Below, piece by piece: positions 1 to 64,000 of a DNA stretch of 64,000 bases; the first letter of the stretch is position 1, and each line of letters begins with the position of its first letter. Made by a program: the position numbers and the translations under genes. Source of the stretch: Sphingobacteriaceae bacterium (GTDB lineage: Bacteria; Bacteroidota; Bacteroidia; Sphingobacteriales; Sphingobacteriaceae); NCBI GenBank assembly GCA_029266635.1, contig JAQSWM010000006.1:62001-126000 (forward strand), given 5' to 3'. The notes beneath the pieces were generated by a model. The model saw nothing but the letters and a program-made list of their open reading frames with translations. It had not been told where the DNA came from and did not search any database.

Positions 1-947
1 GTGAGCACCTTGATAATACTGCGGATGCTGACCAGCATAACAATGATGCTCACAGCTATCATAATGCTCTTTACGGATATCCTGTTCGACACCCGAGCGG
101 CTATCGGCGAGGCTACAGCGCTGCCAATTATCAGTCCGGCTACAGCGTCCCAATGAATATCGTGGAGCATCACAATGAAAGTTAATGAACTAAGCATGGC
201 GATGAAAAACCGTGTTGCTTTAACCGTCCCGAGAGAAGTTCGTGGATTTCTTGCTCCCGCAATAAGCGATGAAAGTACGATAGAGCCCCAGCCACCGCCG
301 CCAACCGCATCAATAAATCCGCCGCCGAAGCCGAGCACACGGATGTTCTTAATTTTCTTATCGCCTTTGGATTTAGGTTTTAGACTGATGGCTTTGTTAA
401 GGATAACCCAACCTAATATCAGCGTGTATAAAGAGACAAGCGGTTTTGTGTAGTCACTGTAGTGTTCTAATGAAGATAACAAAAATGCGCCGACCACGGC
501 TCCAGCAATGCCTGGGATAAGCAAAAGCCAGAATAGCTTTTTATTGATATTCCCCATTTTGTTGTGGATGTAGCCGGCAATTCCGCAGCTCAGGATTTCC
601 GACAAGTGCACAGCCGTGCTGGCGGAGGCGGGTGGCACTCCCATGGCAAGCGCAAAGGAGGTAGATGTCACTCCGTACGACATCCCGATTGCTCCATCAA
701 TCATCGCGAAGACGAATCCCGCCGCTAAAAAATAGTAGAATGTTGGGCTGAGCCGTTCAACAAAACCTTTAAAAGATGGATGATAGTTCCATAAAACCAC
801 CAATGCAATTACCGCAACCACAAACGCCGAAGTCCACAAAGTGACCTTAAGCTTGCTATACGTATGCTTTTTTGACAGCTTTTCGTTCTCAGCTACGTGA
901 ATGGCTTTGGGTACTTTACTTATTGCTATTGCTTCTGCTTCGGGCAT
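1..947 (-). CDS. TauE/SafE-family membrane transporter (partial, 3' end off window)
   Basis: The minus strand is open from an ATG at 947 to the left edge with no stop, about 315 codons. The translation is strongly hydrophobic with several membrane segments. It has the glycine-rich pattern GFGGGFIDAVGGGGWG in the middle, and FVFAMIDGAIGMSYG in the first half. This repeated glycine-rich helix pair is typical of the TauE/SafE (sulfite/organosulfonate exporter) family, whose members move small anions across the inner membrane. The N-terminal ~40 residues are charged and cytoplasmic. A perfect TATATTTG box lies 19 nt upstream of the ATG. The true substrate cannot be told from sequence. The C-terminus is missing because of the window edge, not a mutation. 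Confidence 0.85.
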   Translation of the reverse strand, partial: MPEAEAIAISKVPKAIHVAENEKLSKKHTYSKLKVTLWTSAFVVAVIALVVLWNYHPSFKGFVERLSPTFYYFLAAGFVFAMIDGAIGMSYGVTSTSFALAMGVPPASASTAVHLSEILSCGIAGYIHNKMGNINKKLFWLLLIPGIAGAVVGAFLLSSLEHYSDYTKPLVSLYTLILGWVILNKAISLKPKSKGDKKIKNIRVLGFGGGFIDAVGGGGWGSIVLSSLIAGARNPRTSLGTVKATRFFIAMLSSLTFIVMLHDIHWDAVAGLIIGSAVASPIAARVSNRISVKSIMIAVSIIVMLVSIRSIIKVL

Positions 948-965
948 ATGAAAAACAAACGACTG

Positions 966-973
966 CAAATATA
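966..973 (-). promoter_or_regulatory. Bacteroidetes -7 box (TATATTTG) for the TauE/SafE gene
   Basis: Read on the minus strand the bases are TATATTTG, a perfect match to the Bacteroidetes TAnnTTTG consensus. The predicted transcript start would give a leader of about a dozen nt. No clear -33 TTTG is seen. Confidence 0.5.
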
Positions 974-1079
974 GGCAATCTATATATTTAGTAGAATATG
1001 ATCTCGGGTTCTGCAATGACATTTTTTCTGCACCGAACCATTCCGCTTTTTTATGGTTATACACACTAAACAGCCAACC

Positions 1080-1379
1080 ATGAACGAAACATTATCTACC
1101 TTTTCTGCACAACAACATAACTCTACAGAACCGCTGCTCTTTAAATATTACCAGGATCTGCCAGAAGGCAGCATTGTTGAAGTAGGCACTAAAACGGGCG
1201 ATCTTGAGGAATATAAGAACAATGACTGCTACGAATTTGAAGTTGACTGCTTCGGCGAGATCAAGAAGCTGTACCTCGAGAATAAGAAATATTTGGGTGT
1301 CAGCCAGGAAGACGGGCTACGGATGTTTGAATTTCTTCTAAGAGGAATAGAGGATATTAGCCGCGAGGAATATCGCTAG
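1080..1379 (+). CDS. Small conserved-looking hypothetical protein (99 aa)
   Basis: I do not recognise a family. The protein is acidic and soluble, without signal peptide or membrane segment. The middle reads PEGSIVEVGTKTGDLEEYKNNDCYEFEVDCFGEIKK in two short blocks and looks like a small beta fold, followed by a helical tail (LRMFEFLLRGIEDISREEYR). I prefer the ATG at 1080 over an in-frame ATG at 1053 because the extra nine residues are poor in structure, but neither has a ribosome-binding site. Its last 23 nt overlap the convergent histidine kinase gene. It is divergent from the TauE gene. Confidence 0.55.
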   Translation: MNETLSTFSAQQHNSTEPLLFKYYQDLPEGSIVEVGTKTGDLEEYKNNDCYEFEVDCFGEIKKLYLENKKYLGVSQEDGLRMFEFLLRGIEDISREEYR

Positions 1380-3102
1380 TTTGTTGTTTGTAGATTTTCT
1401 CGATCTTGGCTTTTAGCGTATCCGGATTAAAGGGTTTGTGTACGTAATCATCCATTCCGATGTCTTTGATGTTGGAGAACGTATTCCGGGACACGGACGC
1501 AGTCAGAGCAATAATAGGAATTGCAGCCTTTTTGGGATCTGCCATAGATCGGATAATTGTCGTCGCCTGATAGCCATCCATTACTGGCATGTGGAGGTCC
1601 ATGAGCACCAGATCATAACTGCCTTCCTTAACCATTTCCAGGGCGATTTTCCCATTCTCAGCAATTTCCGGCTCAAGATCCCACCATTTGGCAAAAAGCT
1701 TTTTGACCAAAAGAATGTTCATGGCATTATCTTCTACCAAAAGGATCCTAAATCCGGACAGGGCCACTGGTGCCGGGCTCTCTATCAACACATCCGGATG
1801 AATAGTTTCATCCACATCAAATTGAATATTAAAGCTAAACTCAGTTCCTACGCCAGGCTGGCTCTTCATGGTGATCTCACCTCCCGAAAGCTCAACCAAA
1901 TGCTTCACAATAGAAAGCCCCAAACCTGTACCTCCAAATTCTCGTGTGGTTTCTCTAGACGCCTGAGCGAAAGGTTCAAAAACTATCTTCTGTTTTTCAG
2001 GTTCAATACCGATCCCAGTATCCGCCACCACAAACCCAATCTGCACAGACTGTTCATCCGCTTTTAAAAGCTTCAATTCAAAGCTGACAGCGCCAGCCCG
2101 CGTAAATTTAATAGCGTTTCCAAGCAGATTGTAAAGCACTTGGGTGAGGCGCATTGGGTCGCCATATACTCGTTTCCCTTCCAGTGCTGAGTCTACTTTT
2201 AGATGGAATTTAATCCCCTTGCCCTCTGCCTTTGCCTTTTTACCGCGGCAAATGTTATAGACCAATTCTGTTATATTGAAGCTAATATGTTCTAGTTCAA
2301 TTTTCGCCGACTCAATTTTATTGAAGTCCAGAACATCGTTTATAAGCATCAGAAGGTTCTCAGCAGAAAACTTCAATATTCCCAAATTTTCCTTCTGCGC
2401 CTCAGTGGGATTATCAATCAGCAAAAGATTAGCCATACCAATCACTGAATTTAAAGGCGTCCGCAACTCATGAGACATGGTTGATAAGAAGTCTGACTTA
2501 ATCTGTGCGGCTTTTTTTAACTGGATGATGTTATCCTGAAAAGCCTTAAAAAAATGATAATGGCCGAAAAGTATTAACGAAAAGTTTGTAATCAGGATAA
2601 CGATAAATGCAGTTCTGCCGGTAACTTCCTGAACCTCGCTGGGGACGAATTTACCTGCATCAAAAGCAACAAAAAGCACAACGCAAGCTATGTTAAACAG
2701 CGAATAAATAAATCCCCATCTTATTCCCAGCCCAAAAAAGCTATACATTACAATGAGTACGGCATATTGTACCGTAATCATGGTCACTGTGTGCTTGAAA
2801 TAGATATTGCTCAGGATAAGAAAGGTAATCACCAGCAAGATTATATGGGCAGTTTCCCGCCACACCGGCCTAGCTAGCAACACTTTGATCAAACTGAGGA
2901 AAATCAAAGCCATTACACACGAGCGGAGCAGCTGATAGCTGGGCCCGTAAATAAAGTAATAAGGAATTAGTGTACTGGTGATGATGAGCCCGAGCCACAA
3001 TCCATAAATAACCATTTTGATCCTTGCCTGGTTAATCGGATCCTGTTCAAGAGATAATACCTTTTTTAAGGACCAGTTAGAAAAGGGGAGCTTCTGGGGC
3101 AT
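1357..3102 (-). CDS. Membrane-bound hybrid sensor histidine kinase with C-terminal receiver domain
   Basis: The 581-aa protein starts with about six membrane segments (residues ~30-185) and no obvious periplasmic sensor domain. Next come a HisKA domain with the phospho-acceptor H211 in SHELRTPLN, an HATPase_c domain (N329 of the N box, DTGIGI at 361, GTGLGL at 391), and a receiver domain from ~450 with phosphorylatable D502 in LMDLHMPVMDG and the switch lysine in VHKPFNP. It would sense a signal in or near the membrane and pass phosphate from His to its own Asp. No HPt domain or output regulator is adjacent, so the partner must be elsewhere. The receiver resembles the stand-alone receiver at 23654-24061. 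A near-match -7 box (TATATTAG, 3126-3119) precedes it. Confidence 0.93.
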   Translation of the reverse strand: MPQKLPFSNWSLKKVLSLEQDPINQARIKMVIYGLWLGLIITSTLIPYYFIYGPSYQLLRSCVMALIFLSLIKVLLARPVWRETAHIILLVITFLILSNIYFKHTVTMITVQYAVLIVMYSFFGLGIRWGFIYSLFNIACVVLFVAFDAGKFVPSEVQEVTGRTAFIVILITNFSLILFGHYHFFKAFQDNIIQLKKAAQIKSDFLSTMSHELRTPLNSVIGMANLLLIDNPTEAQKENLGILKFSAENLLMLINDVLDFNKIESAKIELEHISFNITELVYNICRGKKAKAEGKGIKFHLKVDSALEGKRVYGDPMRLTQVLYNLLGNAIKFTRAGAVSFELKLLKADEQSVQIGFVVADTGIGIEPEKQKIVFEPFAQASRETTREFGGTGLGLSIVKHLVELSGGEITMKSQPGVGTEFSFNIQFDVDETIHPDVLIESPAPVALSGFRILLVEDNAMNILLVKKLFAKWWDLEPEIAENGKIALEMVKEGSYDLVLMDLHMPVMDGYQATTIIRSMADPKKAAIPIIALTASVSRNTFSNIKDIGMDDYVHKPFNPDTLKAKIEKIYKQQTSDIPRG

Positions 3103-3330
3103 TTGGGATTCTGTGGCGCTAATATAAGTCTTCTTAGCAATGGTTCATTAACTAGAATACAGGTCAATAGTTCTATGATGCACTAACAACAATCAAGAAT
3201 GTACAGAATTCCATACAACCTCCGACTGATTTTTAAACAGTTGAAACTTATTTTAGCCCATTTCGACAGGTTCGGCAGATTGGCATCTAATTAGCATAAG
3301 ACGATACAAACAAACTAAAACTAAATCGCT

Positions 3331-3498
3331 ATGAAAACTAATTACTCAGCAACAGAAAAATTAATGAACCGGTTCGATAATGAGTTAAAAGCAATTTTAA
3401 CCCACGATTTAGAAGCGTTCAAAGCCTCTCGCGGGCAGTTCCTTAGCAACTCAGTAAGCAACGAGCAAAAACCTGGAAAGGTTCGCTTGGTTGCCTGA
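3331..3498 (+). CDS. Small protein, 55 aa, unknown function
   Basis: An ATG at 3331 opens 55 codons ending in TGA at 3496. The peptide is MKTNYSATEKLMNRFDNEL followed by a polar, mixed-charge stretch ending in KPGKVRLVA. It has no signal peptide or membrane segment. The upstream bases are A-rich (caaactaaaactaaatcgct), the usual Bacteroidetes translation-start context. A strong bidirectional terminator lies 36 nt after the stop, between this gene and the convergent osmC-like gene, which supports transcription of this strand. I recognise no family. It could be a regulatory small protein, or a non-coding RNA with a chance ORF. Confidence 0.5.
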   Translation: MKTNYSATEKLMNRFDNELKAILTHDLEAFKASRGQFLSNSVSNEQKPGKVRLVA

Positions 3499-3533
3499 TC
3501 TATCATATATCTTATACAACCTTTGAAAAACAG

Positions 3534-3559
3534 AAAACGCTCCCAAAAGGAGCGTTTTT
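3534..3559. terminator. Bidirectional rho-independent terminator
   Basis: A 10-bp perfect stem (AAAACGCTCC / GGAGCGTTTT) with a 5-nt loop is flanked by A and T runs on both sides. It sits between the convergent 55-aa gene and the OsmC-family gene and can serve both. Confidence 0.85.
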
Positions 3560-3579
3560 CGTTGTTATATACCTCTCTG

Positions 3580-3993
3580 TTATTGCAATCTGATCTCGTA
3601 AGTGATTTCGATGCCTCCTTTTGCAAGCATATCATGAACTGAACAATACTTTTTTACTGCGAGTTCCGCTGCCTTAGCGGCTTTCGCCTGATCAATATTG
3701 CCTTTTAGCACAAACTCCATGTGGATACTTGTAAAAATCTTCGGCACTTCATCCCGTCGCCGGCCCTCAATGCTCACGGTGTAATCCTCAATTTTCTGCC
3801 GCTGCTTTTGCAGGATGCTGATCAGGTCCATAGATGCGCATGAGCCAAGTGCCATCAGCACCAGTTCCATCGGCCTTGCGCCGAGGTCTTGCCCGCCAAT
3901 TTCCGGCGAACCATCCATGTGTATTTTAACATTCGATGTTCCGGTACCTTCCAGATGCACGGCATCATTCACTCTTTTCAGCTCTACTTTCAT
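3580..3993 (-). CDS. OsmC/Ohr-family peroxidase-like protein
   Basis: The 137-aa protein has the OsmC fold signature: PMELVLMALGSCASMD with C52, and a second cysteine C117 in the helix YCSVHDM. In OsmC/Ohr enzymes these two cysteines reduce organic hydroperoxides at the cost of thiols. The GSCASMD form is more like the general OsmC/YhfA branch than classic Ohr, so the exact substrate is uncertain. Its ATG overlaps the stop of the upstream sulfhydrylase by 4 nt (ATGA), so the two are co-transcribed and probably translationally coupled. That links thiol or sulfur amino acid supply to peroxide detoxification, which is inference. The gene ends at the bidirectional terminator. Confidence 0.9.
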   Translation of the reverse strand: MKVELKRVNDAVHLEGTGTSNVKIHMDGSPEIGGQDLGARPMELVLMALGSCASMDLISILQKQRQKIEDYTVSIEGRRRDEVPKIFTSIHMEFVLKGNIDQAKAAKAAELAVKKYCSVHDMLAKGGIEITYEIRLQ

Positions 3994-5159
3994 TTGGATT
4001 GATCTACTGCTTTCGCGATGTCCTCTAAAATATCGTCTAAATCTTCCAGCCCGATTGACAGCCTGATCGATCCAGGGAAAATCCCGATGCTTGCCCGTTC
4101 CTCGTCGCTTAGCTTCGAATGCGTTGTCGAAGCGGGATGTGTGGCAATGGAGCGTGAGTCGCCGAGGTTGGACGTGATTAGGATCATGTTCAAGGCATCC
4201 AAAAAGCGCTTCGACCTTTCTAAGCCACCTTTTATGATAAACGTTACAATACCGCCGCCTTGCTTCATTTGCTTTTTCGCGAGTTCGTACTGTGGGTGCG
4301 AAGGCAAATGTGGATATCGAACTTGCTCTACTTCCGCATGGCTTTCTAGCAGTTTAGCCACAGCCAGAGCACTGCTGGAATGCCGGTCCATACGAACAGC
4401 CAGTGTTTCGAGGCTTTTCGACAACAGCCAGGCATTAAACGCCGACATTGCCGGACCAGTGTGCCGAATGAAAAACATCATTTCCTTCATCAGATCAGCA
4501 CGGCCAACCACCACGCCACCCAGCACACGCCCTTGTCCGTCCATGTACTTTGTGGCCGAATGGCTTACAATATCAATCCCGTACTTGATTGGCTTTTGCA
4601 GGTATGGCGTAGCAAAGCAATTATCTACATTAAGGATGATGTGCGGATATTTCTCTTTGAATGTTCCAAGCCACTCTAAATCCACGAGCTCAAGGCCAGG
4701 GTTAGACGGCGTTTCCAGGAATATCATTTTAGTTTCCGGGCGAATGGCCGCTTCCCACTCCTCCGGCTTCATTGCATCTACGTAAGTGGAGGTAATCCCC
4801 CATCGCGGCAGCAACTGAGTTAATAACTGGTGCGTAGAGCCAAAAATAGAGCGGCAGGATACAATATGATCGCCGCTCCGCAGCAATGCTGCAAAAGACG
4901 CAAATACCGCCGCCATTCCCGACGAAAACGCCAGCCCCGCCTCGGCACCTTCTAATTCACAAACTTTCTGAATAAACTCGCTTGTATTCGGGTTAGAGTA
5001 GCGGGAATAGATGATCCCCTCCTGCTCATCGGCAAAAACCGCTCTGCCCTGTTCGGCATCATCAAAAATAAAGCTGGATGTCAGGTATAAAGGTACCGAA
5101 TGCTCGCGATTGCTACTGCGAGGTGCTTGAGTACGTACCAGTTTGGATTGTTCTTTCAT
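3990..5159 (-). CDS. metZ: O-succinylhomoserine sulfhydrylase (Cys/Met metabolism PLP enzyme)
   Basis: This 389-aa protein is a type I fold PLP enzyme of the Cys/Met metabolism family. SRYSNPNT near residue 52, FSSGMAA near 79, and SATKYMDGQGR with the PLP-binding lysine K204 are all intact. The SRYSNPNT and KYMDGQGRVLGG forms match O-succinylhomoserine sulfhydrylase, which makes homocysteine from O-succinylhomoserine and sulfide in methionine synthesis. Cystathionine gamma-synthase or gamma-lyase activity is possible, because the family is hard to split by sequence. It heads a two-gene operon with the OsmC-family gene. A perfect TAAGTTTG box lies 30 nt upstream of the start. I see no SAM riboswitch in the short leader. 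Confidence 0.9.
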   Translation of the reverse strand: MKEQSKLVRTQAPRSSNREHSVPLYLTSSFIFDDAEQGRAVFADEQEGIIYSRYSNPNTSEFIQKVCELEGAEAGLAFSSGMAAVFASFAALLRSGDHIVSCRSIFGSTHQLLTQLLPRWGITSTYVDAMKPEEWEAAIRPETKMIFLETPSNPGLELVDLEWLGTFKEKYPHIILNVDNCFATPYLQKPIKYGIDIVSHSATKYMDGQGRVLGGVVVGRADLMKEMMFFIRHTGPAMSAFNAWLLSKSLETLAVRMDRHSSSALAVAKLLESHAEVEQVRYPHLPSHPQYELAKKQMKQGGGIVTFIIKGGLERSKRFLDALNMILITSNLGDSRSIATHPASTTHSKLSDEERASIGIFPGSIRLSIGLEDLDDILEDIAKAVDQSK

Positions 5160-5188
5160 TGCAAATCATTGCCTTAGAGGCTCTGCGG

Positions 5189-5196
5189 CAAACTTA
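5189..5196 (-). promoter_or_regulatory. -7 box (TAAGTTTG) of the metZ-osmC operon
   Basis: On the minus strand the bases are TAAGTTTG, a perfect TAnnTTTG match. This predicts a leader of roughly 24 nt before the ATG at 5159. No clear -33 element is seen. Confidence 0.45.
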
Positions 5197-5273
5197 CGGA
5201 ATGATAAGGAAAGAATTTTTGATAGTATGACAAAGACAATTTTTGACGTAATTTCAAAACACAAAATCTTCAA

Positions 5274-6213
5274 ATGAAACTTTTTATCAGCTGGTCGGGA
5301 GAATTAAGCCACCGAATAGCACTTGCATTAATGGACTGGTTCCCTTATGTAATTAATCAGGTCGTGCCGTTTGTGTCGAGCGAAAGCATTAGAAAAGGAG
5401 AAAGGTGGGGCTTAGATATACATTCTGAACTTAGCAAATCTAGATTTTGCTTAGTTTGCCTAACGCGGGAAAACTTGTCGGAACCATGGATTATGTTTGA
5501 AGCAGGAGCTATTTCGGGCAGCACCGGCAGATCAAGGGTGTGCGCCATCCTTTTCGATGGTTTAAGACAAAAAGATATTGGAGCTCCTTTGTCATTGTTT
5601 CAAAACTCCGGATTCGAAAGGGACGAATTTAGGAAGCTGTTATTATCTGTAAACGATTCTTTCGGTAAAAAGAAAATCAGTGAAGCCGTTCTTTTAAAGT
5701 CATTTGAAACATGATATCCCGACTTGGAAATCAAAATCCATAATATTCAGGCTTCTTACTCTCCTGAACGACCCAAAATACACGAGGATGAAACGCTTCT
5801 AAACACTATTTTAAAAACAACTAATTATATGTCAGATGTCATTACAAGCCTGAACTTTAAATTAGATACAGAGACGATTGATTTTGGACGTTTTACAACG
5901 GCTGAAACTATCCGTTTTTTCGACGAAACACACAATCATCCAATGAATCACATTGGGTCCGGTGTTAGTTGAAGATGCTAAAAAAAGCATCACATTAACT
6001 AATGCGGGCATGGAAGTTTCAGACTTGCCCAACTTGTTGCCTCGTGGTGTAGATCTTGATTTATTGTTTTATTCCGAAGATTATTCTTACTGGAAACTTA
6101 TGTTAATATTTCACAAAGGAAAAATGCTAATCAAAACCGAAAGCACAAATCTTACGCAAGAGGAGGAAAACAGATTGGGGCAGTGGGCGATTGGAAGACA
6201 CAACTATGGGTGA
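5274..6213 (+). pseudogene. TIR-domain protein, interrupted by an in-frame stop and a frameshift
   Basis: The first 146 codons encode a full TIR domain: MKLFISWSGE start, KGERWG, then SRFCLVCLTRENLSEPWIMFEAGAIS. This includes the WxxxE motif (W72, E76) that carries the catalytic glutamate in NAD-consuming TIRs. The frame stops at TGA (5712-5714) but continues without change as Y-P-D-L-E-I-K. Relatives I recall read F-E-x-W-W/Y-P-x-L-E here, so a TGG to TGA change is the simplest reading. That frame is open to 5972. The rest of the protein then appears in the +1 frame from about 5947 to the TGA at 6211, including KSITLTNAG, which looks like a winged-helix strand. Repaired length is about 313 aa. 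A free TIR domain may still be made from the first part. Sequencing error is the alternative. Confidence 0.7.
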
Positions 6214-6253
6214 GATATATGAACTCGGTCTTGCATGATTCTTGATTTACACG

Positions 6254-6261
6254 TATCTTTG
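6254..6261 (+). promoter_or_regulatory. Promoter of the RHH/PIN toxin-antitoxin operon (-7 TATCTTTG) with nearby CACGTG
   Basis: TATCTTTG matches TAnnTTTG exactly and has TTG at 6231-6233, about 20 nt upstream, as a -33 element. The antitoxin ATG is only 21 nt downstream. ACACGT occurs on both sides of the -7 box (6249-6254, and again within the palindrome CACGTG at 6274-6279). This would fit an operator bound by the ribbon-helix-helix antitoxin; the operator role is inference. Confidence 0.55.
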
Positions 6262-6281
6262 ATTGTAAATTCACACGTGCA

Positions 6282-6530
6282 ATGACAACGAAACTAACCC
6301 TTACTATTCAGCAGGATGTCATTAAAACTGCGAAGTCTTACGCTAAAAGCAACGGCCGGAGCCTCTCTGAGCTAATTGAGAATTATCTCAAAACCTTATC
6401 GGACAAAGATAAATCAAAGGAAAGTCTATCTCCCCGAGTAAAAAGACTGGTCGGTTCCATCTCACTACCGGAGAATGTCGATTACCGAAGCGTTCTTGAG
6501 GACGAGATCAACAAAAAACACGGAATTTGA
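6282..6530 (+). CDS. Ribbon-helix-helix antitoxin (DUF6364-type)
   Basis: This 82-aa protein opens MTTKLTLTIQQDVIKTAKSY, a beta strand then helix, followed by NGRSLSELIENYLKTL. Together these form a MetJ/Arc-like ribbon-helix-helix DNA-binding domain (residues ~1-42). The C-terminal half (SPRVKRLVGSISLPENVDYRSVL) is the toxin-binding tail common in DUF6364 antitoxins paired with PIN toxins. It should bind its own promoter and neutralise the downstream PIN protein. Its stop overlaps the TTG start of the toxin by 4 nt, typical for a coupled pair. The module lies directly behind the broken TIR gene. Confidence 0.85.
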   Translation: MTTKLTLTIQQDVIKTAKSYAKSNGRSLSELIENYLKTLSDKDKSKESLSPRVKRLVGSISLPENVDYRSVLEDEINKKHGI

Positions 6531-6955
6531 AGACGTTCTTTCTTGACACCAATGTAGTTATTGACCTGCTGGCTGACCGAAAGCCATTCTCTGCTTCTGC
6601 TTCCAAACTTTTCGAATATGCTGACAAGGGCGTAGTTAAGCTTTGTATTTCCGCTCTATCATATACAAATATCTATTATGTTGTCAAAAACGTCTGTTCG
6701 CACAAAGAGATGATCCTGATCCTGCGAGATCTGGAAGCACTTACTGAAACTTTGGACGTAACTAAAACAATCATTTCAAAATCCTTACACACAGATTTTA
6801 AAGACTTCGAAGATTCAGTGCAATATCTTACCGCTCTGTGGAACCCAAAAACCGATGCTATAGTGACACGAAATGTAAAGGATTTCAAGAAGAGTGGGTT
6901 GGCTGTCTTAACACCTGAAGAAACCTTGAGCATAATAGAAAGTTCGCTGAAATAG
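6527..6955 (+). CDS. PIN-domain toxin (VapC-like RNase)
   Basis: The 142-aa protein is a single PIN domain. The first acidic cluster is FLDTNVVIDLL (D7, D13), then E30, the central DFKDFEDSVQY (D93, E95, D96), and D119 in TRNVKDF. All four acidic positions that hold the metal in PIN nucleases are present. VapC-type toxins cut tRNA or rRNA. The start is TTG at 6527, inside the antitoxin stop (TTGA). No better start exists, because the next Met falls deep in the domain and would remove D7. It forms a two-gene operon with the RHH antitoxin. Confidence 0.87.
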   Translation: MKTFFLDTNVVIDLLADRKPFSASASKLFEYADKGVVKLCISALSYTNIYYVVKNVCSHKEMILILRDLEALTETLDVTKTIISKSLHTDFKDFEDSVQYLTALWNPKTDAIVTRNVKDFKKSGLAVLTPEETLSIIESSLK

Positions 6956-7035
6956 TGTCATCGACATTCACACGCCCATCAGCCGTTAGCTATCGGTAGC
7001 GAAAATAAATCCTACATTAGACTTAAAAACTCACA

Positions 7036-7473
7036 ATGACAAGAACAAGCACTTACCTCAATTTTACTCGTAGCACTGAAGAGGCTTTCAACTTCTACAA
7101 ATCCGTTTTTGGCGGAGAATTTATAGATGGGATCCATCGTTTCAGCGACGTCCCGGCTCAGGATGGCATGCCCCAAATGCCCGCTGAAGATGCTAACCTG
7201 GTTCTGCATGTGGAGCTTGCGATAACAGGAGGGCACGTTTTAATGGGAACAGATGCGCCGGAGAGCATGGGCTCTCAAGTAAATTTTGGCAACAATGTCT
7301 ATATCAATCTTGAGCCGGACACAAGAAAGGAAACCAAGGCGCTGTTTGATGCTTTGTCTGAAGGAGGAAAAGTAACCGCTGATCTGCAGGATATGTTTTG
7401 GGGAGCTTACTACGGTAGTTGCTTAGACAAATTCGGTGTGCAGTGGATGTTCAATTGTGTTGAATCTGCTTAA
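7036..7473 (+). CDS. VOC/PhnB-like glyoxalase-fold protein
   Basis: The 145-aa protein opens TYLNFTRSTEEAFNFYKSVFGGEF, the usual start of PhnB-like members of the vicinal oxygen chelate superfamily. It ends DMFWGAYYGSCLDKFGVQWMFN, where WGxxYGxxxDxFGxxW is the family's closing motif. H59 and an acidic residue in the second half could chelate a metal, but many PhnB-like proteins have no known reaction. The name PhnB does not imply phosphonate use here. It is a stand-alone gene, convergent with the phosphodiesterase gene 25 nt away. Confidence 0.85.
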   Translation: MTRTSTYLNFTRSTEEAFNFYKSVFGGEFIDGIHRFSDVPAQDGMPQMPAEDANLVLHVELAITGGHVLMGTDAPESMGSQVNFGNNVYINLEPDTRKETKALFDALSEGGKVTADLQDMFWGAYYGSCLDKFGVQWMFNCVESA

Positions 7474-7498
7474 ACCCTCTAACTTATTTGGTATTGGT

Positions 7499-8782
7499 TT
7501 ATTCTTTTTGCTCCATAAAAGACCGACGCTTTACGAGAATTTTCTTCAGAGCTTTCTTTTTACCATCTATTTTTTCCGTGTAAGGCAAACCCAAAATTTG
7601 AGTAATCAACGGGTACACGTTCACGTTCTCAAAGGGAGCAATTACAATATCTTTCTTGAAGGGCGGTCCCCACGCTATGAACGTGGCGTGCATATCTTTT
7701 ACTTTATACGGATCAAAGCCGTGCATGCCGGGTTTAGGTTTTTTATAAGAAAAAACCCGCGGCGATCTGGAAAGTAGAAGAATATCACCTATGCGGTTCA
7801 TCCGATCATCCTTCGTGCCGTAATGCAGGTGCCGAGGCATTTCGGATTTTAAATAAACGTCAAAATCGCTGTTGCTTTTTGCTTTGAGCGATTTATAAGC
7901 CGGTTCAATATCCCGCTTGTCTTTCGCGAAAAGCTGCAACATTACTTCGCTTCCGCTAATGATGAATTTTGAAGTATCAGCAACAGAATACGGGGAGATG
8001 AAGTGTTCCCGATCAATGTTGGTCATCCCATGATCAGAGACTAAGACAAAGCTCACATCCAAGCCGGTTTTTTTAACGGCTTCATTCATCGCGTTTACCG
8101 CAGAGTCGATGAAATGAACCTGCCGTTCAGTTTCCGGAGCATCAGGGCCGAAGTCGTGCCCGGCATGATCAACCTCCGGAAAGTAAACGGTGATGAGGTG
8201 TGGCCGGGTTTCTTCAGGAAGGCTCAACCAGTTTACAACCGCCTGAATACGTTCCTGTATCGGTATTTTCTCATTGTAGGAATAATAGTAAGTTGGATAC
8301 ACAGTTTTAATCGGCGCCTCAGAGCCCACCCAATAAAGACTCGCAGTAAGCATTTGCTGCTGCTCCGCCAAGACCCAAAGCGGTGTTCCTCCATACCAGG
8401 TAGAATCCGACACTTTCTTGGGATCCTTCATCGAGTAAAACTCCTTTCGGCCAGCATCGTAAAAGTTATTATTGATGACGCCGTGGTGAGATGGGTACAT
8501 CCCGGTAACCAATGAGTAATGGTTTGGAAAGGTTAGCGATGGAAAAGAAGGGATCATCGACTCAGCCCTGACGCCTTGTCCACTAAGTGCAAGCAAGTGT
8601 TTTGCCTGATACTTTTCGGCATAATCGTAGCGCATCCCATCCACCGAGATCATGATCACATAGGGTCTTTTCTGTTGCTCCGGCGAGTTGCGCCTGCCGG
8701 GGATGACATGCTGCGTAGTGTCTTGAGCGCTGCCAGATATTACCAGAAGAAGTAGTCCGGTAAGACAAAAATATTTAATCAT
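7499..8782 (-). CDS. Exported alkaline-phosphatase-superfamily enzyme (nucleotide pyrophosphatase/phosphodiesterase type)
   Basis: After a signal peptide (MIKYFCLTGLLLLVISGSAQ), the protein has the NPP/alkaline phosphatase fold: VIMISVDGMRYDY with a metal-binding Asp, then FPSLTFPNHYSLVTGMYPSHHGV, whose Thr is the nucleophile. EVDHAGHDFGPD and VSDHGMT supply further metal ligands, and MHGFDPY closes the site. It would hydrolyse phosphodiester or pyrophosphate bonds of nucleotides or related compounds in the periplasm. I use the ATG at 8782 because the signal peptide starts there; an in-frame ATG at 8806 adds eight polar residues. It is divergent from a small membrane protein gene. Confidence 0.88.
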   Translation of the reverse strand: MIKYFCLTGLLLLVISGSAQDTTQHVIPGRRNSPEQQKRPYVIMISVDGMRYDYAEKYQAKHLLALSGQGVRAESMIPSFPSLTFPNHYSLVTGMYPSHHGVINNNFYDAGRKEFYSMKDPKKVSDSTWYGGTPLWVLAEQQQMLTASLYWVGSEAPIKTVYPTYYYSYNEKIPIQERIQAVVNWLSLPEETRPHLITVYFPEVDHAGHDFGPDAPETERQVHFIDSAVNAMNEAVKKTGLDVSFVLVSDHGMTNIDREHFISPYSVADTSKFIISGSEVMLQLFAKDKRDIEPAYKSLKAKSNSDFDVYLKSEMPRHLHYGTKDDRMNRIGDILLLSRSPRVFSYKKPKPGMHGFDPYKVKDMHATFIAWGPPFKKDIVIAPFENVNVYPLITQILGLPYTEKIDGKKKALKKILVKRRSFMEQKE

Positions 8783-8837
8783 TGCGTGGTCTAGGAGATT
8801 TTGCATTTACTACCTTTAAAAGAATTTGACAGACACG

Positions 8838-9086
8838 ATGATATCTAAGGTTAAACTTTGGTACAATAGCTTGAAGCCTGGGATGCAGCTTTTTGTAAGC
8901 TATATTAATTACTGGCTATTTTGGCTTATATTATGGCACCTGTTAGAACCCACAATCTTACGAGAGAACTATACCTTATCTTATCATCTGCTGCACACCA
9001 GCATTATGAGCGTAGGCTCTATTGTCAGTGGCGATTGGCAGAAAATCAAAACATTAATCAACCCTCGCAGCAAGCAGACGAATTAA
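8838..9086 (+). CDS. Small membrane-associated protein, 82 aa, unknown
   Basis: From the ATG at 8838 the protein reads MISKVKLWYNSLKPGMQLF, then a hydrophobic segment around YINYWLFWLILWHLL, then a polar tail. It appears to have one membrane helix. A TTG four codons upstream (8826) is a weaker start. No family is recognised. A near-consensus -7 box (TACCTTTA, 8811-8818) precedes it. It is divergent from the phosphodiesterase gene, and its end overlaps the convergent uvrA stop by 4 nt. Confidence 0.5.
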   Translation: MISKVKLWYNSLKPGMQLFVSYINYWLFWLILWHLLEPTILRENYTLSYHLLHTSIMSVGSIVSGDWQKIKTLINPRSKQTN

Positions 9087-11884
9087 TCAAAACGCTCTTT
9101 TAAGACCTTGCCTGTGTAAGAATTCTCCTGTTTAATTAAATCCTCAGGCACACCTTCAAATACTACATTTCCCCCTTTGTCGCCACCGTCCGGTCCAATA
9201 TCAATCACCCAATCTGCACATTTGATCACGTCCATGTTATGCTCAATCACGAGGATGGTATTTCCCTGCTCTAGCAGCGCATCAAAAGATTTCATGAGCT
9301 TTTTGATGTCGTGAAAATGCAAGCCCGTTGTTGGCTCGTCGAAGATGAAAAGTGTCTTGCTGCTATTGTTTCCTTTCACCAGGAAAGATGCGAGTTTAAT
9401 GCGCTGTGCCTCCCCTCCGGACAAAGTATTTGATGATTGGCCCAAATGCACATACCCGAGCCCAACGTCTGCCAAAGGCTTTATTTTGTTCAGGATCTTA
9501 GGCTCACTGGCAAAGAATTCAAGCGCATCGTCGATTGTAAGATCCAGCACTTCAGAAATATTCTTGTCCTTATAGGTGATGTCGAGCACGTGTTGCTTGA
9601 AGCGCTTGCCTCCGCAGGATTCGCAGGGCAGGAAGATATCTGCCATAAACTGCATCTCTATTTTTACTTCGCCTTCGCCCTGGCAAACATCGCAGCGTCC
9701 ACCCTCCACGTTAAAAGAAAATGCAGCAGGCTTCAACCCCGCAGCCTTCGCCGATGCCTGTGAGGCGTACAAGTTCCGGATCTCGTCATAGGCTTTTACA
9801 TACGTAACCGGATTTGAACGTGAGGAACGGCCAATAGGATTTTGATCCACCAGCTCAACCTGCTCAATTTGTGCGTAGTCGCCTTCTAGAGAATCGTACG
9901 AGCCGGTTTGCTCGCCGGAATAATTGCCAATCGCTTTTTGTATCGCGGGCTGAAGAATCCGCTTAATTAGGCTTGTTTTGCCCGACCCGGAAACCCCTGT
10001 TACACAGGTAAGCACATTGAGCGGGAACTTTACGTCTATGTTTTTGAGGTTGTTCTCCCGTGCACCTTTAATCTCAATGGAATTGTTCCATTTGCGCCGG
10101 TGTTTCGGGATTTCGATCTCCTCTTCCCTGCTCAGGTACCTTCCGGTGAGGCTGTTTTTATCCTTTAAAATCTCCTGGTAATTGCCTGTAAAAACCAAGT
10201 TTCCGCCGTGTGTGCCGGCAGCGGGACCAATATCAATGATATGATCGGCAGCCTGCATGATTTCTTCCTCATGCTCAACCACCAACACAGTATTCCCTAC
10301 ATCCCGTAAGGATTTAAGAACGGTTATAAGCTGCTTAGTATCTTTCGGGTGCAACCCGATACTAGGTTCATCGAGTACGTAAACCGAGCCAACCAGGGAA
10401 CTTCCCAGCGAGGTGGCAAGATTGATGCGCTGCGATTCTCCGCCGGAGAGCGTATTGGAAAGACGGTTGAGCGTGAGATAACTAAGGCCTACATCATTCA
10501 AAAACTTGATCCGGTTGGTGATCTCCATCAGCAACCTCTTCGCTATTTTCGTTTCCGTTTCGTTCAGTTCAATATTGCGGAAAAATTCCAAAGCTGTGCT
10601 CAACGGCATCAGCACAATGTCTGTTATAGACATTCCGGAAATCTTCACATACGATGCATCTTGCCGTAAGCGGCTGCCTTTACACTCAGGACAATTTGTT
10701 TTGCCACGATATCGGGACAGCATCACCCGATACTGAATCTTATATGTTTGTGATTCCAGTTCTTTGAAGAACTCATTTAATCCCGAGAAATACTGATTTC
10801 CTTCCCACAGTACCTTCTTCTGCTCATCAGTGAGCTGGCTGTAAGCACGGTGGATGGGAAAATCAAACTTCAGCGCACTCCGTATTAATTTATCGAGGTA
10901 TTCCCGCATCTTCTCACCACGCCACGGGGCGATTGCACCATCGTAAACAGATTTGCTTTTATCGGGTATAACCAAATCTTCATCTATGCCGATGACTTTT
11001 CCATACCCTTCACACCGTTTACATGCGCCGTAGGGATTGTTGAAGCTGAAGAAGTTTGGAGTGGGCTCCTCGAAGCGCATTCCATCCAGTTCAAATCGAT
11101 CGCAGAAAAAATGAGAGTTTCCATTCTCTTCCACAAAGCAATCGCCCTTGCCCTCAAAAAATGCAGTTTGCACAGAATCCGCCAGACGGCTGAGCGTCTC
11201 CTCTTCATCATTTACACTAATGCGGTCTATTACAATTTTAACCCGACTCGCATCTTCCAGTGTCTCGTTATTGTGCGATCCGTCTTCCAACAGATCTTCA
11301 ATCTTAACCAAGCTTCCATCAAGTTGCACTCTCAAAAAACCTTTTTGAAGCAAAACTGCGAGTTCTTCTTTTAACGAACGATTGTTATGCGGGTAAAGCG
11401 GGCATAGTACCGTTACCGAGCTGCCTTCGGGCAAGTTAGAAACGAAATTTACTACGTCAGTAACCGTATCCCGTTTAACAATTTTGCCTGAGATTGGAGA
11501 ATATGTCTTCCCGATTCGGGAGAAAAGCAGTTTCAGGTAGTCGTATATCTCCGTAGAGGTGCCTACGGTGGAGCGGGGATTGCTTGTTATAACTTTCTGC
11601 TCTATCGCGATAGCCGGTGCAATCCCTTTAATGTAATCAACATCGGGTTTATTCATCCGGCCCATAAATTGTCTGGCGTACGATGAAAGGCTTTCCACGT
11701 AGCGGCGCTGTCCTTCCGCGTAAAGCGTGTCGAAAGCGAGCGAGGATTTGCCTGAGCCAGACATACCGGTAATAACAACCAGCTTATTTTTCGGAATAGC
11801 TACATCTATATTCTTTAGGTTGTGTACCCGTGCTCCTTTAATGATTATGTGTTTCTGCGGATCTTTCTCGGCTTCTTTACTCAT
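9083..11884 (-). CDS. uvrA: Excinuclease ABC subunit A (first of two UvrA copies)
   Basis: UvrA recognises DNA damage and loads UvrB in nucleotide excision repair. The 933-aa protein has two ABC ATPase halves, Walker [10 protein letters not shown] near residue 40 and GVSGSGKTS in the second half. Each half has its ABC signature ([18 protein letters not shown]) and Walker B ([20 protein letters not shown]). Zinc cysteine clusters [25 protein letters not shown] and CESCGGKRF are intact, as are the UvrB-binding and insertion regions. I start at ATG 11884 (MSKEAEK) rather than 11962, because the upstream 26 residues are not UvrA-like and overlap the likely leader. A second full uvrA lies 3 kb away at 15054-17897. 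Which copy does the bulk of repair is not visible. Confidence 0.95.
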
Positions 11885-12135
11885 GTATGACAAACCTCTC
11901 TCGGAAAATTTTCGTAATATTGTGTAAGGGTAAAAAGTAAGGATTGCAAAAATACGGCACACGAGCCAAGTTTCAGAATCATTACAATTTATTCTTGGAT
12001 AATTGCAGAATTTTTGTTTGATTTGAATAAGTCAACCAAACACACATAGATTAAACACATAGGAGAACGCTTATCGTATAAAACTCTACTTAAAAATTTC
12101 AGTTTATTAACAAGGGGAAATAAAGTAGGAGTCCT

Positions 12136-12720
12136 ATGAAACTTCAAGCGAAAACAGACCAGGAATTGGTACATCAGTACATTTCCGGTCAAGAGGAGGG
12201 TTTGGAAGAGTTAATTACACGGCACAAATCCAAGATCTATACATCTATTTATCTTTTGGTTAAAGATTCTTATCTGGCCGAGGATATCTTTCAGGATACT
12301 TTCATCAAAGTAATCAACACGTTAAAAGCCGGAAAATACAATGAGGAGGGGAAATTCCTGCCTTGGGTAATCCGTATAGCTCACAACCTGGTTATTGACC
12401 ATTTCCGCAAGGAGAAGCGCACGCCAGTGGTGACCAACGTAGAAGGCTTTGATATTTTCGAAGTGCTGAAGTTTTATGACGAAAGCATGGAAGATCGTAT
12501 GGTGCGGGAGCAAACTCACAAAGATTTGAAAGCAATGATCCAACTTTTGCCTTCAGAACAAAAGGAAGTTTTGATCATGCGCCACTACGGAGATCTTAGT
12601 TTCAAAGAGATAGCTGACATCACCAATGTAAGTATAAATACAGCTCTGGGAAGGATGCGATATGCTTTGAATAATCTGCGTAAAATGATGCAGACAAAGG
12701 AGTTAAGCATCAGAAACTAA
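12136..12720 (+). CDS. ECF-type RNA polymerase sigma factor
   Basis: The 194-aa protein has sigma region 2 (DSYLAEDIFQDTFIKV, then FLPWVIRIAHNLVIDHFRKEKR) and region 4 (LPSEQKEVLIMRHYGDLSFKEIADI and the helix NTALGRMRYALNNLRK). This is a complete ECF sigma-70 without extra domains. Unusually for this genome it has a readable Shine-Dalgarno (AGGAG, 12127-12131). No anti-sigma factor gene follows. Instead a 64-aa acidic protein lies 84 nt downstream. It is divergent from uvrA, so it may belong to a stress or repair regulon; that is inference from position only. Confidence 0.92.
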   Translation: MKLQAKTDQELVHQYISGQEEGLEELITRHKSKIYTSIYLLVKDSYLAEDIFQDTFIKVINTLKAGKYNEEGKFLPWVIRIAHNLVIDHFRKEKRTPVVTNVEGFDIFEVLKFYDESMEDRMVREQTHKDLKAMIQLLPSEQKEVLIMRHYGDLSFKEIADITNVSINTALGRMRYALNNLRKMMQTKELSIRN

Positions 12721-12804
12721 TAAGCAGAAATCTTGCAATAATTTTTCGTAGGGATAAAATATTAGTCGGCGGGAGGCGTTTAGGAAATAAACACACAATC
12801 GCTT

Positions 12805-12999
12805 ATGGCCGAAATCTCTACACCAATTAAAAACGAACTTTGCACCCAAAATCTGTCTGGTGGATGCCAGGAAGAAGAAAGGTTAAGCGAAGATGAGCAA
12901 CGTTTCTTTTCCTTTCTGAAAGGCGGATTGGACAAGTTGTCAAAGTCGCCCCGTAACAGCGCTGTTGACAATATTTTGAACTATTCAAAATCGTTGTAA
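12805..12999 (+). CDS. Small polar protein (64 aa) downstream of the ECF sigma factor
   Basis: The ORF runs from ATG 12805 (MAEISTPIKNELCTQNLSGG) to TAA at 12997 and ends just before a strong terminator. The protein is polar, has two cysteines in the N-terminal part (CTQNLSGGC), and has a helical C-terminal half (EDEQRFFSFLKGGLDKLS). It has no membrane helix, so it is not a standard ECF anti-sigma factor. It shares the strand, probably the transcript, and the terminator with the sigma gene. I recognise no named family. It may be a conserved partner of this sigma factor. Confidence 0.6.
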   Translation: MAEISTPIKNELCTQNLSGGCQEEERLSEDEQRFFSFLKGGLDKLSKSPRNSAVDNILNYSKSL

Positions 13000-13011
13000 A
13001 AAAGTTTTGTG

Positions 13012-13042
13012 AAGCGCCCGCAGCAAGTGTTGCGGGCGCTTT
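13012..13042 (+). terminator. Rho-independent terminator after sigma factor/small protein
   Basis: An 11-bp GC-rich perfect stem (AAGCGCCCGCA / TGCGGGCGCTT) with an 8-nt loop and a short T run ends the sigma factor/small protein unit, ahead of nth. Confidence 0.85.
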
Positions 13043-13107
13043 GCTGTTAGGCGAAATCCTACTCCAGTGCTTAGCCCTCCAATCACCTAAACTTCTTACT
13101 TTTACAG

Positions 13108-13863
13108 ATGCTTAAAAAAGAGCGCTTCAGAGCGTTTGTAGATTATTTTTCCACGAATAAACCCGACGCGAAAACCGAGCTGAACTTCACGAATCCATAC
13201 GAGTTGCTGGTCGCAGTGATCCTTTCTGCACAATGCACAGACAAGCGAATTAACCAAATCACCCCGGCTCTTTTCTATCGCTTTCCCAACCCTGAAACAT
13301 TAGCCCTGGCTACATCCGAAGAAGTATTCGAATATATCCGTAGCGTAAGCTATCCAAACAACAAGGCGAAGCACCTTGTCGGGATGGCCAAAATATTAGT
13401 AGAGAAATTCAACGGGGTTGTTCCATCCTCCATAGAAGAACTGCAAACCATGCCTGGCGTGGGCCGCAAAACAGCAAATGTGATAGCATCTGTTGTTTAC
13501 GAAGCCCCGGCTATGGCTGTAGATACTCATGTTTTCAGAGTGGCGAACAGGCTCGGACTTACCCGAAATGCCACCACACCACTGGCAGTTGAAAAACAAT
13601 TGGTTGAATACCTGCCGGAAGAAACAATTCGCCACGCACATCACTGGCTGATTTTGCATGGCCGCTACATTTGTCTCGCACGCAGCCCACGGTGCGGCAT
13701 CTGCCCTATTTCCTGGTTCTGCAAATATTACGAACATCAGCAAACGGCGACAGCACTCACCAAAGCAGCTTCGGTTAAGCGCAAGCAAGAAGCTGACAGA
13801 GCTGCAAAAAGAAAAGCGGTCAAAATCGCGGAAGGACTGAAAAAATATGAGTCGAAAGATTAA
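13108..13863 (+). CDS. nth: Endonuclease III (base-excision repair DNA glycosylase/AP lyase)
   Basis: The 251-aa enzyme removes oxidised pyrimidines and nicks the abasic site. It has the helix-hairpin-helix LQTMPGVGRKTANVI with catalytic K121, the catalytic aspartate D139 in VDTHVFRVANRLGL, and a [4Fe-4S] cluster from C189, C196, C199 and C205 (CX6CX2CX5C). The core ends near residue 210. About 40 further residues, rich in Lys, Arg and Ala (EADRAAKRKAVKIAEGLKK), form an added basic helix not found in the E. coli enzyme and may help bind DNA. It lies upstream of recA, 115 nt away, with its own spacing. Confidence 0.95.
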   Translation: MLKKERFRAFVDYFSTNKPDAKTELNFTNPYELLVAVILSAQCTDKRINQITPALFYRFPNPETLALATSEEVFEYIRSVSYPNNKAKHLVGMAKILVEKFNGVVPSSIEELQTMPGVGRKTANVIASVVYEAPAMAVDTHVFRVANRLGLTRNATTPLAVEKQLVEYLPEETIRHAHHWLILHGRYICLARSPRCGICPISWFCKYYEHQQTATALTKAASVKRKQEADRAAKRKAVKIAEGLKKYESKD

Positions 13864-13952
13864 CAAGATATAATTTCTTACTTTCAATCAACCTTTCCAT
13901 CTAAGGCATTCAGTATTTTGATAAAAATTTTAGCAAAATACATTTTACGTCG

Positions 13953-13960
13953 TATATTCG
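13953..13960 (+). promoter_or_regulatory. Probable recA -7 box (TATATTCG)
   Basis: TATATTCG differs from TAnnTTTG at one base and lies 19 nt before the recA ATG. TTAG at 13930 sits at about -33 spacing. I see no clear LexA-like operator. Confidence 0.35.
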
Positions 13961-13978
13961 CATCACTTAACTAATATA

Positions 13979-14986
13979 ATGAGTAACACAGATAAACTTA
14001 AAGCGCTACAGCTTACCTTAGATAAACTGGAAAAATCGTACGGAAAAGGTTCGGTAATGAAGCTTGGCGATACAGCGGTAGAGCCTATTGAATCCATCTC
14101 CACTGGCTCTATAGGGCTGGATATAGCGTTGGGGATCGGCGGTTTGCCAAAGGGCAGGGTAATTGAAATTTACGGTCCGGAATCATCCGGAAAAACAACT
14201 TTGGCTACCCATGCCATTGCAGAAGCGCAAAAGAAAGGTGGAATTGCAGCATTTATTGATGCGGAGCATGCCTTTGACAAATATTACGCGAAAAAATTAG
14301 GGGTTGACATTGAAAACCTCCTTATTTCACAACCCGACAATGGCGAACAAGCATTAGAAATTGCAGAGAACCTAATCCGTTCCGGAGCTATTGACATCAT
14401 CGTCATAGACTCAGTTGCGGCGCTCGTTCCTAAAGCCGAAATCGAGGGTGAAATGGGCGATTCAAAGATGGGCTTACAGGCTCGTTTAATGTCGCAAGCA
14501 CTACGGAAACTTACCGGCACAATTGCGAAGACAGGATGCTGCTGTATTTTCATCAACCAGTTGCGTGAAAAAATTGGCGTGATGTTCGGTAACCCCGAGA
14601 CAACAACCGGTGGAAATGCCCTGAAATTTTACGCTTCAGTTCGCCTGGATATTCGTCGTATTTCCCAGATCAAAGATTCTGATGAAGTATCAGGCAACAG
14701 GGTGAAAGTGAAAATTGTAAAAAATAAAGTAGCTCCGCCGTTCCGCATCGCCGAGTTTGATGTGATGTTTGGCGAAGGCATTTCAAAAGCTGGAGAAATC
14801 ATTGACCTGGGAGTTGATTTCGACATCATCAAAAAGTCTGGCTCCTGGTTTAGCTATGGGGATACACGTTTAGGTCAGGGTCGAGATGCTGTAAAAGCAT
14901 TGCTTCTTGACAATCCTGATCTGATGGATGAATTGGAAACCAAAATCAAAGCAGTTGTTACAGCCGATGCCCTTGAAGATAAATAG
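13979..14986 (+). CDS. recA: RecA recombinase
   Basis: The 335-aa protein is a full-length RecA, which forms filaments on single-stranded DNA for strand exchange and for SOS co-protease activity. Walker [10 protein letters not shown] (66-74), FIDAEHAFD, the Walker B-like [22 protein letters not shown], and loop L2 ([22 protein letters not shown]) are intact. A C-terminal domain rich in acidic residues ends it. It sits between nth and a convergent uvrA and ends at a perfect palindromic terminator shared with that uvrA. Expression is probably single-gene, judging by the upstream -7 box and the downstream terminator. Confidence 0.97.
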
Positions 14987-14998
14987 GTAAACATTCCT

Positions 14999-15038
14999 AA
15001 CAGAAAAGGCTTCAATCATGATTGAAGCCTTTTCTGTT
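14999..15038. terminator. Perfect 40-nt palindromic bidirectional terminator between recA and uvrA
   Basis: The 20 nt at 14999-15018 are the exact reverse complement of 15019-15038. The core is GGCTTCAATCATGATTGAAG, with AAAA and TTTT flanks on each side, so it forms a terminator hairpin in both directions for the convergent recA and uvrA genes. Confidence 0.9.
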
Positions 15039-15053
15039 TACACCAAATTCAAC

Positions 15054-17897
15054 CTACCTGCCCATCTCCACCTTCAGGAAATGACCCGTGTGACTTTCTT
15101 TCACTTTGATCAAGTCTTCGGGAACTCCTTCGAACAAAATCTGCCCGCCACCAGCGCCACCCTCAGGTCCCAGGTCGATAACCCAGTCGGAAACTTTCAC
15201 CACATCGAGATTGTGCTCAATGACCAAAATTGTATTTCCGTGATCTACCAGGCGGTTTAAAACTCCCAATAATACGTTGATGTCTTCAAAGTGAAGCCCG
15301 GTTGTTGGTTCATCAAGTATATAGAACGTTTTACCAGTATCTTTTTTAGAAAGTTCCGTAGCCAGTTTCACCCGCTGCGCTTCTCCACCCGAAAGTGTAG
15401 TTGATGCCTGGCCGAGTTTAATATATCCTAAACCAACATCAAACAACGTTTTGATCTTGCGATAGATCGCTGGAATTGATTCGAAAAAAGGAACCGCCTC
15501 CTCAATGCTCATGTCCAGCACATCGCTGATAGACTTCCCTTTGTATCGCACCTCTAGCGTTTCGCGGTTATAGCGGCGACTGTTGCACTCTTCGCATGGA
15601 ACCTGAACATCCGGCAGAAAATTCATCTCGATCACCTTCATGCCCGCACCCTGGCAAGTTTCGCAGCGCCCGCCTTTCACGTTGAATGAAAATCGTCCCG
15701 GCTTGTAGCCGCGGATTTTTGCTTCTGGCAACTGCACATACAAGTTCCTGATATCTGAAAAAACTCCGGTATAAGTTGAGGGGTTTGAACGAGGCGTACG
15801 CCCGATAGGCGCCTGATCAATTTCAATCACTTTATCTATATACTCCAGCCCTTCAATTTTCTTGTAAGGCATTGGCTTCTTTTTCGCCCGGAAAAAATGA
15901 TGATTTAAAATCGGGTATAAAGTTTCCGCAATCAAAGTCGACTTACCACTTCCCGACACACCTGTAACAGAAATAAAGGTGCCTAGCGGGAATGTAGCAG
16001 TAACATTCTTCAAGTTATTGCCGGTTGCATTTTTCAGCACCAACGACCTACCTGTTCCTTTCCGGCGTTTTGCGGGTATAACTATCTCTTTTTCGTTGCT
16101 CAGATAAGCTGTGGTAAGTGTGTGGGCTTTTAAAATATCTGATGGCGAACCTTGTGCCACCACTTCTCCGCCATGAACACCTGCCGCAGGACCCATATCA
16201 ATTACATAATCGGCTTCGAGAATCATGTCTTTATCGTGCTCAACAACCAGTACAGAGTTGCCGATATCCCGAAGGTTTTTGAGCGCAGAAATTAGCCTGG
16301 CATTGTCCCGCTGATGCAAGCCGATGCTGGGCTCGTCCAAAATGTAAAGCACATTCACCAACTGCGAGCCAATTTGCGTAGCAAGCCTGATGCGCTGTGC
16401 CTCGCCACCGGAAAGGGTGCGTGCGGTACGATCGAGCGTAAGGTAATTCAAGCCAACATCAAGCAGAAAGCCGATACGTGAGCGGATTTCCTTCAAAATT
16501 TCTTTGGCGATAACATTCTGCCGCTCACCCAAGTGATTTTCAACTACCTCAAACCATTCTGAAAGCAGAGCAATATCTAGAGTTGCCAATTCAAATATGT
16601 TCTTGTCTGCAACCTTGAAGTGCAGCGACTCTTTCTTTAAACGGGCACCCTCACATTCCGGACATGTTTTTAGAACTCTGAAATTCTCCAGATCCTCTCC
16701 CACATCATCGCCCCGGCGTTCCGTTTGTTCTTCAAGAATTTTTATAATCCCATCAAAGGTGATCTGATAGTTCTGAACATTCCATTTATTGTATTCAACC
16801 GGAACCGTAAGTATCTCCTGAGTTCCGCGGAGGATCAGGTCAATTGTCTCCTGAGACAACTTTTCTATTGGCACCGACAAAGAAAAGTCGTGTTTTTTTG
16901 CCAGAGCTTTCAGTATTTGAAATATCCATGTCTCCCGATACTCGCCAAGTGGCGCAAGTCCGCCTTGAAGGATGCTGAGCTTCGGATTAGGAATAACTGA
17001 ATTCTGATCGATTTCAAAAATATAGCCCAATCCATCGCACCGCTCACAGGCACCATAAGGCGAGTTGAAGGAAAATGTATTTGGTTGAGGCTCGTCATAG
17101 GAAATGCCGGAAACGGGATCCATGAGGAACTTGCTGAAGAAATATTCGTTGTTCTCCTGGTCGGATATCTTAATGATCCCTTTGGCAACTTTCAAGGCCG
17201 ACTGGATAGAAGTGTAAAGCCGCTTTTGGTCTTTTTCGGAAACGATAAGCCGGTCAATCACCATTTCAATATCGTGAATTTTATACCTATCGAGCTGCAT
17301 TTTCGGCTTCAGATCTACAATCTCGCCATCTACCCGAACTTTTAAATATCCCTGCTTGCGTATTTGCTCAAACAACTCGCGGTAGTGCCCCTTTCTCCCT
17401 TTTACAACAGGCGCAAGAACATTTACAGGCTTCCCATCAAACTTTTCAAGTATGCTCCTGAACATCTGATCCTCAGACATCCGCTCCATCTTCTCTCCCG
17501 TCACGTACGAATATGCCTCGCCAACCCGGGCAAAAAGCAAACGCATGAAATCGTAGATTTCTGTGATGGTGCCAACAGTAGAGCGGGGGTTTTTAGAGGT
17601 GGTTTTCTGCTCGATGGCGATAACCGGACTCAAGCCTGAGATTTTATCTACATCCGGGCGCTCCATACCGCCTAGAAACTGACGTGAGTAAGCGCTGAAA
17701 GTTTCCATGTAACGCCTTTGGCCTTCCGCATAAATGGTGTCGAAAGCCAAAGACGATTTTCCACTGCCGCTTAAACCGGTAATCACTACCAGTTTGTTAC
17801 GTGGAAAAGAAACATCAATATTTTTGAGATTGTGGACCCTGGCTCCGTAAACTTCTACATCACTTTGCTCGCCAAGGTCTGTGTTGGCCTTACTCAT
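15054..17897 (-). CDS. uvrA: Excinuclease ABC subunit A (second UvrA copy)
   Basis: This is a second complete UvrA of 947 aa: two ATPase halves (Walker [10 protein letters not shown] and GVSGSGKST; signatures LSGGEAQRI and LSGGEAQRV; Walker [11 protein letters not shown] and [10 protein letters not shown]) and intact zinc cysteines ([32 protein letters not shown]). The UvrB-binding region is present, so it is not a short UvrA2-type paralogue. It differs from the copy at 9083-11884 throughout its length, so the duplication is old. The two may divide damage types or provide backup. It is convergent with recA across the palindromic terminator. Confidence 0.95.
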
Positions 17898-17986
17898 AAA
17901 TCGAAAAACGCTCTTGGAAAAGAAAGGCTAAAGATGCGAATTTGTTTAGCAAAATCTGTCAGCGGAAACACAGAAAACGGACCGAA

Positions 17987-18817
17987 CTAATCCCGAAGGG
18001 CCTTCAATGACTGAGCTCCGTCGTAATTGGAAATAGGGTCAATAAACTTCCCGTTAGGGCGAAATACAGTTGCCGCTACGAGCTTAGGCTTTTTGCCGTA
18101 GCCGTACTTTTGAGGCTTTTCTATAATTTCCTTCATGGAAATTAGCTTGTAAACGTAGCTGGCTGTTTCCCTGTTAAGCTTAAGCCTGAAATAATTATCT
18201 TCGTTTTGCTTGTTGATCTGCCGGCGCAAATTTACGTCGCCAACGTTATAAGCTGCCGCAACTAAAGTCCAGCTTCTCAGTTCTGCATACATTGATTTGA
18301 TGTACTTACAGGCCGCGATTGTAGATTTTCGCATGTTCTGCCGCTCGTCTACTGCATCGTTTACCTTCAGCCCAAAACTCCTTGCTGTGCCTGGCATAAA
18401 TTGCCAGAAACCGGATGCACCTTTTACGGAAGTACCAGCCCGCAGCCCGCTTTCCACAAGTGGGATATACTTAAAATCTTCCGGGATGCCATAAACCTTA
18501 AGGATTGGCTCAATCAGCGGGAACCACTTCTCGGCTTTACGGTGCAACATGTCAGTTTGCAGATTAGCGTACCGGTGAGATTGTAAAGCCTTTTTCATCC
18601 GGTATTCGATTTTTGCATCTCCTATCGGGACTTCTTCATTTGCAAAGCTGAAGGTATTGATATAGTTATCTAAGTTTGGAGTTTGTTCAACCTGCGGCTC
18701 AACTTTATTCACAACAAGAATATCGCTTAAACTTACAGGATTGTTAAAAATGAATGCCCTTGCGATAATCATGAATACGAGTACTGCAGAGCATCCAAAC
18801 AGGTGTTTTTTAATCAT
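17987..18817 (-). CDS. Lytic transglycosylase (SLT domain)
   Basis: The 276-aa protein has an N-terminal membrane anchor or signal (residues ~4-22) and a periplasmic SLT domain from ~95 on. The catalytic glutamate is E122 in PLVESGL, followed by GASGFWQFMPGTARSFGL and later VAAAYNVGD, the standard family blocks. It would cut the glycan strands of peptidoglycan to leave 1,6-anhydro-muramic ends. The layout matches the catalytic part of MltD, but there are no LysM repeats, so it is a short form. It stands alone behind uvrA. Confidence 0.9.
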   Translation of the reverse strand: MIKKHLFGCSAVLVFMIIARAFIFNNPVSLSDILVVNKVEPQVEQTPNLDNYINTFSFANEEVPIGDAKIEYRMKKALQSHRYANLQTDMLHRKAEKWFPLIEPILKVYGIPEDFKYIPLVESGLRAGTSVKGASGFWQFMPGTARSFGLKVNDAVDERQNMRKSTIAACKYIKSMYAELRSWTLVAAAYNVGDVNLRRQINKQNEDNYFRLKLNRETASYVYKLISMKEIIEKPQKYGYGKKPKLVAATVFRPNGKFIDPISNYDGAQSLKALRD

Positions 18818-18985
18818 TTAATTTTTATTGGTGAAACAAAAATTTGGGCAAATGTACTTATTATAGTCCTTGCAGCCAAATAGTTACGTTGTTGTGTTAT
18901 CGCGGCACCACTAAAAAAGCCTCTCTATCACCTTCCCAAGACCTCTGAAAACAAAACCCATTGGCTCTGCTGAGGTTATTTGTAG

Positions 18986-18993
18986 TATCTTTG
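18986..18993 (+). promoter_or_regulatory. -7 box (TATCTTTG) upstream of the pseudouridine synthase gene
   Basis: A perfect TAnnTTTG match lies 33 nt before the ATG at 19027. It decides the start: an in-frame ATG at 18961 is upstream of this promoter and would not be on the transcript. Confidence 0.6.
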
Positions 18994-19026
18994 CACCCCT
19001 CTAAACAAGAGGACAAAATTTGCATT

Positions 19027-20277
19027 ATGCCAATCAATAATAACCGGAACAGTCGCGACGACAAATCCAAAAGACCTTCCCGCAGTTCCGCATCAGATTC
19101 AAGCTCAAAACCATTCCGTAGAAAGCCCGACGGTGCCGACTCTTCAAACGGCGAGGGCAAGAAATTGTTTGGATCTGAGCACAAGCGTCCATTCAAAAGT
19201 GGCTTTAAGAAGGCTGACGACAAACCAGCTCGAACTGGCGAACGGTTTGCGAAACCATCTTCCAGAGCGGGCGAAGGCACCCCGGAGCGCAAGCCTTTCG
19301 GAAAATCTGCAGAAAACAAATTTGGCAAGTCAGAAAGGCCTTATCGCCGAAAGGAAGAGGGTCAAGCCAACGATAATAAATTCGGGAAAGATAAACCTGG
19401 CTTTAGTTCAGAAAGGCCATCCCGCTATGGCAAAGCCGATACCGGCAAGCCTTACAAAAAAGACTTCGGAGATAAAAGAAGCTACGCCGGAGATCGCAAA
19501 CGGACAAGTGAAAGCAAGCCAGCCACACCAAGAGCCAAAAAAACCTCGGAAGATGATGGGCTTATCCGGTTAAACCGATATATATCAAACGCGGGTATCT
19601 GCTCACGCAGAAAAGCGGACGAGCTAATTGAAGCCGGGGTTATCACTGTAAACGGCGAAGTAGTTAACGAGCTTGGCGCAAAAGTGAACCCAATGAAAGA
19701 CGTTGTCCGTTATAACGGAGAAACTTTGAAGCGTGAGAAAATGGTTTACGTGCTGCTTAACAAGCCAAAGGATTATATCACTACTACAGATGATCCGCAC
19801 GAAAGACGCACAGTTATGCAATTGGTTGAAAAAGCTTCGAGAGAACGCATTTATCCGGTGGGAAGACTGGACCGAAACACCACCGGCTTGCTGTTGATGA
19901 CCAACGACGGCGATTTGACAGACAAACTTTCGCATCCAAAAAATAATGTTACCAAGATTTACAATGTTGAACTGAACAGGAGCTTGTCGCAGGGAGATAT
20001 GAATAAAATCGCGTACGGGCTTGAACTTGAAGACGGCTTGATCAAGCCGGATGAAGTTAGCTACGTACAAGGCGGCAGCAAACGCGAAGTTGGCATTCAG
20101 ATTCACAGCGGCAAAAACCGTATTGTACGGCGGATTTTTGAACATCTCGGTTATGAGGTAGTCAAATTAGACCGCGTGGTTTACGCCAATCTAACCAAGA
20201 AAGATCTGCCACGCGGGCGGTGGAGATACCTCGAAGAAAAAGAGATTATTCAACTCAAACATTTGATAAAATCATAA
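19027..20277 (+). CDS. rluB: RsuA/RluB-family rRNA pseudouridine synthase with long disordered N-terminus
   Basis: The C-terminal ~240 residues are a complete enzyme: an S4 RNA-binding domain (IRLNRYISNAGICSRRKADE) and the pseudouridine synthase core with the catalytic aspartate in VGRLDRNTTGLLLMTNDGD. It ends with IHSGKNRIVRRIFEHLGYEV. It should modify 23S rRNA (RluB-like) or 16S rRNA; RluB is the better guess for Bacteroidetes. The first ~175 residues are low complexity, rich in Lys, Arg, Ser, Gly and Phe, with repeated KPF/RPF-type motifs and no globular fold. Such tails are common in this phylum and may bind RNA. I start at MPINNN because the promoter lies just upstream. Confidence 0.88.
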   Translation: MPINNNRNSRDDKSKRPSRSSASDSSSKPFRRKPDGADSSNGEGKKLFGSEHKRPFKSGFKKADDKPARTGERFAKPSSRAGEGTPERKPFGKSAENKFGKSERPYRRKEEGQANDNKFGKDKPGFSSERPSRYGKADTGKPYKKDFGDKRSYAGDRKRTSESKPATPRAKKTSEDDGLIRLNRYISNAGICSRRKADELIEAGVITVNGEVVNELGAKVNPMKDVVRYNGETLKREKMVYVLLNKPKDYITTTDDPHERRTVMQLVEKASRERIYPVGRLDRNTTGLLLMTNDGDLTDKLSHPKNNVTKIYNVELNRSLSQGDMNKIAYGLELEDGLIKPDEVSYVQGGSKREVGIQIHSGKNRIVRRIFEHLGYEVVKLDRVVYANLTKKDLPRGRWRYLEEKEIIQLKHLIKS

Positions 20278-20284
20278 TCATTGG

Positions 20285-20304
20285 CGCCTCCAAATATGGG
20301 GGCG
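20285..20304 (+). terminator. Weak rho-independent terminator after rluB
   Basis: A 7-bp GC-rich stem (CGCCTCC / GGGGGCG, one G-U pair) is followed by a broken T run (TCTTGCTTT). Confidence 0.4.
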
Positions 20305-20344
20305 TCTTGCTTTAGAATTGTTATCTTGCGTTTTAGAATAACCA

Positions 20345-21469
20345 ATGAAACTCCAAATGTTAATTGCATTAAGCCTGATTGGCGCAACTCCCGCAACACA
20401 CGCACAAACCAAATTCAACTTACTGATTGGCACTTACACAAATCCCGGCAAAAGTGAAGGCATCTATGTGTATGAGTTCGACAGCCAGACAGGCGCCCTA
20501 AGCTATAAAAACAAGGTTGGGGGAATCAAAAACCCGACCTTCCTGGCTATTTCGCCGGATGAGAATATTGTTTACGCGGTGAACTCACAGGATATTGGGA
20601 ATATCTTTTCGTACAAATTTGATCGCCCAACTGGCAGCCTTGAGTTTCAAAGCAAGCAGCCAGCCGGCGGAGATAATCCATGCTACGTAGCTGTAGATTC
20701 ACACAGTAGATACGTTTTTTCCGGGAATTACGGCGGGGGCAGCCTTTCTGCGATTCCATTGAATAAAGATGGATCGCTGGCGGAAAACAGCCAGGTGATT
20801 AAGCATGAAGGAAGCAGCATAGATCCGGAAAGGCAAGACAAGCCCTACGTACATTCGGTTGTGCTTTCGCCCGATGAACACTTTCTCTTTGTTCAAGATT
20901 TGGGCACTGACAAACTCTACAATTACAAATTCGACCCAAACGCTCCTGTTCCGCTTACGCCTGCAGGCCAGGCAACGGTAAGCGTGACTCCCGGCAGCGG
21001 CCCGCGTCACATTATCTTCCATCCCAAAAAAAAACTAGCGTATGTTATCCATGAAATGGGTGGCATTATCAGCTCATTTCATTATAACGATGGAGAGCTT
21101 TCGCCAATAGAGGTTGTGTCGATGGCGGCGCCAGGCTTCACCGGCGAGATGCGCTCGGCGGCTATACACATTTCTTCAGATGGGAAATTCCTGTATGGCT
21201 CAAATCGCGGTGAGGCTAACAATATTGTCATCTATTCGATCGACGAAAAGACCGGTCAGCTTACGCTCGTGGGCAGGCAATCAGCCATTGGCAAGGGCCC
21301 GCGAGATTTCGCCATAGACCCAACAGGCAATTTCATGTTGATTGCTAATCAGGACTCGAATGATATTTACGTTTTGAAACGTGACAAAAAAACAGGCATT
21401 CCGAGCGAAACGGTAGCAAAAATCGATGTGTTCGCCCCGGTATGCCTGAAATTCGCATCCGTAAAATGA
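20345..21469 (+). CDS. Exported lactonase-family beta-propeller protein
   Basis: The 374-aa protein has a signal peptide (cleavage after THAQ), then a seven-bladed propeller of the lactonase/6-phosphogluconolactonase (Pgl) family. LLIGTYTNPGKSEGIYVYEFD, GGNPCYVAV-like GGDNPCYVAVD, NYGGGSLS, HSVVLSPDEHFLFVQDLGTDK and GPRHIIFHP are family blocks. Because it carries a signal peptide, it acts in the periplasm, so a role in the cytosolic pentose phosphate pathway is unlikely; a sugar lactone or similar is possible. Its TGA overlaps the comF start by 4 nt. Confidence 0.85.
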   Translation: MKLQMLIALSLIGATPATHAQTKFNLLIGTYTNPGKSEGIYVYEFDSQTGALSYKNKVGGIKNPTFLAISPDENIVYAVNSQDIGNIFSYKFDRPTGSLEFQSKQPAGGDNPCYVAVDSHSRYVFSGNYGGGSLSAIPLNKDGSLAENSQVIKHEGSSIDPERQDKPYVHSVVLSPDEHFLFVQDLGTDKLYNYKFDPNAPVPLTPAGQATVSVTPGSGPRHIIFHPKKKLAYVIHEMGGIISSFHYNDGELSPIEVVSMAAPGFTGEMRSAAIHISSDGKFLYGSNRGEANNIVIYSIDEKTGQLTLVGRQSAIGKGPRDFAIDPTGNFMLIANQDSNDIYVLKRDKKTGIPSETVAKIDVFAPVCLKFASVK

Positions 21470-22164
21470 AAGTAAAGTCAACCTTTCTGGATGATTTTAT
21501 TTCTTTGTTCTATCCCGAGCTCTGCCCCGGCTGTGGCAAGAACCTGTTCAAGAATGAAAACGTAATCTGTACCGATTGCATTTATCATTTGCCTTACACG
21601 AACTTTCATGAAGACCCGGAAAACAGGGTAGCAAAACAGTTGTGGGGGCGCATCCCATTTCAAATGGCTGCCTCTTACCTGTATTTTAGAAAAGGTTCGC
21701 GGGTGCAGAACATGTTGCACCAGTTTAAGTATAACAATCGTCCGGATATTGGATTGAGGTTGGGCGAGATGTATGGCTTGGTGCTGAGCAAATCGGGTTT
21801 ATTCAATGCTGCGCACTACATTATTCCGGTTCCTTTGCATCCGGCGAAGCTTAAAAAGCGAGGCTACAATCAAAGTGCTTACTTTGCTGAAGGATTATCC
21901 GGCAGTTTAAACATTCCGGTGCTTGCGAATGGGCTCAAAAGGCTGGCTGCCACTGAAACGCAAACCAAAAAGTCGCGGTTTGTACGTTATGAGAATATGA
22001 AAGATGTGTTTGATCCGGCGCAAAAAGAACAGCTACAAGACAAACACATTTTATTAGTCGACGACGTTATCACAACTGGTGCGACCATTGAAGCCTGCGC
22101 ACTGGAGCTCTTGAAATTAAATGGAACTCAGGTAAGCATTGCCACAATCGCCTTTACAGATTAA
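21466..22164 (+). CDS. comF: ComF-family phosphoribosyltransferase-like protein
   Basis: The 232-aa protein has an N-terminal zinc-finger-like region (CPGCGKNLF and, 20 residues on, CTDC) and a C-terminal phosphoribosyltransferase domain with the PRPP loop ILLVDDVITTGAT. ComF proteins assist DNA uptake in competent bacteria, but in many species the role is unproven. I choose the ATG at 21466 that overlaps the lactonase stop (ATGA), and not the in-frame ATG at 21442, since the overlap start is typical coupling and the extra eight residues are not ComF-like. A lipoprotein gene follows after 2 nt, forming a three-gene operon. Confidence 0.9.
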   Translation: MKVKSTFLDDFISLFYPELCPGCGKNLFKNENVICTDCIYHLPYTNFHEDPENRVAKQLWGRIPFQMAASYLYFRKGSRVQNMLHQFKYNNRPDIGLRLGEMYGLVLSKSGLFNAAHYIIPVPLHPAKLKKRGYNQSAYFAEGLSGSLNIPVLANGLKRLAATETQTKKSRFVRYENMKDVFDPAQKEQLQDKHILLVDDVITTGATIEACALELLKLNGTQVSIATIAFTD

Positions 22165-22166
22165 CA

Positions 22167-23546
22167 ATGAACTTCCGTCGGTTTTCCATTTTCGCCTTCT
22201 TGCTTTTGCTCATCTATAGTTGCCGCAAGGAAGATAAATTCACCGATAGCCCTGACGCGAGGCTCTCTCTTTCATCGGACAGCGTATTGTTCGATACCGT
22301 TTTCACATCAATCAACTCCACCACCCAGCAGATCCAAGTTTTCAATTACAACAAAAATGCTGTTCGAATATCTGAAATAAGGCTCGCGGGAGGATCGGCT
22401 TCGCCTTTCCAGCTCAACATAAATGGAACGGCTGCCATTTCTTTGGGAAGCATCGAATTGAGAGGGAACGATTCGCTGAACGTCTTTATTAAAGTGATGA
22501 TAAATCCAACAACAGGCAATCTTCCGTTTTTTGTTAAGGATTCAATTACCTTCCTGACCAACGGCAACAAACAGACGGTGCATCTTAGAGCTGTTGGGCA
22601 AAATGCACACATCCTCAAAGATGCTGTGATTTCCCAAAACACGCTCTGGGATAATAAGATCCCATATCTAATCTACAATACACTTCGCGTAAGCAGCAAT
22701 AGCACATTAACCATTCCCGCCGGGACTAAAGCCTACTTTCATAAGGATTCAAAAATGCAGGTTGATGGAACGTTAATTGTAAATGGCACCCTTACCGACA
22801 GCGTGGTTTTTGCCAGCGACAGGTTGGAACGCATTTACCGCGATGAGCCCGGGCAGTGGACAGGCCTGCATTTTACCGGAACCAGCAAAGACAACAAGAT
22901 CATTTATGCGGTGATAAAAAACGGCATAACAGGTATTCAGTGTGATTCGCTTGCAGCCTCTTCACCAAAATTACTCGTTGCCAACACTACGATCAAGAAC
23001 ATGCAAGTGGCGGGATTCGCCGGGTACAAAACCAACATTACCGCTTTCAATAACGTCTTTTTCAATTGTGGACAGTATCTGCTGTATGGAGCCTTCGGCG
23101 GCGATTACAATCTCAAACAGAACACGTTTGCGAACTACAGCAATTCTTTCCCGCGAAGGACACCTTCCTTATTTTTTACTGATGTTGATCCATCCACATC
23201 CAAAACTGCAGCATTAAGCGGAAATCTAGTAAATAATATCATTTGGGGGAGCTTGGCCGAGGAAATCGCGGTAGAGAAAAAAGGTACATCTGTAAGCCTA
23301 AGCTTTCAGAACAACTTTATCAAAACTAGTAACGCCAGCTTCGCACAAGGCGGAAACATCCTGAATACAGACCCACAATTTATAAGCTACCGCGATAACA
23401 ATTACAGGCTCAGCCCAAGCAGCCCGGCGCTCAATAAGGGTGCAAACCTGAGCACTGATCCCTATTATAACCAATATCTAAAAACAGATAAAGCAGGGAA
23501 AACCAGACTTTTCCCTTCAGAGCCAGGAGCTTACGAAGCTCAATAA
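22167..23546 (+). CDS. Lipoprotein with right-handed beta-helix-like repeats
   Basis: The 459-aa protein has a lipoprotein signal (LLLLIYSCRKED, Cys19), so it is membrane-anchored. Residues ~30-150 look like an Ig-like/choice-of-anchor domain (LFDTVFTSINSTTQQIQVFNYN). From ~165 on there are repeated beta strands of the pectate-lyase-like parallel helix type (TLTIPAGTKAYFHKDSKMQV, DGTLIVNGTLTDSVVFASDR), ending in a YRLSPSSPALNKG motif. Proteins of this build are frequent in Bacteroidetes, usually of unknown function, likely binding a surface polymer. It is the third gene of the lactonase-comF unit and ends at a bidirectional terminator. Confidence 0.8.
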   Translation: MNFRRFSIFAFLLLLIYSCRKEDKFTDSPDARLSLSSDSVLFDTVFTSINSTTQQIQVFNYNKNAVRISEIRLAGGSASPFQLNINGTAAISLGSIELRGNDSLNVFIKVMINPTTGNLPFFVKDSITFLTNGNKQTVHLRAVGQNAHILKDAVISQNTLWDNKIPYLIYNTLRVSSNSTLTIPAGTKAYFHKDSKMQVDGTLIVNGTLTDSVVFASDRLERIYRDEPGQWTGLHFTGTSKDNKIIYAVIKNGITGIQCDSLAASSPKLLVANTTIKNMQVAGFAGYKTNITAFNNVFFNCGQYLLYGAFGGDYNLKQNTFANYSNSFPRRTPSLFFTDVDPSTSKTAALSGNLVNNIIWGSLAEEIAVEKKGTSVSLSFQNNFIKTSNASFAQGGNILNTDPQFISYRDNNYRLSPSSPALNKGANLSTDPYYNQYLKTDKAGKTRLFPSEPGAYEAQ

Positions 23547-23615
23547 AATTTAAAAAATTCTGTAACCTTCTCCTCCGCCTTCAGGTATAAGGAACGAGAG
23601 CGTTAATTTAGATAG

Positions 23616-23648
23616 AAAAAGCTGGAAGCCTTAGGCGACCGGCTTTTT
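23616..23648. terminator. Bidirectional terminator between the lipoprotein and receiver genes
   Basis: A 10-bp stem (AAAAAGCTGG / CCGGCTTTTT, one G-U pair) with an inner CCT/AGG pairing and T runs on both sides separates two convergent genes. Confidence 0.75.
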
Positions 23649-23653
23649 CCCGT

Positions 23654-24061
23654 TTATGGCAGCCGACTATTAATAAACGGCTTCAGCTTTGCAAAGAGCT
23701 CATCAGGCACAAACGGCTTCAGCACGAAGTCGGTCATGCCAGAATTTTTTATTTCATCAATATCTCTTCCCATCACCGAAGCGGTAAGGGCAATCACCGG
23801 CAAATTCTTAAACCGCTCTTCGTCCATAGCCCGTATATGTTGCACAGCTTCAAGCCCGCCCATAACCGGCATATAGATGTCCATCAGTACAACATCATAC
23901 TGGTTTGACCTGATCATTTCCAGCGCAGTTTCGCCATTATCTGCAAAGTCTGTATGAATGTTCCACTTCGACAGCACCTTCTTTGCCAGGAACCGGTTTA
24001 TGTCGTTATCATCAACAACAAGAACCTTCGCAAGCTTCTCGCCTGTGATTTCTTCACTCAT
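23654..24061 (-). CDS. Stand-alone response-regulator receiver domain
   Basis: The 135-aa protein is one receiver domain with no output domain: acidic pocket VVDDND (D17, D18 region), phospho-acceptor Asp in VVLMDIYMPVMGG, conserved Thr/Ser in ALTAS, and Lys in VLKPF. Such single-domain regulators act by protein contact, or as phosphate relays in a phosphorelay. It is last in a likely scpA-glyA-receiver transcript, 8 nt after glyA. It is similar to the receiver of the hybrid kinase at 1357-3102, for instance KKV/KKLF...KW near the start and VIALTAS later, so the two may share ancestry or partners. This is inference. Confidence 0.9.
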   Translation of the reverse strand: MSEEITGEKLAKVLVVDDNDINRFLAKKVLSKWNIHTDFADNGETALEMIRSNQYDVVLMDIYMPVMGGLEAVQHIRAMDEERFKNLPVIALTASVMGRDIDEIKNSGMTDFVLKPFVPDELFAKLKPFINSRLP

Positions 24062-24069
24062 AGATCTTG

Positions 24070-25341
24070 TTATTTGTAAAGCGGATGCTCTTCCATCATC
24101 TCACGCACCTTCTTATTAACTTTTTTGAGCGTGTGGGTGTCTTCAGGATTCTTGAAAATGGTGTCGATAAACTCAACGATCTTCTCCATGTGCTTTTCCT
24201 TCAAGCCGCGAGTTGTAATGGCAGCCGTTCCAAACCGGATACCGGAAGTAACAAATGGCGATTTATCATCAAAAGGAACCATGTTTTTGTTAGCGGTGAT
24301 GCCTGCCTGTTCCAATACGTTTTCGGCGAGTTTTCCCGTGAGATTTTTGTTCCGCAGATCAATAAGCATCAGGTGGTTATCGGTGCCGCCGGAAATAATT
24401 TTATAATCCAGGTCTGTGAAGGCTTTGGCCATAGCCGATGCATTTTTCTTAACCTGGAGAATGTATTTCATGTACGGTTCGCTAAGAGCTTCGCCGAAAG
24501 CGATGGCTTTTGCAGCGATGATATGCTCCAACGGCCCGCCTTGTGTGCCGGGGAAAACCGCCATGTCAAGAACAGACGACATCATGCGGAGCTCGCCTTT
24601 TGGCGTTTTCAGCCCGAAAGGATTTTCGAAATCCTTGCCAAGCATGATCATTCCACCACGTGGGCCGCGAAGGGTTTTATGTGTGGTGGTAGTAACGATA
24701 TGGCAATATGGAAGCGGATCGCTGAGCAAGCCACGGGCGATTAAGCCAGCAGGGTGAGAAATATCCGCAACCACCAAAGCTCCGATCTCATCAGCAACGC
24801 GACGGATAAAAGCATAATCCCAATCGCGTGAATACGCAGAAGCTCCACAGATGATCACTTTTGGTCTTTCAGCTAAAGCTACTTCTTCAAGTTTTTTATA
24901 GTCGATAAGCCCGGTCTCTCGGTCCACACCATAAAAAAATGGCTGATAAAGCTTACCGGAAAAGTTAACAGGCGATCCGTGGGTAAGGTGTCCGCCATGC
25001 GAAAGGTCAAAACCAAGAATCTTATCTCCCGGCTGTAAAATGCCCAGGAATACAGCGGCGTTTGCCTGTGCGCCCGAGTGCGGCTGCACGTTTACCCATT
25101 CTGCGTTAAAAAGTTCCTTTGCCCGGTCAATTGCAATGCTTTCAATTTCATCAACAACCTCGCAGCCGCCGTAATAACGTTTGCCGGGAAGACCCTCAGC
25201 ATATTTATTCGTCAATACAGAACCCGCTGCTTCCATTACCTGTTTGCTCACAAAATTTTCTGACGCAATCAGCTCTATACCGGTTTCCTGCCTGTCTAGT
25301 TCTTCGTCTATTAATTTGAAAATGGCTTTGTCTTTTTTCAT
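24070..25341 (-). CDS. glyA: Serine hydroxymethyltransferase
   Basis: The 423-aa PLP enzyme interconverts serine and glycine and makes 5,10-methylene-tetrahydrofolate. [42 protein letters not shown] and the PLP lysine K222 in [15 protein letters not shown] are intact. It is the main one-carbon source for purines and methionine and pairs functionally with the gcvT at 47215-48291. It lies 25 nt behind scpA and 8 nt ahead of the receiver gene, all on one strand. Confidence 0.97.
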
Positions 25342-25366
25342 GATGTTGTAATGGATGTATATGTTG

Positions 25367-26125
25367 TTAATTGTTGATAGCTATTTTGTTGGATATCCAA
25401 AAGTTGTTATAACCAAGCCCAATCTGGATGGAGATAAGCTGTTGCTGAAGCATTTCGAGAACAGCAAGGAAATTATAAACAAAGTGTACACGATTTTCTG
25501 AATGCCTGGCTACTTCGGCAAAACCCAGTTTTTTATTGATTTCAAGCAGGTTGGCGATAGCCGTTTTCTGAACCTCAATGCTGTATGGATATTGCACGAT
25601 GGTGTGTGTTACGGCAGTGCTGCTATCCTCGTACCTGTTCATCGCTCTTGAGTAAACAAGCATCAACTTATACAGGTCGAATGACAGAAGTTCATCAGAA
25701 GATTCTGCCATCTGCGATAACTGCTCCAGGTCGAAGGCGCTATTTCCACGCTTCTCCTGCTGAAAACGGGCAGCCTCAAGATCTTTCAACTCTTCAGAAA
25801 CCAGCTTGAATCGTTTGTATTCTATCAGCTTCTGGATCAGGCTCTCTTTATTGTCCGTGTCATTCTCGTCACTTCCTGCATCCTGCCGCGGTAGCAGCAT
25901 TTTAGCTTTTATCCGCATGAGCGTTGCTGCCACAAAAATGAACTCACTGGCAAGCTCAATGTTCAGCAGGTTCATCTGGTGGATATAATCAAGAAAGTCG
26001 TTGGTGATTTTGGCAAGATTTATTTCGTGGATGTCAAGTTCATCCCGCTCGATAAAAAAAAGCAGAAGGTCGAACGGTCCCTCAAACTGGGGAAGTACTA
26101 TTTCAAAGCTGTCTTGCTGTTCCAA
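25367..26125 (-). CDS. scpA: Segregation and condensation protein A
   Basis: ScpA is the kleisin subunit that joins SMC and ScpB in chromosome condensation. [26 protein letters not shown] and [40 protein letters not shown] mark the N-terminal part. The C-terminal part binds the SMC head. The start codon is TTG. I prefer the TTG at 26125 (giving MEQQDSFEI), the usual family start, over an in-frame TTG at 26149 that adds eight aromatic residues. The scpB partner is not in this window. It heads scpA-glyA-receiver and is divergent from dxs. Confidence 0.88.
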
Positions 26126-26268
26126 AGCGTAAAAATAAACAAATATCAATACTGCTCAATTAAACTTTGTTTCTTTTGGATCCCGGCGAACAAAAATCGT
26201 TGCGGCTCTGTAATTTGTATTAAATTATTTGAGTTAATTTGTACCTTCATTTTACTCACAACACCTGC

Positions 26269-28197
26269 ATGGAAGTTAAGGCTGGAGATTTGTTGGAAAG
26301 AATCAACTATCCGTCTGATTTAAAGAACCTTACAGAAAACGAACTTGAGAAGGTATGCCAGGAATTACGGCAATACATTATTGACGTTGTTTCTGTAAAT
26401 GGCGGCCACTTCGGCGCCAGCCTGGGTGTTGTGGAACTAACCGTTGCCTTGCAGTATGTGCTGAACACTCCGTACGACCAATTGGTGTGGGATGTTGGCC
26501 ATCAGGCTTACGGGCACAAAATACTCACCGGCCGCCGCAATGTTTTCCATACCAACCGGCTTTACAAAGGAATCAGCGGCTTCCCAAAAATAGGCGAAAG
26601 CGAATACGATGCTTTTGGCGTTGGGCACTCTTCCACTTCGATTTCCGCAGCACTCGGCATGGCTGTCGCGTCGCAATATAAAGGCGAAACAGACCGTCAG
26701 CACGTAGCTGTGATTGGCGATGGTGCCATGACAGCGGGACTGGCGTTTGAAGCCTTAAATCACGCCGGCATCGAGAACTCCAACCTGCTGGTTATCCTGA
26801 ACGACAACTGCATGTCGATAGACCCGAATGTGGGCGCTTTGAAGGAATATCTTACAGACATTACTACCTCGAAGTCATACAACCGTTTCCGCGATGATAT
26901 TTCCGCAGTTCTGGGCAAGATATCAGAACTCGGCCCGAATGCACATCAGATAGTTAAGAAACTTGAGAAAAGCATCAAAGGCACTTTGCTAAAAAAGAGC
27001 AATTTCTTTGAGGCGTTGAAATTCAGATACTTTGGCCCGATTGATGGCCATGACGTTAAACACCTTGTGAAAGTTTTAAAAGACCTTCGCGATATCCCCG
27101 GACCGAAACTTTTGCATTGCGTCACAGTAAAAGGCAAAGGTTTTGCGCTGGCCGAAAAAGATCAGACCAAGTGGCATGCACCGGGTTTGTTCGATAAAAT
27201 TACCGGAGAAATCAAGAAGTCCGTTTTAGAAAAACCTCAGCCACCAAAATACCAGGATGTTTTCGGGCATACCATCGTTGAGCTTGCGGAGAAAAACTCC
27301 AAAATAATGGGAATAACTCCCGCAATGCCATCGGGAAGCTCCTTAAATATTATGATGAAAGCAATGCCGAACCGGGCTTTTGATGTGGGCATTGCTGAAC
27401 AGCACGCAGTTACATTTTCAGCCGGACTGGCTTCGCAGGGGCTTGTGCCTTTTTGCAATATCTACTCGAGTTTCATGCAACGGGCTTACGATCAGGTAAT
27501 CCATGATGTAGCGATCCAAAAGCTTAATGTGGTTTTCTGTTTAGATCGTGCGGGAATTGCCGGTGCTGACGGTCCGACACATCACGGCGCCTACGACATC
27601 GCTTACATGCGCTGCATCCCGAATATGATCGTTTCGGCTCCAATGAACGAAGAAGAGCTCCGCAATCTTATGTTCACTGCCCAGCAGGAAAACATGGGTC
27701 CATTCGTGATCCGCTACCCACGCGGCAACGGCGTTATGCCCGACTGGCGCAGGCCGATGAAAGCCATCCCGGTAGGAAAAGGGCGGAAAATTTGCGAAGG
27801 CGAAGATGTGGCGATTTTAACCATTGGTCACATCGGCAACGAGGTAACCAAAGCCTGTGTGGAGCTGAATGCAGAAGGAATGCACCCTGCTCACTACGAC
27901 TTGAGATTCGCCAAGCCATTGGACGAGGCTCTACTGCATGAGGTTTTCGCTAAGTTCAAACACGTTGTGACCGTTGAGGACGGCTGTGTTCAGGGCGGAA
28001 TGGGAAGTGCGGTGCTGGAGTTTATGGCTGATAACAATTACTCCTCTAACGTAATTCGCCTGGGCATTCCCGATCACATTATTGAACACGGCGAGCAACA
28101 TGAACTTTGGGCTGAATGCGGCTTGGATGCCGAGCACATCATCCAAACGGTAAAGAAATTAGCTGTTAGCCGCACTACGAAGGTGATGGCGAGCTAA
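26269..28197 (+). CDS. dxs: 1-deoxy-D-xylulose-5-phosphate synthase
   Basis: The 642-aa thiamine diphosphate enzyme condenses pyruvate and glyceraldehyde-3-phosphate, the first step of the MEP isoprenoid pathway. [14 protein letters not shown], the TPP motif [18 protein letters not shown]...ILNDN, the central transketolase block [18 protein letters not shown], and [15 protein letters not shown] are all present. The C-terminal transketolase domain is complete. The ATG at 26269 (MEVKAGD) fits the family start better than 26239. It appears to be single and monocistronic, divergent from scpA. Confidence 0.95.
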
Positions 28198-28219
28198 TTT
28201 CCCATCGCCTAGCACTTTC

Positions 28220-28819
28220 CTAATTAAGATATCCCCCTATAACAATCTTCGTTTTGTCTTTGACTTGCAAAAATTGAAATCCCTCGTAGACCATATTGGT
28301 CATTGCACTGTCTCGATCGATTATCTGATATGCTTTGATATTTTGCTCTTCGGCTATTTCAACCTCTTTGAATAGCCCTTTTGAAATACAGCTATCATAT
28401 TTACTATCAAACCCGTTGCCAAAAAAGGTTTTCGCAAGCCAACGTGACTTTTCTGTTAACGCCGCAGTTTCAGTAAAAGGAATGTCAGTCACTAAAGTTG
28501 CAGAGTATGAGAAGTGGTCGCATCCCCCAATGTGAAGGGACAAAGTATCTCCGTTTTCAAGAACAGCTTTGGCTTCTTTTTCAATGTCATCCCAACTGAA
28601 TTTGATATCGGCCTTGTATTTCCGCAGTGCTTGCGTTGTAAACTTATAAGTACTGGTATCAAACACACAGTCTGAATTTTCCGGCTCTGTAAAACCTTTC
28701 ATCTCTACTTTCTTCAAACTGTCAATTTTCAAACTTTTCGAGTTTGACTTCTGACTAGAATTTGAGCAGCTAATTATTACAGCTGTCAGCAAAAAGACTA
28801 TAGGCTCAAATGGTTTCAT
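28220..28819 (-). CDS. Hypothetical lipoprotein
   Basis: The 199-aa protein has a lipoprotein signal (VFLLTAVIISCSNSSQKS), then a globular domain without recognised family. Visible features are SDCVFDTSTYKF near residue 50 and HIGGCDHFSYSATL near 97. The HIGGCDHFSYS block with conserved Cys/His might be a fold core. Its last residues are KIVIGGYLN. It lies between dxs (convergent) and the prolyl oligopeptidase gene, which is 27 nt upstream on the same strand; the two may be cotranscribed. No function can be assigned. Confidence 0.75.
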   Translation of the reverse strand: MKPFEPIVFLLTAVIISCSNSSQKSNSKSLKIDSLKKVEMKGFTEPENSDCVFDTSTYKFTTQALRKYKADIKFSWDDIEKEAKAVLENGDTLSLHIGGCDHFSYSATLVTDIPFTETAALTEKSRWLAKTFFGNGFDSKYDSCISKGLFKEVEIAEEQNIKAYQIIDRDSAMTNMVYEGFQFLQVKDKTKIVIGGYLN

Positions 28820-28846
28820 AGGTTGATGAAAAATTACGCCAATTGT

Positions 28847-30967
28847 TTATTTCCACTCCAGCCCCATCACATAAAACATAAACGCCCACTTATCAGCCTG
28901 TTCTGCAATAACCTGAGCAGTTGATTTGCCGGCACCATGCCCGGCCTTTGTTTCAATGCGGATCAAAGCCGGAGCTTCTCCCTTGTGGTATTCCTGCAAG
29001 CGTGCCGCAAATTTGAATGAGTGCGCAGGTACAACGCGGTCATCATGATCGCCGGTTGTTATGAGCGTTGCCGGATAAGAAACTCCCGGCTTGAGCGCAT
29101 GGTACGGTGAGTAGTTGTGCAAGTACTGGAACATTTCCTTAGAATCTTCAGCAGTGCCGTAGTCGTATGCCCATCCCGCACCGGCGGTAAATTTATTGTA
29201 CCGCAACATATCCAAAACCCCCACAGCCGGAAAAGCCACTTTGAACAGCTCCGGGCGCTGAGTCATGGCTGCCCCAACCAGCAGTCCGCCGTTTGAGCCA
29301 CCGGAAATTGCGAGGTAATCTTTTGAGGTGTATTTGTTAGCGATCAGGTATTCCGCTGCCGCGATGAAATCATCAAACACATTCTGCTTCTGCATCTTCG
29401 TGCCCGCGATGTGCCACTTCTCGCCATACTCGCCCCCGCCACGCATATTGGCAACAGCGTAAATACCGCCATGTTCCAAAAGCACAATATTTGACGTGCT
29501 GAAAGCCGGTGTCAGGCTGATGCTGAAGCCGCCGTATCCGTACAGGACGGTCGGGTTTTTGCCATCGAGCTTTGTGCCTTTTTTATAAGTGATGATCATC
29601 GGGATTTTCGTTCCGTCTTTTGATGGATAAAACACCTGCTTTGATTCATAGAGCCCAGGATTAAACTTCACTCCGGACTTTTTGTAAACCTCAGACTTCC
29701 CGCTTGCTATGTCGTACTTGAAAATAGTTGAAGGATACACATAAGAAGTGAAGGAATAATAGAGGTCTTTTTCCTGCTTTTTGGCACCAAATCCGGCAGC
29801 TGTGCCAATTCCGGGCAATTTGATTGTGCGCTCGAGTTTCCCATCCATGCCGTACTGCTGAATCGTAGAAGTTGCATCTTTCAGGTAATTGGCAAACAGC
29901 TTCCCGCCACCGGTAGAAACGCTCAACACGTTCTGCGTTTCAGGAATCAGATCTTTCCAGTTTTCCGGTTTCGGATTAGATGCGTCAACGGTGACAACCT
30001 TGTTGTTTGGGGCATGCAGGTTGGTGAAGATGTAAAGCTTGCTTCCCTGATTATCAATGATGCTGTTCTCGTTTTCAAAATTGTCTACCACCGTTACGAT
30101 CGGACTGCCGGGCGTGCTTAAGTCTTGCAAGTAGAGTTCATTTCCTGTTGTGGATGTAGCAGCCGTGATTACCAGGAAACGCTCATCTTCTGTAAGATAG
30201 GCCCCGATGTACCGTCTTGGGGTTTTCTGCCCTCCAAAGATCAGTTTGTCTTCGCTTTGCGGGGTTCCAAGCTTGTGGTAATACAATTTGTGATATTGGG
30301 TCATGCCCGAGAGCTGGCTGCCGGTTTTTGGCTTATCGTAGCTGCTGTAATAAAATCCTTTATTCCCTTTCCAGGCGATACCTGAAAATTTGATGTCCAC
30401 CAATGTATCCCCAACAACCGACTTATCGCTGGTATTCAGGATTATTGCTTTGCTCCAGTCTGATCCGCCCTCAGAAATCCGGTAAGCGGCGAGGCTGCCG
30501 TCTTTAGAAAAGTCGATGCCTGCCAGAGATGTTGTTCCATCGGCAGAGAACTTATTAGGATCAAGAAAAACCTCGGGCTCTCCGCCATCTATTTGCCTGT
30601 ACAAAACCGACTGGCTTTGCAAACCGGTGTTTTTATAGAAGTAGGTGTACTTGCCTTCTTTGAACGGCGCACTGTATTTTTCGTAGTTCCAAAGCTCTTC
30701 CAGACGCTTTCGAATGGCTTCCCGATAAGCTATTTTGGAGAGGTAATCCTGAGTTACCTTGTTTTCTTCCTTCACCCATGCTTTGGTGTCGGCGGCGGTG
30801 TCGTTCTCCAGCCAGCGGTAAGGATCGGGCACTTCTGTGCCGAAATATTTATCTGTAGTGTTGGCCTTTTTTGTCTTCGGATAAGAAATCATTTTTGACT
30901 TGGTTACTTGTGCGCTGCTGCTTGCCACAACAGCTGATAGTAAGATTAAGATGCAAGTTTGTTTCAT
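28847..30967 (-). CDS. Prolyl oligopeptidase (family S9A), exported
   Basis: The 706-aa serine peptidase cuts short peptides after proline. A signal peptide (MKQTCILILLSAVVASSSAQ) places it in the periplasm. The N-terminal part (KYFGTEVPDPYRWLEND) and the beta-propeller precede the alpha/beta-hydrolase domain. The catalytic triad is S558 in ISGGSNGGLL, D643 in TGDHDDRVVP and H677 in KAGHGAGK. Length and order match the family. It would help digest proline-rich peptides in the envelope. The upstream gene lpxH is divergent. Confidence 0.93.
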   Translation of the reverse strand: MKQTCILILLSAVVASSSAQVTKSKMISYPKTKKANTTDKYFGTEVPDPYRWLENDTAADTKAWVKEENKVTQDYLSKIAYREAIRKRLEELWNYEKYSAPFKEGKYTYFYKNTGLQSQSVLYRQIDGGEPEVFLDPNKFSADGTTSLAGIDFSKDGSLAAYRISEGGSDWSKAIILNTSDKSVVGDTLVDIKFSGIAWKGNKGFYYSSYDKPKTGSQLSGMTQYHKLYYHKLGTPQSEDKLIFGGQKTPRRYIGAYLTEDERFLVITAATSTTGNELYLQDLSTPGSPIVTVVDNFENENSIIDNQGSKLYIFTNLHAPNNKVVTVDASNPKPENWKDLIPETQNVLSVSTGGGKLFANYLKDATSTIQQYGMDGKLERTIKLPGIGTAAGFGAKKQEKDLYYSFTSYVYPSTIFKYDIASGKSEVYKKSGVKFNPGLYESKQVFYPSKDGTKIPMIITYKKGTKLDGKNPTVLYGYGGFSISLTPAFSTSNIVLLEHGGIYAVANMRGGGEYGEKWHIAGTKMQKQNVFDDFIAAAEYLIANKYTSKDYLAISGGSNGGLLVGAAMTQRPELFKVAFPAVGVLDMLRYNKFTAGAGWAYDYGTAEDSKEMFQYLHNYSPYHALKPGVSYPATLITTGDHDDRVVPAHSFKFAARLQEYHKGEAPALIRIETKAGHGAGKSTAQVIAEQADKWAFMFYVMGLEWK

Positions 30968-31048
30968 TTTATTGCTGCTGGAGGTTTAAAAATACACATA
31001 AGCCAGTCATCCGGGAAGTTTTTGCGGATTTATGTACTTTTATCGCCC

Positions 31049-31807
31049 ATGGCAGGCTCAAAGATCTATTTTGCTTCCGATTTTCATTTAGGCGTGCCTG
31101 ATCAGCAGTCGAGCCGTGAGCGTGAGGGCCGTATTGTGCGTTGGTTGGATTCAATCAAAAAGGATGCAGCCGAGATCTACCTTGTCGGCGATATTTTCGA
31201 TTTCTGGTTCGAGTACAGCAAAGCGGTGCCGAAGGGATTCATTCGTTTTCAGGGAAAACTGGCTGAGCTTACGGATTCAGGAGTAAAGATCACTTTCTTT
31301 AGAGGCAATCATGATATGTGGATGTTTGATTACTTCACAAAAGAGCTGGGAATCGGTGTTGTTTCTAACGAGTTGATCATAGAACGCAATGGAAAGAGGT
31401 TCTACATCCATCACGGCGATGGGCTTGGTCCCGGCGATCTCAAGTACAAATTCCTTAAAAAGTTCTTTCGAAGCAGGCTCTGCCAGTGGCTTTTCGCACG
31501 TATCCATCCCAACTTCGGTATTGGGCTTGCGCTTGCCTGGTCGCGGGACAGCCGAATCTCCAGCCGGAAAAAAGAGGAATATCGCGGCGAGCAACAGGAA
31601 TGGCTGGTGATGCACTGCCGTGAAGTGCTCAAAAAAGAGCATTTTGATTATCTCATTTTCGGTCACCGGCACTTGCCTTTGGACATCAAACTTTCAGAAA
31701 ACAGTCGCTACATCAATCTTGGAGAATGGATCAATTTCAGCAAGTATGCTGAGTTTGACGGGAATAATTTGGAATTAAAAAGCTTCGAAGAGCGGTTGTC
31801 TAAGTAA
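31049..31807 (+). CDS. lpxH: UDP-2,3-diacylglucosamine diphosphatase-type metallophosphatase
   Basis: The 252-aa calcineurin-like phosphatase has the metal-site motifs IYFASDFHLG, GDIFDFWFEY, FRGNHDMW, HHGDGLG and FGHRHLP. The FDFW and HHGDGLGPGD blocks are typical of LpxH, which removes UMP from UDP-diacylglucosamine in lipid A synthesis. I use the ATG at 31049 (MAGSKIYF), since the 30 residues upstream are not family-like. It is a single gene, and its end overlaps the convergent lacI-type gene by 8 nt. Confidence 0.92.
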   Translation: MAGSKIYFASDFHLGVPDQQSSREREGRIVRWLDSIKKDAAEIYLVGDIFDFWFEYSKAVPKGFIRFQGKLAELTDSGVKITFFRGNHDMWMFDYFTKELGIGVVSNELIIERNGKRFYIHHGDGLGPGDLKYKFLKKFFRSRLCQWLFARIHPNFGIGLALAWSRDSRISSRKKEEYRGEQQEWLVMHCREVLKKEHFDYLIFGHRHLPLDIKLSENSRYINLGEWINFSKYAEFDGNNLELKSFEERLSK

Positions 31808-32831
31808 GTTCAGCAGCGTTTTTCGCGATCAATTCGGTATCTAAAACACGTGTCTCGAATTCTTCCACCGGGTATTTGCTTTCAATTAATTTAATTAGCA
31901 TTTGAGTTGCAACCTGGCCCATTTCAAAAGCTGGTTGGCGAACAGATGTAATGGAAGGCGTAAACAGTTCCACCACGGCTGAGTTGGTGAAACCCGCAAT
32001 TTTGATGTCTCCGTACAAAGCTTTGTCGTAGTTCTTCAAAGCCATCAAACATCCGGTGCTCAGCTTATCGTTTGCTACAAAAATTGCGTCCGGCTTGATC
32101 CTCAGAGTCAAAAGCTTCCCGACGGCTGTAGTCATCTCATCCTGTATCATACCGCCGTGCTCGCAGTATTGAACATATTCTTCCCTGAACGGAATGCCAT
32201 GTTTAGCCAACGCTTTCTTGTATCCTTCGAGCCGCTCCTTTGTGATTGATAAATGTGAAGCAGCAGTCAGATGCGCAATGTTTTTGTTTCCCGAATTGAT
32301 CAGGAACTCCGTTGCGTCAAAAGCCCCCTTCAGGTTATTCGCAATAACTTTATGGGTCTGGATTTCGTTTGTTACCCGATCAAAAAAAACAATTGGCAAG
32401 CCTTTATCATGAAGCTTTTTGATGTGCGATATATCGGTTGTCTCCGCGGAAAGCGAAACCAATAGCCCATCTACCGAGCGGGAGGCAAGATGCTGCACGT
32501 TAATAATTTCCCGTGCGTACGATTCATGGCTCTGGGTGATGATGACGTGATAACCGCTGTTATAGGCAACATCTTCTATCCCATTAATAGCTTGCGAAAA
32601 GAAATTGTTGGCAATCTCGCAAACGATCACCCCAATGGAGCGGCTCCTTCTTTCCTTGAGGCTCTGCGCAATCGGATTGGGCTGGTAGTTGATCTTCTCA
32701 GCATACTCCATCACGATCCGGCGGGTTTCTTCGCTAATCTCATAACCATCCCGCAAGGCACGCGAAACCGTTGAGGTTGAGAGCCCTAGCGCTTTGGCGA
32801 TGTCTTTTATGGTGATAGATTCAAACTTCAT
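31800..32831 (-). CDS. LacI-family transcriptional regulator of the pectin locus
   Basis: The 343-aa protein has a LacI HTH (TIKDIAKALGLSTSTVSRALRDG) with the hinge helix (NPIAQSLKERRS), then a periplasmic-binding-protein-like sugar-sensing domain (SIGVIVCEIANNFFSQAINGIEDVA, RSVDGLLVSL, DAIFVANDKLSTGCLMAL). It is divergent from susC, and a perfect 14-bp palindrome lies between them, 53 bp from its own start. The expected action is repression of the pectin genes and itself until a sugar inducer binds. Control of a SusC/D locus by LacI is less common than by hybrid two-component systems or ECF sigma/anti-sigma pairs. Confidence 0.93.
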   Translation of the reverse strand: MKFESITIKDIAKALGLSTSTVSRALRDGYEISEETRRIVMEYAEKINYQPNPIAQSLKERRSRSIGVIVCEIANNFFSQAINGIEDVAYNSGYHVIITQSHESYAREIINVQHLASRSVDGLLVSLSAETTDISHIKKLHDKGLPIVFFDRVTNEIQTHKVIANNLKGAFDATEFLINSGNKNIAHLTAASHLSITKERLEGYKKALAKHGIPFREEYVQYCEHGGMIQDEMTTAVGKLLTLRIKPDAIFVANDKLSTGCLMALKNYDKALYGDIKIAGFTNSAVVELFTPSITSVRQPAFEMGQVATQMLIKLIESKYPVEEFETRVLDTELIAKNAAELT

Positions 32832-32883
32832 ATTATTCCTTCATTTCTAACGTCTATTGCCAATCACATCTGCTTGCTTTTAG

Positions 32884-32897
32884 CGGTAACGTTACCG
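32884..32897. promoter_or_regulatory. Candidate LacI operator, perfect 14-bp palindrome
   Basis: CGGTAACGTTACCG is identical to its reverse complement and has the central CG step that LacI-family hinge helices enter. It lies in the 214-bp gap between the divergent lacI-type gene and susC. Confidence 0.7.
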
Positions 32898-33045
32898 GGA
32901 ACGATTGCACAGATTTACTTCCTTCAACGGGATGCAAGTTAAGTTAATTGTGGTAAAATTGTTATTGATAACTAACCATTTCATCCCTTTTGCGCAGTGA
33001 AGCAGCCCCTAATTGCTCATTGCCAATTCAATTAACCAATTAACC

Positions 33046-36000
33046 ATGAAGAAAGTTATACTGCTTTTCTCAGTACTTTTTATTTTAGTTTCTTCTGCTA
33101 TTGCACAAACCAGGCAAATCAGCGGGAAAATCAGCGATGCGAAAGGAGAAACGCTTCCGGGTGCCAGTATTTATATAAAAGGCACAAGCCAGGGAACTAC
33201 TGCAGACGCAAACGGAAACTTCCGTCTAACGATCCCCTCTCGCAACGACGTTCAGCTGGAAGTGAAATATGTTGGGTATAAAACCAAACAAATATCTGTA
33301 GGGAAAGAATCTCAGCTGAACATAACATTAGACCTTGATGCATCAGCCTTGCAGGAAGTTACCATCAACATAGGGTACGGTGCTGTGAGGAAAGAAGCCC
33401 TTACTGGTTCTGTATCATCTGTGAAGGCGAAAGACATTGAAGATTTTCCGGTAGGAACCGTTGCAGAAGCACTTGCGGGCAAGATGGCTGGCGTAAGCGT
33501 AACTACAACCGAGGGTAGCCCGGGCGCTGATGTGCAGATCAGGGTGCGTGGCGGAAGTTCTCTAACCGGTGATAATTCACCTCTCTACATCGTTGACGGA
33601 ATTCAGGTAGAAAATGCCCTTTCTATTTTATCGCCTAATGAGATCGCCAGCATAGACGTTCTAAAAGATGTGGGCTCAACCGCAATCTACGGTAGCCGCG
33701 GTGCGAATGGGGTGGTTATCATCACAACTAAATCGGGAAAAGCTGGTAAGACAACTGTTTCTTTTGATGCGTATGCCGGTTCAAGACAAATAGTAAACGA
33801 ACTTGACGTGATGAACCCGTATGAGTTCGCAACTTATCAGTACGAGCTTTACAATAACAATACTTCTCAGGATGTAAAAGATGCGTTTACTAAACGATAT
33901 GGCACTTTTCAAGATCTTGACATTTACAAAAACATGCAGAATGTCGACTGGCAGGATAAGGTGTTTGGCAGACAAGCGTTCTCAAATTCGCAAGTGCTGA
34001 ACCTATCGGGAGGAAATGAAAAAACCACCTACAACTTTTCGGTTAACAATTTTGACGAAGAAGGAATCATGCTCAATTCGGGCTACAAACGCACATTCGG
34101 TTCCTTCCGCTTTGACCACAAGATTTCCGACAAGTTCCGCACTGGCGTGAATGTTCGTTACAGCCGTCAGCAGGTGGATGGCGTGGGCACATCAAGCACC
34201 GGCTCGCAGGGAACTAACCGTTTGAGGAACTCGGTGCGCTATCAGCCTTACCTGGGCGGTGGCGATTCAGGCGACTTGTTTGATGCTGATTACCTCACCA
34301 CAGGCCTCACAAACCCAATCACCTTAGCTAACAACGAACTGAAATACGATAACCGAAATGATCTAATTTCAAGTGGGTACCTGAGCTATCAGATATTTAA
34401 GAATCTTTCTTTCAAAACCACTCTAGGCCTAAACTATAACGACAGAAATGTAAATACGTTCAACGGATCAGTTAGTTATGTAGCCCGCAATGCTTCAGGG
34501 TTGCCGGTTATTGTGATGGACGAAGGCGGCACAAATACTTTCCTGAACAGCAACGTATTAACTTACAAGCCAACTTTAGGCGCTGACCACACGCTTGACC
34601 TGTTAGTTGGCGAGGAACTTAACAAGCTCAATTCAACCGCGAACAGCGCCACTATCAAATATTTCCCGATTAATATTACTGCTGACGAAGCCTTCGCCAG
34701 CGTCCAGAAAGCCGAGCCGCCAACCGGAGCAGTTCAGGATAAACCTACTTCCAGCATTGGAGGAACCAGGCAATTGTCGTTTTTTGCAAGAGCTGCATAC
34801 GGTTTCAAGGGGAAGTATTTTGCTACTTTAAACTTCAGGCGTGATGGTTCATCGCTGTTTGCGCCGGGAAAACAGTGGGGTAACTTCCCATCCGCTCAAC
34901 TTGCCTGGAGGATTTCCGAAGAAAGCTTTATCAAAGATCAGGACCTGAGCTGGCTCAATAACCTGAAAATGCGGTTCAGCTATGGTATTGCGGGGAATAA
35001 TCGCATCGGACAGGATAAATTTCGGACCCTTTACTTTGCTAGTTCAACAGCGGGCGGGTATGCTGCCACGGATGCTTCGGTAACAACCGGCCTTATCTCC
35101 ACAACCTTTGCTAATCCAAATATTACCTGGGAGAAAAATGTGTCCGGAAACCTTGGGTTCGACATTGATTTATTCCACTCCCGCTTATCTGCAACTGTTG
35201 ACTTGTACGACAATAAAACCAAAGACCTTTTGCTAGATGCCAACGTGCCTCAGATCACAGGCTACACCACACAACAGCAAAACGTGGGTAAAACGCAGAA
35301 CCGCGGTCTGGAACTGCAACTGAATTGGGCGGCTGTTAAATCGAAGAACTTCAACTACAACGCTGGGTTTAACATCTCGTTCAACAGGAACAAAATCCTC
35401 GCCTTGCAAAACGGCGTAAGCTCTTACATTGCTCAGTCTGGTTGGGTAAACAGCCTTGGCGATTTCAAAGTTGAAGTGGGGCAGCCTGTGGGCCAGTATT
35501 ACGGCTTTGTATCTGATGGCTTTTACACCGTAGACGATTTCACCTATACCCAAAACGCAACTACGAAAGCTTACACTTACACGCTTAAGCCTGATGTTCC
35601 GAACAGCTACGTGCTTTTGGGCAACAAGAACCCTCAGCCTGGTGATATGAAAGTTAAAAAACTGTCATTATCATCCAGCATGCTAATTGGCGATGATGAT
35701 AAAACTGTATTGGGAAGTGTTCAGCCGAAATTTACCGGAGGTTTTAACAATCAGTTTTCTTACAAAAATTTTGACCTGACAGCTTTTGTGAACTTCTCAG
35801 TTGGTGGCGATGTGTACAATGCCAATAAGGTTGAATTTACATCGCAATACAATGTAAAGGACAACAACCTGCTTGACCTGATGGATGGCAGATGGAGGAA
35901 CTTCAATGAAAATGGAGTAAAAGTTACGGACCCTGCGCAGCTTACCGCGATGAACGCAGGCACAAGCATCTGGACTCCGACCACCGGCAACTATGCACTT

Positions 36001-36270
36001 ACTTCGTTTGCAATCGAAGATGGCTCCTTCCTCCGTCTCAGCAACCTTACGCTCGGCTATACACTGCCTCAGAAATTAGTTCGCAATACACACTTTATTT
36101 CTAAAGTGAGAGTTTATGGAACCGTAAATAATTTATTCACCATTACCGGTTACACAGGATACGATCCCGAGGCAAATACCCGCAGGTCCAACCCTCTAAC
36201 TCCAGGTATCGACTATGCCGCATATCCACGCAGCCGGTTCTTCCTGGGCGGAGTTAACCTTGTTTTTTAA
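33046..36270 (+). CDS. susC: SusC/RagA-family TonB-dependent outer-membrane transporter
   Basis: The 1074-aa protein has a signal peptide (ending SSAIAQ), a carboxypeptidase-like domain (QISGKISDAKGETLPGASIYIKG, residues ~22-105), a plug domain (ALAGKMAGVSVTTTEGSPGADVQIRVRGGSSL, then GSTAIYGSRGANGVVIITTKSG) and a long 22-strand barrel ending in FLGGVNLVF. It has no N-terminal STN domain, so it does not signal to an anti-sigma factor. With SusD it should take up pectin oligosaccharides. I start at 33046 (MKKVILL) where the signal peptide begins. Confidence 0.95.
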   Translation: MKKVILLFSVLFILVSSAIAQTRQISGKISDAKGETLPGASIYIKGTSQGTTADANGNFRLTIPSRNDVQLEVKYVGYKTKQISVGKESQLNITLDLDASALQEVTINIGYGAVRKEALTGSVSSVKAKDIEDFPVGTVAEALAGKMAGVSVTTTEGSPGADVQIRVRGGSSLTGDNSPLYIVDGIQVENALSILSPNEIASIDVLKDVGSTAIYGSRGANGVVIITTKSGKAGKTTVSFDAYAGSRQIVNELDVMNPYEFATYQYELYNNNTSQDVKDAFTKRYGTFQDLDIYKNMQNVDWQDKVFGRQAFSNSQVLNLSGGNEKTTYNFSVNNFDEEGIMLNSGYKRTFGSFRFDHKISDKFRTGVNVRYSRQQVDGVGTSSTGSQGTNRLRNSVRYQPYLGGGDSGDLFDADYLTTGLTNPITLANNELKYDNRNDLISSGYLSYQIFKNLSFKTTLGLNYNDRNVNTFNGSVSYVARNASGLPVIVMDEGGTNTFLNSNVLTYKPTLGADHTLDLLVGEELNKLNSTANSATIKYFPINITADEAFASVQKAEPPTGAVQDKPTSSIGGTRQLSFFARAAYGFKGKYFATLNFRRDGSSLFAPGKQWGNFPSAQLAWRISEESFIKDQDLSWLNNLKMRFSYGIAGNNRIGQDKFRTLYFASSTAGGYAATDASVTTGLISTTFANPNITWEKNVSGNLGFDIDLFHSRLSATVDLYDNKTKDLLLDANVPQITGYTTQQQNVGKTQNRGLELQLNWAAVKSKNFNYNAGFNISFNRNKILALQNGVSSYIAQSGWVNSLGDFKVEVGQPVGQYYGFVSDGFYTVDDFTYTQNATTKAYTYTLKPDVPNSYVLLGNKNPQPGDMKVKKLSLSSSMLIGDDDKTVLGSVQPKFTGGFNNQFSYKNFDLTAFVNFSVGGDVYNANKVEFTSQYNVKDNNLLDLMDGRWRNFNENGVKVTDPAQLTAMNAGTSIWTPTTGNYALTSFAIEDGSFLRLSNLTLGYTLPQKLVRNTHFISKVRVYGTVNNLFTITGYTGYDPEANTRRSNPLTPGIDYAAYPRSRFFLGGVNLVF

Positions 36271-36288
36271 TCCTTAAAGAGAAGCAAA

Positions 36289-38133
36289 ATGAAAAATATT
36301 CACACAACTCTAACGGCAGCTCTTTTCAGCGTGCTTGTTCTGTCTTCCTCGTGCGAGAAAGTATTGGATTATGAGTCGCCTTCCTCTCAATCGCCTTCAA
36401 CAGTTTTCGAAAGCACATCCTACACCAACTCGGCAGTTATTGCCGTGTACAACAGGCTGTGCGGCGACAACGGCTATGGAAGCCGTATCTCTACTTTATA
36501 TGGCGTTACCGCCGATGACTTTAAAACGTCAGGAAGCTACAGTTCGTCAGACAGGCGTGGGATCAGCATGTATGGGGCGAGCCCAGACAATACAGACTTG
36601 CTAAATCCATTCATCCAACTATACGCGGGGATTGAACGAGCCAACAATTGTATCAAAAACATTCCTGCCTCAGATTTATACAACAACGGCTCAGAAGCTG
36701 ATAAAGCACTGATGCGCCGCTATTATGGCGAGTGTTTAGCGCTTCGGGCACAATTCTTTTATGAGCTGATCCGTAACTGGGGCGATGTGCCGGCATCGTT
36801 CGTGCCTTCAGCGGATGCAGAAACATTGTATGGGTCAAACGTAAACCGCGATGAAACTTACGACCACATCATCGCGGACCTGAAAACAGCTGAGGATCTC
36901 GTTCCATGGAGAAGCGCCATTCCGGATTACGGCAGTTTCCGTTTCACTAAAGGTGCTATCAAGGGCTTACGAGCTCGCATCGCTCTGGCTCGCGGCGGAT
37001 ATTCCCTCCGTTCCGCCACACACCTGATGGAACGCCGCTCTGATTATCTGAACTATTACAAAATAGCCTTGGAAGAATGTCTCGACATTATGAACCATCG
37101 TTCTGAGCACACGCTAAACCCTAATTATGAAAATGTTTTTAAAACGCTGCACGGAACACGCTTCGATGATGCGCACGAACTAATGTTTGAAGTAGCAGCA
37201 TATGGAAGCGGGGCAACAACAGACAGCAAGCTTGGCTATTACAATGGCATTCGCTTTAATTCAGCTTCAGCCTTTGGCTCTGGCGGCGGTGGCTTGAACG
37301 CGATTCCAACCTACTTCTACGAATTTGATCCGACAAAAGACGTTCGCAGAGACGTAACAATTGGCACCTGGGAGATCAACGCTAACTCGAAGAAAATCCT
37401 GAACGCAGCAAGCGCTTTCACTGACGCTAAATTCAGAAAGTCGTGGACGACCTTTAACAATTCAAGTGCCTCTCAAAACTTCGCCATCAACTGGCCTATT
37501 TTGCGCTTCGCGGATGTTCTTTTAATGTATGCCGAAGCTGATAATGAGGTAAACAATGCGCCATCTGCCGCAGCTATAAGCGCATTGCAGGAAGTTCAGA
37601 AGCGGGCTTATGCCGGATTTGAAACTCAAATTCCTACAACTCCAACCACCAAAACAAGTTTCTTCAATGCCATTGTAAAAGAAAGATTGCTTGAGTTTGG
37701 CGGAGAAGCTATCCGCAAATACGACCTGATCAGGTGGAATTTAATTGCGAGCAAGTTTGAAGAAACACGTACAAAGTTACGCCAGTTCATGAACGGAACA
37801 GACGCTTATGCAAACCTGCCGTTGTATGTGTACGCTAAGGAATCTCCTTACCTCCAAACTAACAGCACTGCAGAGTTTGCGAGCCTTGATACCTACGGCG
37901 GCAGCCCATATGTCACTCTATTCTCTCCTGGTTTGGGCACGTCTTCTGCACCATCAGGCTACACAACAAAAAACTGGAGAAAAGCAGTTACAGACGACCC
38001 GGTTTCAGGAGCTATAGCCGGAACTTCCAGCGGCTTTGCTACCTACTTTGAACCTAATAAGAAAGAATTGTTCCCTTATCCAAAATCGGTTTTGATTGAA
38101 AACACTAAAATGGATCAGAATTATGGATATTAA
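36289..38133 (+). CDS. susD: SusD/RagB-family outer-membrane glycan-binding lipoprotein
   Basis: The 614-aa lipoprotein (signal ending VLSSSCEK, Cys23) has the tetratricopeptide-like SusD fold: NNCIKNIPASDLY, YYGECLALRAQFFYELIRNWGDVP early, and RFADVLLMYAEADNEVN plus IVKERLLEFGGEAIRKYDLIRWN late. It caps the SusC barrel at the cell surface and hands over oligosaccharides. It follows susC by 18 nt. It is somewhat larger than SusD itself, in line with pectin-type SusDs. Confidence 0.95.
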   Translation: MKNIHTTLTAALFSVLVLSSSCEKVLDYESPSSQSPSTVFESTSYTNSAVIAVYNRLCGDNGYGSRISTLYGVTADDFKTSGSYSSSDRRGISMYGASPDNTDLLNPFIQLYAGIERANNCIKNIPASDLYNNGSEADKALMRRYYGECLALRAQFFYELIRNWGDVPASFVPSADAETLYGSNVNRDETYDHIIADLKTAEDLVPWRSAIPDYGSFRFTKGAIKGLRARIALARGGYSLRSATHLMERRSDYLNYYKIALEECLDIMNHRSEHTLNPNYENVFKTLHGTRFDDAHELMFEVAAYGSGATTDSKLGYYNGIRFNSASAFGSGGGGLNAIPTYFYEFDPTKDVRRDVTIGTWEINANSKKILNAASAFTDAKFRKSWTTFNNSSASQNFAINWPILRFADVLLMYAEADNEVNNAPSAAAISALQEVQKRAYAGFETQIPTTPTTKTSFFNAIVKERLLEFGGEAIRKYDLIRWNLIASKFEETRTKLRQFMNGTDAYANLPLYVYAKESPYLQTNSTAEFASLDTYGGSPYVTLFSPGLGTSSAPSGYTTKNWRKAVTDDPVSGAIAGTSSGFATYFEPNKKELFPYPKSVLIENTKMDQNYGY

Positions 38134-38152
38134 ACTAAATAACGCTTTGACT

Positions 38153-39796
38153 ATGAAAAAGCCTGCCTTAAAGGCGATGCGCAGCCTCGCAATATTAGCT
38201 TTCGCACTGGTGTCGATAATTTCGTGTAAGAAATCTGAGGAGCAACCTTCTGAAGCCGCACGTCTGTTTAGGCCTGGAGATATCTCCGTTTCAGCGGGAA
38301 GCACATCAGCAAAACTAAAATGGTCTGCACCGTTATACTCAACAGGAAAAACTGTCAGCTATACGATTGACTTTTCAACCGATTCATTGTTTTCAACGAT
38401 AAAATATACTGGGAAGTCCGATACTCTAGGCTATACCGTAACAGATGACAACTTGGCCACCCGGACTAAATATTTTGCTCGGGTGAAAGCGAACGCCACA
38501 GAAACACAACCGGAGTCAAAGTATTCCGTAAGTTCTTCTTTTACATTAACCGGCATCCAGCTATTTCTAGCTGTAAGAGACAATGAAGTAAAAGAAACCG
38601 GCGCAACCCTGCGCTACACTCCCACAGCTGGCCTAACTTCTATTGTACTTACACCTGCAACAGGATCTCCGATCACAGTTACCTTAAACGCAAGCGATGC
38701 ATCTGCTGGGTTAAAGGCAATTACCGGCCTTGCTGGAGCCACTAAATATACCGCAGAGCTTTTTGCAGGAACAAAGAGCAAGGGGCTTACCACGTTTACC
38801 ACGCAGGCGGTAACAAACTACTCTGTTAAGATTTCTCCTTCAGATGATTTGGCAGCAACAATTGCCGCCGCAGCCAATGGCGCAATAATCGGCCTGAATC
38901 CGGGAACTTACAACCTAAGTGCTACTACGTTCATCACTCAAAAAACTATTACTCTAAAATCCACTTCAGGAAATCCTTCTGATACCAAGGTGAATTATAA
39001 GGAATTTGACCTTGAAGGCACCGGAGCTGGAGTAACCCTTTCGGGAATTGAGTTTGATGGCACCTCCAATTCAGCTCTTTACTTCCTGAACTTCATCGGC
39101 TCACAAGCCAGCAACAGCTCGGCAGCAACATTCACCAATGTTGTAGTTGATAACAGTATTGTACACGGCGCTACTACCTCGTTTCTGCGGGCAGACAGAG
39201 GATCGGCAGCTAGTACTTTCAAGATCACAGGAATTACTGTAAATAACTCTGTGGTGTATGATATGGGCGCTAACGGAACCTCGGCCTACTACACTTTCCA
39301 TTTGAATAAGCTGGAATTTGCGACACTTACTGTATCGAAATCTACTTTCTATAATTCAGGCCCCGGTTTAGTATCGGCCTCCACTACGTTGTCGGCTAAT
39401 ATGCCGGTGGTATTAATCACAAATTCAACTTTCAACGGCTATGGCGGAAATGCAAAATATGCGCTACTTGATGCAAGTGCCAACCCGATAAGCTTCACTA
39501 TTCAGAACAGCATTATTGCAAATACGCCAAAATCAGGAACTGTGAATGCGGCAGCGCTCCGGGCAACTGGTGCCGGCAGTACTTTGGTTATCGCTAACAG
39601 CGACTACTTCAATTTGAACACAACTCCTTCGGGTGGTACGGCACTTACATTCAGCACAGCAACATTAACCAATGATCAAACAATAGATCTCGGTTGGACA
39701 GCAGCAACTACCGATTTTACATTACCGGCAACTTCGCCTTTGCGAACAGCCAGCAGCACGGGCGGCCCAATCGGCGACCCAAGATGGACATTCTAA
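38153..39796 (+). CDS. Surface lipoprotein with fibronectin-III-like and beta-helix (DUF4957/DUF5123-like) domains
   Basis: The 547-aa lipoprotein (ALVSIISCKKSEE) starts with an FnIII-like domain (residues ~45-140, e.g. SAKLKWSAPLYSTGKTVSYTI) and a second Ig-like domain. The rest is a parallel beta-helix (ATIAAAANGAIIGLNPGTYNLS, then GVTLSGIEFDGTS, and so on) ending in GGPIGDPRW, the usual end of DUF5123-type proteins of pectin loci. Catalytic residues of a lyase are not evident. The SusE-like position after susD suggests a pectin-binding surface protein. I start at ATG 38153, 19 nt after susD, over upstream ATGs that lie inside susD. Confidence 0.85.
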   Translation: MKKPALKAMRSLAILAFALVSIISCKKSEEQPSEAARLFRPGDISVSAGSTSAKLKWSAPLYSTGKTVSYTIDFSTDSLFSTIKYTGKSDTLGYTVTDDNLATRTKYFARVKANATETQPESKYSVSSSFTLTGIQLFLAVRDNEVKETGATLRYTPTAGLTSIVLTPATGSPITVTLNASDASAGLKAITGLAGATKYTAELFAGTKSKGLTTFTTQAVTNYSVKISPSDDLAATIAAAANGAIIGLNPGTYNLSATTFITQKTITLKSTSGNPSDTKVNYKEFDLEGTGAGVTLSGIEFDGTSNSALYFLNFIGSQASNSSAATFTNVVVDNSIVHGATTSFLRADRGSAASTFKITGITVNNSVVYDMGANGTSAYYTFHLNKLEFATLTVSKSTFYNSGPGLVSASTTLSANMPVVLITNSTFNGYGGNAKYALLDASANPISFTIQNSIIANTPKSGTVNAAALRATGAGSTLVIANSDYFNLNTTPSGGTALTFSTATLTNDQTIDLGWTAATTDFTLPATSPLRTASSTGGPIGDPRWTF

Positions 39797-39804
39797 AAAA
39801 TTGT

Positions 39805-41214
39805 ATGAAGTGGATTAATTCATGGGCTTTTTTGGTGGGGGTTTCTTTTACAGGATGTCTGGCCCAGCAAAGTTCACTCAGTAATAGTTCGGAAAAGGCG
39901 ATTGCGTTTCCGGGTGCAGAAGGCTTTGGAAAATATACAACAGGCGGTCGCGGTGGCAAAGTGCTTATCGTCTCAAATCTGAATGATAGTGGCTCGGGCA
40001 GCTTCCGCGATGCGGTGAATGCAAAGGGTCCGCGGATTGTTGTATTCGCAGTTTCGGGCACTATCCACCTGGAGTCGAAAATATCGTTGAAAGGCGATCT
40101 TACTATTGCCGGCCAATCGGCGCCGGGCGATGGCATTTGCCTGGCAGATTATCCGGTTTCTATAAGCGGAGACAACATTATTGTACGCTACATGCGCTTC
40201 CGAATGGGCGATAAAAATCAGCGTGGCGGAATGGTAAGCGGCAACGGCGGTGACGATGCTTTTGGGGGGACTCGCAGGAGCAATATCATCATAGATCATT
40301 GTAGCATGAGCTGGAGCACCGATGAGGCATTCAGCATTTATGCAGGCGACAGTACTTCCCTTCAATGGAACCTCATTTCAGAGCCGTTGAACTATTCGTA
40401 TCATTTTGAAACCGGCGATAAAGGTTTCGAAAACCATGGCTATGGTGGGATTTTGGGCGGCAAACACCTAAGTGCACACCACAACCTCTACGCCCATTGC
40501 CGTAGCCGCACGCCACGGTTTGATGGCATCAGGAATTCGCCAACAGAAAACGTCGACTATCGGAACAACGTGATCTATAACTGGGGCGTAAACAATGTGT
40601 ATGCCGGCGAAGGTGGCAATTACAACATCGTAAACAATTATTACAAATACGGACCTTCCACTTCTAAATCTGTCAAGAACAGAGTTTTAAATCCGTTCAA
40701 AACTGAGGAAATCCCTTACGGAAAATTCTATGTGGATGGAAACTATGTGGATGGCTATCCGGACGTGACCGCGAACAACTGGCTGGGAGTTACCATGGAC
40801 AAAGGCAATGAACAGGACAAAGCAACTGCGAAACTCAATACGCTCATTCCTGCAGACAACATTTTGCCGCAAACCGCAAAGGCTGCTTACCAGGATGTGC
40901 TGAAGAAAGCCGGGGCAAGCTTCAGGCGTGATACGCTTGATCAGCGGATTGTCCGCAATGTGATTGAGCGCACTGGCGGATTTATAGATGTGCAGGGCGG
41001 CTATGCTCATGGAACCGATTACGAGAAAACCCTATCTGCATGGCCAACACTGACCTCGCTGCCTGCCCGGGCAGATACAGATCAGGACGGCATGCCGGAT
41101 GAGTGGGAAAGATCGCATAAACTTGATCCAAGCAACAAAGCCGATGCTTCCACCTTCAGCCTGAACAAGAACTTTTCGAATATTGAAGTTTACCTCAATA
41201 GCCTCGTTCAATAA
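39805..41214 (+). CDS. Pectate lyase, PL1 type, exported
   Basis: The protein has a signal or lipoprotein leader (MKWINSWAFLVGVSFTGC) followed by FPGAEGFGKYTTGGRGGKVLIV, the standard entry of Bacteroidetes PL1 pectate lyases. NIIIDHCSMSWSTDEAFSI carries the calcium-site aspartates and SRTPRFDGIRNSPTENVDYRNNVIYNWG holds the catalytic Arg region. The C-terminal part ends with DTDQDGMPDEWERSHKLDP, a calcium-binding motif common in such enzymes. It cleaves de-esterified homogalacturonan by beta-elimination. An ATG at 39784 inside the previous gene's end is an equally possible start and would couple the two genes. Confidence 0.9.
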   Translation: MKWINSWAFLVGVSFTGCLAQQSSLSNSSEKAIAFPGAEGFGKYTTGGRGGKVLIVSNLNDSGSGSFRDAVNAKGPRIVVFAVSGTIHLESKISLKGDLTIAGQSAPGDGICLADYPVSISGDNIIVRYMRFRMGDKNQRGGMVSGNGGDDAFGGTRRSNIIIDHCSMSWSTDEAFSIYAGDSTSLQWNLISEPLNYSYHFETGDKGFENHGYGGILGGKHLSAHHNLYAHCRSRTPRFDGIRNSPTENVDYRNNVIYNWGVNNVYAGEGGNYNIVNNYYKYGPSTSKSVKNRVLNPFKTEEIPYGKFYVDGNYVDGYPDVTANNWLGVTMDKGNEQDKATAKLNTLIPADNILPQTAKAAYQDVLKKAGASFRRDTLDQRIVRNVIERTGGFIDVQGGYAHGTDYEKTLSAWPTLTSLPARADTDQDGMPDEWERSHKLDPSNKADASTFSLNKNFSNIEVYLNSLVQ

Positions 41215-41216
41215 AT

Positions 41217-41969
41217 ATGACCAACTATTCCAAATTAGCGGTTGTTGCATGTGCGCTGCTATGCCTGTCGTTCATAGCTCCGCCGCAAAAACTTAAGGTT
41301 TACCTCATTGGCGACTCAACGATGTCTGTTAAGCAGGTAAAATATTATCCCGAAACAGGCTGGGGAATGCCATTTGCAACATTTTTTGACCAGTCGGTTG
41401 TCATTGATAACCGGGCTCAAAACGGCCGGAGCACCAAATCGTTCATGGCAGAAAACCGCTGGACTCCGGTAGTTGACAGTTTAAAGGCAGGCGATTACGT
41501 GTTCATCCAGTTCGGGCATAATGATGAAGTAAAAACTAAAGCCACTTACACGACAGAGGCTGAGTTCAGGACGAACCTTACAAAATATGTTTCCGATACC
41601 CGCAGCAAAAAAGCAATCCCAATATTGATCACGCCTGTGGCTCGCCGCACATTCGATTCATCGGGTAAACTGCTGCCCAGCCATGAGGCTTACTCAGCTA
41701 TTGTTCAGAGTGTGGCTGCAGAAAACAAAGTTGTTTTAATCGATTTAGACAAGCTGAGCCAGGAACTGCTTCAGAAATGGGGCGCAGAAAAGTCCATCCT
41801 TTTGTACAATCATCTTGCTCCCGGCGAACATCCAAATTATCCGGCAGGTAAACAAGACAACACGCACTTCAATGAACTTGGCGCACGCCTGATGGCGCAA
41901 CTAGTTTTGGCGGAGATAAAAAAGCTTAATCTTCCACTCGCAGACAGAATAGTTAAACCCCAACGATGA
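41217..41969 (+). CDS. Rhamnogalacturonan acetylesterase (SGNH hydrolase, CE12)
   Basis: The 250-aa exported enzyme has SGNH blocks: YLIGDSTMS with nucleophile S34, NGRSTKSF, QFGHNDEVKT with N102, and QDNTHFNELGARL with D214 and H217. The block order and the GDSTMS/HND forms match CE12 rhamnogalacturonan acetylesterases, which remove acetyl groups so that lyases and hydrolases can act. It starts 2 nt after the PL1 stop and its stop overlaps the next start by 4 nt. Confidence 0.9.
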   Translation: MTNYSKLAVVACALLCLSFIAPPQKLKVYLIGDSTMSVKQVKYYPETGWGMPFATFFDQSVVIDNRAQNGRSTKSFMAENRWTPVVDSLKAGDYVFIQFGHNDEVKTKATYTTEAEFRTNLTKYVSDTRSKKAIPILITPVARRTFDSSGKLLPSHEAYSAIVQSVAAENKVVLIDLDKLSQELLQKWGAEKSILLYNHLAPGEHPNYPAGKQDNTHFNELGARLMAQLVLAEIKKLNLPLADRIVKPQR

Positions 41970-42943
41970 AGAACCTGCTGCTGGCTTTACTTTTAGTGTG
42001 TAGCCTGAGTTTTGCAGATGCGCAGGAGAACAGGATAGTTGTTTCGGCTGACGGAAAAGGAAATTTCCAGACAGTTCAGGCGGCACTAAATAGTGTTCCA
42101 GTCGGGAATTCTGTACCACTTACGATCTTTATCAGGAACGGCATCTACAAGGAAAAGCTGCATCTCGATTCATCGAAAAACTTTGTCACCCTCATCGGCG
42201 AAGACAAGTTCAAAACAATTATAACTTTCGACGATCACACAGGCAAAACCGCTCCCGATGGCTCTGTCATCAGCACCTCTAGCTCATACACGTTCCGCAT
42301 AAGCGCAGATAACTTTTCGGCTAAGAACATCACGTTCAGGAATGACGCCGGTCCAGGCGCCGGGCAAGCTGTGGGCCTGGAAGTAAAGGGCGATAAAGCA
42401 ATATTTCTGAATTGCCGGATTATTGGAGATCAGGATATTTTGTTCCTGAACAGCCCGACCAGCCGGCAATTTTACAAGAACTGCTATATCGAAGGAACAA
42501 CAGACTTCATTTTCGGAGCAGCTACTGCATGGTTTGAGCAGTGTCACATCCACAGCAAAAAGGAATCGTATATCACGGCGGCATCTACGCCGCAGTCTAA
42601 TCGATTTGGTTTTGTGTTTTATGACTGTATGCTCACGGCAGACAGCGGCTTGCACAAAGTTTTTTTAGGCCGACCGTGGCGACCCTATGCAAGTGTTGCG
42701 TTTTTGCATTGTTTTCTCGGCAGCCACATCCTGTCCGCAGGCTGGTCTGCCTGGAATAAACTGGATAGTTTTGCTTTATCGCGATACTCGGAATATCAGA
42801 ACTACGGACCAGGCTCAGCAACTTCGCAGCGGGTTAGCTGGTCGAGGCAAACGACTGATGAAGAAGCATCTTTCATCACTATACAAAAAGTGCTGAACTG
42901 GGATCCTACAGATACGTTGCTCCGTTTAGAAAAGATGAAATAA
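41966..42943 (+). CDS. Pectin methylesterase (CE8), first copy
   Basis: The 325-aa exported enzyme (signal ending SFADAQ) is a parallel beta-helix pectinesterase. The catalytic set is Q134 (GQAVGL), D156 (GDQDILF), D180 (EGTTDFIFG) and R236 (LGRPWRPYA). It removes methyl esters from homogalacturonan, preparing substrate for the pectate lyase. The ATG overlaps the CE12 stop (ATGA) and the stop overlaps the next ATG by one nt (TAATG). The QDI form in place of QDT is a small difference from the second copy. Confidence 0.93.
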   Translation: MKNLLLALLLVCSLSFADAQENRIVVSADGKGNFQTVQAALNSVPVGNSVPLTIFIRNGIYKEKLHLDSSKNFVTLIGEDKFKTIITFDDHTGKTAPDGSVISTSSSYTFRISADNFSAKNITFRNDAGPGAGQAVGLEVKGDKAIFLNCRIIGDQDILFLNSPTSRQFYKNCYIEGTTDFIFGAATAWFEQCHIHSKKESYITAASTPQSNRFGFVFYDCMLTADSGLHKVFLGRPWRPYASVAFLHCFLGSHILSAGWSAWNKLDSFALSRYSEYQNYGPGSATSQRVSWSRQTTDEEASFITIQKVLNWDPTDTLLRLEKMK

Positions 42944-43950
42944 TGCGAAGCTTCATAGCCCTTTTGTTAATTTTCAGCACCGCAATTGCGACTCGTGCCC
43001 AGCAAGGAGCCTACCCCACTTCTCTCACCGTTGCACTTGATGGTTCGGGCAATTTCGAGACCATCCAGGAAGCTATCAACTCCACCCGAGATCTCGGCAT
43101 CAGCCGTGTGACGATTCATATCAAAAAAGGAATTTACCACGAGAAAATAATCGTACCATCGTGGAAAACGAATATTTCCCTTATAGGGGATGATAAGGAA
43201 AACACAATCATCAGCAATGCCGACTATTCCGGAAAGCTCTTTCCGGGAGGAAAAGATGCAATCGGAAAAGATAAGTTCAGCACCTTCAATTCCTATACTT
43301 TGCTTGTTCAAGGAGATGGCTTTACAGCGGAAAACCTAACGATTGAAAACACTGCCGGTCGTTTTGGCCAAGCGGTGGCATTACATGTAGAGGGAGATAA
43401 GGCAATCATTCGAAACTGCCGGATTTTAGGCAACCAGGATACCCTTTACACTGCCACATCAAACAGCAGGCAGTATTACGTTGACTGCTACATTGAAGGC
43501 ACTACCGATTTCATTTTCGGAGAAGCCACTACCGTTTTTCAAAGCTGTACGATCAAAAGCCTCACCCATTCTTACATCACTGCGGCAGCAACATCATCAG
43601 CACAAAAATTCGGCTATGTGTTTTTCGACTGTAAGCTGATAGCCGCTCCTGAAGTCAAACAGGTTTATTTAGGCCGTCCGTGGCGCCCGTATGCAAAAAC
43701 GGTATTTATCCGAACAGAAATGGGAGCTCACATTATCCCGGCGGGTTGGGATCCATGGAACGGCGATGCAATGTTCCCGAACAAAGACAAAACTGCGTTT
43801 TATGCAGAATATAAAAGTAGCGGAGCTGGCGCAAATGCAATGCAACGGGCAAGCTGGTCGAAACAATTGAAGAAGAAAGAAGCCAGGAAATACACTTTTG
43901 AAAATATTTTCCTGGGCACAAGTGCCTGGAAACCCAATCTACACGAATGA
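42943..43950 (+). CDS. Pectin methylesterase (CE8), second copy
   Basis: The 335-aa exported enzyme (signal ending IATRAQ) is a second pectinesterase with Q143, D166 (GNQDTLY), D189 (EGTTDFIFG) and R245 (LGRPWRPYA). It is clearly homologous to the first copy but divergent, so an old tandem duplication or two acquired genes. The pair may differ in pattern (blockwise or random) or pH optimum. The stop overlaps the GH43 start by 4 nt. Confidence 0.93.
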   Translation: MRSFIALLLIFSTAIATRAQQGAYPTSLTVALDGSGNFETIQEAINSTRDLGISRVTIHIKKGIYHEKIIVPSWKTNISLIGDDKENTIISNADYSGKLFPGGKDAIGKDKFSTFNSYTLLVQGDGFTAENLTIENTAGRFGQAVALHVEGDKAIIRNCRILGNQDTLYTATSNSRQYYVDCYIEGTTDFIFGEATTVFQSCTIKSLTHSYITAAATSSAQKFGYVFFDCKLIAAPEVKQVYLGRPWRPYAKTVFIRTEMGAHIIPAGWDPWNGDAMFPNKDKTAFYAEYKSSGAGANAMQRASWSKQLKKKEARKYTFENIFLGTSAWKPNLHE

Positions 43951-45578
43951 AATTTATTCAGGCAGTTTTCTTTGCGATCTTGCTTATCATCTGCGGCAGA
44001 GCCAATGCTCAAATCAATATTTCGAGGGTTTGGGTGAGCGATCAGGGAAATGGCACCTACAAAAACCCAGTGCTTAATGCTGATTACTCCGATCCGGATG
44101 CCATACGAGTTGGTGATGATTTCTATCTCATCTCTTCCAGCTTTGAAGATGTGCCGGGGCTTCCAATCCTGCACTCAAAAGATCTTGTTAATTGGCAAAT
44201 CATCGACCATGCTCTACAACGGCAAATCCCTCTTGATTTCTTTTCGAAGGTGCAGCACGGAATGGGTGTTTGGGCTCCTGCAATCCGGTTTCACAATGGA
44301 GAATTTTATATCTATTATCCCGATCCGGATTTTGGAATTTATCTCACCAAGGCTAAAAATCCGGCAGGCCCGTGGAGCGAGCCGGTGCTTGTGGAGGGCG
44401 GCTCAGGGCTGATAGACCCTTGTCCGCTGTGGGATGAAGACGGCTCGGCGTACCTGGTACATGCTTACGCAGGAAGCCGTGCGGGAATAAAAAGCTTGGT
44501 TGTTGTAAAAAAGATGAACAGCAGCGGCACCAAAGTCCTGGATCAAGGTAAAATTGTGTACGATGGGCATGAACTCGATCCCACAATTGAAGGCCCGAAA
44601 ATTTATAAGCGAAACGGCTATTACTATATTTTCGCACCTGCCGGCGGAGTTTCGACCGGCTGGCAACTAGTATTGCGCTCTAAAAATATTTATGGTCCGT
44701 ACGAGCGCAAGGTGGTAATGGATCAGGGAAAAAGCGATGTGAACGGACCGCATCAAGGGGCATGGGTAAACACGCAAACCGGCGAGGACTGGTTTTTGCA
44801 CTTTCAGGATAAAGGAGCTTATGGCCGAGTGGTGCACCTGCAACCGATGAAGTGGGTAAACAACTGGCCGGTAATCGGCATTGATGCGAATGGCGATGGC
44901 AAAGGGGAACCTGTCGCAGTTTACAAAAAACCGAACGTGGGCAAAACCTACCCCACCAACACGCCTGCCGAGAGCGATGAGTTTAATGGAACTCCGCTTG
45001 GCTTGCAGTGGCAGTGGATGGCAAATCCGAAAGCAACCTGGTACTTTTTAAATTCAGCCGCAGGTTGCCTCAGATTATATTCGCAGAAAATACCCGATAG
45101 TGCGCAAAACTTGTGGGCAGTGCCGAACGTGCTGCAGCAAAAATTTCCTGCCGAGCAATTTACCGCTACTACAAAGCTTACTTTTTCACCCAATACTAAG
45201 ATCGAAAATGAAAAAACAGGGCTTGCTGTGATGGGGCTGAGTTATGCCAATATTGCTTTGAAAAATAAAAAAGACGGTATTTACATCGTGTACTCGGTGT
45301 GTAAAGATGCTGAGCACGGGAGCAAAGAAGACGAGAAAATTATCGCCCAAGCTCAAAATACAACAGTCTATTTGCGTGTATCGGTAAGAGCCGGCGCTAA
45401 GTGTACATTCAGCTATAGTTTTGACGGTCTAAACTTTACAGAGGTTGGGGAAAGCTTTCAGGCTGAGCCGGGAAAATGGATCGGAGCGAAAGTTGGCTTA
45501 TTCTGCACCCGCGAGAGTCAGACAAATGATTCCGGCTACGCAGATTTCGACTGGTTCAGAGTAGAGCCTGTGAGGTAA
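43947..45578 (+). CDS. Glycoside hydrolase family 43 (side-chain arabinosidase/xylosidase type)
   Basis: The 543-aa exported enzyme (signal ending GRANAQ) has a five-bladed propeller with the GH43 carboxylates D49 (DYSDPDAIR, base), D157 (LIDPCPLWDEDG) and E215 (PTIEGPKIY, acid). A C-terminal beta-sandwich (~residues 345-540, starting ESDEFNGTPLGLQWQWMANP) is the GH43 concanavalin-like module. It likely trims arabinose, xylose or galactose from pectin side chains; exact specificity cannot be told. It closes the pectin operon, and I see no terminator after it, only a promoter for the next gene. Confidence 0.92.
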   Translation: MKFIQAVFFAILLIICGRANAQINISRVWVSDQGNGTYKNPVLNADYSDPDAIRVGDDFYLISSSFEDVPGLPILHSKDLVNWQIIDHALQRQIPLDFFSKVQHGMGVWAPAIRFHNGEFYIYYPDPDFGIYLTKAKNPAGPWSEPVLVEGGSGLIDPCPLWDEDGSAYLVHAYAGSRAGIKSLVVVKKMNSSGTKVLDQGKIVYDGHELDPTIEGPKIYKRNGYYYIFAPAGGVSTGWQLVLRSKNIYGPYERKVVMDQGKSDVNGPHQGAWVNTQTGEDWFLHFQDKGAYGRVVHLQPMKWVNNWPVIGIDANGDGKGEPVAVYKKPNVGKTYPTNTPAESDEFNGTPLGLQWQWMANPKATWYFLNSAAGCLRLYSQKIPDSAQNLWAVPNVLQQKFPAEQFTATTKLTFSPNTKIENEKTGLAVMGLSYANIALKNKKDGIYIVYSVCKDAEHGSKEDEKIIAQAQNTTVYLRVSVRAGAKCTFSYSFDGLNFTEVGESFQAEPGKWIGAKVGLFCTRESQTNDSGYADFDWFRVEPVR

Positions 45579-45582
45579 ATTG

Positions 45583-45590
45583 TAGATTTG
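45583..45590 (+). promoter_or_regulatory. -7 box (TAGATTTG) directly before the MazG-like gene
   Basis: A perfect TAnnTTTG lies only 4 nt before the ATG at 45595. The transcript would start at or near the ATG, so the mRNA may be leaderless. It begins 5 nt after the GH43 stop. Confidence 0.45.
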
Positions 45591-45594
45591 CCTC

Positions 45595-45921
45595 ATGACG
45601 ATAGAAGAAGCACAGCAACTGGTTGATAAGTGGATTACCACCACAGGGGTCCGCTATTTCAACGAACTTACCAATACCGCAATACTGATGGAAGAGGTTG
45701 GAGAGGTGGCTCGGATCATGTCACGCAAATACGGTGAGCAATCCTTCAAAGAATCAGATAAGGCTGTCGACTTGGGAGATGAAATGGCTGATGTTCTTTT
45801 TGTGCTGATCTGTCTGGCAAATCAAACCGGCATTGATCTTTCGCAGGCTTTGGAAAAGAATCTTGAAAAGAAAAACATCAGGGACAAAGACCGGCACAAA
45901 AACAACCAGAAACTCCACTGA
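45595..45921 (+). CDS. MazG-like nucleotide pyrophosphohydrolase
   Basis: The 108-aa single-domain protein has the all-alpha NTP pyrophosphatase motif: EEVGEVARIMSRKYGE (ExxE) and, later, LGDEMADVLFVLICLA (ExxD), the metal-binding acidic pairs. MazG-type enzymes hydrolyse non-canonical or excess NTPs to NMP and pyrophosphate. The single-domain size matches the MazG-like/dCTPase group. It lies just after the pectin locus but has its own -7 box, so it is probably independent. Confidence 0.87.
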   Translation: MTIEEAQQLVDKWITTTGVRYFNELTNTAILMEEVGEVARIMSRKYGEQSFKESDKAVDLGDEMADVLFVLICLANQTGIDLSQALEKNLEKKNIRDKDRHKNNQKLH

Positions 45922-45943
45922 CATATTCTGCGTTATATTTAAG

Positions 45944-45951
45944 TAATTTCG
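45944..45951 (+). promoter_or_regulatory. -7 box (TAATTTCG) of the ParE-type TA operon, within an inverted repeat
   Basis: TAATTTCG is one base off TAnnTTTG and sits inside TTAAG-N8-CTTAA, a possible operator for the antitoxin. The ATG is 16 nt downstream. Confidence 0.35.
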
Positions 45952-45966
45952 CTTAAAACCTTTGGT

Positions 45967-46200
45967 ATGGCAACGATAAAGCTTCGTGTAAATGACAAAA
46001 TCCTCGACAGAGTGATTTGGCTCCTGCGGCAGTTCAAAAAGGAAGAACTTGAGATCATTGAAGAAGATGGAAGCTTTAACGAGATCAGAAAAGGTCTGCA
46101 GGAAGATCTCAAACGGATTGAGAGTGATCAGATACAATACTATTCCATAGAAGAGGCTGATATTTTGCTTGAAAAAAGCATCAAGGAGCATGAAAATTAA
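45967..46200 (+). CDS. Putative antitoxin of a ParE-type pair (77 aa)
   Basis: The protein reads MATIKLRVNDKILDRVIWLL, then a charged helical region with KEELEIIEEDGSFNEIRKGLQEDLK, and a tail with ADILLEKSIKEHEN. The order of a short DNA-binding-like N-terminus and an acidic helical tail, with an 11-nt overlap into a ParE/RelE toxin gene, is that of an antitoxin. The family is one of the small Bacteroidetes antitoxins without a secure Pfam assignment that I can see from sequence alone. Confidence 0.7.
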   Translation: MATIKLRVNDKILDRVIWLLRQFKKEELEIIEEDGSFNEIRKGLQEDLKRIESDQIQYYSIEEADILLEKSIKEHEN

Positions 46201-46471
46201 GCTTGCTGATTCATTCGTATCTAGATTAAACGGGCAAGTAAACTACATTGCAAAAGATAAGCCCGGAGCAGCAAGAAAGTTTAAGAATGATGTCCTTAGC
46301 TTAATTCGGAAGCTACAATCCAATGCACTCCTTCACAGGAAATCTATCTATTTTGAAGACCCAACAATTCGTGAGTTGATCTTCAAGGGCTACAAAATCG
46401 TTTATAAAATATCTGATAATAAAGAAACTATAGTTGTATTTGGGCTGATAAAAGAGGAAGAAAAGCTTTAG
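46190..46471 (+). CDS. ParE/RelE-superfamily toxin
   Basis: From the ATG at 46190 the 93-aa protein reads MKIKLADSFVSRLNGQVNYI, AARKFKNDVLSLIRKLQSN, then FEDPTIRELIFKGYKIVYKISDNKETIVVFGLI. The IRELIFKGYKIVYKI and IVVFGLI strands are the ParE core. ParE toxins poison gyrase; RelE toxins cut mRNA on ribosomes, and sequence favours ParE by the gyk(y/f)rivY pattern. The gene overlaps the antitoxin by 11 nt and the convergent comB by 4 nt. The start at 46190 fits the family; upstream residues belong to the antitoxin. Confidence 0.85.
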   Translation: MKIKLADSFVSRLNGQVNYIAKDKPGAARKFKNDVLSLIRKLQSNALLHRKSIYFEDPTIRELIFKGYKIVYKISDNKETIVVFGLIKEEEKL

Positions 46472-47187
46472 GCTAATTTCACAAGCCTATCTCCATCCAA
46501 AATTGGAATAGCCGTTGTAATATCTACATTCAGGCAAAACGCGATATCCTTTTCAATTCCCAGCTCCTTGAGGCGTTCGCTATGGGAAGTCTTTTTCAAA
46601 TATTCACCAAGATTATTTTTTCCCGCTTCGAACAAGTCGAAAGCAGCAATCCCTGCGTCGTCTAACTTATAGCCCTCGCCCTGTAGCTGGCTCACCACGG
46701 CTCCCGCGAACAGCGTATCTTCCAGATTGAACTTATTTTTCCAGCCCGCACACACCAGGAGAAGATGGCTATCCTGTTCTTTAAGCCAGTTGCAAAGAGC
46801 GGTCAAATTGAGAAAAGCCCCGATCACGATCTTTTTGGCTTTGATAGATAGCTGAAGGGCGTGAGTTCCGTTGGTGGTAGTTAGCACGATAGTTTTCCCG
46901 TCTACTTTGTCAGCCGTGTAGGAGAATGGCGAATTTCCGAAGTCGAAGCCCGCAACTACAGCCCCATCCCGCTCAGCGGCCAACAAGTAATCTGGAAATG
47001 TAGGCCGGTAAGCGGCGCACTCCTCAACATGAGAGACTGGAATAATACCCGCAGCTCCATTCTCAATGCCATAGCAAATGGACGATGTTGCCCGGAAAAT
47101 ATCAATAATTACAACAATGCTGTTTTCAACATCATACAGCGGCAACAGTGCCGGTGTAAGGCAAACCTCGAGGTTCTTGTTTGTCAT
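46468..47187 (-). CDS. comB: 2-phosphosulfolactate phosphatase family protein
   Basis: The 239-aa protein has the ComB blocks: VVIIDIFRATSSICYGIENGA near residue 28, GFDFGNSPFSYTADKVDGKTIVLTTTNGTHAL, and LEDTLFAGAVVSQL. ComB removes phosphate from 2-phosphosulfolactate in archaeal coenzyme M synthesis. Bacteria with this protein lack that coenzyme, and in Bacteroidetes it may serve sulfonolipid or sulfolactate metabolism; this is inference. It follows gcvT by 27 nt on the same strand. Confidence 0.88.
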   Translation of the reverse strand: MTNKNLEVCLTPALLPLYDVENSIVVIIDIFRATSSICYGIENGAAGIIPVSHVEECAAYRPTFPDYLLAAERDGAVVAGFDFGNSPFSYTADKVDGKTIVLTTTNGTHALQLSIKAKKIVIGAFLNLTALCNWLKEQDSHLLLVCAGWKNKFNLEDTLFAGAVVSQLQGEGYKLDDAGIAAFDLFEAGKNNLGEYLKKTSHSERLKELGIEKDIAFCLNVDITTAIPILDGDRLVKLA

Positions 47188-47214
47188 GCGTGGACGTGGG
47201 ATGATGGCACAGAA

Positions 47215-48291
47215 CTATTTGAAGGGCGGTTTTACAACCTTTGCCTTAACTTTATTATCGCGGATTTTGATGAAAACCTCTGTGCCTTCTTTGGCAAAAT
47301 CCGTTTTCACATATCCCATTCCAATGGCCTTTTGCAGTGATGGCGATTGCGTGCCGGACGTGACTTTTCCGATCACATTCTCATCAGCGTCGGTAATCTC
47401 ATAATCGTGACGGGGAATGCCACGGTCAATCATTTCAAAACCCACAAGCTTGCGCTCCACACCTTTCTGTTTCTGGTCCTGCAAACTATCAGAGTTCACA
47501 AACTCTTTGGTGAACTTCGTCACCCAGCCCAATCCCGCCTCTAACGGCGACGTAGTATCATCTATGTCGTTCCCGTAAAGGCAAAAACCCATTTCCAGCC
47601 GAAGTGTATCCCGAGCTCCGAGCCCGATAGGTTTTATCCCGTAAGGCTCTCCCGCTTTGAAAATTTCTTTCCAAATATGTTCTGCGTTGGCGTTGTCAAA
47701 ATAAAGCTCAAAGCCACCAGCTCCGGTGTATCCAGTTGCTGAGATAAGCACATTGTCTATTCCGGCAAATGTTCCTTTTTTAAACGTGTAATATTCCATT
47801 CCCGAAAGTTCGACATCAGTCAGGCTTTGCAGCGCATCAACAGCTTTTGGACCTTGCACAGCGAGAAGAGATGTGCGATCGGAGATATCTTTCATCTCTA
47901 CACCAAAATCATTGTACTTCGATATCCAGTTCCAATCTTTCTCGATGTTTGACGCATTCACCACCAGCATGTAAGTTTTCTCGTCAATGCGATAAACCAG
48001 CAGATCGTCAACTATGCCCCCCTGCTCATTTGGCAGGCAAGAGTATTGAACTTTCCCGTCAAACAGCTTCGATGCATCATTCGATGTTACTTTCTGGATC
48101 AGGTCAAGAGCATGTTCGCCTTTCAGGATAAACTCGCCCATGTGGCTCACATCAAAAACTCCCACTGCCTTGCGCACAGTCTCGTGTTCAGCATTTATAC
48201 CGGAATATTGTACAGGCATATTGTACCCGGCAAAAGGAACCATCTTTGCACCCAAAGCAACGTGAACATTCGTTAAAGCAGTATTCTTCAT
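47215..48291 (-). CDS. gcvT: Glycine cleavage system T protein (aminomethyltransferase)
   Basis: The 358-aa protein transfers the aminomethyl carbon of glycine from the H-protein to tetrahydrofolate. [38 protein letters not shown] is the N-terminal signature, and later [35 protein letters not shown] and GWVTKF mark the domain. The partners gcvH and gcvP are not in the window. A near-consensus -7 box (TAATTTCG on the minus strand) precedes it. It forms a probable gcvT-comB unit. Confidence 0.96.
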
Positions 48292-48307
48292 GATATGAAA
48301 ATATTCG

Positions 48308-48315
48308 CGAAATTA
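48308..48315 (-). promoter_or_regulatory. Probable -7 box (TAATTTCG) of gcvT-comB
   Basis: The minus strand reads TAATTTCG, one base off TAnnTTTG, 16 nt before the gcvT ATG. The same variant is seen before the ParE-type pair, and a similar one (TATATTCG) before recA. Confidence 0.35.
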
Positions 48316-48330
48316 AGAAAAAAAGGCAGC

Positions 48331-49527
48331 TTAGCCCGAGGTTAATTCCCTGTAAAAGTTGAGCAAACTGGCGCTTGCCGGAACTACATTATGTTCCTTT
48401 TCGACAAGCTTGCGAGCATTTTCACCAATTTCTTCGCAGAACTTACAATCGGTAGAACAGCGCAATATGTTTTTGTAAAACTCGTCGGGCGTATCGGCTA
48501 TCAGGATATTTTTACCGTGTTGGTAATTGATGCCTTCTGCGCCTAGCGAGGTAGAGATAATGCACTTCCTCATCGCCATTCCCTCAATAATTTTAACCCG
48601 CATCCCGCTGCCGGAACGTAGAGGCACAATCATGATGGATTTAGAGCCGATAAATTCTTTGCCATCTTCGAGTTCATCATGGATGATGAGATGATCATCT
48701 TCCCGGGCATAAAATTCGTCGGGCATGTTTCGCCCGGCAAGGTGAAGCTTTATGCCGGAATTGAGCGCACGCAAATCGTTCCAGACGTTATCCAGAAACC
48801 ATTCAAGGCCTTCAACCGCAGGCTGGAAATCCATCGAGCCAATATGGAATAAGCTGGGATACTCTACGTGCGGAATTTCTATGTTGTACAAATCAATGTT
48901 CAACACCACAGGGAAGTTCTCCAGCCTAACCTTACAGCCAAGCGCATGCATTTTGCTGCGGTCAGATTCGCTAATGGTCAGCACGGCATCCGGTTTGTTC
49001 AGGTTCTCGAGTTCAAACCGCAACATCTTCCTTGATAGTATCCGCTTATAAATATCTGTAAAGAATGTTCCCTGAATGCTTGCCGCATTTACCTGGTGTT
49101 CGATGGCATGCGCCCGATATACGATCTTAGCATTGCTATTTTGCCGCACTACGTTTAAATACGCCATCACAAACAAACCCTCAAGCTGAATAATATCAAA
49201 CTCATTGTGGTGCAGGAAATTTCGCAGTTTAGCAACTGATGCCGATTTATAGAAACGCATTATCTGCCCCGAACGGCGGGTTAAGAGGTTGCTTACGGCT
49301 CCAAAAACGCTTTGCGAATTATCTATGTATGATGTTTGAAAATTCACACGGCTCATAAGCGGATCGCGAATATGCCGTACATCCACAAAATGGCTTTGCG
49401 GATTAAGGCTAAAGACCGATACCTCTGCCCCTTGCCCAAGCAATCCCTCGATAGTGTTGTATATCACTATTGAATACCCGCTGTCTGGTGGGAATGGAAC
49501 GCGGGTGGTGAGCAACAGGACTTTCAT
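48331..49527 (-). CDS. Glycosyltransferase, GT4-like
   Basis: The 398-aa protein has an N-terminal Rossmann part (MKVLLLTTRVPFPPDSGYSIVIYNTIEGLLGQGAEVSVFSL) and a GT-B C-terminal part with the nucleotide-sugar site MIVPLRSGSGMRVKIIEGMAMRKCIISTSLGAEGI (ExxE-like spacing). It probably transfers a sugar from a nucleotide donor to a cell-surface glycan. No biosynthetic cluster surrounds it, which is unusual, and the acceptor is unknown. It runs from an ATG at 49527, 46 nt after the rnhB stop. Confidence 0.88.
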   Translation of the reverse strand: MKVLLLTTRVPFPPDSGYSIVIYNTIEGLLGQGAEVSVFSLNPQSHFVDVRHIRDPLMSRVNFQTSYIDNSQSVFGAVSNLLTRRSGQIMRFYKSASVAKLRNFLHHNEFDIIQLEGLFVMAYLNVVRQNSNAKIVYRAHAIEHQVNAASIQGTFFTDIYKRILSRKMLRFELENLNKPDAVLTISESDRSKMHALGCKVRLENFPVVLNIDLYNIEIPHVEYPSLFHIGSMDFQPAVEGLEWFLDNVWNDLRALNSGIKLHLAGRNMPDEFYAREDDHLIIHDELEDGKEFIGSKSIMIVPLRSGSGMRVKIIEGMAMRKCIISTSLGAEGINYQHGKNILIADTPDEFYKNILRCSTDCKFCEEIGENARKLVEKEHNVVPASASLLNFYRELTSG

Positions 49528-49573
49528 TGTTCAGGATGGCCTTTTTCCAAAAATAGCATCCTGAAAGCGGCTC

Positions 49574-50218
49574 TCAAAGCTCAGCTTCAAATAATATGTC
49601 GAGCTCGGGATTTGTAACCCGAAAGGTTTTTCGATGGAAAGGTGAAAACCCATGCTTGATAACGGCTTCGCGGTGGCGGATGGTTGGGTATCCTTTGTTG
49701 CTATGCCAGTCGTACTCGGGATGGTGAGGAGCGATAGACTTCATGTAATCATCCCGGTAGGTTTTCGCTAAAACTGAAGCCGCAGCGATAGAGAAATATT
49801 TTCCATCACCCTTTATGATGCATGAATGTGGAACCTCATTATATTTTTTGAAGCGATTTCCATCCACGAGGATGTAGCCGGGCTGAATGTGAAGTTTTTC
49901 CAATGCCCGGTGCATGGCCAGAAAGGATGCGTTGAGAATGTTGATATCATCAATTTCATCATGATCTGCGTAGGCAACTGCATAGGCAATTGCTTTTTTT
50001 TCGATCATAGGGCGCAATTCGTAGCGCTCTTCTTCCAGAAGCTGTTTGGAGTCGTTCAGAAGTTTATGCCGGAAGTTTTTAGGGAGGATCACAGCGGCGG
50101 CGAACACCGGCCCGGCGAGGCAGCCACGGCCCGCTTCATCGCAGCCTGCTTCCATATGCTCGTTTTGATGATAAGCGAGCAACTTGCTTTTTTTCTCCTG
50201 ATTCTCGTTCCCTTTCAC
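49574..50218 (-). CDS. rnhB: Ribonuclease HII
   Basis: The 214-aa enzyme removes ribonucleotides and RNA-DNA hybrids. GCDEAGRGCLAGPV provides D27 and E28, YILVDGN provides D119, and the last acidic residue is D156 in YRDDYM. IKGDGKYFSIAAASVLAKTYRD is the second signature. It is followed by a basic C-terminal segment (YPTIRHREAVIKHGFSPFHRKTF). The 23 residues before the first motif are a normal variable leader. Confidence 0.95.
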   Translation of the reverse strand: MKGNENQEKKSKLLAYHQNEHMEAGCDEAGRGCLAGPVFAAAVILPKNFRHKLLNDSKQLLEEERYELRPMIEKKAIAYAVAYADHDEIDDINILNASFLAMHRALEKLHIQPGYILVDGNRFKKYNEVPHSCIIKGDGKYFSIAAASVLAKTYRDDYMKSIAPHHPEYDWHSNKGYPTIRHREAVIKHGFSPFHRKTFRVTNPELDILFEAEL

Positions 50219-50259
50219 TCTACAAAAATATCAATACGACTTTATAACAAAACAGAATG

Positions 50260-51507
50260 TTAGGAAATTTTTATCGTCAGCATGGTAACATCATCCGAGT
50301 TCATTTTCACCCTGTGAGATGCCTGGATACTGCTCAAAATTGTCCGATTTATATCCTGAACAGAAAGATGCTTATTAATTAAAAGGTGGTGTACCAGTTC
50401 TTCTTCCGCAATAAAGACGCTTTCATCGGGACTTTCAATCAGGCCGTCTGTATAGTTGAAAATCAAACTGTCAGGCTCCAGATGCACCGAACCCATGTTT
50501 ATGAATGGCAATTCGTCAAAAGCACCAATCATTGTGGTGCCTTGTTTTAGAAAGATCGCCTTGTTCTGCATGATGAGGATAGGAGGATTGTGCCCGGCGT
50601 TAACGTATTGCATTTGGCGGGTCTGCTCATTATAGCGTCCTAAAAAGAAGGTAATGAAGCGTTCGCCATTAGTATTGCGAATAACGATCTGGTTCATTTT
50701 TTCAATTACTTTCATCAGATCATCCTCTACAGAAACCCAGGCACGAAGGCTGGCTTGCAGGTTGGCCATCAGCAGCGCCGCGGAGATTCCCTTGCCAGAT
50801 ACATCTGCTATGCACCACAAGAATTCATGTTCGCTTAAACGGATGAAATCGAAATAATCGCCGCTGATATTCTGATTTGGCAGATACATTGAGCTCATCT
50901 GCAACTTGCTGTTGTTAGGCAAACGTGCCGGCACTAGCATATTTTGCACTTCGCTGGCAAGCTCCATATCACGCACCAGGCGCTCTCGTTGTATTCGTTC
51001 TTTAAAAAGCTTTTTATTCTCAAGCGCAACCACAATCACGTTGATAAGCGTTTGCATGAAGTTGAGGTCGTTGCTGAGGAGTTCAGGTTTGGTGTCAAAA
51101 TCCCCAATCAGCACAAAAGCCAGCATATTGTTTTTATGCAGTACAGGTACAAAGTGCGAATACTGATTTACCAGATTATCTTTATGAGCACTCAGGTGAT
51201 CAATGTTCTTGATTTGCTGAACAACCTGGCAGATCTGCTGTAAGCTTTTGGTGTTTTCAACCTCGCCGCCGTATTTAGAGGCGAGATAAAAGTGCTCCCG
51301 TTCACGAACCAGCAGGCGCATCTTTCCGATTTTGAGGTGGACTTTTAAAATCACCTCGAGCATTTCAAAAAGCACGGAGGCAGAACTGTTCCTGTTAATA
51401 GCCTGCGTAACTTCAAGCAAAGAATTTAATTCGGCCTGTCGTTTAAGCAACAGCGGTATTAATTCATTCTCTTCTGCCGATCCCGAAAGGCTACTAAATA
51501 GTGTCAA
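50260..51507 (-). CDS. PP2C-family (SpoIIE-like) phosphatase with GAF-like sensor
   Basis: The 415-aa protein has a GAF-like N-terminal domain (residues ~20-175, ending in a coiled helix FKERIQRERLVRDMELASEVQ), then a SpoIIE/PP2C domain with SGDYFDF, DVSGKGISAALLMANLQA and FNYTDGLIES. These are the metal-binding aspartates of PPM phosphatases. It dephosphorylates Ser/Thr on a partner, often an anti-sigma factor antagonist, in response to a small-molecule signal bound by GAF. No anti-sigma antagonist gene is adjacent, so its partner is elsewhere. Confidence 0.9.
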   Translation of the reverse strand: MTLFSSLSGSAEENELIPLLLKRQAELNSLLEVTQAINRNSSASVLFEMLEVILKVHLKIGKMRLLVREREHFYLASKYGGEVENTKSLQQICQVVQQIKNIDHLSAHKDNLVNQYSHFVPVLHKNNMLAFVLIGDFDTKPELLSNDLNFMQTLINVIVVALENKKLFKERIQRERLVRDMELASEVQNMLVPARLPNNSKLQMSSMYLPNQNISGDYFDFIRLSEHEFLWCIADVSGKGISAALLMANLQASLRAWVSVEDDLMKVIEKMNQIVIRNTNGERFITFFLGRYNEQTRQMQYVNAGHNPPILIMQNKAIFLKQGTTMIGAFDELPFINMGSVHLEPDSLIFNYTDGLIESPDESVFIAEEELVHHLLINKHLSVQDINRTILSSIQASHRVKMNSDDVTMLTIKIS

Positions 51508-51546
51508 AAGTGTGCTATAATGATGCTAATTTAATGGAATTATTTA

Positions 51547-52698
51547 TCAGACGTTGGTATTTTGAGATTTAACATCGAACGCATCCCGCAATCCAACAGC
51601 CACCAGGTTGAAGGCATACACCATCAGCATGATGGCAAGTCCCGGTAAAATGGCCAGATACGCCGCATCCATAATGATGTATCCGTAATGTTCTTTGATC
51701 ATGCCGCCCCAGGTTGGAACAGGCGGCTGTGCGCCGAAGCCGAGAAAGCTAAGCCCTGCCTCTAAAAGTATTGCAGACGCAAAGTTTGAAGAAGCGGCAA
51801 CCAGAATTGGTCCTGCAATGTTAGGCAGGATATGGCGGCCAATAATCCGCAGATCCTTAAACCCCATTGCACGGGCGGCTTCTATAAACTCCATGCTTTT
51901 CAAAGCCATCACCTGTCCCCGCACCAGCCTGGCTACATCTACCCACATGGACAAACCGACTGCGATAAATATTTGCCAAAAGCCTTTTCCCAGGGCGAAA
52001 GAGATTGCAATGACCAGCAGCAAAGCAGGCAGCGACCACACCACATTCATCAGCCAGCTTATTGCAGCGTCTGTTTTCCCACCATAAAATCCGGCAATCG
52101 CTCCCAGAAAAACACCGATTGTGAGCGAAATAAGCACAGCCATAATCCCTACAGAAAGGGATACACGTATCCCCAGAATTAACCTGCTAAGCATATCTCG
52201 CCCGTAGATATCCGTACCGAATATAAAAGTGTGTTTACCGATATTGTGATTGGAAACATATTTGTAAAGTTCGCTTCGGCTGAGATTTTTGAGATACGGG
52301 AATTTCGGCCCCAGCACATTGCTCATTGCGTAGGATGTTTCTTCGCTAATTTCATTATTACCGATGTATTCGCGGACAATTACAGAGTCGCCTTTAAACC
52401 TGTAACTATCAATGGGAATTTGCCTTGTGAGCGCCGGCTGACCGTACATCATCTTTTCAAAAACATTCACAGTATCTACATGCTCCGGCTTATTGATGTA
52501 AAGAAACTGGAATTTTGAACCGGGCTTTTTTGTGCTAAGCTGCAAAAGCATGGCGTTTGCCTGGGGTGTATCGTCGGGCATGATCAGGTAGCCAAGCAAA
52601 CCTGCGAGTGCCGCAAGAATGATGAAAATGAGGCCAGCAAGAGCAAGCTTATTCCGCCGGAACTTTATCCAGGTGCCACGTGCTTGGGTTTGTTGCAT
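51547..52698 (-). CDS. Oligopeptide/dipeptide-type ABC transporter permease
   Basis: The 383-aa protein is a DppC/OppC-type inner-membrane permease: TM1 at ~17-40, then GTDIYGRDMLSRLILGIRVSL leading into the other five helices, and the EAA loop EFIEAARAMGFKDLRIIGRHILPN that contacts the ATPase. Between TM1 and the GTDxxGRD motif there are about 115 residues outside the membrane, against about 35 in usual DppC. This long insert has no match I recognise. The binding protein, DppB partner and ATPases are not adjacent, so it must work with subunits encoded elsewhere. Confidence 0.9.
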   Translation of the reverse strand: MQQTQARGTWIKFRRNKLALAGLIFIILAALAGLLGYLIMPDDTPQANAMLLQLSTKKPGSKFQFLYINKPEHVDTVNVFEKMMYGQPALTRQIPIDSYRFKGDSVIVREYIGNNEISEETSYAMSNVLGPKFPYLKNLSRSELYKYVSNHNIGKHTFIFGTDIYGRDMLSRLILGIRVSLSVGIMAVLISLTIGVFLGAIAGFYGGKTDAAISWLMNVVWSLPALLLVIAISFALGKGFWQIFIAVGLSMWVDVARLVRGQVMALKSMEFIEAARAMGFKDLRIIGRHILPNIAGPILVAASSNFASAILLEAGLSFLGFGAQPPVPTWGGMIKEHYGYIIMDAAYLAILPGLAIMLMVYAFNLVAVGLRDAFDVKSQNTNV

Positions 52699-52730
52699 GT
52701 GGCAATAAATTTATAAAATCTTTGTACCGA

Positions 52731-53864
52731 TTAGTTAACCAATCGTCCTTTCCAGATATATTTTCCGGAATTGCCCGCTATTCCGATGTAAATAAAATAA
52801 AAAATGTGCCCTATGGTGAGCAATGGCAGGAAAAGGAGAAGTCGGCTGCGCCGGAAGAATGAGGTTACCGGAATCATGAACACGAGCTCTACAAAGAACT
52901 TTAGCAGAATAGTTGCGCCTCCAAGCAGAAATAGCCTATCGTAAAAAAATCCGGACAGGAAACTTAAAAGAATAGAGAGATTGAACAGCCAAATTGAAAC
53001 ACCAATTACAACCATCCACTTGTTTTTGTAACGTGTGCTTTTAGATGCCCATCGCTTGCGCTGCCTGACAAATTCTTTTAGATTCGGCTTAGCGTGGGTA
53101 TAAACAACGGCCTCTTTCGCCTTGCAAAAGCCAATGGAGTTTGGGTATTTAGCAGCAACTTTATGCAAAAACAACTCGTCATCGCCCGAGGCTAAATCAT
53201 CAATGCCCGCAAAACCTTTCAGTTCATCAAAAACATCCTTGCGATAGGCGAGATTAGCGCCATTACACGTGGAGGGCATTTTGTTCCCGATAGTTGAGGC
53301 ACCCAAACCAATCAGGAACTGAAACTCCAAGGTCTGCAGCTCTTCAAAGAAGGTCTTTTCCTGGTAAAAAGACACGGGCGAAGAAATAAGATTATAACCT
53401 TTTTCTTCGTACATCGATACGATTGTGCTAAGCCATTGCTTTCCCATGCGGCAGTCGGCGTCGGTGGCAACAATCAACTCACCTCCAGCTATTTTGATCG
53501 CCTCTGTAAGTGCTTTCTTTTTGTATGAATTTAGCGGATTGGCTTCGTTTAGCCTGATCAGCCTGACACCCTGTTCAGCGTATGCAGAAATTACATTAGC
53601 GGTTTCGTCTGTTGAATGATCATCGACTACAATAATCTCAACAAGGTGCTTCGGGTAATCCTGCGCAAGAATATCGCTGATTGTAAAACCAATTTTCTCA
53701 GCCTCATCCCGAGCCGCCATCACAACACTTATCCGGGTTTGGGGTTCTGTCATTTTCCTTTCGTAAACGGGAATATTCATCCAGCCCCGACTGAAAAACA
53801 AGAGCAAACCCGCGTAGAATAAGGCGAGAAGAGATATGAAGATGCTAATTGCGGTTAGTGCCAA
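52731..53864 (-). CDS. Membrane glycosyltransferase family 2
   Basis: The 377-aa protein has an N-terminal membrane helix, then a GT-A domain: ISVVMAARDEAEKIGFTISDIL, IIVVDDHSTDET, DADC as the DxD, and RQRKRWASKSTRY as the QxxRW-like product site. Two or more membrane helices follow (IGVSIWLFNLSILLSFLSGF etc.). It builds or moves a lipid-linked or polymer sugar at the inner membrane. Its start overlaps the previous gene by 20 nt, so the two are co-translated, and the pairing with a flippase-like protein suggests a glycolipid product. Confidence 0.9.
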   Translation of the reverse strand: MALTAISIFISLLALFYAGLLLFFSRGWMNIPVYERKMTEPQTRISVVMAARDEAEKIGFTISDILAQDYPKHLVEIIVVDDHSTDETANVISAYAEQGVRLIRLNEANPLNSYKKKALTEAIKIAGGELIVATDADCRMGKQWLSTIVSMYEEKGYNLISSPVSFYQEKTFFEELQTLEFQFLIGLGASTIGNKMPSTCNGANLAYRKDVFDELKGFAGIDDLASGDDELFLHKVAAKYPNSIGFCKAKEAVVYTHAKPNLKEFVRQRKRWASKSTRYKNKWMVVIGVSIWLFNLSILLSFLSGFFYDRLFLLGGATILLKFFVELVFMIPVTSFFRRSRLLLFLPLLTIGHIFYFIYIGIAGNSGKYIWKGRLVN

Positions 53865-54840
53865 AGAAGTTCAATTTAAATACGAAAGGTGCTCCGATGA
53901 TGGCCGGGATGATCAGGTTTATGAGCCAGATGCACGTGGTTGCTGCAATAATTGCTACATGCTGATCGGTGATGTAGCCAAAGAAATAAGTTGCTGTCAT
54001 GCCACGCACACCCACGTCGAGCAGGTCGAGAGAAGGCAATGCCGACTGGATGAACAACAAAATTAAAACCATCATTATGATTTCGAAAATAGCGAGATCG
54101 GGCAGTAGCAGGTGGATAATTAAACAATACTGGGTTGTAAAAACTGCAAACCTGGCTAAAGAAAAAGAGAATATCTTCACTAAATCGTTTTTTCGGTAGC
54201 GGGCAATAATTGAAAAAAACTTTCTGAACCGCTTTAGAAAAGCGATAGAATTTAACAGAGAAAGCATCCAACGTATGTTGAAAAAAAATAGCAGGAAAAA
54301 CGTGCAAAACCCTACTACTAAAAACGCTATTGCGTAATGAAGCGAAATATTTAGCGGCACAAAAGCTCCCACAAACCAAAGCAAAGCCCAGGCACCGAGC
54401 ACGTTCGTAACCGTCATCTGTCCGATTGCTCCAACCGCCATCGCTATTATACCCTGCACTCGTTTTCGTGGTGCTAAAAAGAATACTCTCCCGCCATATT
54501 CTCCTATGCGGTTAGGCGTAAAAATAGCCCAGGTCAGTCCGCAAAACACAGACTCCACCGCTCTCCCAAGCTTCAGCTCCTCAATGTTCCGCATCAAAAA
54601 CATCCACTTTAATGCTTCCAGAAACCAGTTCAGCAGCATCAGGAAAAACACCACAAATAATACCTCGTAAACTTCGGTAGCGGGAAGCTGATTAATCAGC
54701 TGCTTAAAATCAGCTATTTTCTGGTTATCATCTAGCTTATGAAAAATGAATGCAAACGCCAGTATGAGGATGGCTATTTTAACTGAAATACTAATCGCTT
54801 TTTTAGTGCGTGGGCTCAACAGAGAGGATTTGTTCTGCAA
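53845..54840 (-). CDS. Flippase-like integral membrane protein (UPF0104/LPG-synthase TM region)
   Basis: The 331-aa protein has about eight membrane helices and the family blocks WAIFTPNRIGEYGGRVFFLAPRKR and LLDVGVRGMTATYFFGYI. The N(R/G)xGExxR-like motif is typical of the lysylphosphatidylglycerol synthase transmembrane region, also known as UPF0104. Without the catalytic soluble domain of MprF, such proteins are thought to move lipids or modified lipids. The gene overlaps the downstream GT2 by 20 nt and forms a pair with it. Confidence 0.85.
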   Translation of the reverse strand: MQNKSSLLSPRTKKAISISVKIAILILAFAFIFHKLDDNQKIADFKQLINQLPATEVYEVLFVVFFLMLLNWFLEALKWMFLMRNIEELKLGRAVESVFCGLTWAIFTPNRIGEYGGRVFFLAPRKRVQGIIAMAVGAIGQMTVTNVLGAWALLWFVGAFVPLNISLHYAIAFLVVGFCTFFLLFFFNIRWMLSLLNSIAFLKRFRKFFSIIARYRKNDLVKIFSFSLARFAVFTTQYCLIIHLLLPDLAIFEIIMMVLILLFIQSALPSLDLLDVGVRGMTATYFFGYITDQHVAIIAATTCIWLINLIIPAIIGAPFVFKLNFFGTNRN

Positions 54841-54887
54841 TGTTAGGCAAAAACATCAATGCAGAGGCAATGTTTGGGCGGATTAGC

Positions 54888-55640
54888 TCAGGAGACAAAA
54901 GAGTTCAGCGTATTCAGGTTCCCCAGAGCGTCGCCCATAGTGTTGTTAAAATAGGCGTAAACAGTCTTTCCCTCCGCCAGCCATTCCTTCACATACTCGG
55001 CGTACTCATACAAATAACCTTCTTCGTAGCTTCCGCGATATCCGCCGTTTGGCCCGTGGAAACGCAGGTACACGAAATCCGCTTCCTGTTCTTTGAGCGG
55101 GGCGGCAGACGCCGGCATATCGTGCAGCACAGCAGCGGCACCAAACTCCTCCAATAAATCATAAGTTTCGGGTTCATACCAGGATCTATTCCTGAACTCC
55201 ACAGCGGTTTTCCATTCTGAATCGGGGTCCGCGTGCCGGATTCCGGTTAGCAGCACCTCAAGCTGATGAGCAGCCGCAATGGTGGTGCTGGGGGGCATCT
55301 GGATCAGCAAACAACCTTTCTTTTCTCCCGCGTTAGCGATAGTTTCCATAAACCGGTCAACATCTTCTGGTGCAAATGCGAGTTCTTTGTTATGCGTAAC
55401 CTGCTTCCAAAGCTTGTAAGTAAACCTGAAATCATCCGGCACTTCAGCCGACCACTTTGCAACTGTTTTCAGCATCGGAAGCCTGTAAAATGAGCTGTTT
55501 ATTTCTACGCTGTTATTGAGAGAGCCATAAAATGCAAGTCGGCTTTTGTCCTGAAACTCGGGCGGGCAACATTGTTTATTTGGAAACGGGATCACAACGT
55601 TGCTTGTTCCAGAATAGAAGTTTGGCATTTTCTGCTCCAT
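54888..55640 (-). CDS. DUF72-family protein
   Basis: The 250-aa protein is a full DUF72 (TIM-barrel-like) member: FYGSLNNSVEINSSFYRLP near residue 37, FRFTYKLWKQVTHN near 90, VEFRNRSWYEPET near 148, VYLRFHGPNGGYRGSY near 195, and VYAYFNNTMGDALGN near 230. Its activity is unknown. The gene begins at 55640 and is divergent from ruvC 102 nt away; it is followed by the flippase-like pair. Nothing in its context points to a pathway. Confidence 0.88.
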   Translation of the reverse strand: MEQKMPNFYSGTSNVVIPFPNKQCCPPEFQDKSRLAFYGSLNNSVEINSSFYRLPMLKTVAKWSAEVPDDFRFTYKLWKQVTHNKELAFAPEDVDRFMETIANAGEKKGCLLIQMPPSTTIAAAHQLEVLLTGIRHADPDSEWKTAVEFRNRSWYEPETYDLLEEFGAAAVLHDMPASAAPLKEQEADFVYLRFHGPNGGYRGSYEEGYLYEYAEYVKEWLAEGKTVYAYFNNTMGDALGNLNTLNSFVS

Positions 55641-55742
55641 GTAAATTAAACAGCAGGATGCGGGTGATGTTTGTGGAATAGCTTGCGATGATCTGCACCC
55701 TTTGCCCTTTTTCTTTCTTCCTTCTTCCTAACTTAGCTGCGG

Positions 55743-56309
55743 ATGCTAACAGACAAATCGAACGAGCGGATTATTTTGGGAATTGACCCGGGCACAGCCA
55801 TAATGGGCTACGGACTGGTGAAGGAGGTGAAAAGCAAGCTTGAACTGATCAGCCTTGGTGTAGTAAAGCTTGATCACTTAGATGATCACCCCCTAAAGCT
55901 GCAGCGGATATTTGAAAAAACGGTGGCTTTGATCGATCAGTACAATCCGGATTGTCTGGCCATTGAAGCACCATTCTATGGCAAGAATATCCAGGTGATG
56001 TTGAAGCTCGGGAGAGCTCAGGGCGTAGCAATGGCGGCGGCGCTTTCGCGGAACATGCCGATCTTTGAATACGCTCCTCGGAAAATCAAGCAATCTATTA
56101 CTGGCAACGGAAACGCAGGCAAAGAGCAGGTAGCTGCAATGCTGCAAAACCTCATGAAATTTAACGAAACTCCGGAATTTCTGGATGCAACCGATGGCTT
56201 GGCGGTGGCGGTGTGCCATTCTTTTCAACGGATCAGCACGAGCGGAAAAAAGAGCTATTCAGGTTGGGAGGCTTTCGCGAAGGATAATGTGAAGAGGGTG
56301 GTAAAATAA
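55743..56309 (+). CDS. ruvC: Holliday junction resolvase RuvC
   Basis: The 188-aa endonuclease cuts Holliday junctions after RuvAB branch migration. Acidic site residues are D15 (ILGIDPGTAIMGYG), E75 (LAIEAPFYGKN), D148 and D151 (DATDGLAVAVCH). It is complete at both ends. The stop at 56307-56309 is directly adjacent to the stop of the convergent HIT gene. A run of pyrimidines and a poor -7 box precede the start. Confidence 0.95.
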   Translation: MLTDKSNERIILGIDPGTAIMGYGLVKEVKSKLELISLGVVKLDHLDDHPLKLQRIFEKTVALIDQYNPDCLAIEAPFYGKNIQVMLKLGRAQGVAMAAALSRNMPIFEYAPRKIKQSITGNGNAGKEQVAAMLQNLMKFNETPEFLDATDGLAVAVCHSFQRISTSGKKSYSGWEAFAKDNVKRVVK

Positions 56310-56702
56310 CTAAGGCAGCTCTTGCCTGATCTTCCTTGCCGTTTCCGCCAACTCTTCCTGCGAAGGATTCAATTTCTTCCTACTGAAATTAATATCATCC
56401 ATCTGGTTCAAAGGCACCAAATGCACATGCGCATGCGGCACTTCCAGCCCAATAACCGCCACTCCTACCCGCTTGCACGGAATTACTTTCTTCACAGCCC
56501 CGGCAACGATCTTGGCGAAAAGCATCAGCCCGGCGTAGGCCTCGTCCTCGATATCAAAAATATAGTCCTGTTCCTTTTTCGGAATCACCAGCACATGGCC
56601 TTCAACAAGCGGGTTGATGTCGAGGAAAGCAAGGTAATCAGCAGTTTCAGCAACTTTGTGGGCGGGGATTTCGCCAGAGATTATTTTTGAAAAGATAGTC
56701 AT
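56310..56702 (-). CDS. HIT-family (histidine triad) nucleotide hydrolase
   Basis: The 130-aa protein is a HINT-like histidine triad enzyme: IFSKIISGEIPAHKV start, NPLVEGHVLVIPKK, and PHAHVHLVPLN with H90, H92 and H94. H92 is the expected nucleophile. HINT enzymes cleave adenosine phosphoramidates. It follows greA by about 110 nt on the same strand; the interval holds repeat-like sequence. Confidence 0.93.
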   Translation of the reverse strand: MTIFSKIISGEIPAHKVAETADYLAFLDINPLVEGHVLVIPKKEQDYIFDIEDEAYAGLMLFAKIVAGAVKKVIPCKRVGVAVIGLEVPHAHVHLVPLNQMDDINFSRKKLNPSQEELAETARKIRQELP

Positions 56703-56720
56703 ATTAGTATCGTTTGGTCA

Positions 56721-56746
56721 CCCGTTCGCCGGATGGCGGAGAAGGG
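56721..56746. repeat. REP-like imperfect inverted repeat
   Basis: CCCGTTCGCC, a 4-nt GGAT centre and GGCGGAGAAGGG form an imperfect hairpin between greA and the HIT gene, without a T run. It looks like a dispersed intergenic element rather than a terminator. Confidence 0.35.
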
Positions 56747-56773
56747 TTTGTTAATCAGATATATTTCGCCAGG

Positions 56774-56805
56774 CTCAGCATGACGTACGAGAGCCTCAGC
56801 ATGAC
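56774..56805 (+). repeat. Tandem copies of CTCAGCATGAC, 21 nt apart
   Basis: CTCAGCATGAC occurs at 56774-56784 and again at 56795-56805, spaced by two helical turns, next to the hairpin at 56721-56746. The two features may be parts of one dispersed repeat. Confidence 0.35.
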
Positions 56806-56812
56806 TAGACTA

Positions 56813-57286
56813 CTACCTGGAAATCTCTAAAACTTCAAACTCCATTTTTCCGGCAGGAACCTCTATCTCAGCTTTCTCGCCCACAGATTTTCCAAGCAAA
56901 CCTTTCGCAATCGGCGACTTCACCGAAATTTTACCCGATTTTAAATCTGCCTCGCTTTCAGAAACCAATTGGTAGGTCATGGTTGCGCCATTCTTCACGT
57001 TCTTGATCTTTACTATAGAAAGAGCCAGGACTTTAGAGTTGTCCAGCTTTGATTCATCGATGATGCGGGCATTCGCAAGTGTGTCCTTGAGCTTTGCAAT
57101 CTTGGTTTCATGATGGCCCTGCGCTTCTTTTGCAGCATCGTACTCCGCGTTTTCAGAAAGGTCGCCCTTATCCCTTGCCTCAGCAATCGCCTTGGCTATA
57201 TTTGCCCTGCCTTCGGTTGTCAGGTAATGTAATTCTTCTTTTAATTTATCTAATCCTTCTTTGGTATAATAGGTGATCTCTGCCAT
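56813..57286 (-). CDS. greA: Transcription elongation factor GreA
   Basis: The 157-aa factor rescues stalled RNA polymerase by helping it cut back the nascent RNA. The N-terminal coiled coil includes DLSENAEYDAAKEAQG, whose acidic tip reaches the active site. The C-terminal FKBP-like domain ends with GKSVGEKAEIEVPAGKMEFEVLEI. Length is standard. It is preceded by a terminator of the upstream dehydrogenase gene. Confidence 0.96.
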   Translation of the reverse strand: MAEITYYTKEGLDKLKEELHYLTTEGRANIAKAIAEARDKGDLSENAEYDAAKEAQGHHETKIAKLKDTLANARIIDESKLDNSKVLALSIVKIKNVKNGATMTYQLVSESEADLKSGKISVKSPIAKGLLGKSVGEKAEIEVPAGKMEFEVLEISR

Positions 57287-57319
57287 ATCTCTAGTCTTTC
57301 AAACGCCATAAAAAACAAA

Positions 57320-57353
57320 CAAGACTACATAGGAATGGGCCTACATAGTCTTG
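57320..57353 (-). terminator. Rho-independent terminator of the hydroxyacid dehydrogenase gene
   Basis: On the minus strand CAAGACTA and TAGTCTTG pair (8 bp), then an internal loop, then 4 further pairs; a T-rich run (TTTGTTTTTT) follows. It separates the dehydrogenase from greA. Confidence 0.7.
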
Positions 57354-57385
57354 CTGTGGTGTACACGAAGGTAGTATTTTAGGTT

Positions 57386-58318
57386 TCAGATTTGCAAATT
57401 TTTTAATTTTTCAGCCAGCACTTCGCTGATTTTCCGGTAGGATTCAAAGGTCCATCCCGCCACGTGCGGGCTCAGCAAAACCTTTCCGTTTTCAATCAGA
57501 TAGTTAAACCAGGTTTGCTCTTTGAGCGATGGGAATTTCTCTACCTCAAGCACATCGAGCCCTGCGCCGAGGATTTTCCCTTGCTTGATGCCGTTCAGCA
57601 CAGCTTGTGTATTTACGATCTCCCCGCGGGCTGTGTTCAGGAAGAAAATGGGCTTTTTGAAGTGGAAGAAATACTCATCATTTACCATTTGGCGTGTCTC
57701 GGCTGTGAGCGGGATATGCAGGCTGAGGACATCGGCATGTTTAACAATTTCTTCCATGCTTGACTCCTTCGCATTTTCATCGCTGAAGCCTGTGTGATAT
57801 TTATCGTACGCAAGTACATTTGCTTCGAAGCCTTTCAACTTTCTGGCGACGCTCCTACCCGTATGACCGTAGCCGATAATTCCCACCGTTTTACCTTTCA
57901 GTTCAAAACCGCGGTTGCCTTCCCGGTTCCAAATACCATCACGAATTTCCAGATCGCTTTTGCGGAGGTTATTCATGAGCGATAAAAGCATCGCGATAGT
58001 ATGTTCTCCCACAGCATCGCGGTTGCCTTCTGAGGCAGTTATGCACGCAACGCCCCTCTCAGCTGCCAGTTTAACGTCTATATTATCCATCCCGGCACCG
58101 GCACGGGCAATGAACTTTAAGTTTGCAGACCTACGGATCAACTCTTCACCCACAAAGAACTTAGTGCGGACTGCGAGCCCGGTATATTCACCAATTATTC
58201 CAAGAACTTGCGGGTAAGATATTTCAGGACGGTCATCCACAACAAAGCCTAACTTTTCAGCCTCTAGCTTGAAAGCAGGATGAAGATCATCAACTATCAG
58301 TATTTTTTTATCCGCCAT
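57386..58318 (-). CDS. D-isomer 2-hydroxyacid dehydrogenase (phosphoglycerate dehydrogenase-like)
   Basis: The 310-aa NAD enzyme has the Rossmann motif VGIIGYGHTGRSVA, LSLHIPLTAET, FLNTARGEIVN with the catalytic Arg, and LSPHVAGWT with the catalytic His. The ARAGAGMDNID block early and the short length without an ACT domain resemble D-3-phosphoglycerate dehydrogenase of the short type. It may make serine precursors, but another 2-hydroxy acid is possible. It is followed by a terminator, so it is probably monocistronic, and it is divergent from the nucleotidyltransferase module. Confidence 0.88.
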   Translation of the reverse strand: MADKKILIVDDLHPAFKLEAEKLGFVVDDRPEISYPQVLGIIGEYTGLAVRTKFFVGEELIRRSANLKFIARAGAGMDNIDVKLAAERGVACITASEGNRDAVGEHTIAMLLSLMNNLRKSDLEIRDGIWNREGNRGFELKGKTVGIIGYGHTGRSVARKLKGFEANVLAYDKYHTGFSDENAKESSMEEIVKHADVLSLHIPLTAETRQMVNDEYFFHFKKPIFFLNTARGEIVNTQAVLNGIKQGKILGAGLDVLEVEKFPSLKEQTWFNYLIENGKVLLSPHVAGWTFESYRKISEVLAEKLKNLQI

Positions 58319-58326
58319 TCTTTAGG

Positions 58327-58334
58327 TAAATTTG
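58327..58334 (+). promoter_or_regulatory. -7 box (TAAATTTG) of the nucleotidyltransferase module
   Basis: A perfect TAnnTTTG is preceded by a T-rich stretch at the -33 distance. The ATG of the first gene is 27 nt downstream. Confidence 0.5.
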
Positions 58335-58361
58335 GATTGTTTCAAATATAGATAACCGCCC

Positions 58362-58547
58362 ATGGAAAAGGTTGTAAATATTATCCATCAATCTGATCAG
58401 GATTTAGCGGACATGCTTTTCTGGCTCGGCAAAACTCCGGCCGAGCGGCTTGCTGAAGTTACCCGGCTTCGGGTAAATTATTACACCTGGCGTGATAAGG
58501 TTTATCCCAAATCCATTGAAAAAGTCGTTTTCAAACGCCCTTTATGA
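58362..58547 (+). CDS. Small partner protein of a nucleotidyltransferase (61 aa)
   Basis: The 61-aa protein reads MEKVVNIIHQSDQDLADMLF, then TPAERLAEVTRLRVNYYTW and a short basic tail. The SPAERL-like helix is shared with other small proteins found immediately before nucleotidyltransferase-fold genes in Bacteroidetes, which suggests a partner or antitoxin. No HEPN, RHH or HTH fold is visible. Its stop overlaps the next ATG by 4 nt (ATGA). Confidence 0.65.
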   Translation: MEKVVNIIHQSDQDLADMLFWLGKTPAERLAEVTRLRVNYYTWRDKVYPKSIEKVVFKRPL

Positions 58548-59005
58548 TCTTTGAAAAAGACTTCATTGAGTTTATTGAACTCCTGAATCTTCACGCTGTT
58601 GAATATCTTATTGTCGGAGCTCACGCTTTATCCTTTCATGGTCGTCCTCGTCATACAGGCGATTTAGATATCTGGATCAAACCCAGCCTGGAGAATGCAG
58701 AGAAAATGATGGTGGTTTTGAGAGATTTTGGTTTTGGTTCTTTAAACCTCGTAAAAGAAGACTTTCTAAGAGACAACTATGTTACTCAGTTAGGTTATCC
58801 TCCTTTGCGGATTGACATCTTGAATGCTATCTCGGGCGTTTCGTTCAATGAGGCATTTAGTAATTGCTTAACCGCTGATGTGGATGAGCTGAGGGTAAAT
58901 TACATCGGTTTGGACGATCTGATCAAGAACAAGATCTCTACAGGACGAAAAATTGATTTAGCTGACGTAGAAAGCCTTGAAAAACTCAAAAAGAAAAAGG
59001 ATTAA
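58544..59005 (+). CDS. Minimal nucleotidyltransferase-fold protein (DUF6036/AbiEii-like)
   Basis: The 153-aa protein has YLIVGAHALSFHGRPRHTGDLDIWI with metal-binding D40 and D42, and the third acid D91 in PPLRIDIL, all intact. This set is that of DNA polymerase-beta-like nucleotidyltransferases used by toxin-antitoxin and AbiE-type systems, which can add nucleotides to tRNA or to a partner protein. It forms a two-gene unit with the 61-aa gene. Its end overlaps rsmA by 4 nt. Its substrate is unknown. Confidence 0.8.
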   Translation: MIFEKDFIEFIELLNLHAVEYLIVGAHALSFHGRPRHTGDLDIWIKPSLENAEKMMVVLRDFGFGSLNLVKEDFLRDNYVTQLGYPPLRIDILNAISGVSFNEAFSNCLTADVDELRVNYIGLDDLIKNKISTGRKIDLADVESLEKLKKKKD

Positions 59006-59781
59006 CGGGTTCTCTCAATAACATTCGTCAACCTCACAAAATCCTCCACAGTAAGCCTTTCAGCCCGCAAGTCCAGCATCGGCTCTGCCACCATAGCTTC
59101 TTTATTTATCAATGACGATAATGCATTCCGTAATGTTTTTCTACGTTGATTAAAGCCCGCTTTTACCACTTGCCAGAATAATTTTTCATCGCAGTCCAAT
59201 TTCTCGGTTTCATTTCGCGTCAGCCTGATTACCGCTGAGAGCACCTTTGGCGGGGGATTAAAAACTCCTGCCTTAACAGTAAACAGGTATTCCACCTTAT
59301 AATATGCCTGCAAAAAGACACTCAGAATACCATATTCCTTACTGCCAGCTTTCGTGGTGCAGCGCTCTGCCACCTCCTTCTGGAACATCCCGACAACCTC
59401 AACAACTTTATCCCGATTTTCAAGAACCTTGAATAAGATCTGAGATGAAATATTGTATGGAAAGTTGCCAATGATGCCCAGCTTAGCTGGAAAAACATCC
59501 TTGAAATTTAGCGCAAGAAAGTCGCCGTTAATCAATCTGTCGCCGACTTCAGGATATTTCTTCTTGAGGAATTGGAACGACTCAGTATCAATATCGATCA
59601 TGAAAACTTCCAGCCCTTTTTTCTGCAAAAGGAAGTCGGAAAGAATTCCCATACCCGGGCCCACTTCAAGCACCTGACTGTATTTATCAGTTTGCTGTAA
59701 GCTGTTTACCGTTTTTTCGGCGATATTTTTATCCGTCAGGAAGTGCTGCCCCAGATGTTTTTTTGCCCGTACTAAGCTCAT
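59002..59781 (-). CDS. rsmA: 16S rRNA dimethyladenosine transferase
   Basis: The 259-aa enzyme dimethylates two adjacent adenines near the 3' end of 16S rRNA, using SAM. KKHLGQHFLTDKNIA, VLEVGPGMGILSDFLL (motif I) and IGNFPYNISSQIL (motif IV) are intact. It starts at ATG 59781 and is convergent with the nucleotidyltransferase gene. The next gene, pdxA, is divergent. Confidence 0.96.
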   Translation of the reverse strand: MSLVRAKKHLGQHFLTDKNIAEKTVNSLQQTDKYSQVLEVGPGMGILSDFLLQKKGLEVFMIDIDTESFQFLKKKYPEVGDRLINGDFLALNFKDVFPAKLGIIGNFPYNISSQILFKVLENRDKVVEVVGMFQKEVAERCTTKAGSKEYGILSVFLQAYYKVEYLFTVKAGVFNPPPKVLSAVIRLTRNETEKLDCDEKLFWQVVKAGFNQRRKTLRNALSSLINKEAMVAEPMLDLRAERLTVEDFVRLTNVIERTR

Positions 59782-59900
59782 GGCGTAAAGGTATATGGTA
59801 AAGTTGAAAGCAGAAAGCTGAAAGAGGCGGACGCCAGCGCCTTAGCTCACAAATGAAATTTTACTTATTTTGCAAGCCTCACTTATCGGGCAGGTACATT

Positions 59901-60959
59901 ATGAGCGAAAAATTAAAGATCGGGATTTCAATTGGCGATGTAAACGGAATCGGGCTGGAGGTAATCATAAAGGCTTTGTCTGATAGTCGCTTGCTTGAAT
60001 ATTGCACCCCGATTGTGTACGGGCACACCAAAGTTGCGTCCTTCCATCGCAAGAGCCTGAACATGCACGACTTTAATTTCAATGTGATCAATCACCCATC
60101 ACAGGCTCATCATAAACGCCCAAATATGATCAACTGCTGGGAAGAAGATGTGAAGATTGAGCTGGGGCAAACAACGGAGATCGGTGGAAAATACGCTTTT
60201 ATCTCACTTGAAAGGGCCGTCAACGATTTGATTGCCGGAGATACCGATGCGCTGGTTACCGCTCCCATCAACAAACATAACATCCAAAGCGAAAACTTCA
60301 GCTTTCCGGGACACACCGAATACATCCAGGCGAAGACCAACTCAGCAGATTCTCTGATGTTTTTGATAAGCGATGAGCTGAAGGTTGGCGTAGTAACCGG
60401 GCATATTCCGGTCCATCAAGTGCCGCAAACCATCACCAAAGAAGCGATCATCTCCAAACTGGTTTTGATGAATAAAAGCCTGAAAACAGACTTCTGGATT
60501 CAGAAACCTAAAATCGCTGTATTAGGGCTAAACCCGCACTCCGGCGACAATGGGCTTATCGGCAACGAAGAATTAGAAACAATCATTCCCGCAGTCCACG
60601 AAGCCAACGAGCATCACGGCACCTTCGCTTTCGGTCCGTATGCTGCCGATGGTTTTTTCGCAACCGATTCTTACCAGCAATTTGACGCAGTACTCGCCAT
60701 GTACCATGACCAGGGCTTAATTCCTTTCAAGCACATCGCATTCCACAATGGAGTAAACTATACGGCTGGGCTTCCGGTTGTGCGCACTTCGCCCGACCAC
60801 GGCACGGGCTACGACATTGCCGGGCAAAATCTCGCATCCGAGACATCTTTCAGAGAAGCCATTTTTGCAGCAATAAATATTGTCGAGCGGAGGCGGGAAA
60901 CATCAGAGCTAACGTCGAACCCTTTAAAAATCAGCAAGTTTTCGAGAGATAGAGACTAA
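59901..60959 (+). CDS. pdxA: 4-hydroxythreonine-4-phosphate dehydrogenase
   Basis: The 352-aa enzyme makes an intermediate of vitamin B6 (pyridoxal phosphate) synthesis. KIGISIGDVNGIGLEVI start, FPGHTEYIQ, GLNPHSGDNGLIGNEE and MYHDQGLIPFKH carry the metal-binding histidines. I start at 59901 (MSEKLKIG), because the upstream 16 residues of the longer frame overlap a TTATTTTG promoter-like box at 59865-59872. It is followed by one or two terminators. Confidence 0.93.
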   Translation: MSEKLKIGISIGDVNGIGLEVIIKALSDSRLLEYCTPIVYGHTKVASFHRKSLNMHDFNFNVINHPSQAHHKRPNMINCWEEDVKIELGQTTEIGGKYAFISLERAVNDLIAGDTDALVTAPINKHNIQSENFSFPGHTEYIQAKTNSADSLMFLISDELKVGVVTGHIPVHQVPQTITKEAIISKLVLMNKSLKTDFWIQKPKIAVLGLNPHSGDNGLIGNEELETIIPAVHEANEHHGTFAFGPYAADGFFATDSYQQFDAVLAMYHDQGLIPFKHIAFHNGVNYTAGLPVVRTSPDHGTGYDIAGQNLASETSFREAIFAAINIVERRRETSELTSNPLKISKFSRDRD

Positions 60960-61008
60960 TCCGTGGTAAAATATTGCTAAGCTTGGCGCTTACAACAATA
61001 CCCGTACA

Positions 61009-61030
61009 TTGGATTACCTAATCCAATTTT
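61009..61030 (+). terminator. AT-rich hairpin with T run after pdxA
   Basis: TTGGATTA and TAATCCAA pair perfectly over 8 bp with only CC between, followed by TTTT. The loop is too tight for the innermost pairs, so a 6-7 bp stem is realistic. It may be a first, weaker terminator. Confidence 0.45.
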
Positions 61031-61044
61031 GTGAAGCTCACTGG

Positions 61045-61069
61045 AGGGTGTGAAATGTTCCACCCTTTT
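61045..61069 (+). terminator. Probable rho-independent terminator after pdxA
   Basis: AGGGTG and CACCCT pair around a 10-nt loop and lead into TTTT. It is 34 nt before the promoter of the yceD-rpmF cluster. Confidence 0.6.
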
Positions 61070-61102
61070 CAAAAAAACTTTTCCCACATCCCAAATTAAC
61101 CT

Positions 61103-61110
61103 TATCTTTG
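61103..61110 (+). promoter_or_regulatory. -7 box (TATCTTTG) of the yceD-rpmF-plsX-fabH operon
   Basis: A perfect TAnnTTTG lies 19 nt before the TTG start of the first gene. A TTTT-rich stretch sits at about -33. It follows the pdxA terminator, which fits an operon head. Confidence 0.6.
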
Positions 61111-61129
61111 CAGGCTTAATTGTCGTGCT

Positions 61130-61663
61130 TTGAAATCGTTACAGCAATATCGTATCCCGTTTGTTGGGTTAAAACCCGGTAAACATCAGTTTGATTTTGA
61201 GATCGATGAGCGGTTTTTTAACGAGTTTGAATACTCGCTCGTTAAAACCGGCAAGCTTCAGGTTAAACTTGAACTCGATAAGCAGGAGACCATGCTGATA
61301 CTTGATTTCGATATCAGGGGTGACATTTTTCTAAATTGCGATGTTTGCCTTGCTGACTTTCCTTCTCCAATAGAAGTAGTAGAACGGCAGATTGCAAAGT
61401 TTGGCGACGAAGACATTGAAGAGGATACGGAGGAGATAATCGTATTAGCCCGAAACGAACATGAAATTGATGTTTCGGTTTTAATTTACGAATACATCAA
61501 CCTGGCGGTTCCTTTTATAAACCGTTGCGAAGACGAAGGAAATACACAGTGGTGCGATAAAGCAATGATAGCCAAGCTTGAAGAGCTCTCATCGCCAAAA
61601 GAAGAAGAAACGAATGATGTTGACCCGCGTTGGGAGGCATTAAAGAAGATAAATAAACAATAA
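61130..61663 (+). CDS. YceD (DUF177) family protein
   Basis: The 177-aa acidic protein precedes rpmF, as in most bacteria, and is linked to 23S rRNA/ribosome assembly or control of the fatty-acid genes. Visible family blocks are LQQYRIPFVGLKPGKHQFDFEID early, the pair of cysteines in NCDVCLADF near residue 68, and the C-terminal EDPRWEALKKI-like VDPRWEALKKI. The start is TTG; no ATG upstream fits the family start. It begins 19 nt after the -7 box and ends 12 nt before rpmF. Confidence 0.88.
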   Translation: MKSLQQYRIPFVGLKPGKHQFDFEIDERFFNEFEYSLVKTGKLQVKLELDKQETMLILDFDIRGDIFLNCDVCLADFPSPIEVVERQIAKFGDEDIEEDTEEIIVLARNEHEIDVSVLIYEYINLAVPFINRCEDEGNTQWCDKAMIAKLEELSSPKEEETNDVDPRWEALKKINKQ

Positions 61664-61675
61664 AAACGGAAAGAA

Positions 61676-61867
61676 ATGGCACATCCAAAACGGAAAATAT
61701 CCAAATCAAGAAGAGATAAGAGACGTACTCATTACAAAGCAGAAGCTCCTGGTTTGACAACTTGCCAAACTACAGGCGCAATCCATTTACCACACCGTGC
61801 ATACAATGTTGACGGCAACTTGTACTACAACGGAAAAGTCCTTATTGAAAATACACAGATAGCCTAA
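61676..61867 (+). CDS. rpmF: 50S ribosomal protein L32
   Basis: The 63-aa protein opens [20 protein letters not shown], typical for L32. A single cysteine in [15 protein letters not shown] replaces the four-cysteine zinc form, so it is the zinc-free type. It is between yceD and plsX in the conserved order, 14 nt from plsX. Confidence 0.97.
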
Positions 61868-61881
61868 GCTAATTTTCTTAA

Positions 61882-62820
61882 ATGAAGATAGGCTTAGATA
61901 TAATGGGCGGAGATTATGCTCCCAAAGCAACAGTTTTGGGAGCAATTGCAGCCTACCAATCTTTGGCGCCCGGACAAGAAATTGTCCTGATAGGCGATAA
62001 AGAAAAAGCCCTTCCCTTTTTTCAAGATCCGGGATTTAATCCCGATCTGTTCAAATTCATCCATACTACAGAAAGTATCGGCATGGGCGAACACGGCACA
62101 AAAGCCGTTGTTCAAAAGCCAAATTCCAGTATCAGTATTGGTTTTAAAATGCTAAAAGATGCAGAGCTTGACTCTTTTGCATCGGCAGGCAACACAGGCG
62201 CAATGCTTGTGGGAGCCATGTTTAGCGTTAAAACCGTTCCCGGAGTTATCCGCCCCGCAATTGCTACTAATGTCCCCAAGATCAAAAGTGGCTTTGGCAT
62301 TATGCTGGACGTGGGCGCAAACGCCGATTGTAAACCTGATGTGTTATTGCAATTCGGAGTTTTAGGCAGCCTTTACGCCGAGCATATCTATGGTATGCAA
62401 AAGCCTAAAGTTGGCTTGATGAATATTGGCGAAGAAGAGGAAAAAGGCAACATGCTTACCCAATCTACATATCCGTTGATGAAGGACACCTCGCTCTTCA
62501 ATTTTATCGGAAACATTGAAGGCCGCGACCTGTTCAACGATAAAGCCGATGTAATTGTATGCGATGGCTTTACAGGAAATGTAGTGTTGAAATTAGCCGA
62601 AACTTTCTACATACTCACACTTAAAAAAGGATTCAAAGACGAGTTTTTTGACCGGTTCAATTATGAACAATATGGTGGCAGTCCAATTCTTGGCGTTAAT
62701 GCACCGGTTATTATCGGCCATGGTATTTCCAGCCCCGAAGCCATCAAAAACATGCTCCTTTTATCCCGAACAATGATCGAAGCAAAGCTGATCGACAAGA
62801 TCAAGTCTGCGTTTAGATAA
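61882..62820 (+). CDS. plsX: Phosphate acyltransferase PlsX
   Basis: The 312-aa enzyme makes acyl-phosphate from acyl-ACP for phospholipid synthesis. [51 protein letters not shown], and [15 protein letters not shown] are intact. It is 14 nt after rpmF and 14 nt before fabH, so it is cotranscribed with both. Confidence 0.97.
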
Positions 62821-62834
62821 TTATCAGCAACAGA

Positions 62835-63824
62835 ATGCAAAAAGTACACGCTGCAATTACAGCTGTTAACGGTTACGCACCTGAATATATCCTTACCAAC
62901 CATGAACTCGAAACCATGGTTGATACCAACGATGAGTGGATTACCTCACGCACCGGCATTAAGGAACGCAGGATACAAAAAGGCGAAGGCTTGGGTACAT
63001 CAGATATGGCCGTCCACGCCGTAAATGGCTTGTTAACCAAACGAGGCATCACCGCCGAAGAAATAGATCTTATCATTTTCTGCACCATCACTCCCGATAT
63101 GCCTTTTCCGGCAACAGCCAATGTACTTGCCGACAAAATAGGTGCTAAAAACGCCTGGGGATTTGACCTGGAAGCTGCCTGCTCTGGTTTTATTTTTGGA
63201 TTAACAACTGGCGCACAGTTTATTGAGACCGGTAAACATAAAAAGGTTTTGGTTGTGGGCGGCGATAAAATGTCGTCAATCATTAACTACGAAGATCGAA
63301 CTACCTGTATTATTTTTGGCGATGGCTGCGGCGCAGTCCTCCTTGAGCCGAACACAGAAGGTTTAGGCGTGATAGATTCCATCTTGAGAAGCGATGGCTC
63401 GGGCCGGGACCTGCTAAATCAAAAAGCCGGCGGCTCGTTGAAGCCCGCTTCGCACGAAACCGTAGATGCAAAAGAACATTATGCCTATCAGGAAGGCCAG
63501 CAAGTTTTCAAGTTTGCCGTAACTAACATGGCTGATGTTGCTGCTGAAATTATGGAGCGCAATAACCTAACTGCGGAGGAGGTGGATTGGCTTGTTCCGC
63601 ATCAGGCAAATAAACGAATAATAGACGCCACAGCTAACCGTTGCGGAGTAACATCCGATAAGGTGATGATCAATATAGATCGCTACGGAAATACAACTAA
63701 TGGAACCGTTCCGCTTTGCTTATGGGAATGGGAGAAGAGGTTAAAGAAAGGCGACGACCTAATCCTTGCTGCTTTTGGCGGCGGTTTTACCTGGGGATCT
63801 GTGTACCTGAAGTGGGCGTATTAA
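62835..63824 (+). CDS. fabH: 3-oxoacyl-ACP synthase III
   Basis: The 329-aa enzyme starts fatty-acid synthesis by joining acetyl-CoA and malonyl-ACP. The catalytic triad is C116 ([11 protein letters not shown]), H256 (VPHQANKRI) and N286 ([14 protein letters not shown]). Many Bacteroidetes carry several fabH genes and use different starters (branched chains); substrate range cannot be read here. It belongs to the plsX operon. Confidence 0.97.
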
Positions 63825-63870
63825 AATAACATCAATCGTAATTTTAAAAACCTTGCTGTTTTTGAAATTA

Positions 63871-63878
63871 TATTTTTG
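63871..63878 (+). promoter_or_regulatory. -7 box (TATTTTTG) before accB
   Basis: A perfect TAnnTTTG with a small hairpin (CCGAAG/CTTCGG) just after it lies 51 nt before the accB ATG. It may let accB be made separately from the upstream operon. Confidence 0.4.
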
Positions 63879-63929
63879 ACTTTTGTCCGAAGTGCTCCTT
63901 CGGGATTGGATTAAATAAATACCAACAAA

Positions 63930-64000
63930 ATGGATATTAAGCAAATTCAGGAACTCATCAAATTCGTTTATAAATCTGGCGTAAACGAAGTTTCTATTGA
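63930..64000 (+). CDS. accB: Acetyl-CoA carboxylase biotin carboxyl carrier protein (partial, 5' end)
   Basis: The ATG at 63930 opens MDIKQIQELIKFVYKSGVNE, the N-terminal leader helix of BCCP, and runs off the right edge. The biotin-binding domain is outside the window. The position after plsX-fabH and the next-expected accC fit the usual fatty-acid cluster of this phylum. AccB carries biotin for malonyl-CoA formation. Confidence 0.85.
   Translation, partial: MDIKQIQELIKFVYKSGVNEVSI

What the first reader, a model, noticed from the sequence alone, without database searches (positions are those of the whole stretch)
5274..6213. TIR gene stopped by one codon right after the TIR domain, then shifted
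The frame of the TIR domain (WxxxE intact, W72/E76) ends in TGA at 5712, yet the same frame continues for 86 codons with family-like sequence (Y-P-D-L-E), and a second part follows in +1 frame to 6213. Either the gene is dying, or sequencing errors broke it, or the cell keeps a free TIR domain. The first part alone would make a 146-aa free TIR, which could be active.
Basis: partly seen in the sequence, partly recalled or inferred. Interest (0 to 1): 0.6.

Follow-up and report, generated by a model that had tools for sequence, protein, structure and literature searches.

The report
Broken copy of phage-defence TIR gene
A horizontally acquired bacterial gene of a known phage-defence family (a TIR enzyme with a C-terminal partner region) has been broken by a stop codon and a later frame change; this looks like ordinary gene decay, and the idea that the cell keeps a free TIR piece on purpose has no support.

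Summary
The TIR frame (5274-5711) ends at TGA 5712-5714. The same frame stays open and family-like to 5969, then coding passes to the +1 frame near 5948-5957 and ends at 6213. In 105 intact relatives the stop's column is Tyr, Trp or Phe in 83. Intact relatives are 215-484 aa (median 278) and none ends there, so the stop is not the natural end. AlphaFold places it inside a confident helix (137-161), just past the compact TIR core (1-128). Other relatives with in-frame stops (3 of 109) have them elsewhere, so truncation after the TIR does not recur. A frame scan of the window found no other broken gene (simulated deletions found 59/60, stops 55/60), which disfavours generic sequencing error. Best reading: a young pseudogene of the TIR family whose tested member is the TIR protein of P2-like phage AC1's defence locus (PADLOC TIR-TM; Rousset 2022). 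It lies in low-GC DNA with a toxin-antitoxin pair, between genes that are neighbours in three sister genera. The TIR core and WxxxE motif are intact, so a free TIR product is possible, but nothing shows selection for it. Ordinary; low interest.

The parts
5274..5711 (+). TIR domain part, 146 aa, WxxxE (W72, E76) intact
   Evidence: Pfam TIR_2 E 2.5e-6; PADLOC TIR-TM E 3.2e-55 over profile 1-144 of 293; phrog_13899 E 7e-46; AlphaFold pLDDT mostly above 90
5712..5714 (+). In-frame TGA, codon 147, at a column that is Tyr/Trp/Phe in 83 of 105 intact relatives
5715..5969 (+). Same frame continued after the stop: rest of the helix, linker and the conserved second helix; coding-like
   Evidence: homology continues to about residue 190; codon score positive in this frame only
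5948..5957 (+). Approximate place of the frame change to +1; no ATG near
   Evidence: frame scan calls the change at 5948; the downstream frame has no ATG until +62
5953..6213 (+). C-terminal module in the +1 frame, no detectable relatives
   Evidence: codon score positive in this frame only; no hits in Pfam, PADLOC, PHROGs, plasmids, phages; one E 6.7e-4 hit inside an 813-aa frame judged chance
6282..6530 (+). DUF6364 (ribbon-helix-helix-like) putative antitoxin, intact neighbour
   Evidence: Pfam PF19891 E 2.2e-24
6527..6955 (+). PIN-domain (PIN_3) putative VapC-like toxin, intact neighbour, TTG start overlapping the antitoxin stop
   Evidence: Pfam PF13470 E 8.7e-18

Best explanation
The locus is a young pseudogene of a horizontally acquired TIR phage-defence gene. 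Shown: the intact relatives are single chains of an N-terminal TIR domain, a helix, a linker, a second conserved helix and a variable C-terminal module; here that chain is interrupted by a stop in the helix after the TIR core and by a frame change in the C-terminal module. Inferred from the family: the intact ancestor would be a latent NAD-consuming or NAD-signalling TIR enzyme switched on through its C-terminal module during phage infection, and losing that module would disarm the sensing. Also inferred: the broken gene persists because decay is recent. A 146-aa TIR core may still be made, but whether it is stable or active is unknown.
For: Homology runs through the stop. The stop's column is aromatic in most of 105 intact relatives, and no intact relative is shorter than 215 aa. 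Coding signal exists in exactly the frames named. All 13 E. coli copies of the AC1-type gene match at 99.7% or more over the full 948 bases, each annotated as a TIR protein. Only this gene in the window shows a frame change that is not a junction of two complete genes. GC is 0.39, lowest 1.7% of the window, and metB and uvrA, which flank the region here, are adjacent in three sister genera, so the region was acquired. Of 49 strongly conserved TIR positions 39 are kept (80%, 9th percentile of relatives), including W72 and E76: little erosion, so recent. The nearest tested relative is the TIR of phage AC1, 43% identical, whose three-gene locus protects E. coli C against lambda and LF82_P8 (PMC9122126).
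Against: No close relative (best 49% identity) exists to date the lesions or measure dN/dS. No reads were available, so an assembly error cannot be excluded. The C-terminal module has no relatives, so the frame there rests on codon statistics and on openness. The defence function is inferred from relatives and was not tested in this organism.
Confidence: 0.8

Rival explanations
1. The gene is intact in the organism and the stop and frame change are sequencing or assembly errors.
For: No reads held; the region is AT-rich; completeness 95.8% in 18 contigs does not guarantee polish.
Against: No other broken gene was found in the 64-kb window with a scan that recovers 59/60 simulated deletions and 55/60 simulated stops. 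At the 95% upper error rate this allows, two lesions in this gene has p about 0.0014. One lesion is an in-frame stop within an otherwise open frame, not a length error.
Confidence: 0.1
2. The cell keeps a free 146-aa TIR domain as a working protein (a constitutive or partner-driven NADase, or a decoy).
For: The TIR core (1-128) and WxxxE are complete and confidently folded. The first part has no lesion. In a screen of 152 bacterial TIR domains 28 had NADase activity in vitro (PMC9092222).
Against: None of the intact relatives ends near residue 146; the shortest is 215 aa. The cut falls inside a helix that continues to residue 161. Other stops in the family come after residues 40, 96 and 131. 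Both lesions falling after codon 146 has p about 0.28 by chance. Downstream sequence is still coding-like, so the truncation is recent.
Confidence: 0.06
3. TGA is read through or recoded, or the pieces are made as separate chains by reinitiation at TTG 5724.
For: The frame is open on both sides of the TGA; a TTG (5724) lies just after it.
Against: TGA ends 8 of 45 long ORFs in the window and Trp is coded TGG 168 times in them. No relative has a conserved stop there. The frame change would still break the product. No relative is split.
Confidence: 0.03

Closest known systems
TIR protein of the P2-like phage AC1 defence locus (P2AC1_00002; PADLOC PDLC03016 TIR-TM; Rousset et al. 2022, PMC9122126)
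   Same: N-terminal TIR of the same family (43% identity over residues 1-159), same order of TIR, helix, linker, conserved helix, C-terminal module
   Different: AC1's is an unbroken 315-aa chain next to two transmembrane-protein genes (2TM and 1TM); the window has neither within the flanks searched, and its C-terminal module is unrelated by sequence
PHROG phrog_13899 (unknown function)
   Same: E 7e-54 over residues 1-194 of the read-through
   Different: the match stops where the window's own C-terminal module begins
AbTIR and SpbK (bacterial TIR NADases with solved structures)
   Same: TIR fold, and the WxxxE glutamate aligns with that of AbTIR
   Different: remote (AbTIR profile E 3e-4); both carry their TIR at the C-terminus (SpbK from PMC12847820; AbTIR from own knowledge)

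Membership tests
PADLOC TIR-TM / AC1-type defence TIR | N-terminal TIR matching the TIR-TM profile | tested here: met
   E 3.2e-55, residues 1-145
PADLOC TIR-TM / AC1-type defence TIR | WxxxE catalytic motif | tested here: met
   W72 and E76, kept in 99% and 100% of relatives
PADLOC TIR-TM / AC1-type defence TIR | One unbroken chain of about 215-484 aa | tested here: not met
   stop at codon 147 and a later frame change
AC1 three-gene system (2TM, 1TM, TIR) | 2TM and 1TM partner genes beside the TIR | tested here: not met
   none by the window gene; of 110 loci only L042, L077 and L078 have them
AC1 three-gene system (2TM, 1TM, TIR) | Protection against phage | not testable with these tools
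   shown for AC1 in PMC9122126, not for this gene
TIR NADase | NAD hydrolysis or cyclisation | not testable with these tools
   fold and motif only

The most novel reading that the evidence does not exclude
Loss of the C-terminal module left a free, active TIR domain that the cell tolerates or uses, so that a sensor-less TIR arose from a defence gene by a single stop.
Probability: 0.05. Interest if true: 0.5.

Novelty: new member of a known kind. Interest (0 to 1): 0.15.

Why it matters
It matters little by itself: one more decayed defence gene. It does give a clean example of a TIR defence gene disarmed in its C-terminal half while its catalytic half is still intact. It also shows that this TIR family is widespread phage cargo, usually without the transmembrane partners of the one tested member, so what its C-terminal modules sense is an open question.

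Tried and rejected
Natural end at residue 146: rejected, no intact relative ends there. Different genetic code or conserved recoding: rejected. Fold of the whole read-through from one sequence: mean pLDDT 32, unusable. Relatives of the C-terminal module: none found in Pfam, PADLOC, PHROGs, plasmids, phages, IMG/VR or 400 genomes of the order; a weak hit in an 813-aa frame that reads as a glycoside hydrolase was judged chance. Partner genes 2TM/1TM near the window gene: none. Two frame-scan versions were mis-set: in the first the frame-shift cost was too high and its control found 0 of 30; the second missed all simulated stops. Only one search is used. Direct repeats marking the ends of the insert: none convincing.

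Full report
OBSERVATION. The ORF at 5274-5714 codes 146 aa and ends in TGA 5712-5714. The same frame is open from 5715 to 5969 and starts with YPDLE; the +1 frame is open from 5953 to the stop that ends at 6213. Codon scores are positive for frame 0 of 5274-5711, frame 0 of 5715-5950 and the 5953 frame, and negative for all the other frames of each piece. The score of the TIR part itself is weak (0.012 per codon, against a 5th percentile of 0.04 for the window's own genes), as expected of a foreign gene.

WHAT IT IS. The 146 aa match Pfam TIR_2 and, much more strongly, PADLOC model TIR-TM (E 3.2e-55) and phrog_13899. Relatives were collected from the same family, class and phylum, from GTDB genomes, from phages and from IMG/VR. 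In 105 intact relatives the column of the stop is Tyr 41, Trp 34, Phe 8, and the next column is Trp in 96. Among 102 intact relatives that start at residue 1 the length runs from 215 to 484 aa, median 278. So the stop interrupts a longer protein. The conserved part goes on to about residue 190 and then gives way to a variable C-terminal module; the window's module has no detectable relatives.

STRUCTURE. With 54 sequences AlphaFold gives mean pLDDT 86. The TIR core spans 2-128; a helix runs from 137 to 161 at pLDDT about 97, and the stop at 147 cuts it; a second helix runs from 171 to 201. Foldseek finds TIR structures (SPARTA TIR-APAZ, SpbK, plant TIRs), and a profile search aligns the WxxxE glutamate with that of AbTIR. 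The truncated product would keep the whole core and less than half of the extra helix.

NEAREST TESTED RELATIVE. The TIR of P2-like phage AC1 (43% identity over residues 1-159) matches TIR-TM over nearly its full length, and the gene before it matches PADLOC 1TM-TIR. Rousset et al. 2022 (PMC9122126, read) report that AC1 lysogens, and the cloned three genes, protect E. coli C against lambda and LF82_P8. In 13 E. coli genomes this gene is intact. Of 110 loci only three, counting AC1 itself, have the two membrane-protein partners next to the TIR; the window has none.

LESION OR ERROR. A frame scan of the window with tested power (59/60 deletions, 55/60 stops) frame changes. Thirteen have an ATG of the next gene within 30 bases; the one at 20244 lies between two complete ORFs, 18961-20277 and 20345-21469; the remaining one is 5948. 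The two in-frame stops it calls, 28848 and 47216, are the ends of intact genes. The scan did not itself call the TGA of 5712, because the codon signal of the TIR part is weak; that lesion rests on homology. Local sequencing error is unlikely (p about 0.0014 at the 95% upper error rate), not excluded. The scan covered the window only.

FREE TIR. Nothing supports selection for a free TIR. Three other relatives of 109 carry in-frame stops, after residues 131, 96 and 40. Both lesions falling after codon 146 has p about 0.28. TIR-domain screens show activity in a minority of domains (28 of 152, PMC9092222), so activity of this one cannot be assumed.

SETTING. metB-like (3990-5159, -) and uvrA (9083-11962, -) flank the region. 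In L054, L055 and L056, from three other genera of the family, these two genes are adjacent. In the window the TIR gene, a DUF6364/PIN toxin-antitoxin-like pair, a glyoxalase-like gene and a phosphodiesterase gene lie between them. The TIR gene's GC is 0.39 against about 0.45. The region is best read as acquired DNA.

VERDICT. A young pseudogene of a known defence family; ordinary.

Noticed in passing
window 5160-9082: About 3.9 kb (TIR pseudogene, DUF6364/PIN pair, glyoxalase-like gene, phosphodiesterase gene) lie between metB and uvrA, which are adjacent in three sister genera (L054, L055, L056).
   Followed up: partly
window 6282-6955: Intact DUF6364 / PIN_3 toxin-antitoxin-like pair directly after the TIR pseudogene; the toxin's TTG start overlaps the antitoxin's stop.
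   Followed up: partly
L033 1501-2043: A relative in another family of the class has an in-frame TAA after residue 131 with the rest of the frame open: a second, independent broken copy.
   Followed up: partly
L006 and L014 (also L005, L007, L016-L018): Members of two distant TIR groups (23% identity in the TIR) share a related C-terminal module (29% identity, E 2e-21): the modules look exchangeable.
   Followed up: partly
L069-L148: At least 94 IMG/VR stretches encode this TIR family (80 kept); it is common phage or prophage cargo, nearly always without the 2TM/1TM partners of phage AC1.
   Followed up: partly
L001 1501-1791 (contig C7): A second TIR_2 domain protein (197-aa frame), not similar enough to be found with the first, elsewhere in the same genome.
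   Followed up: no
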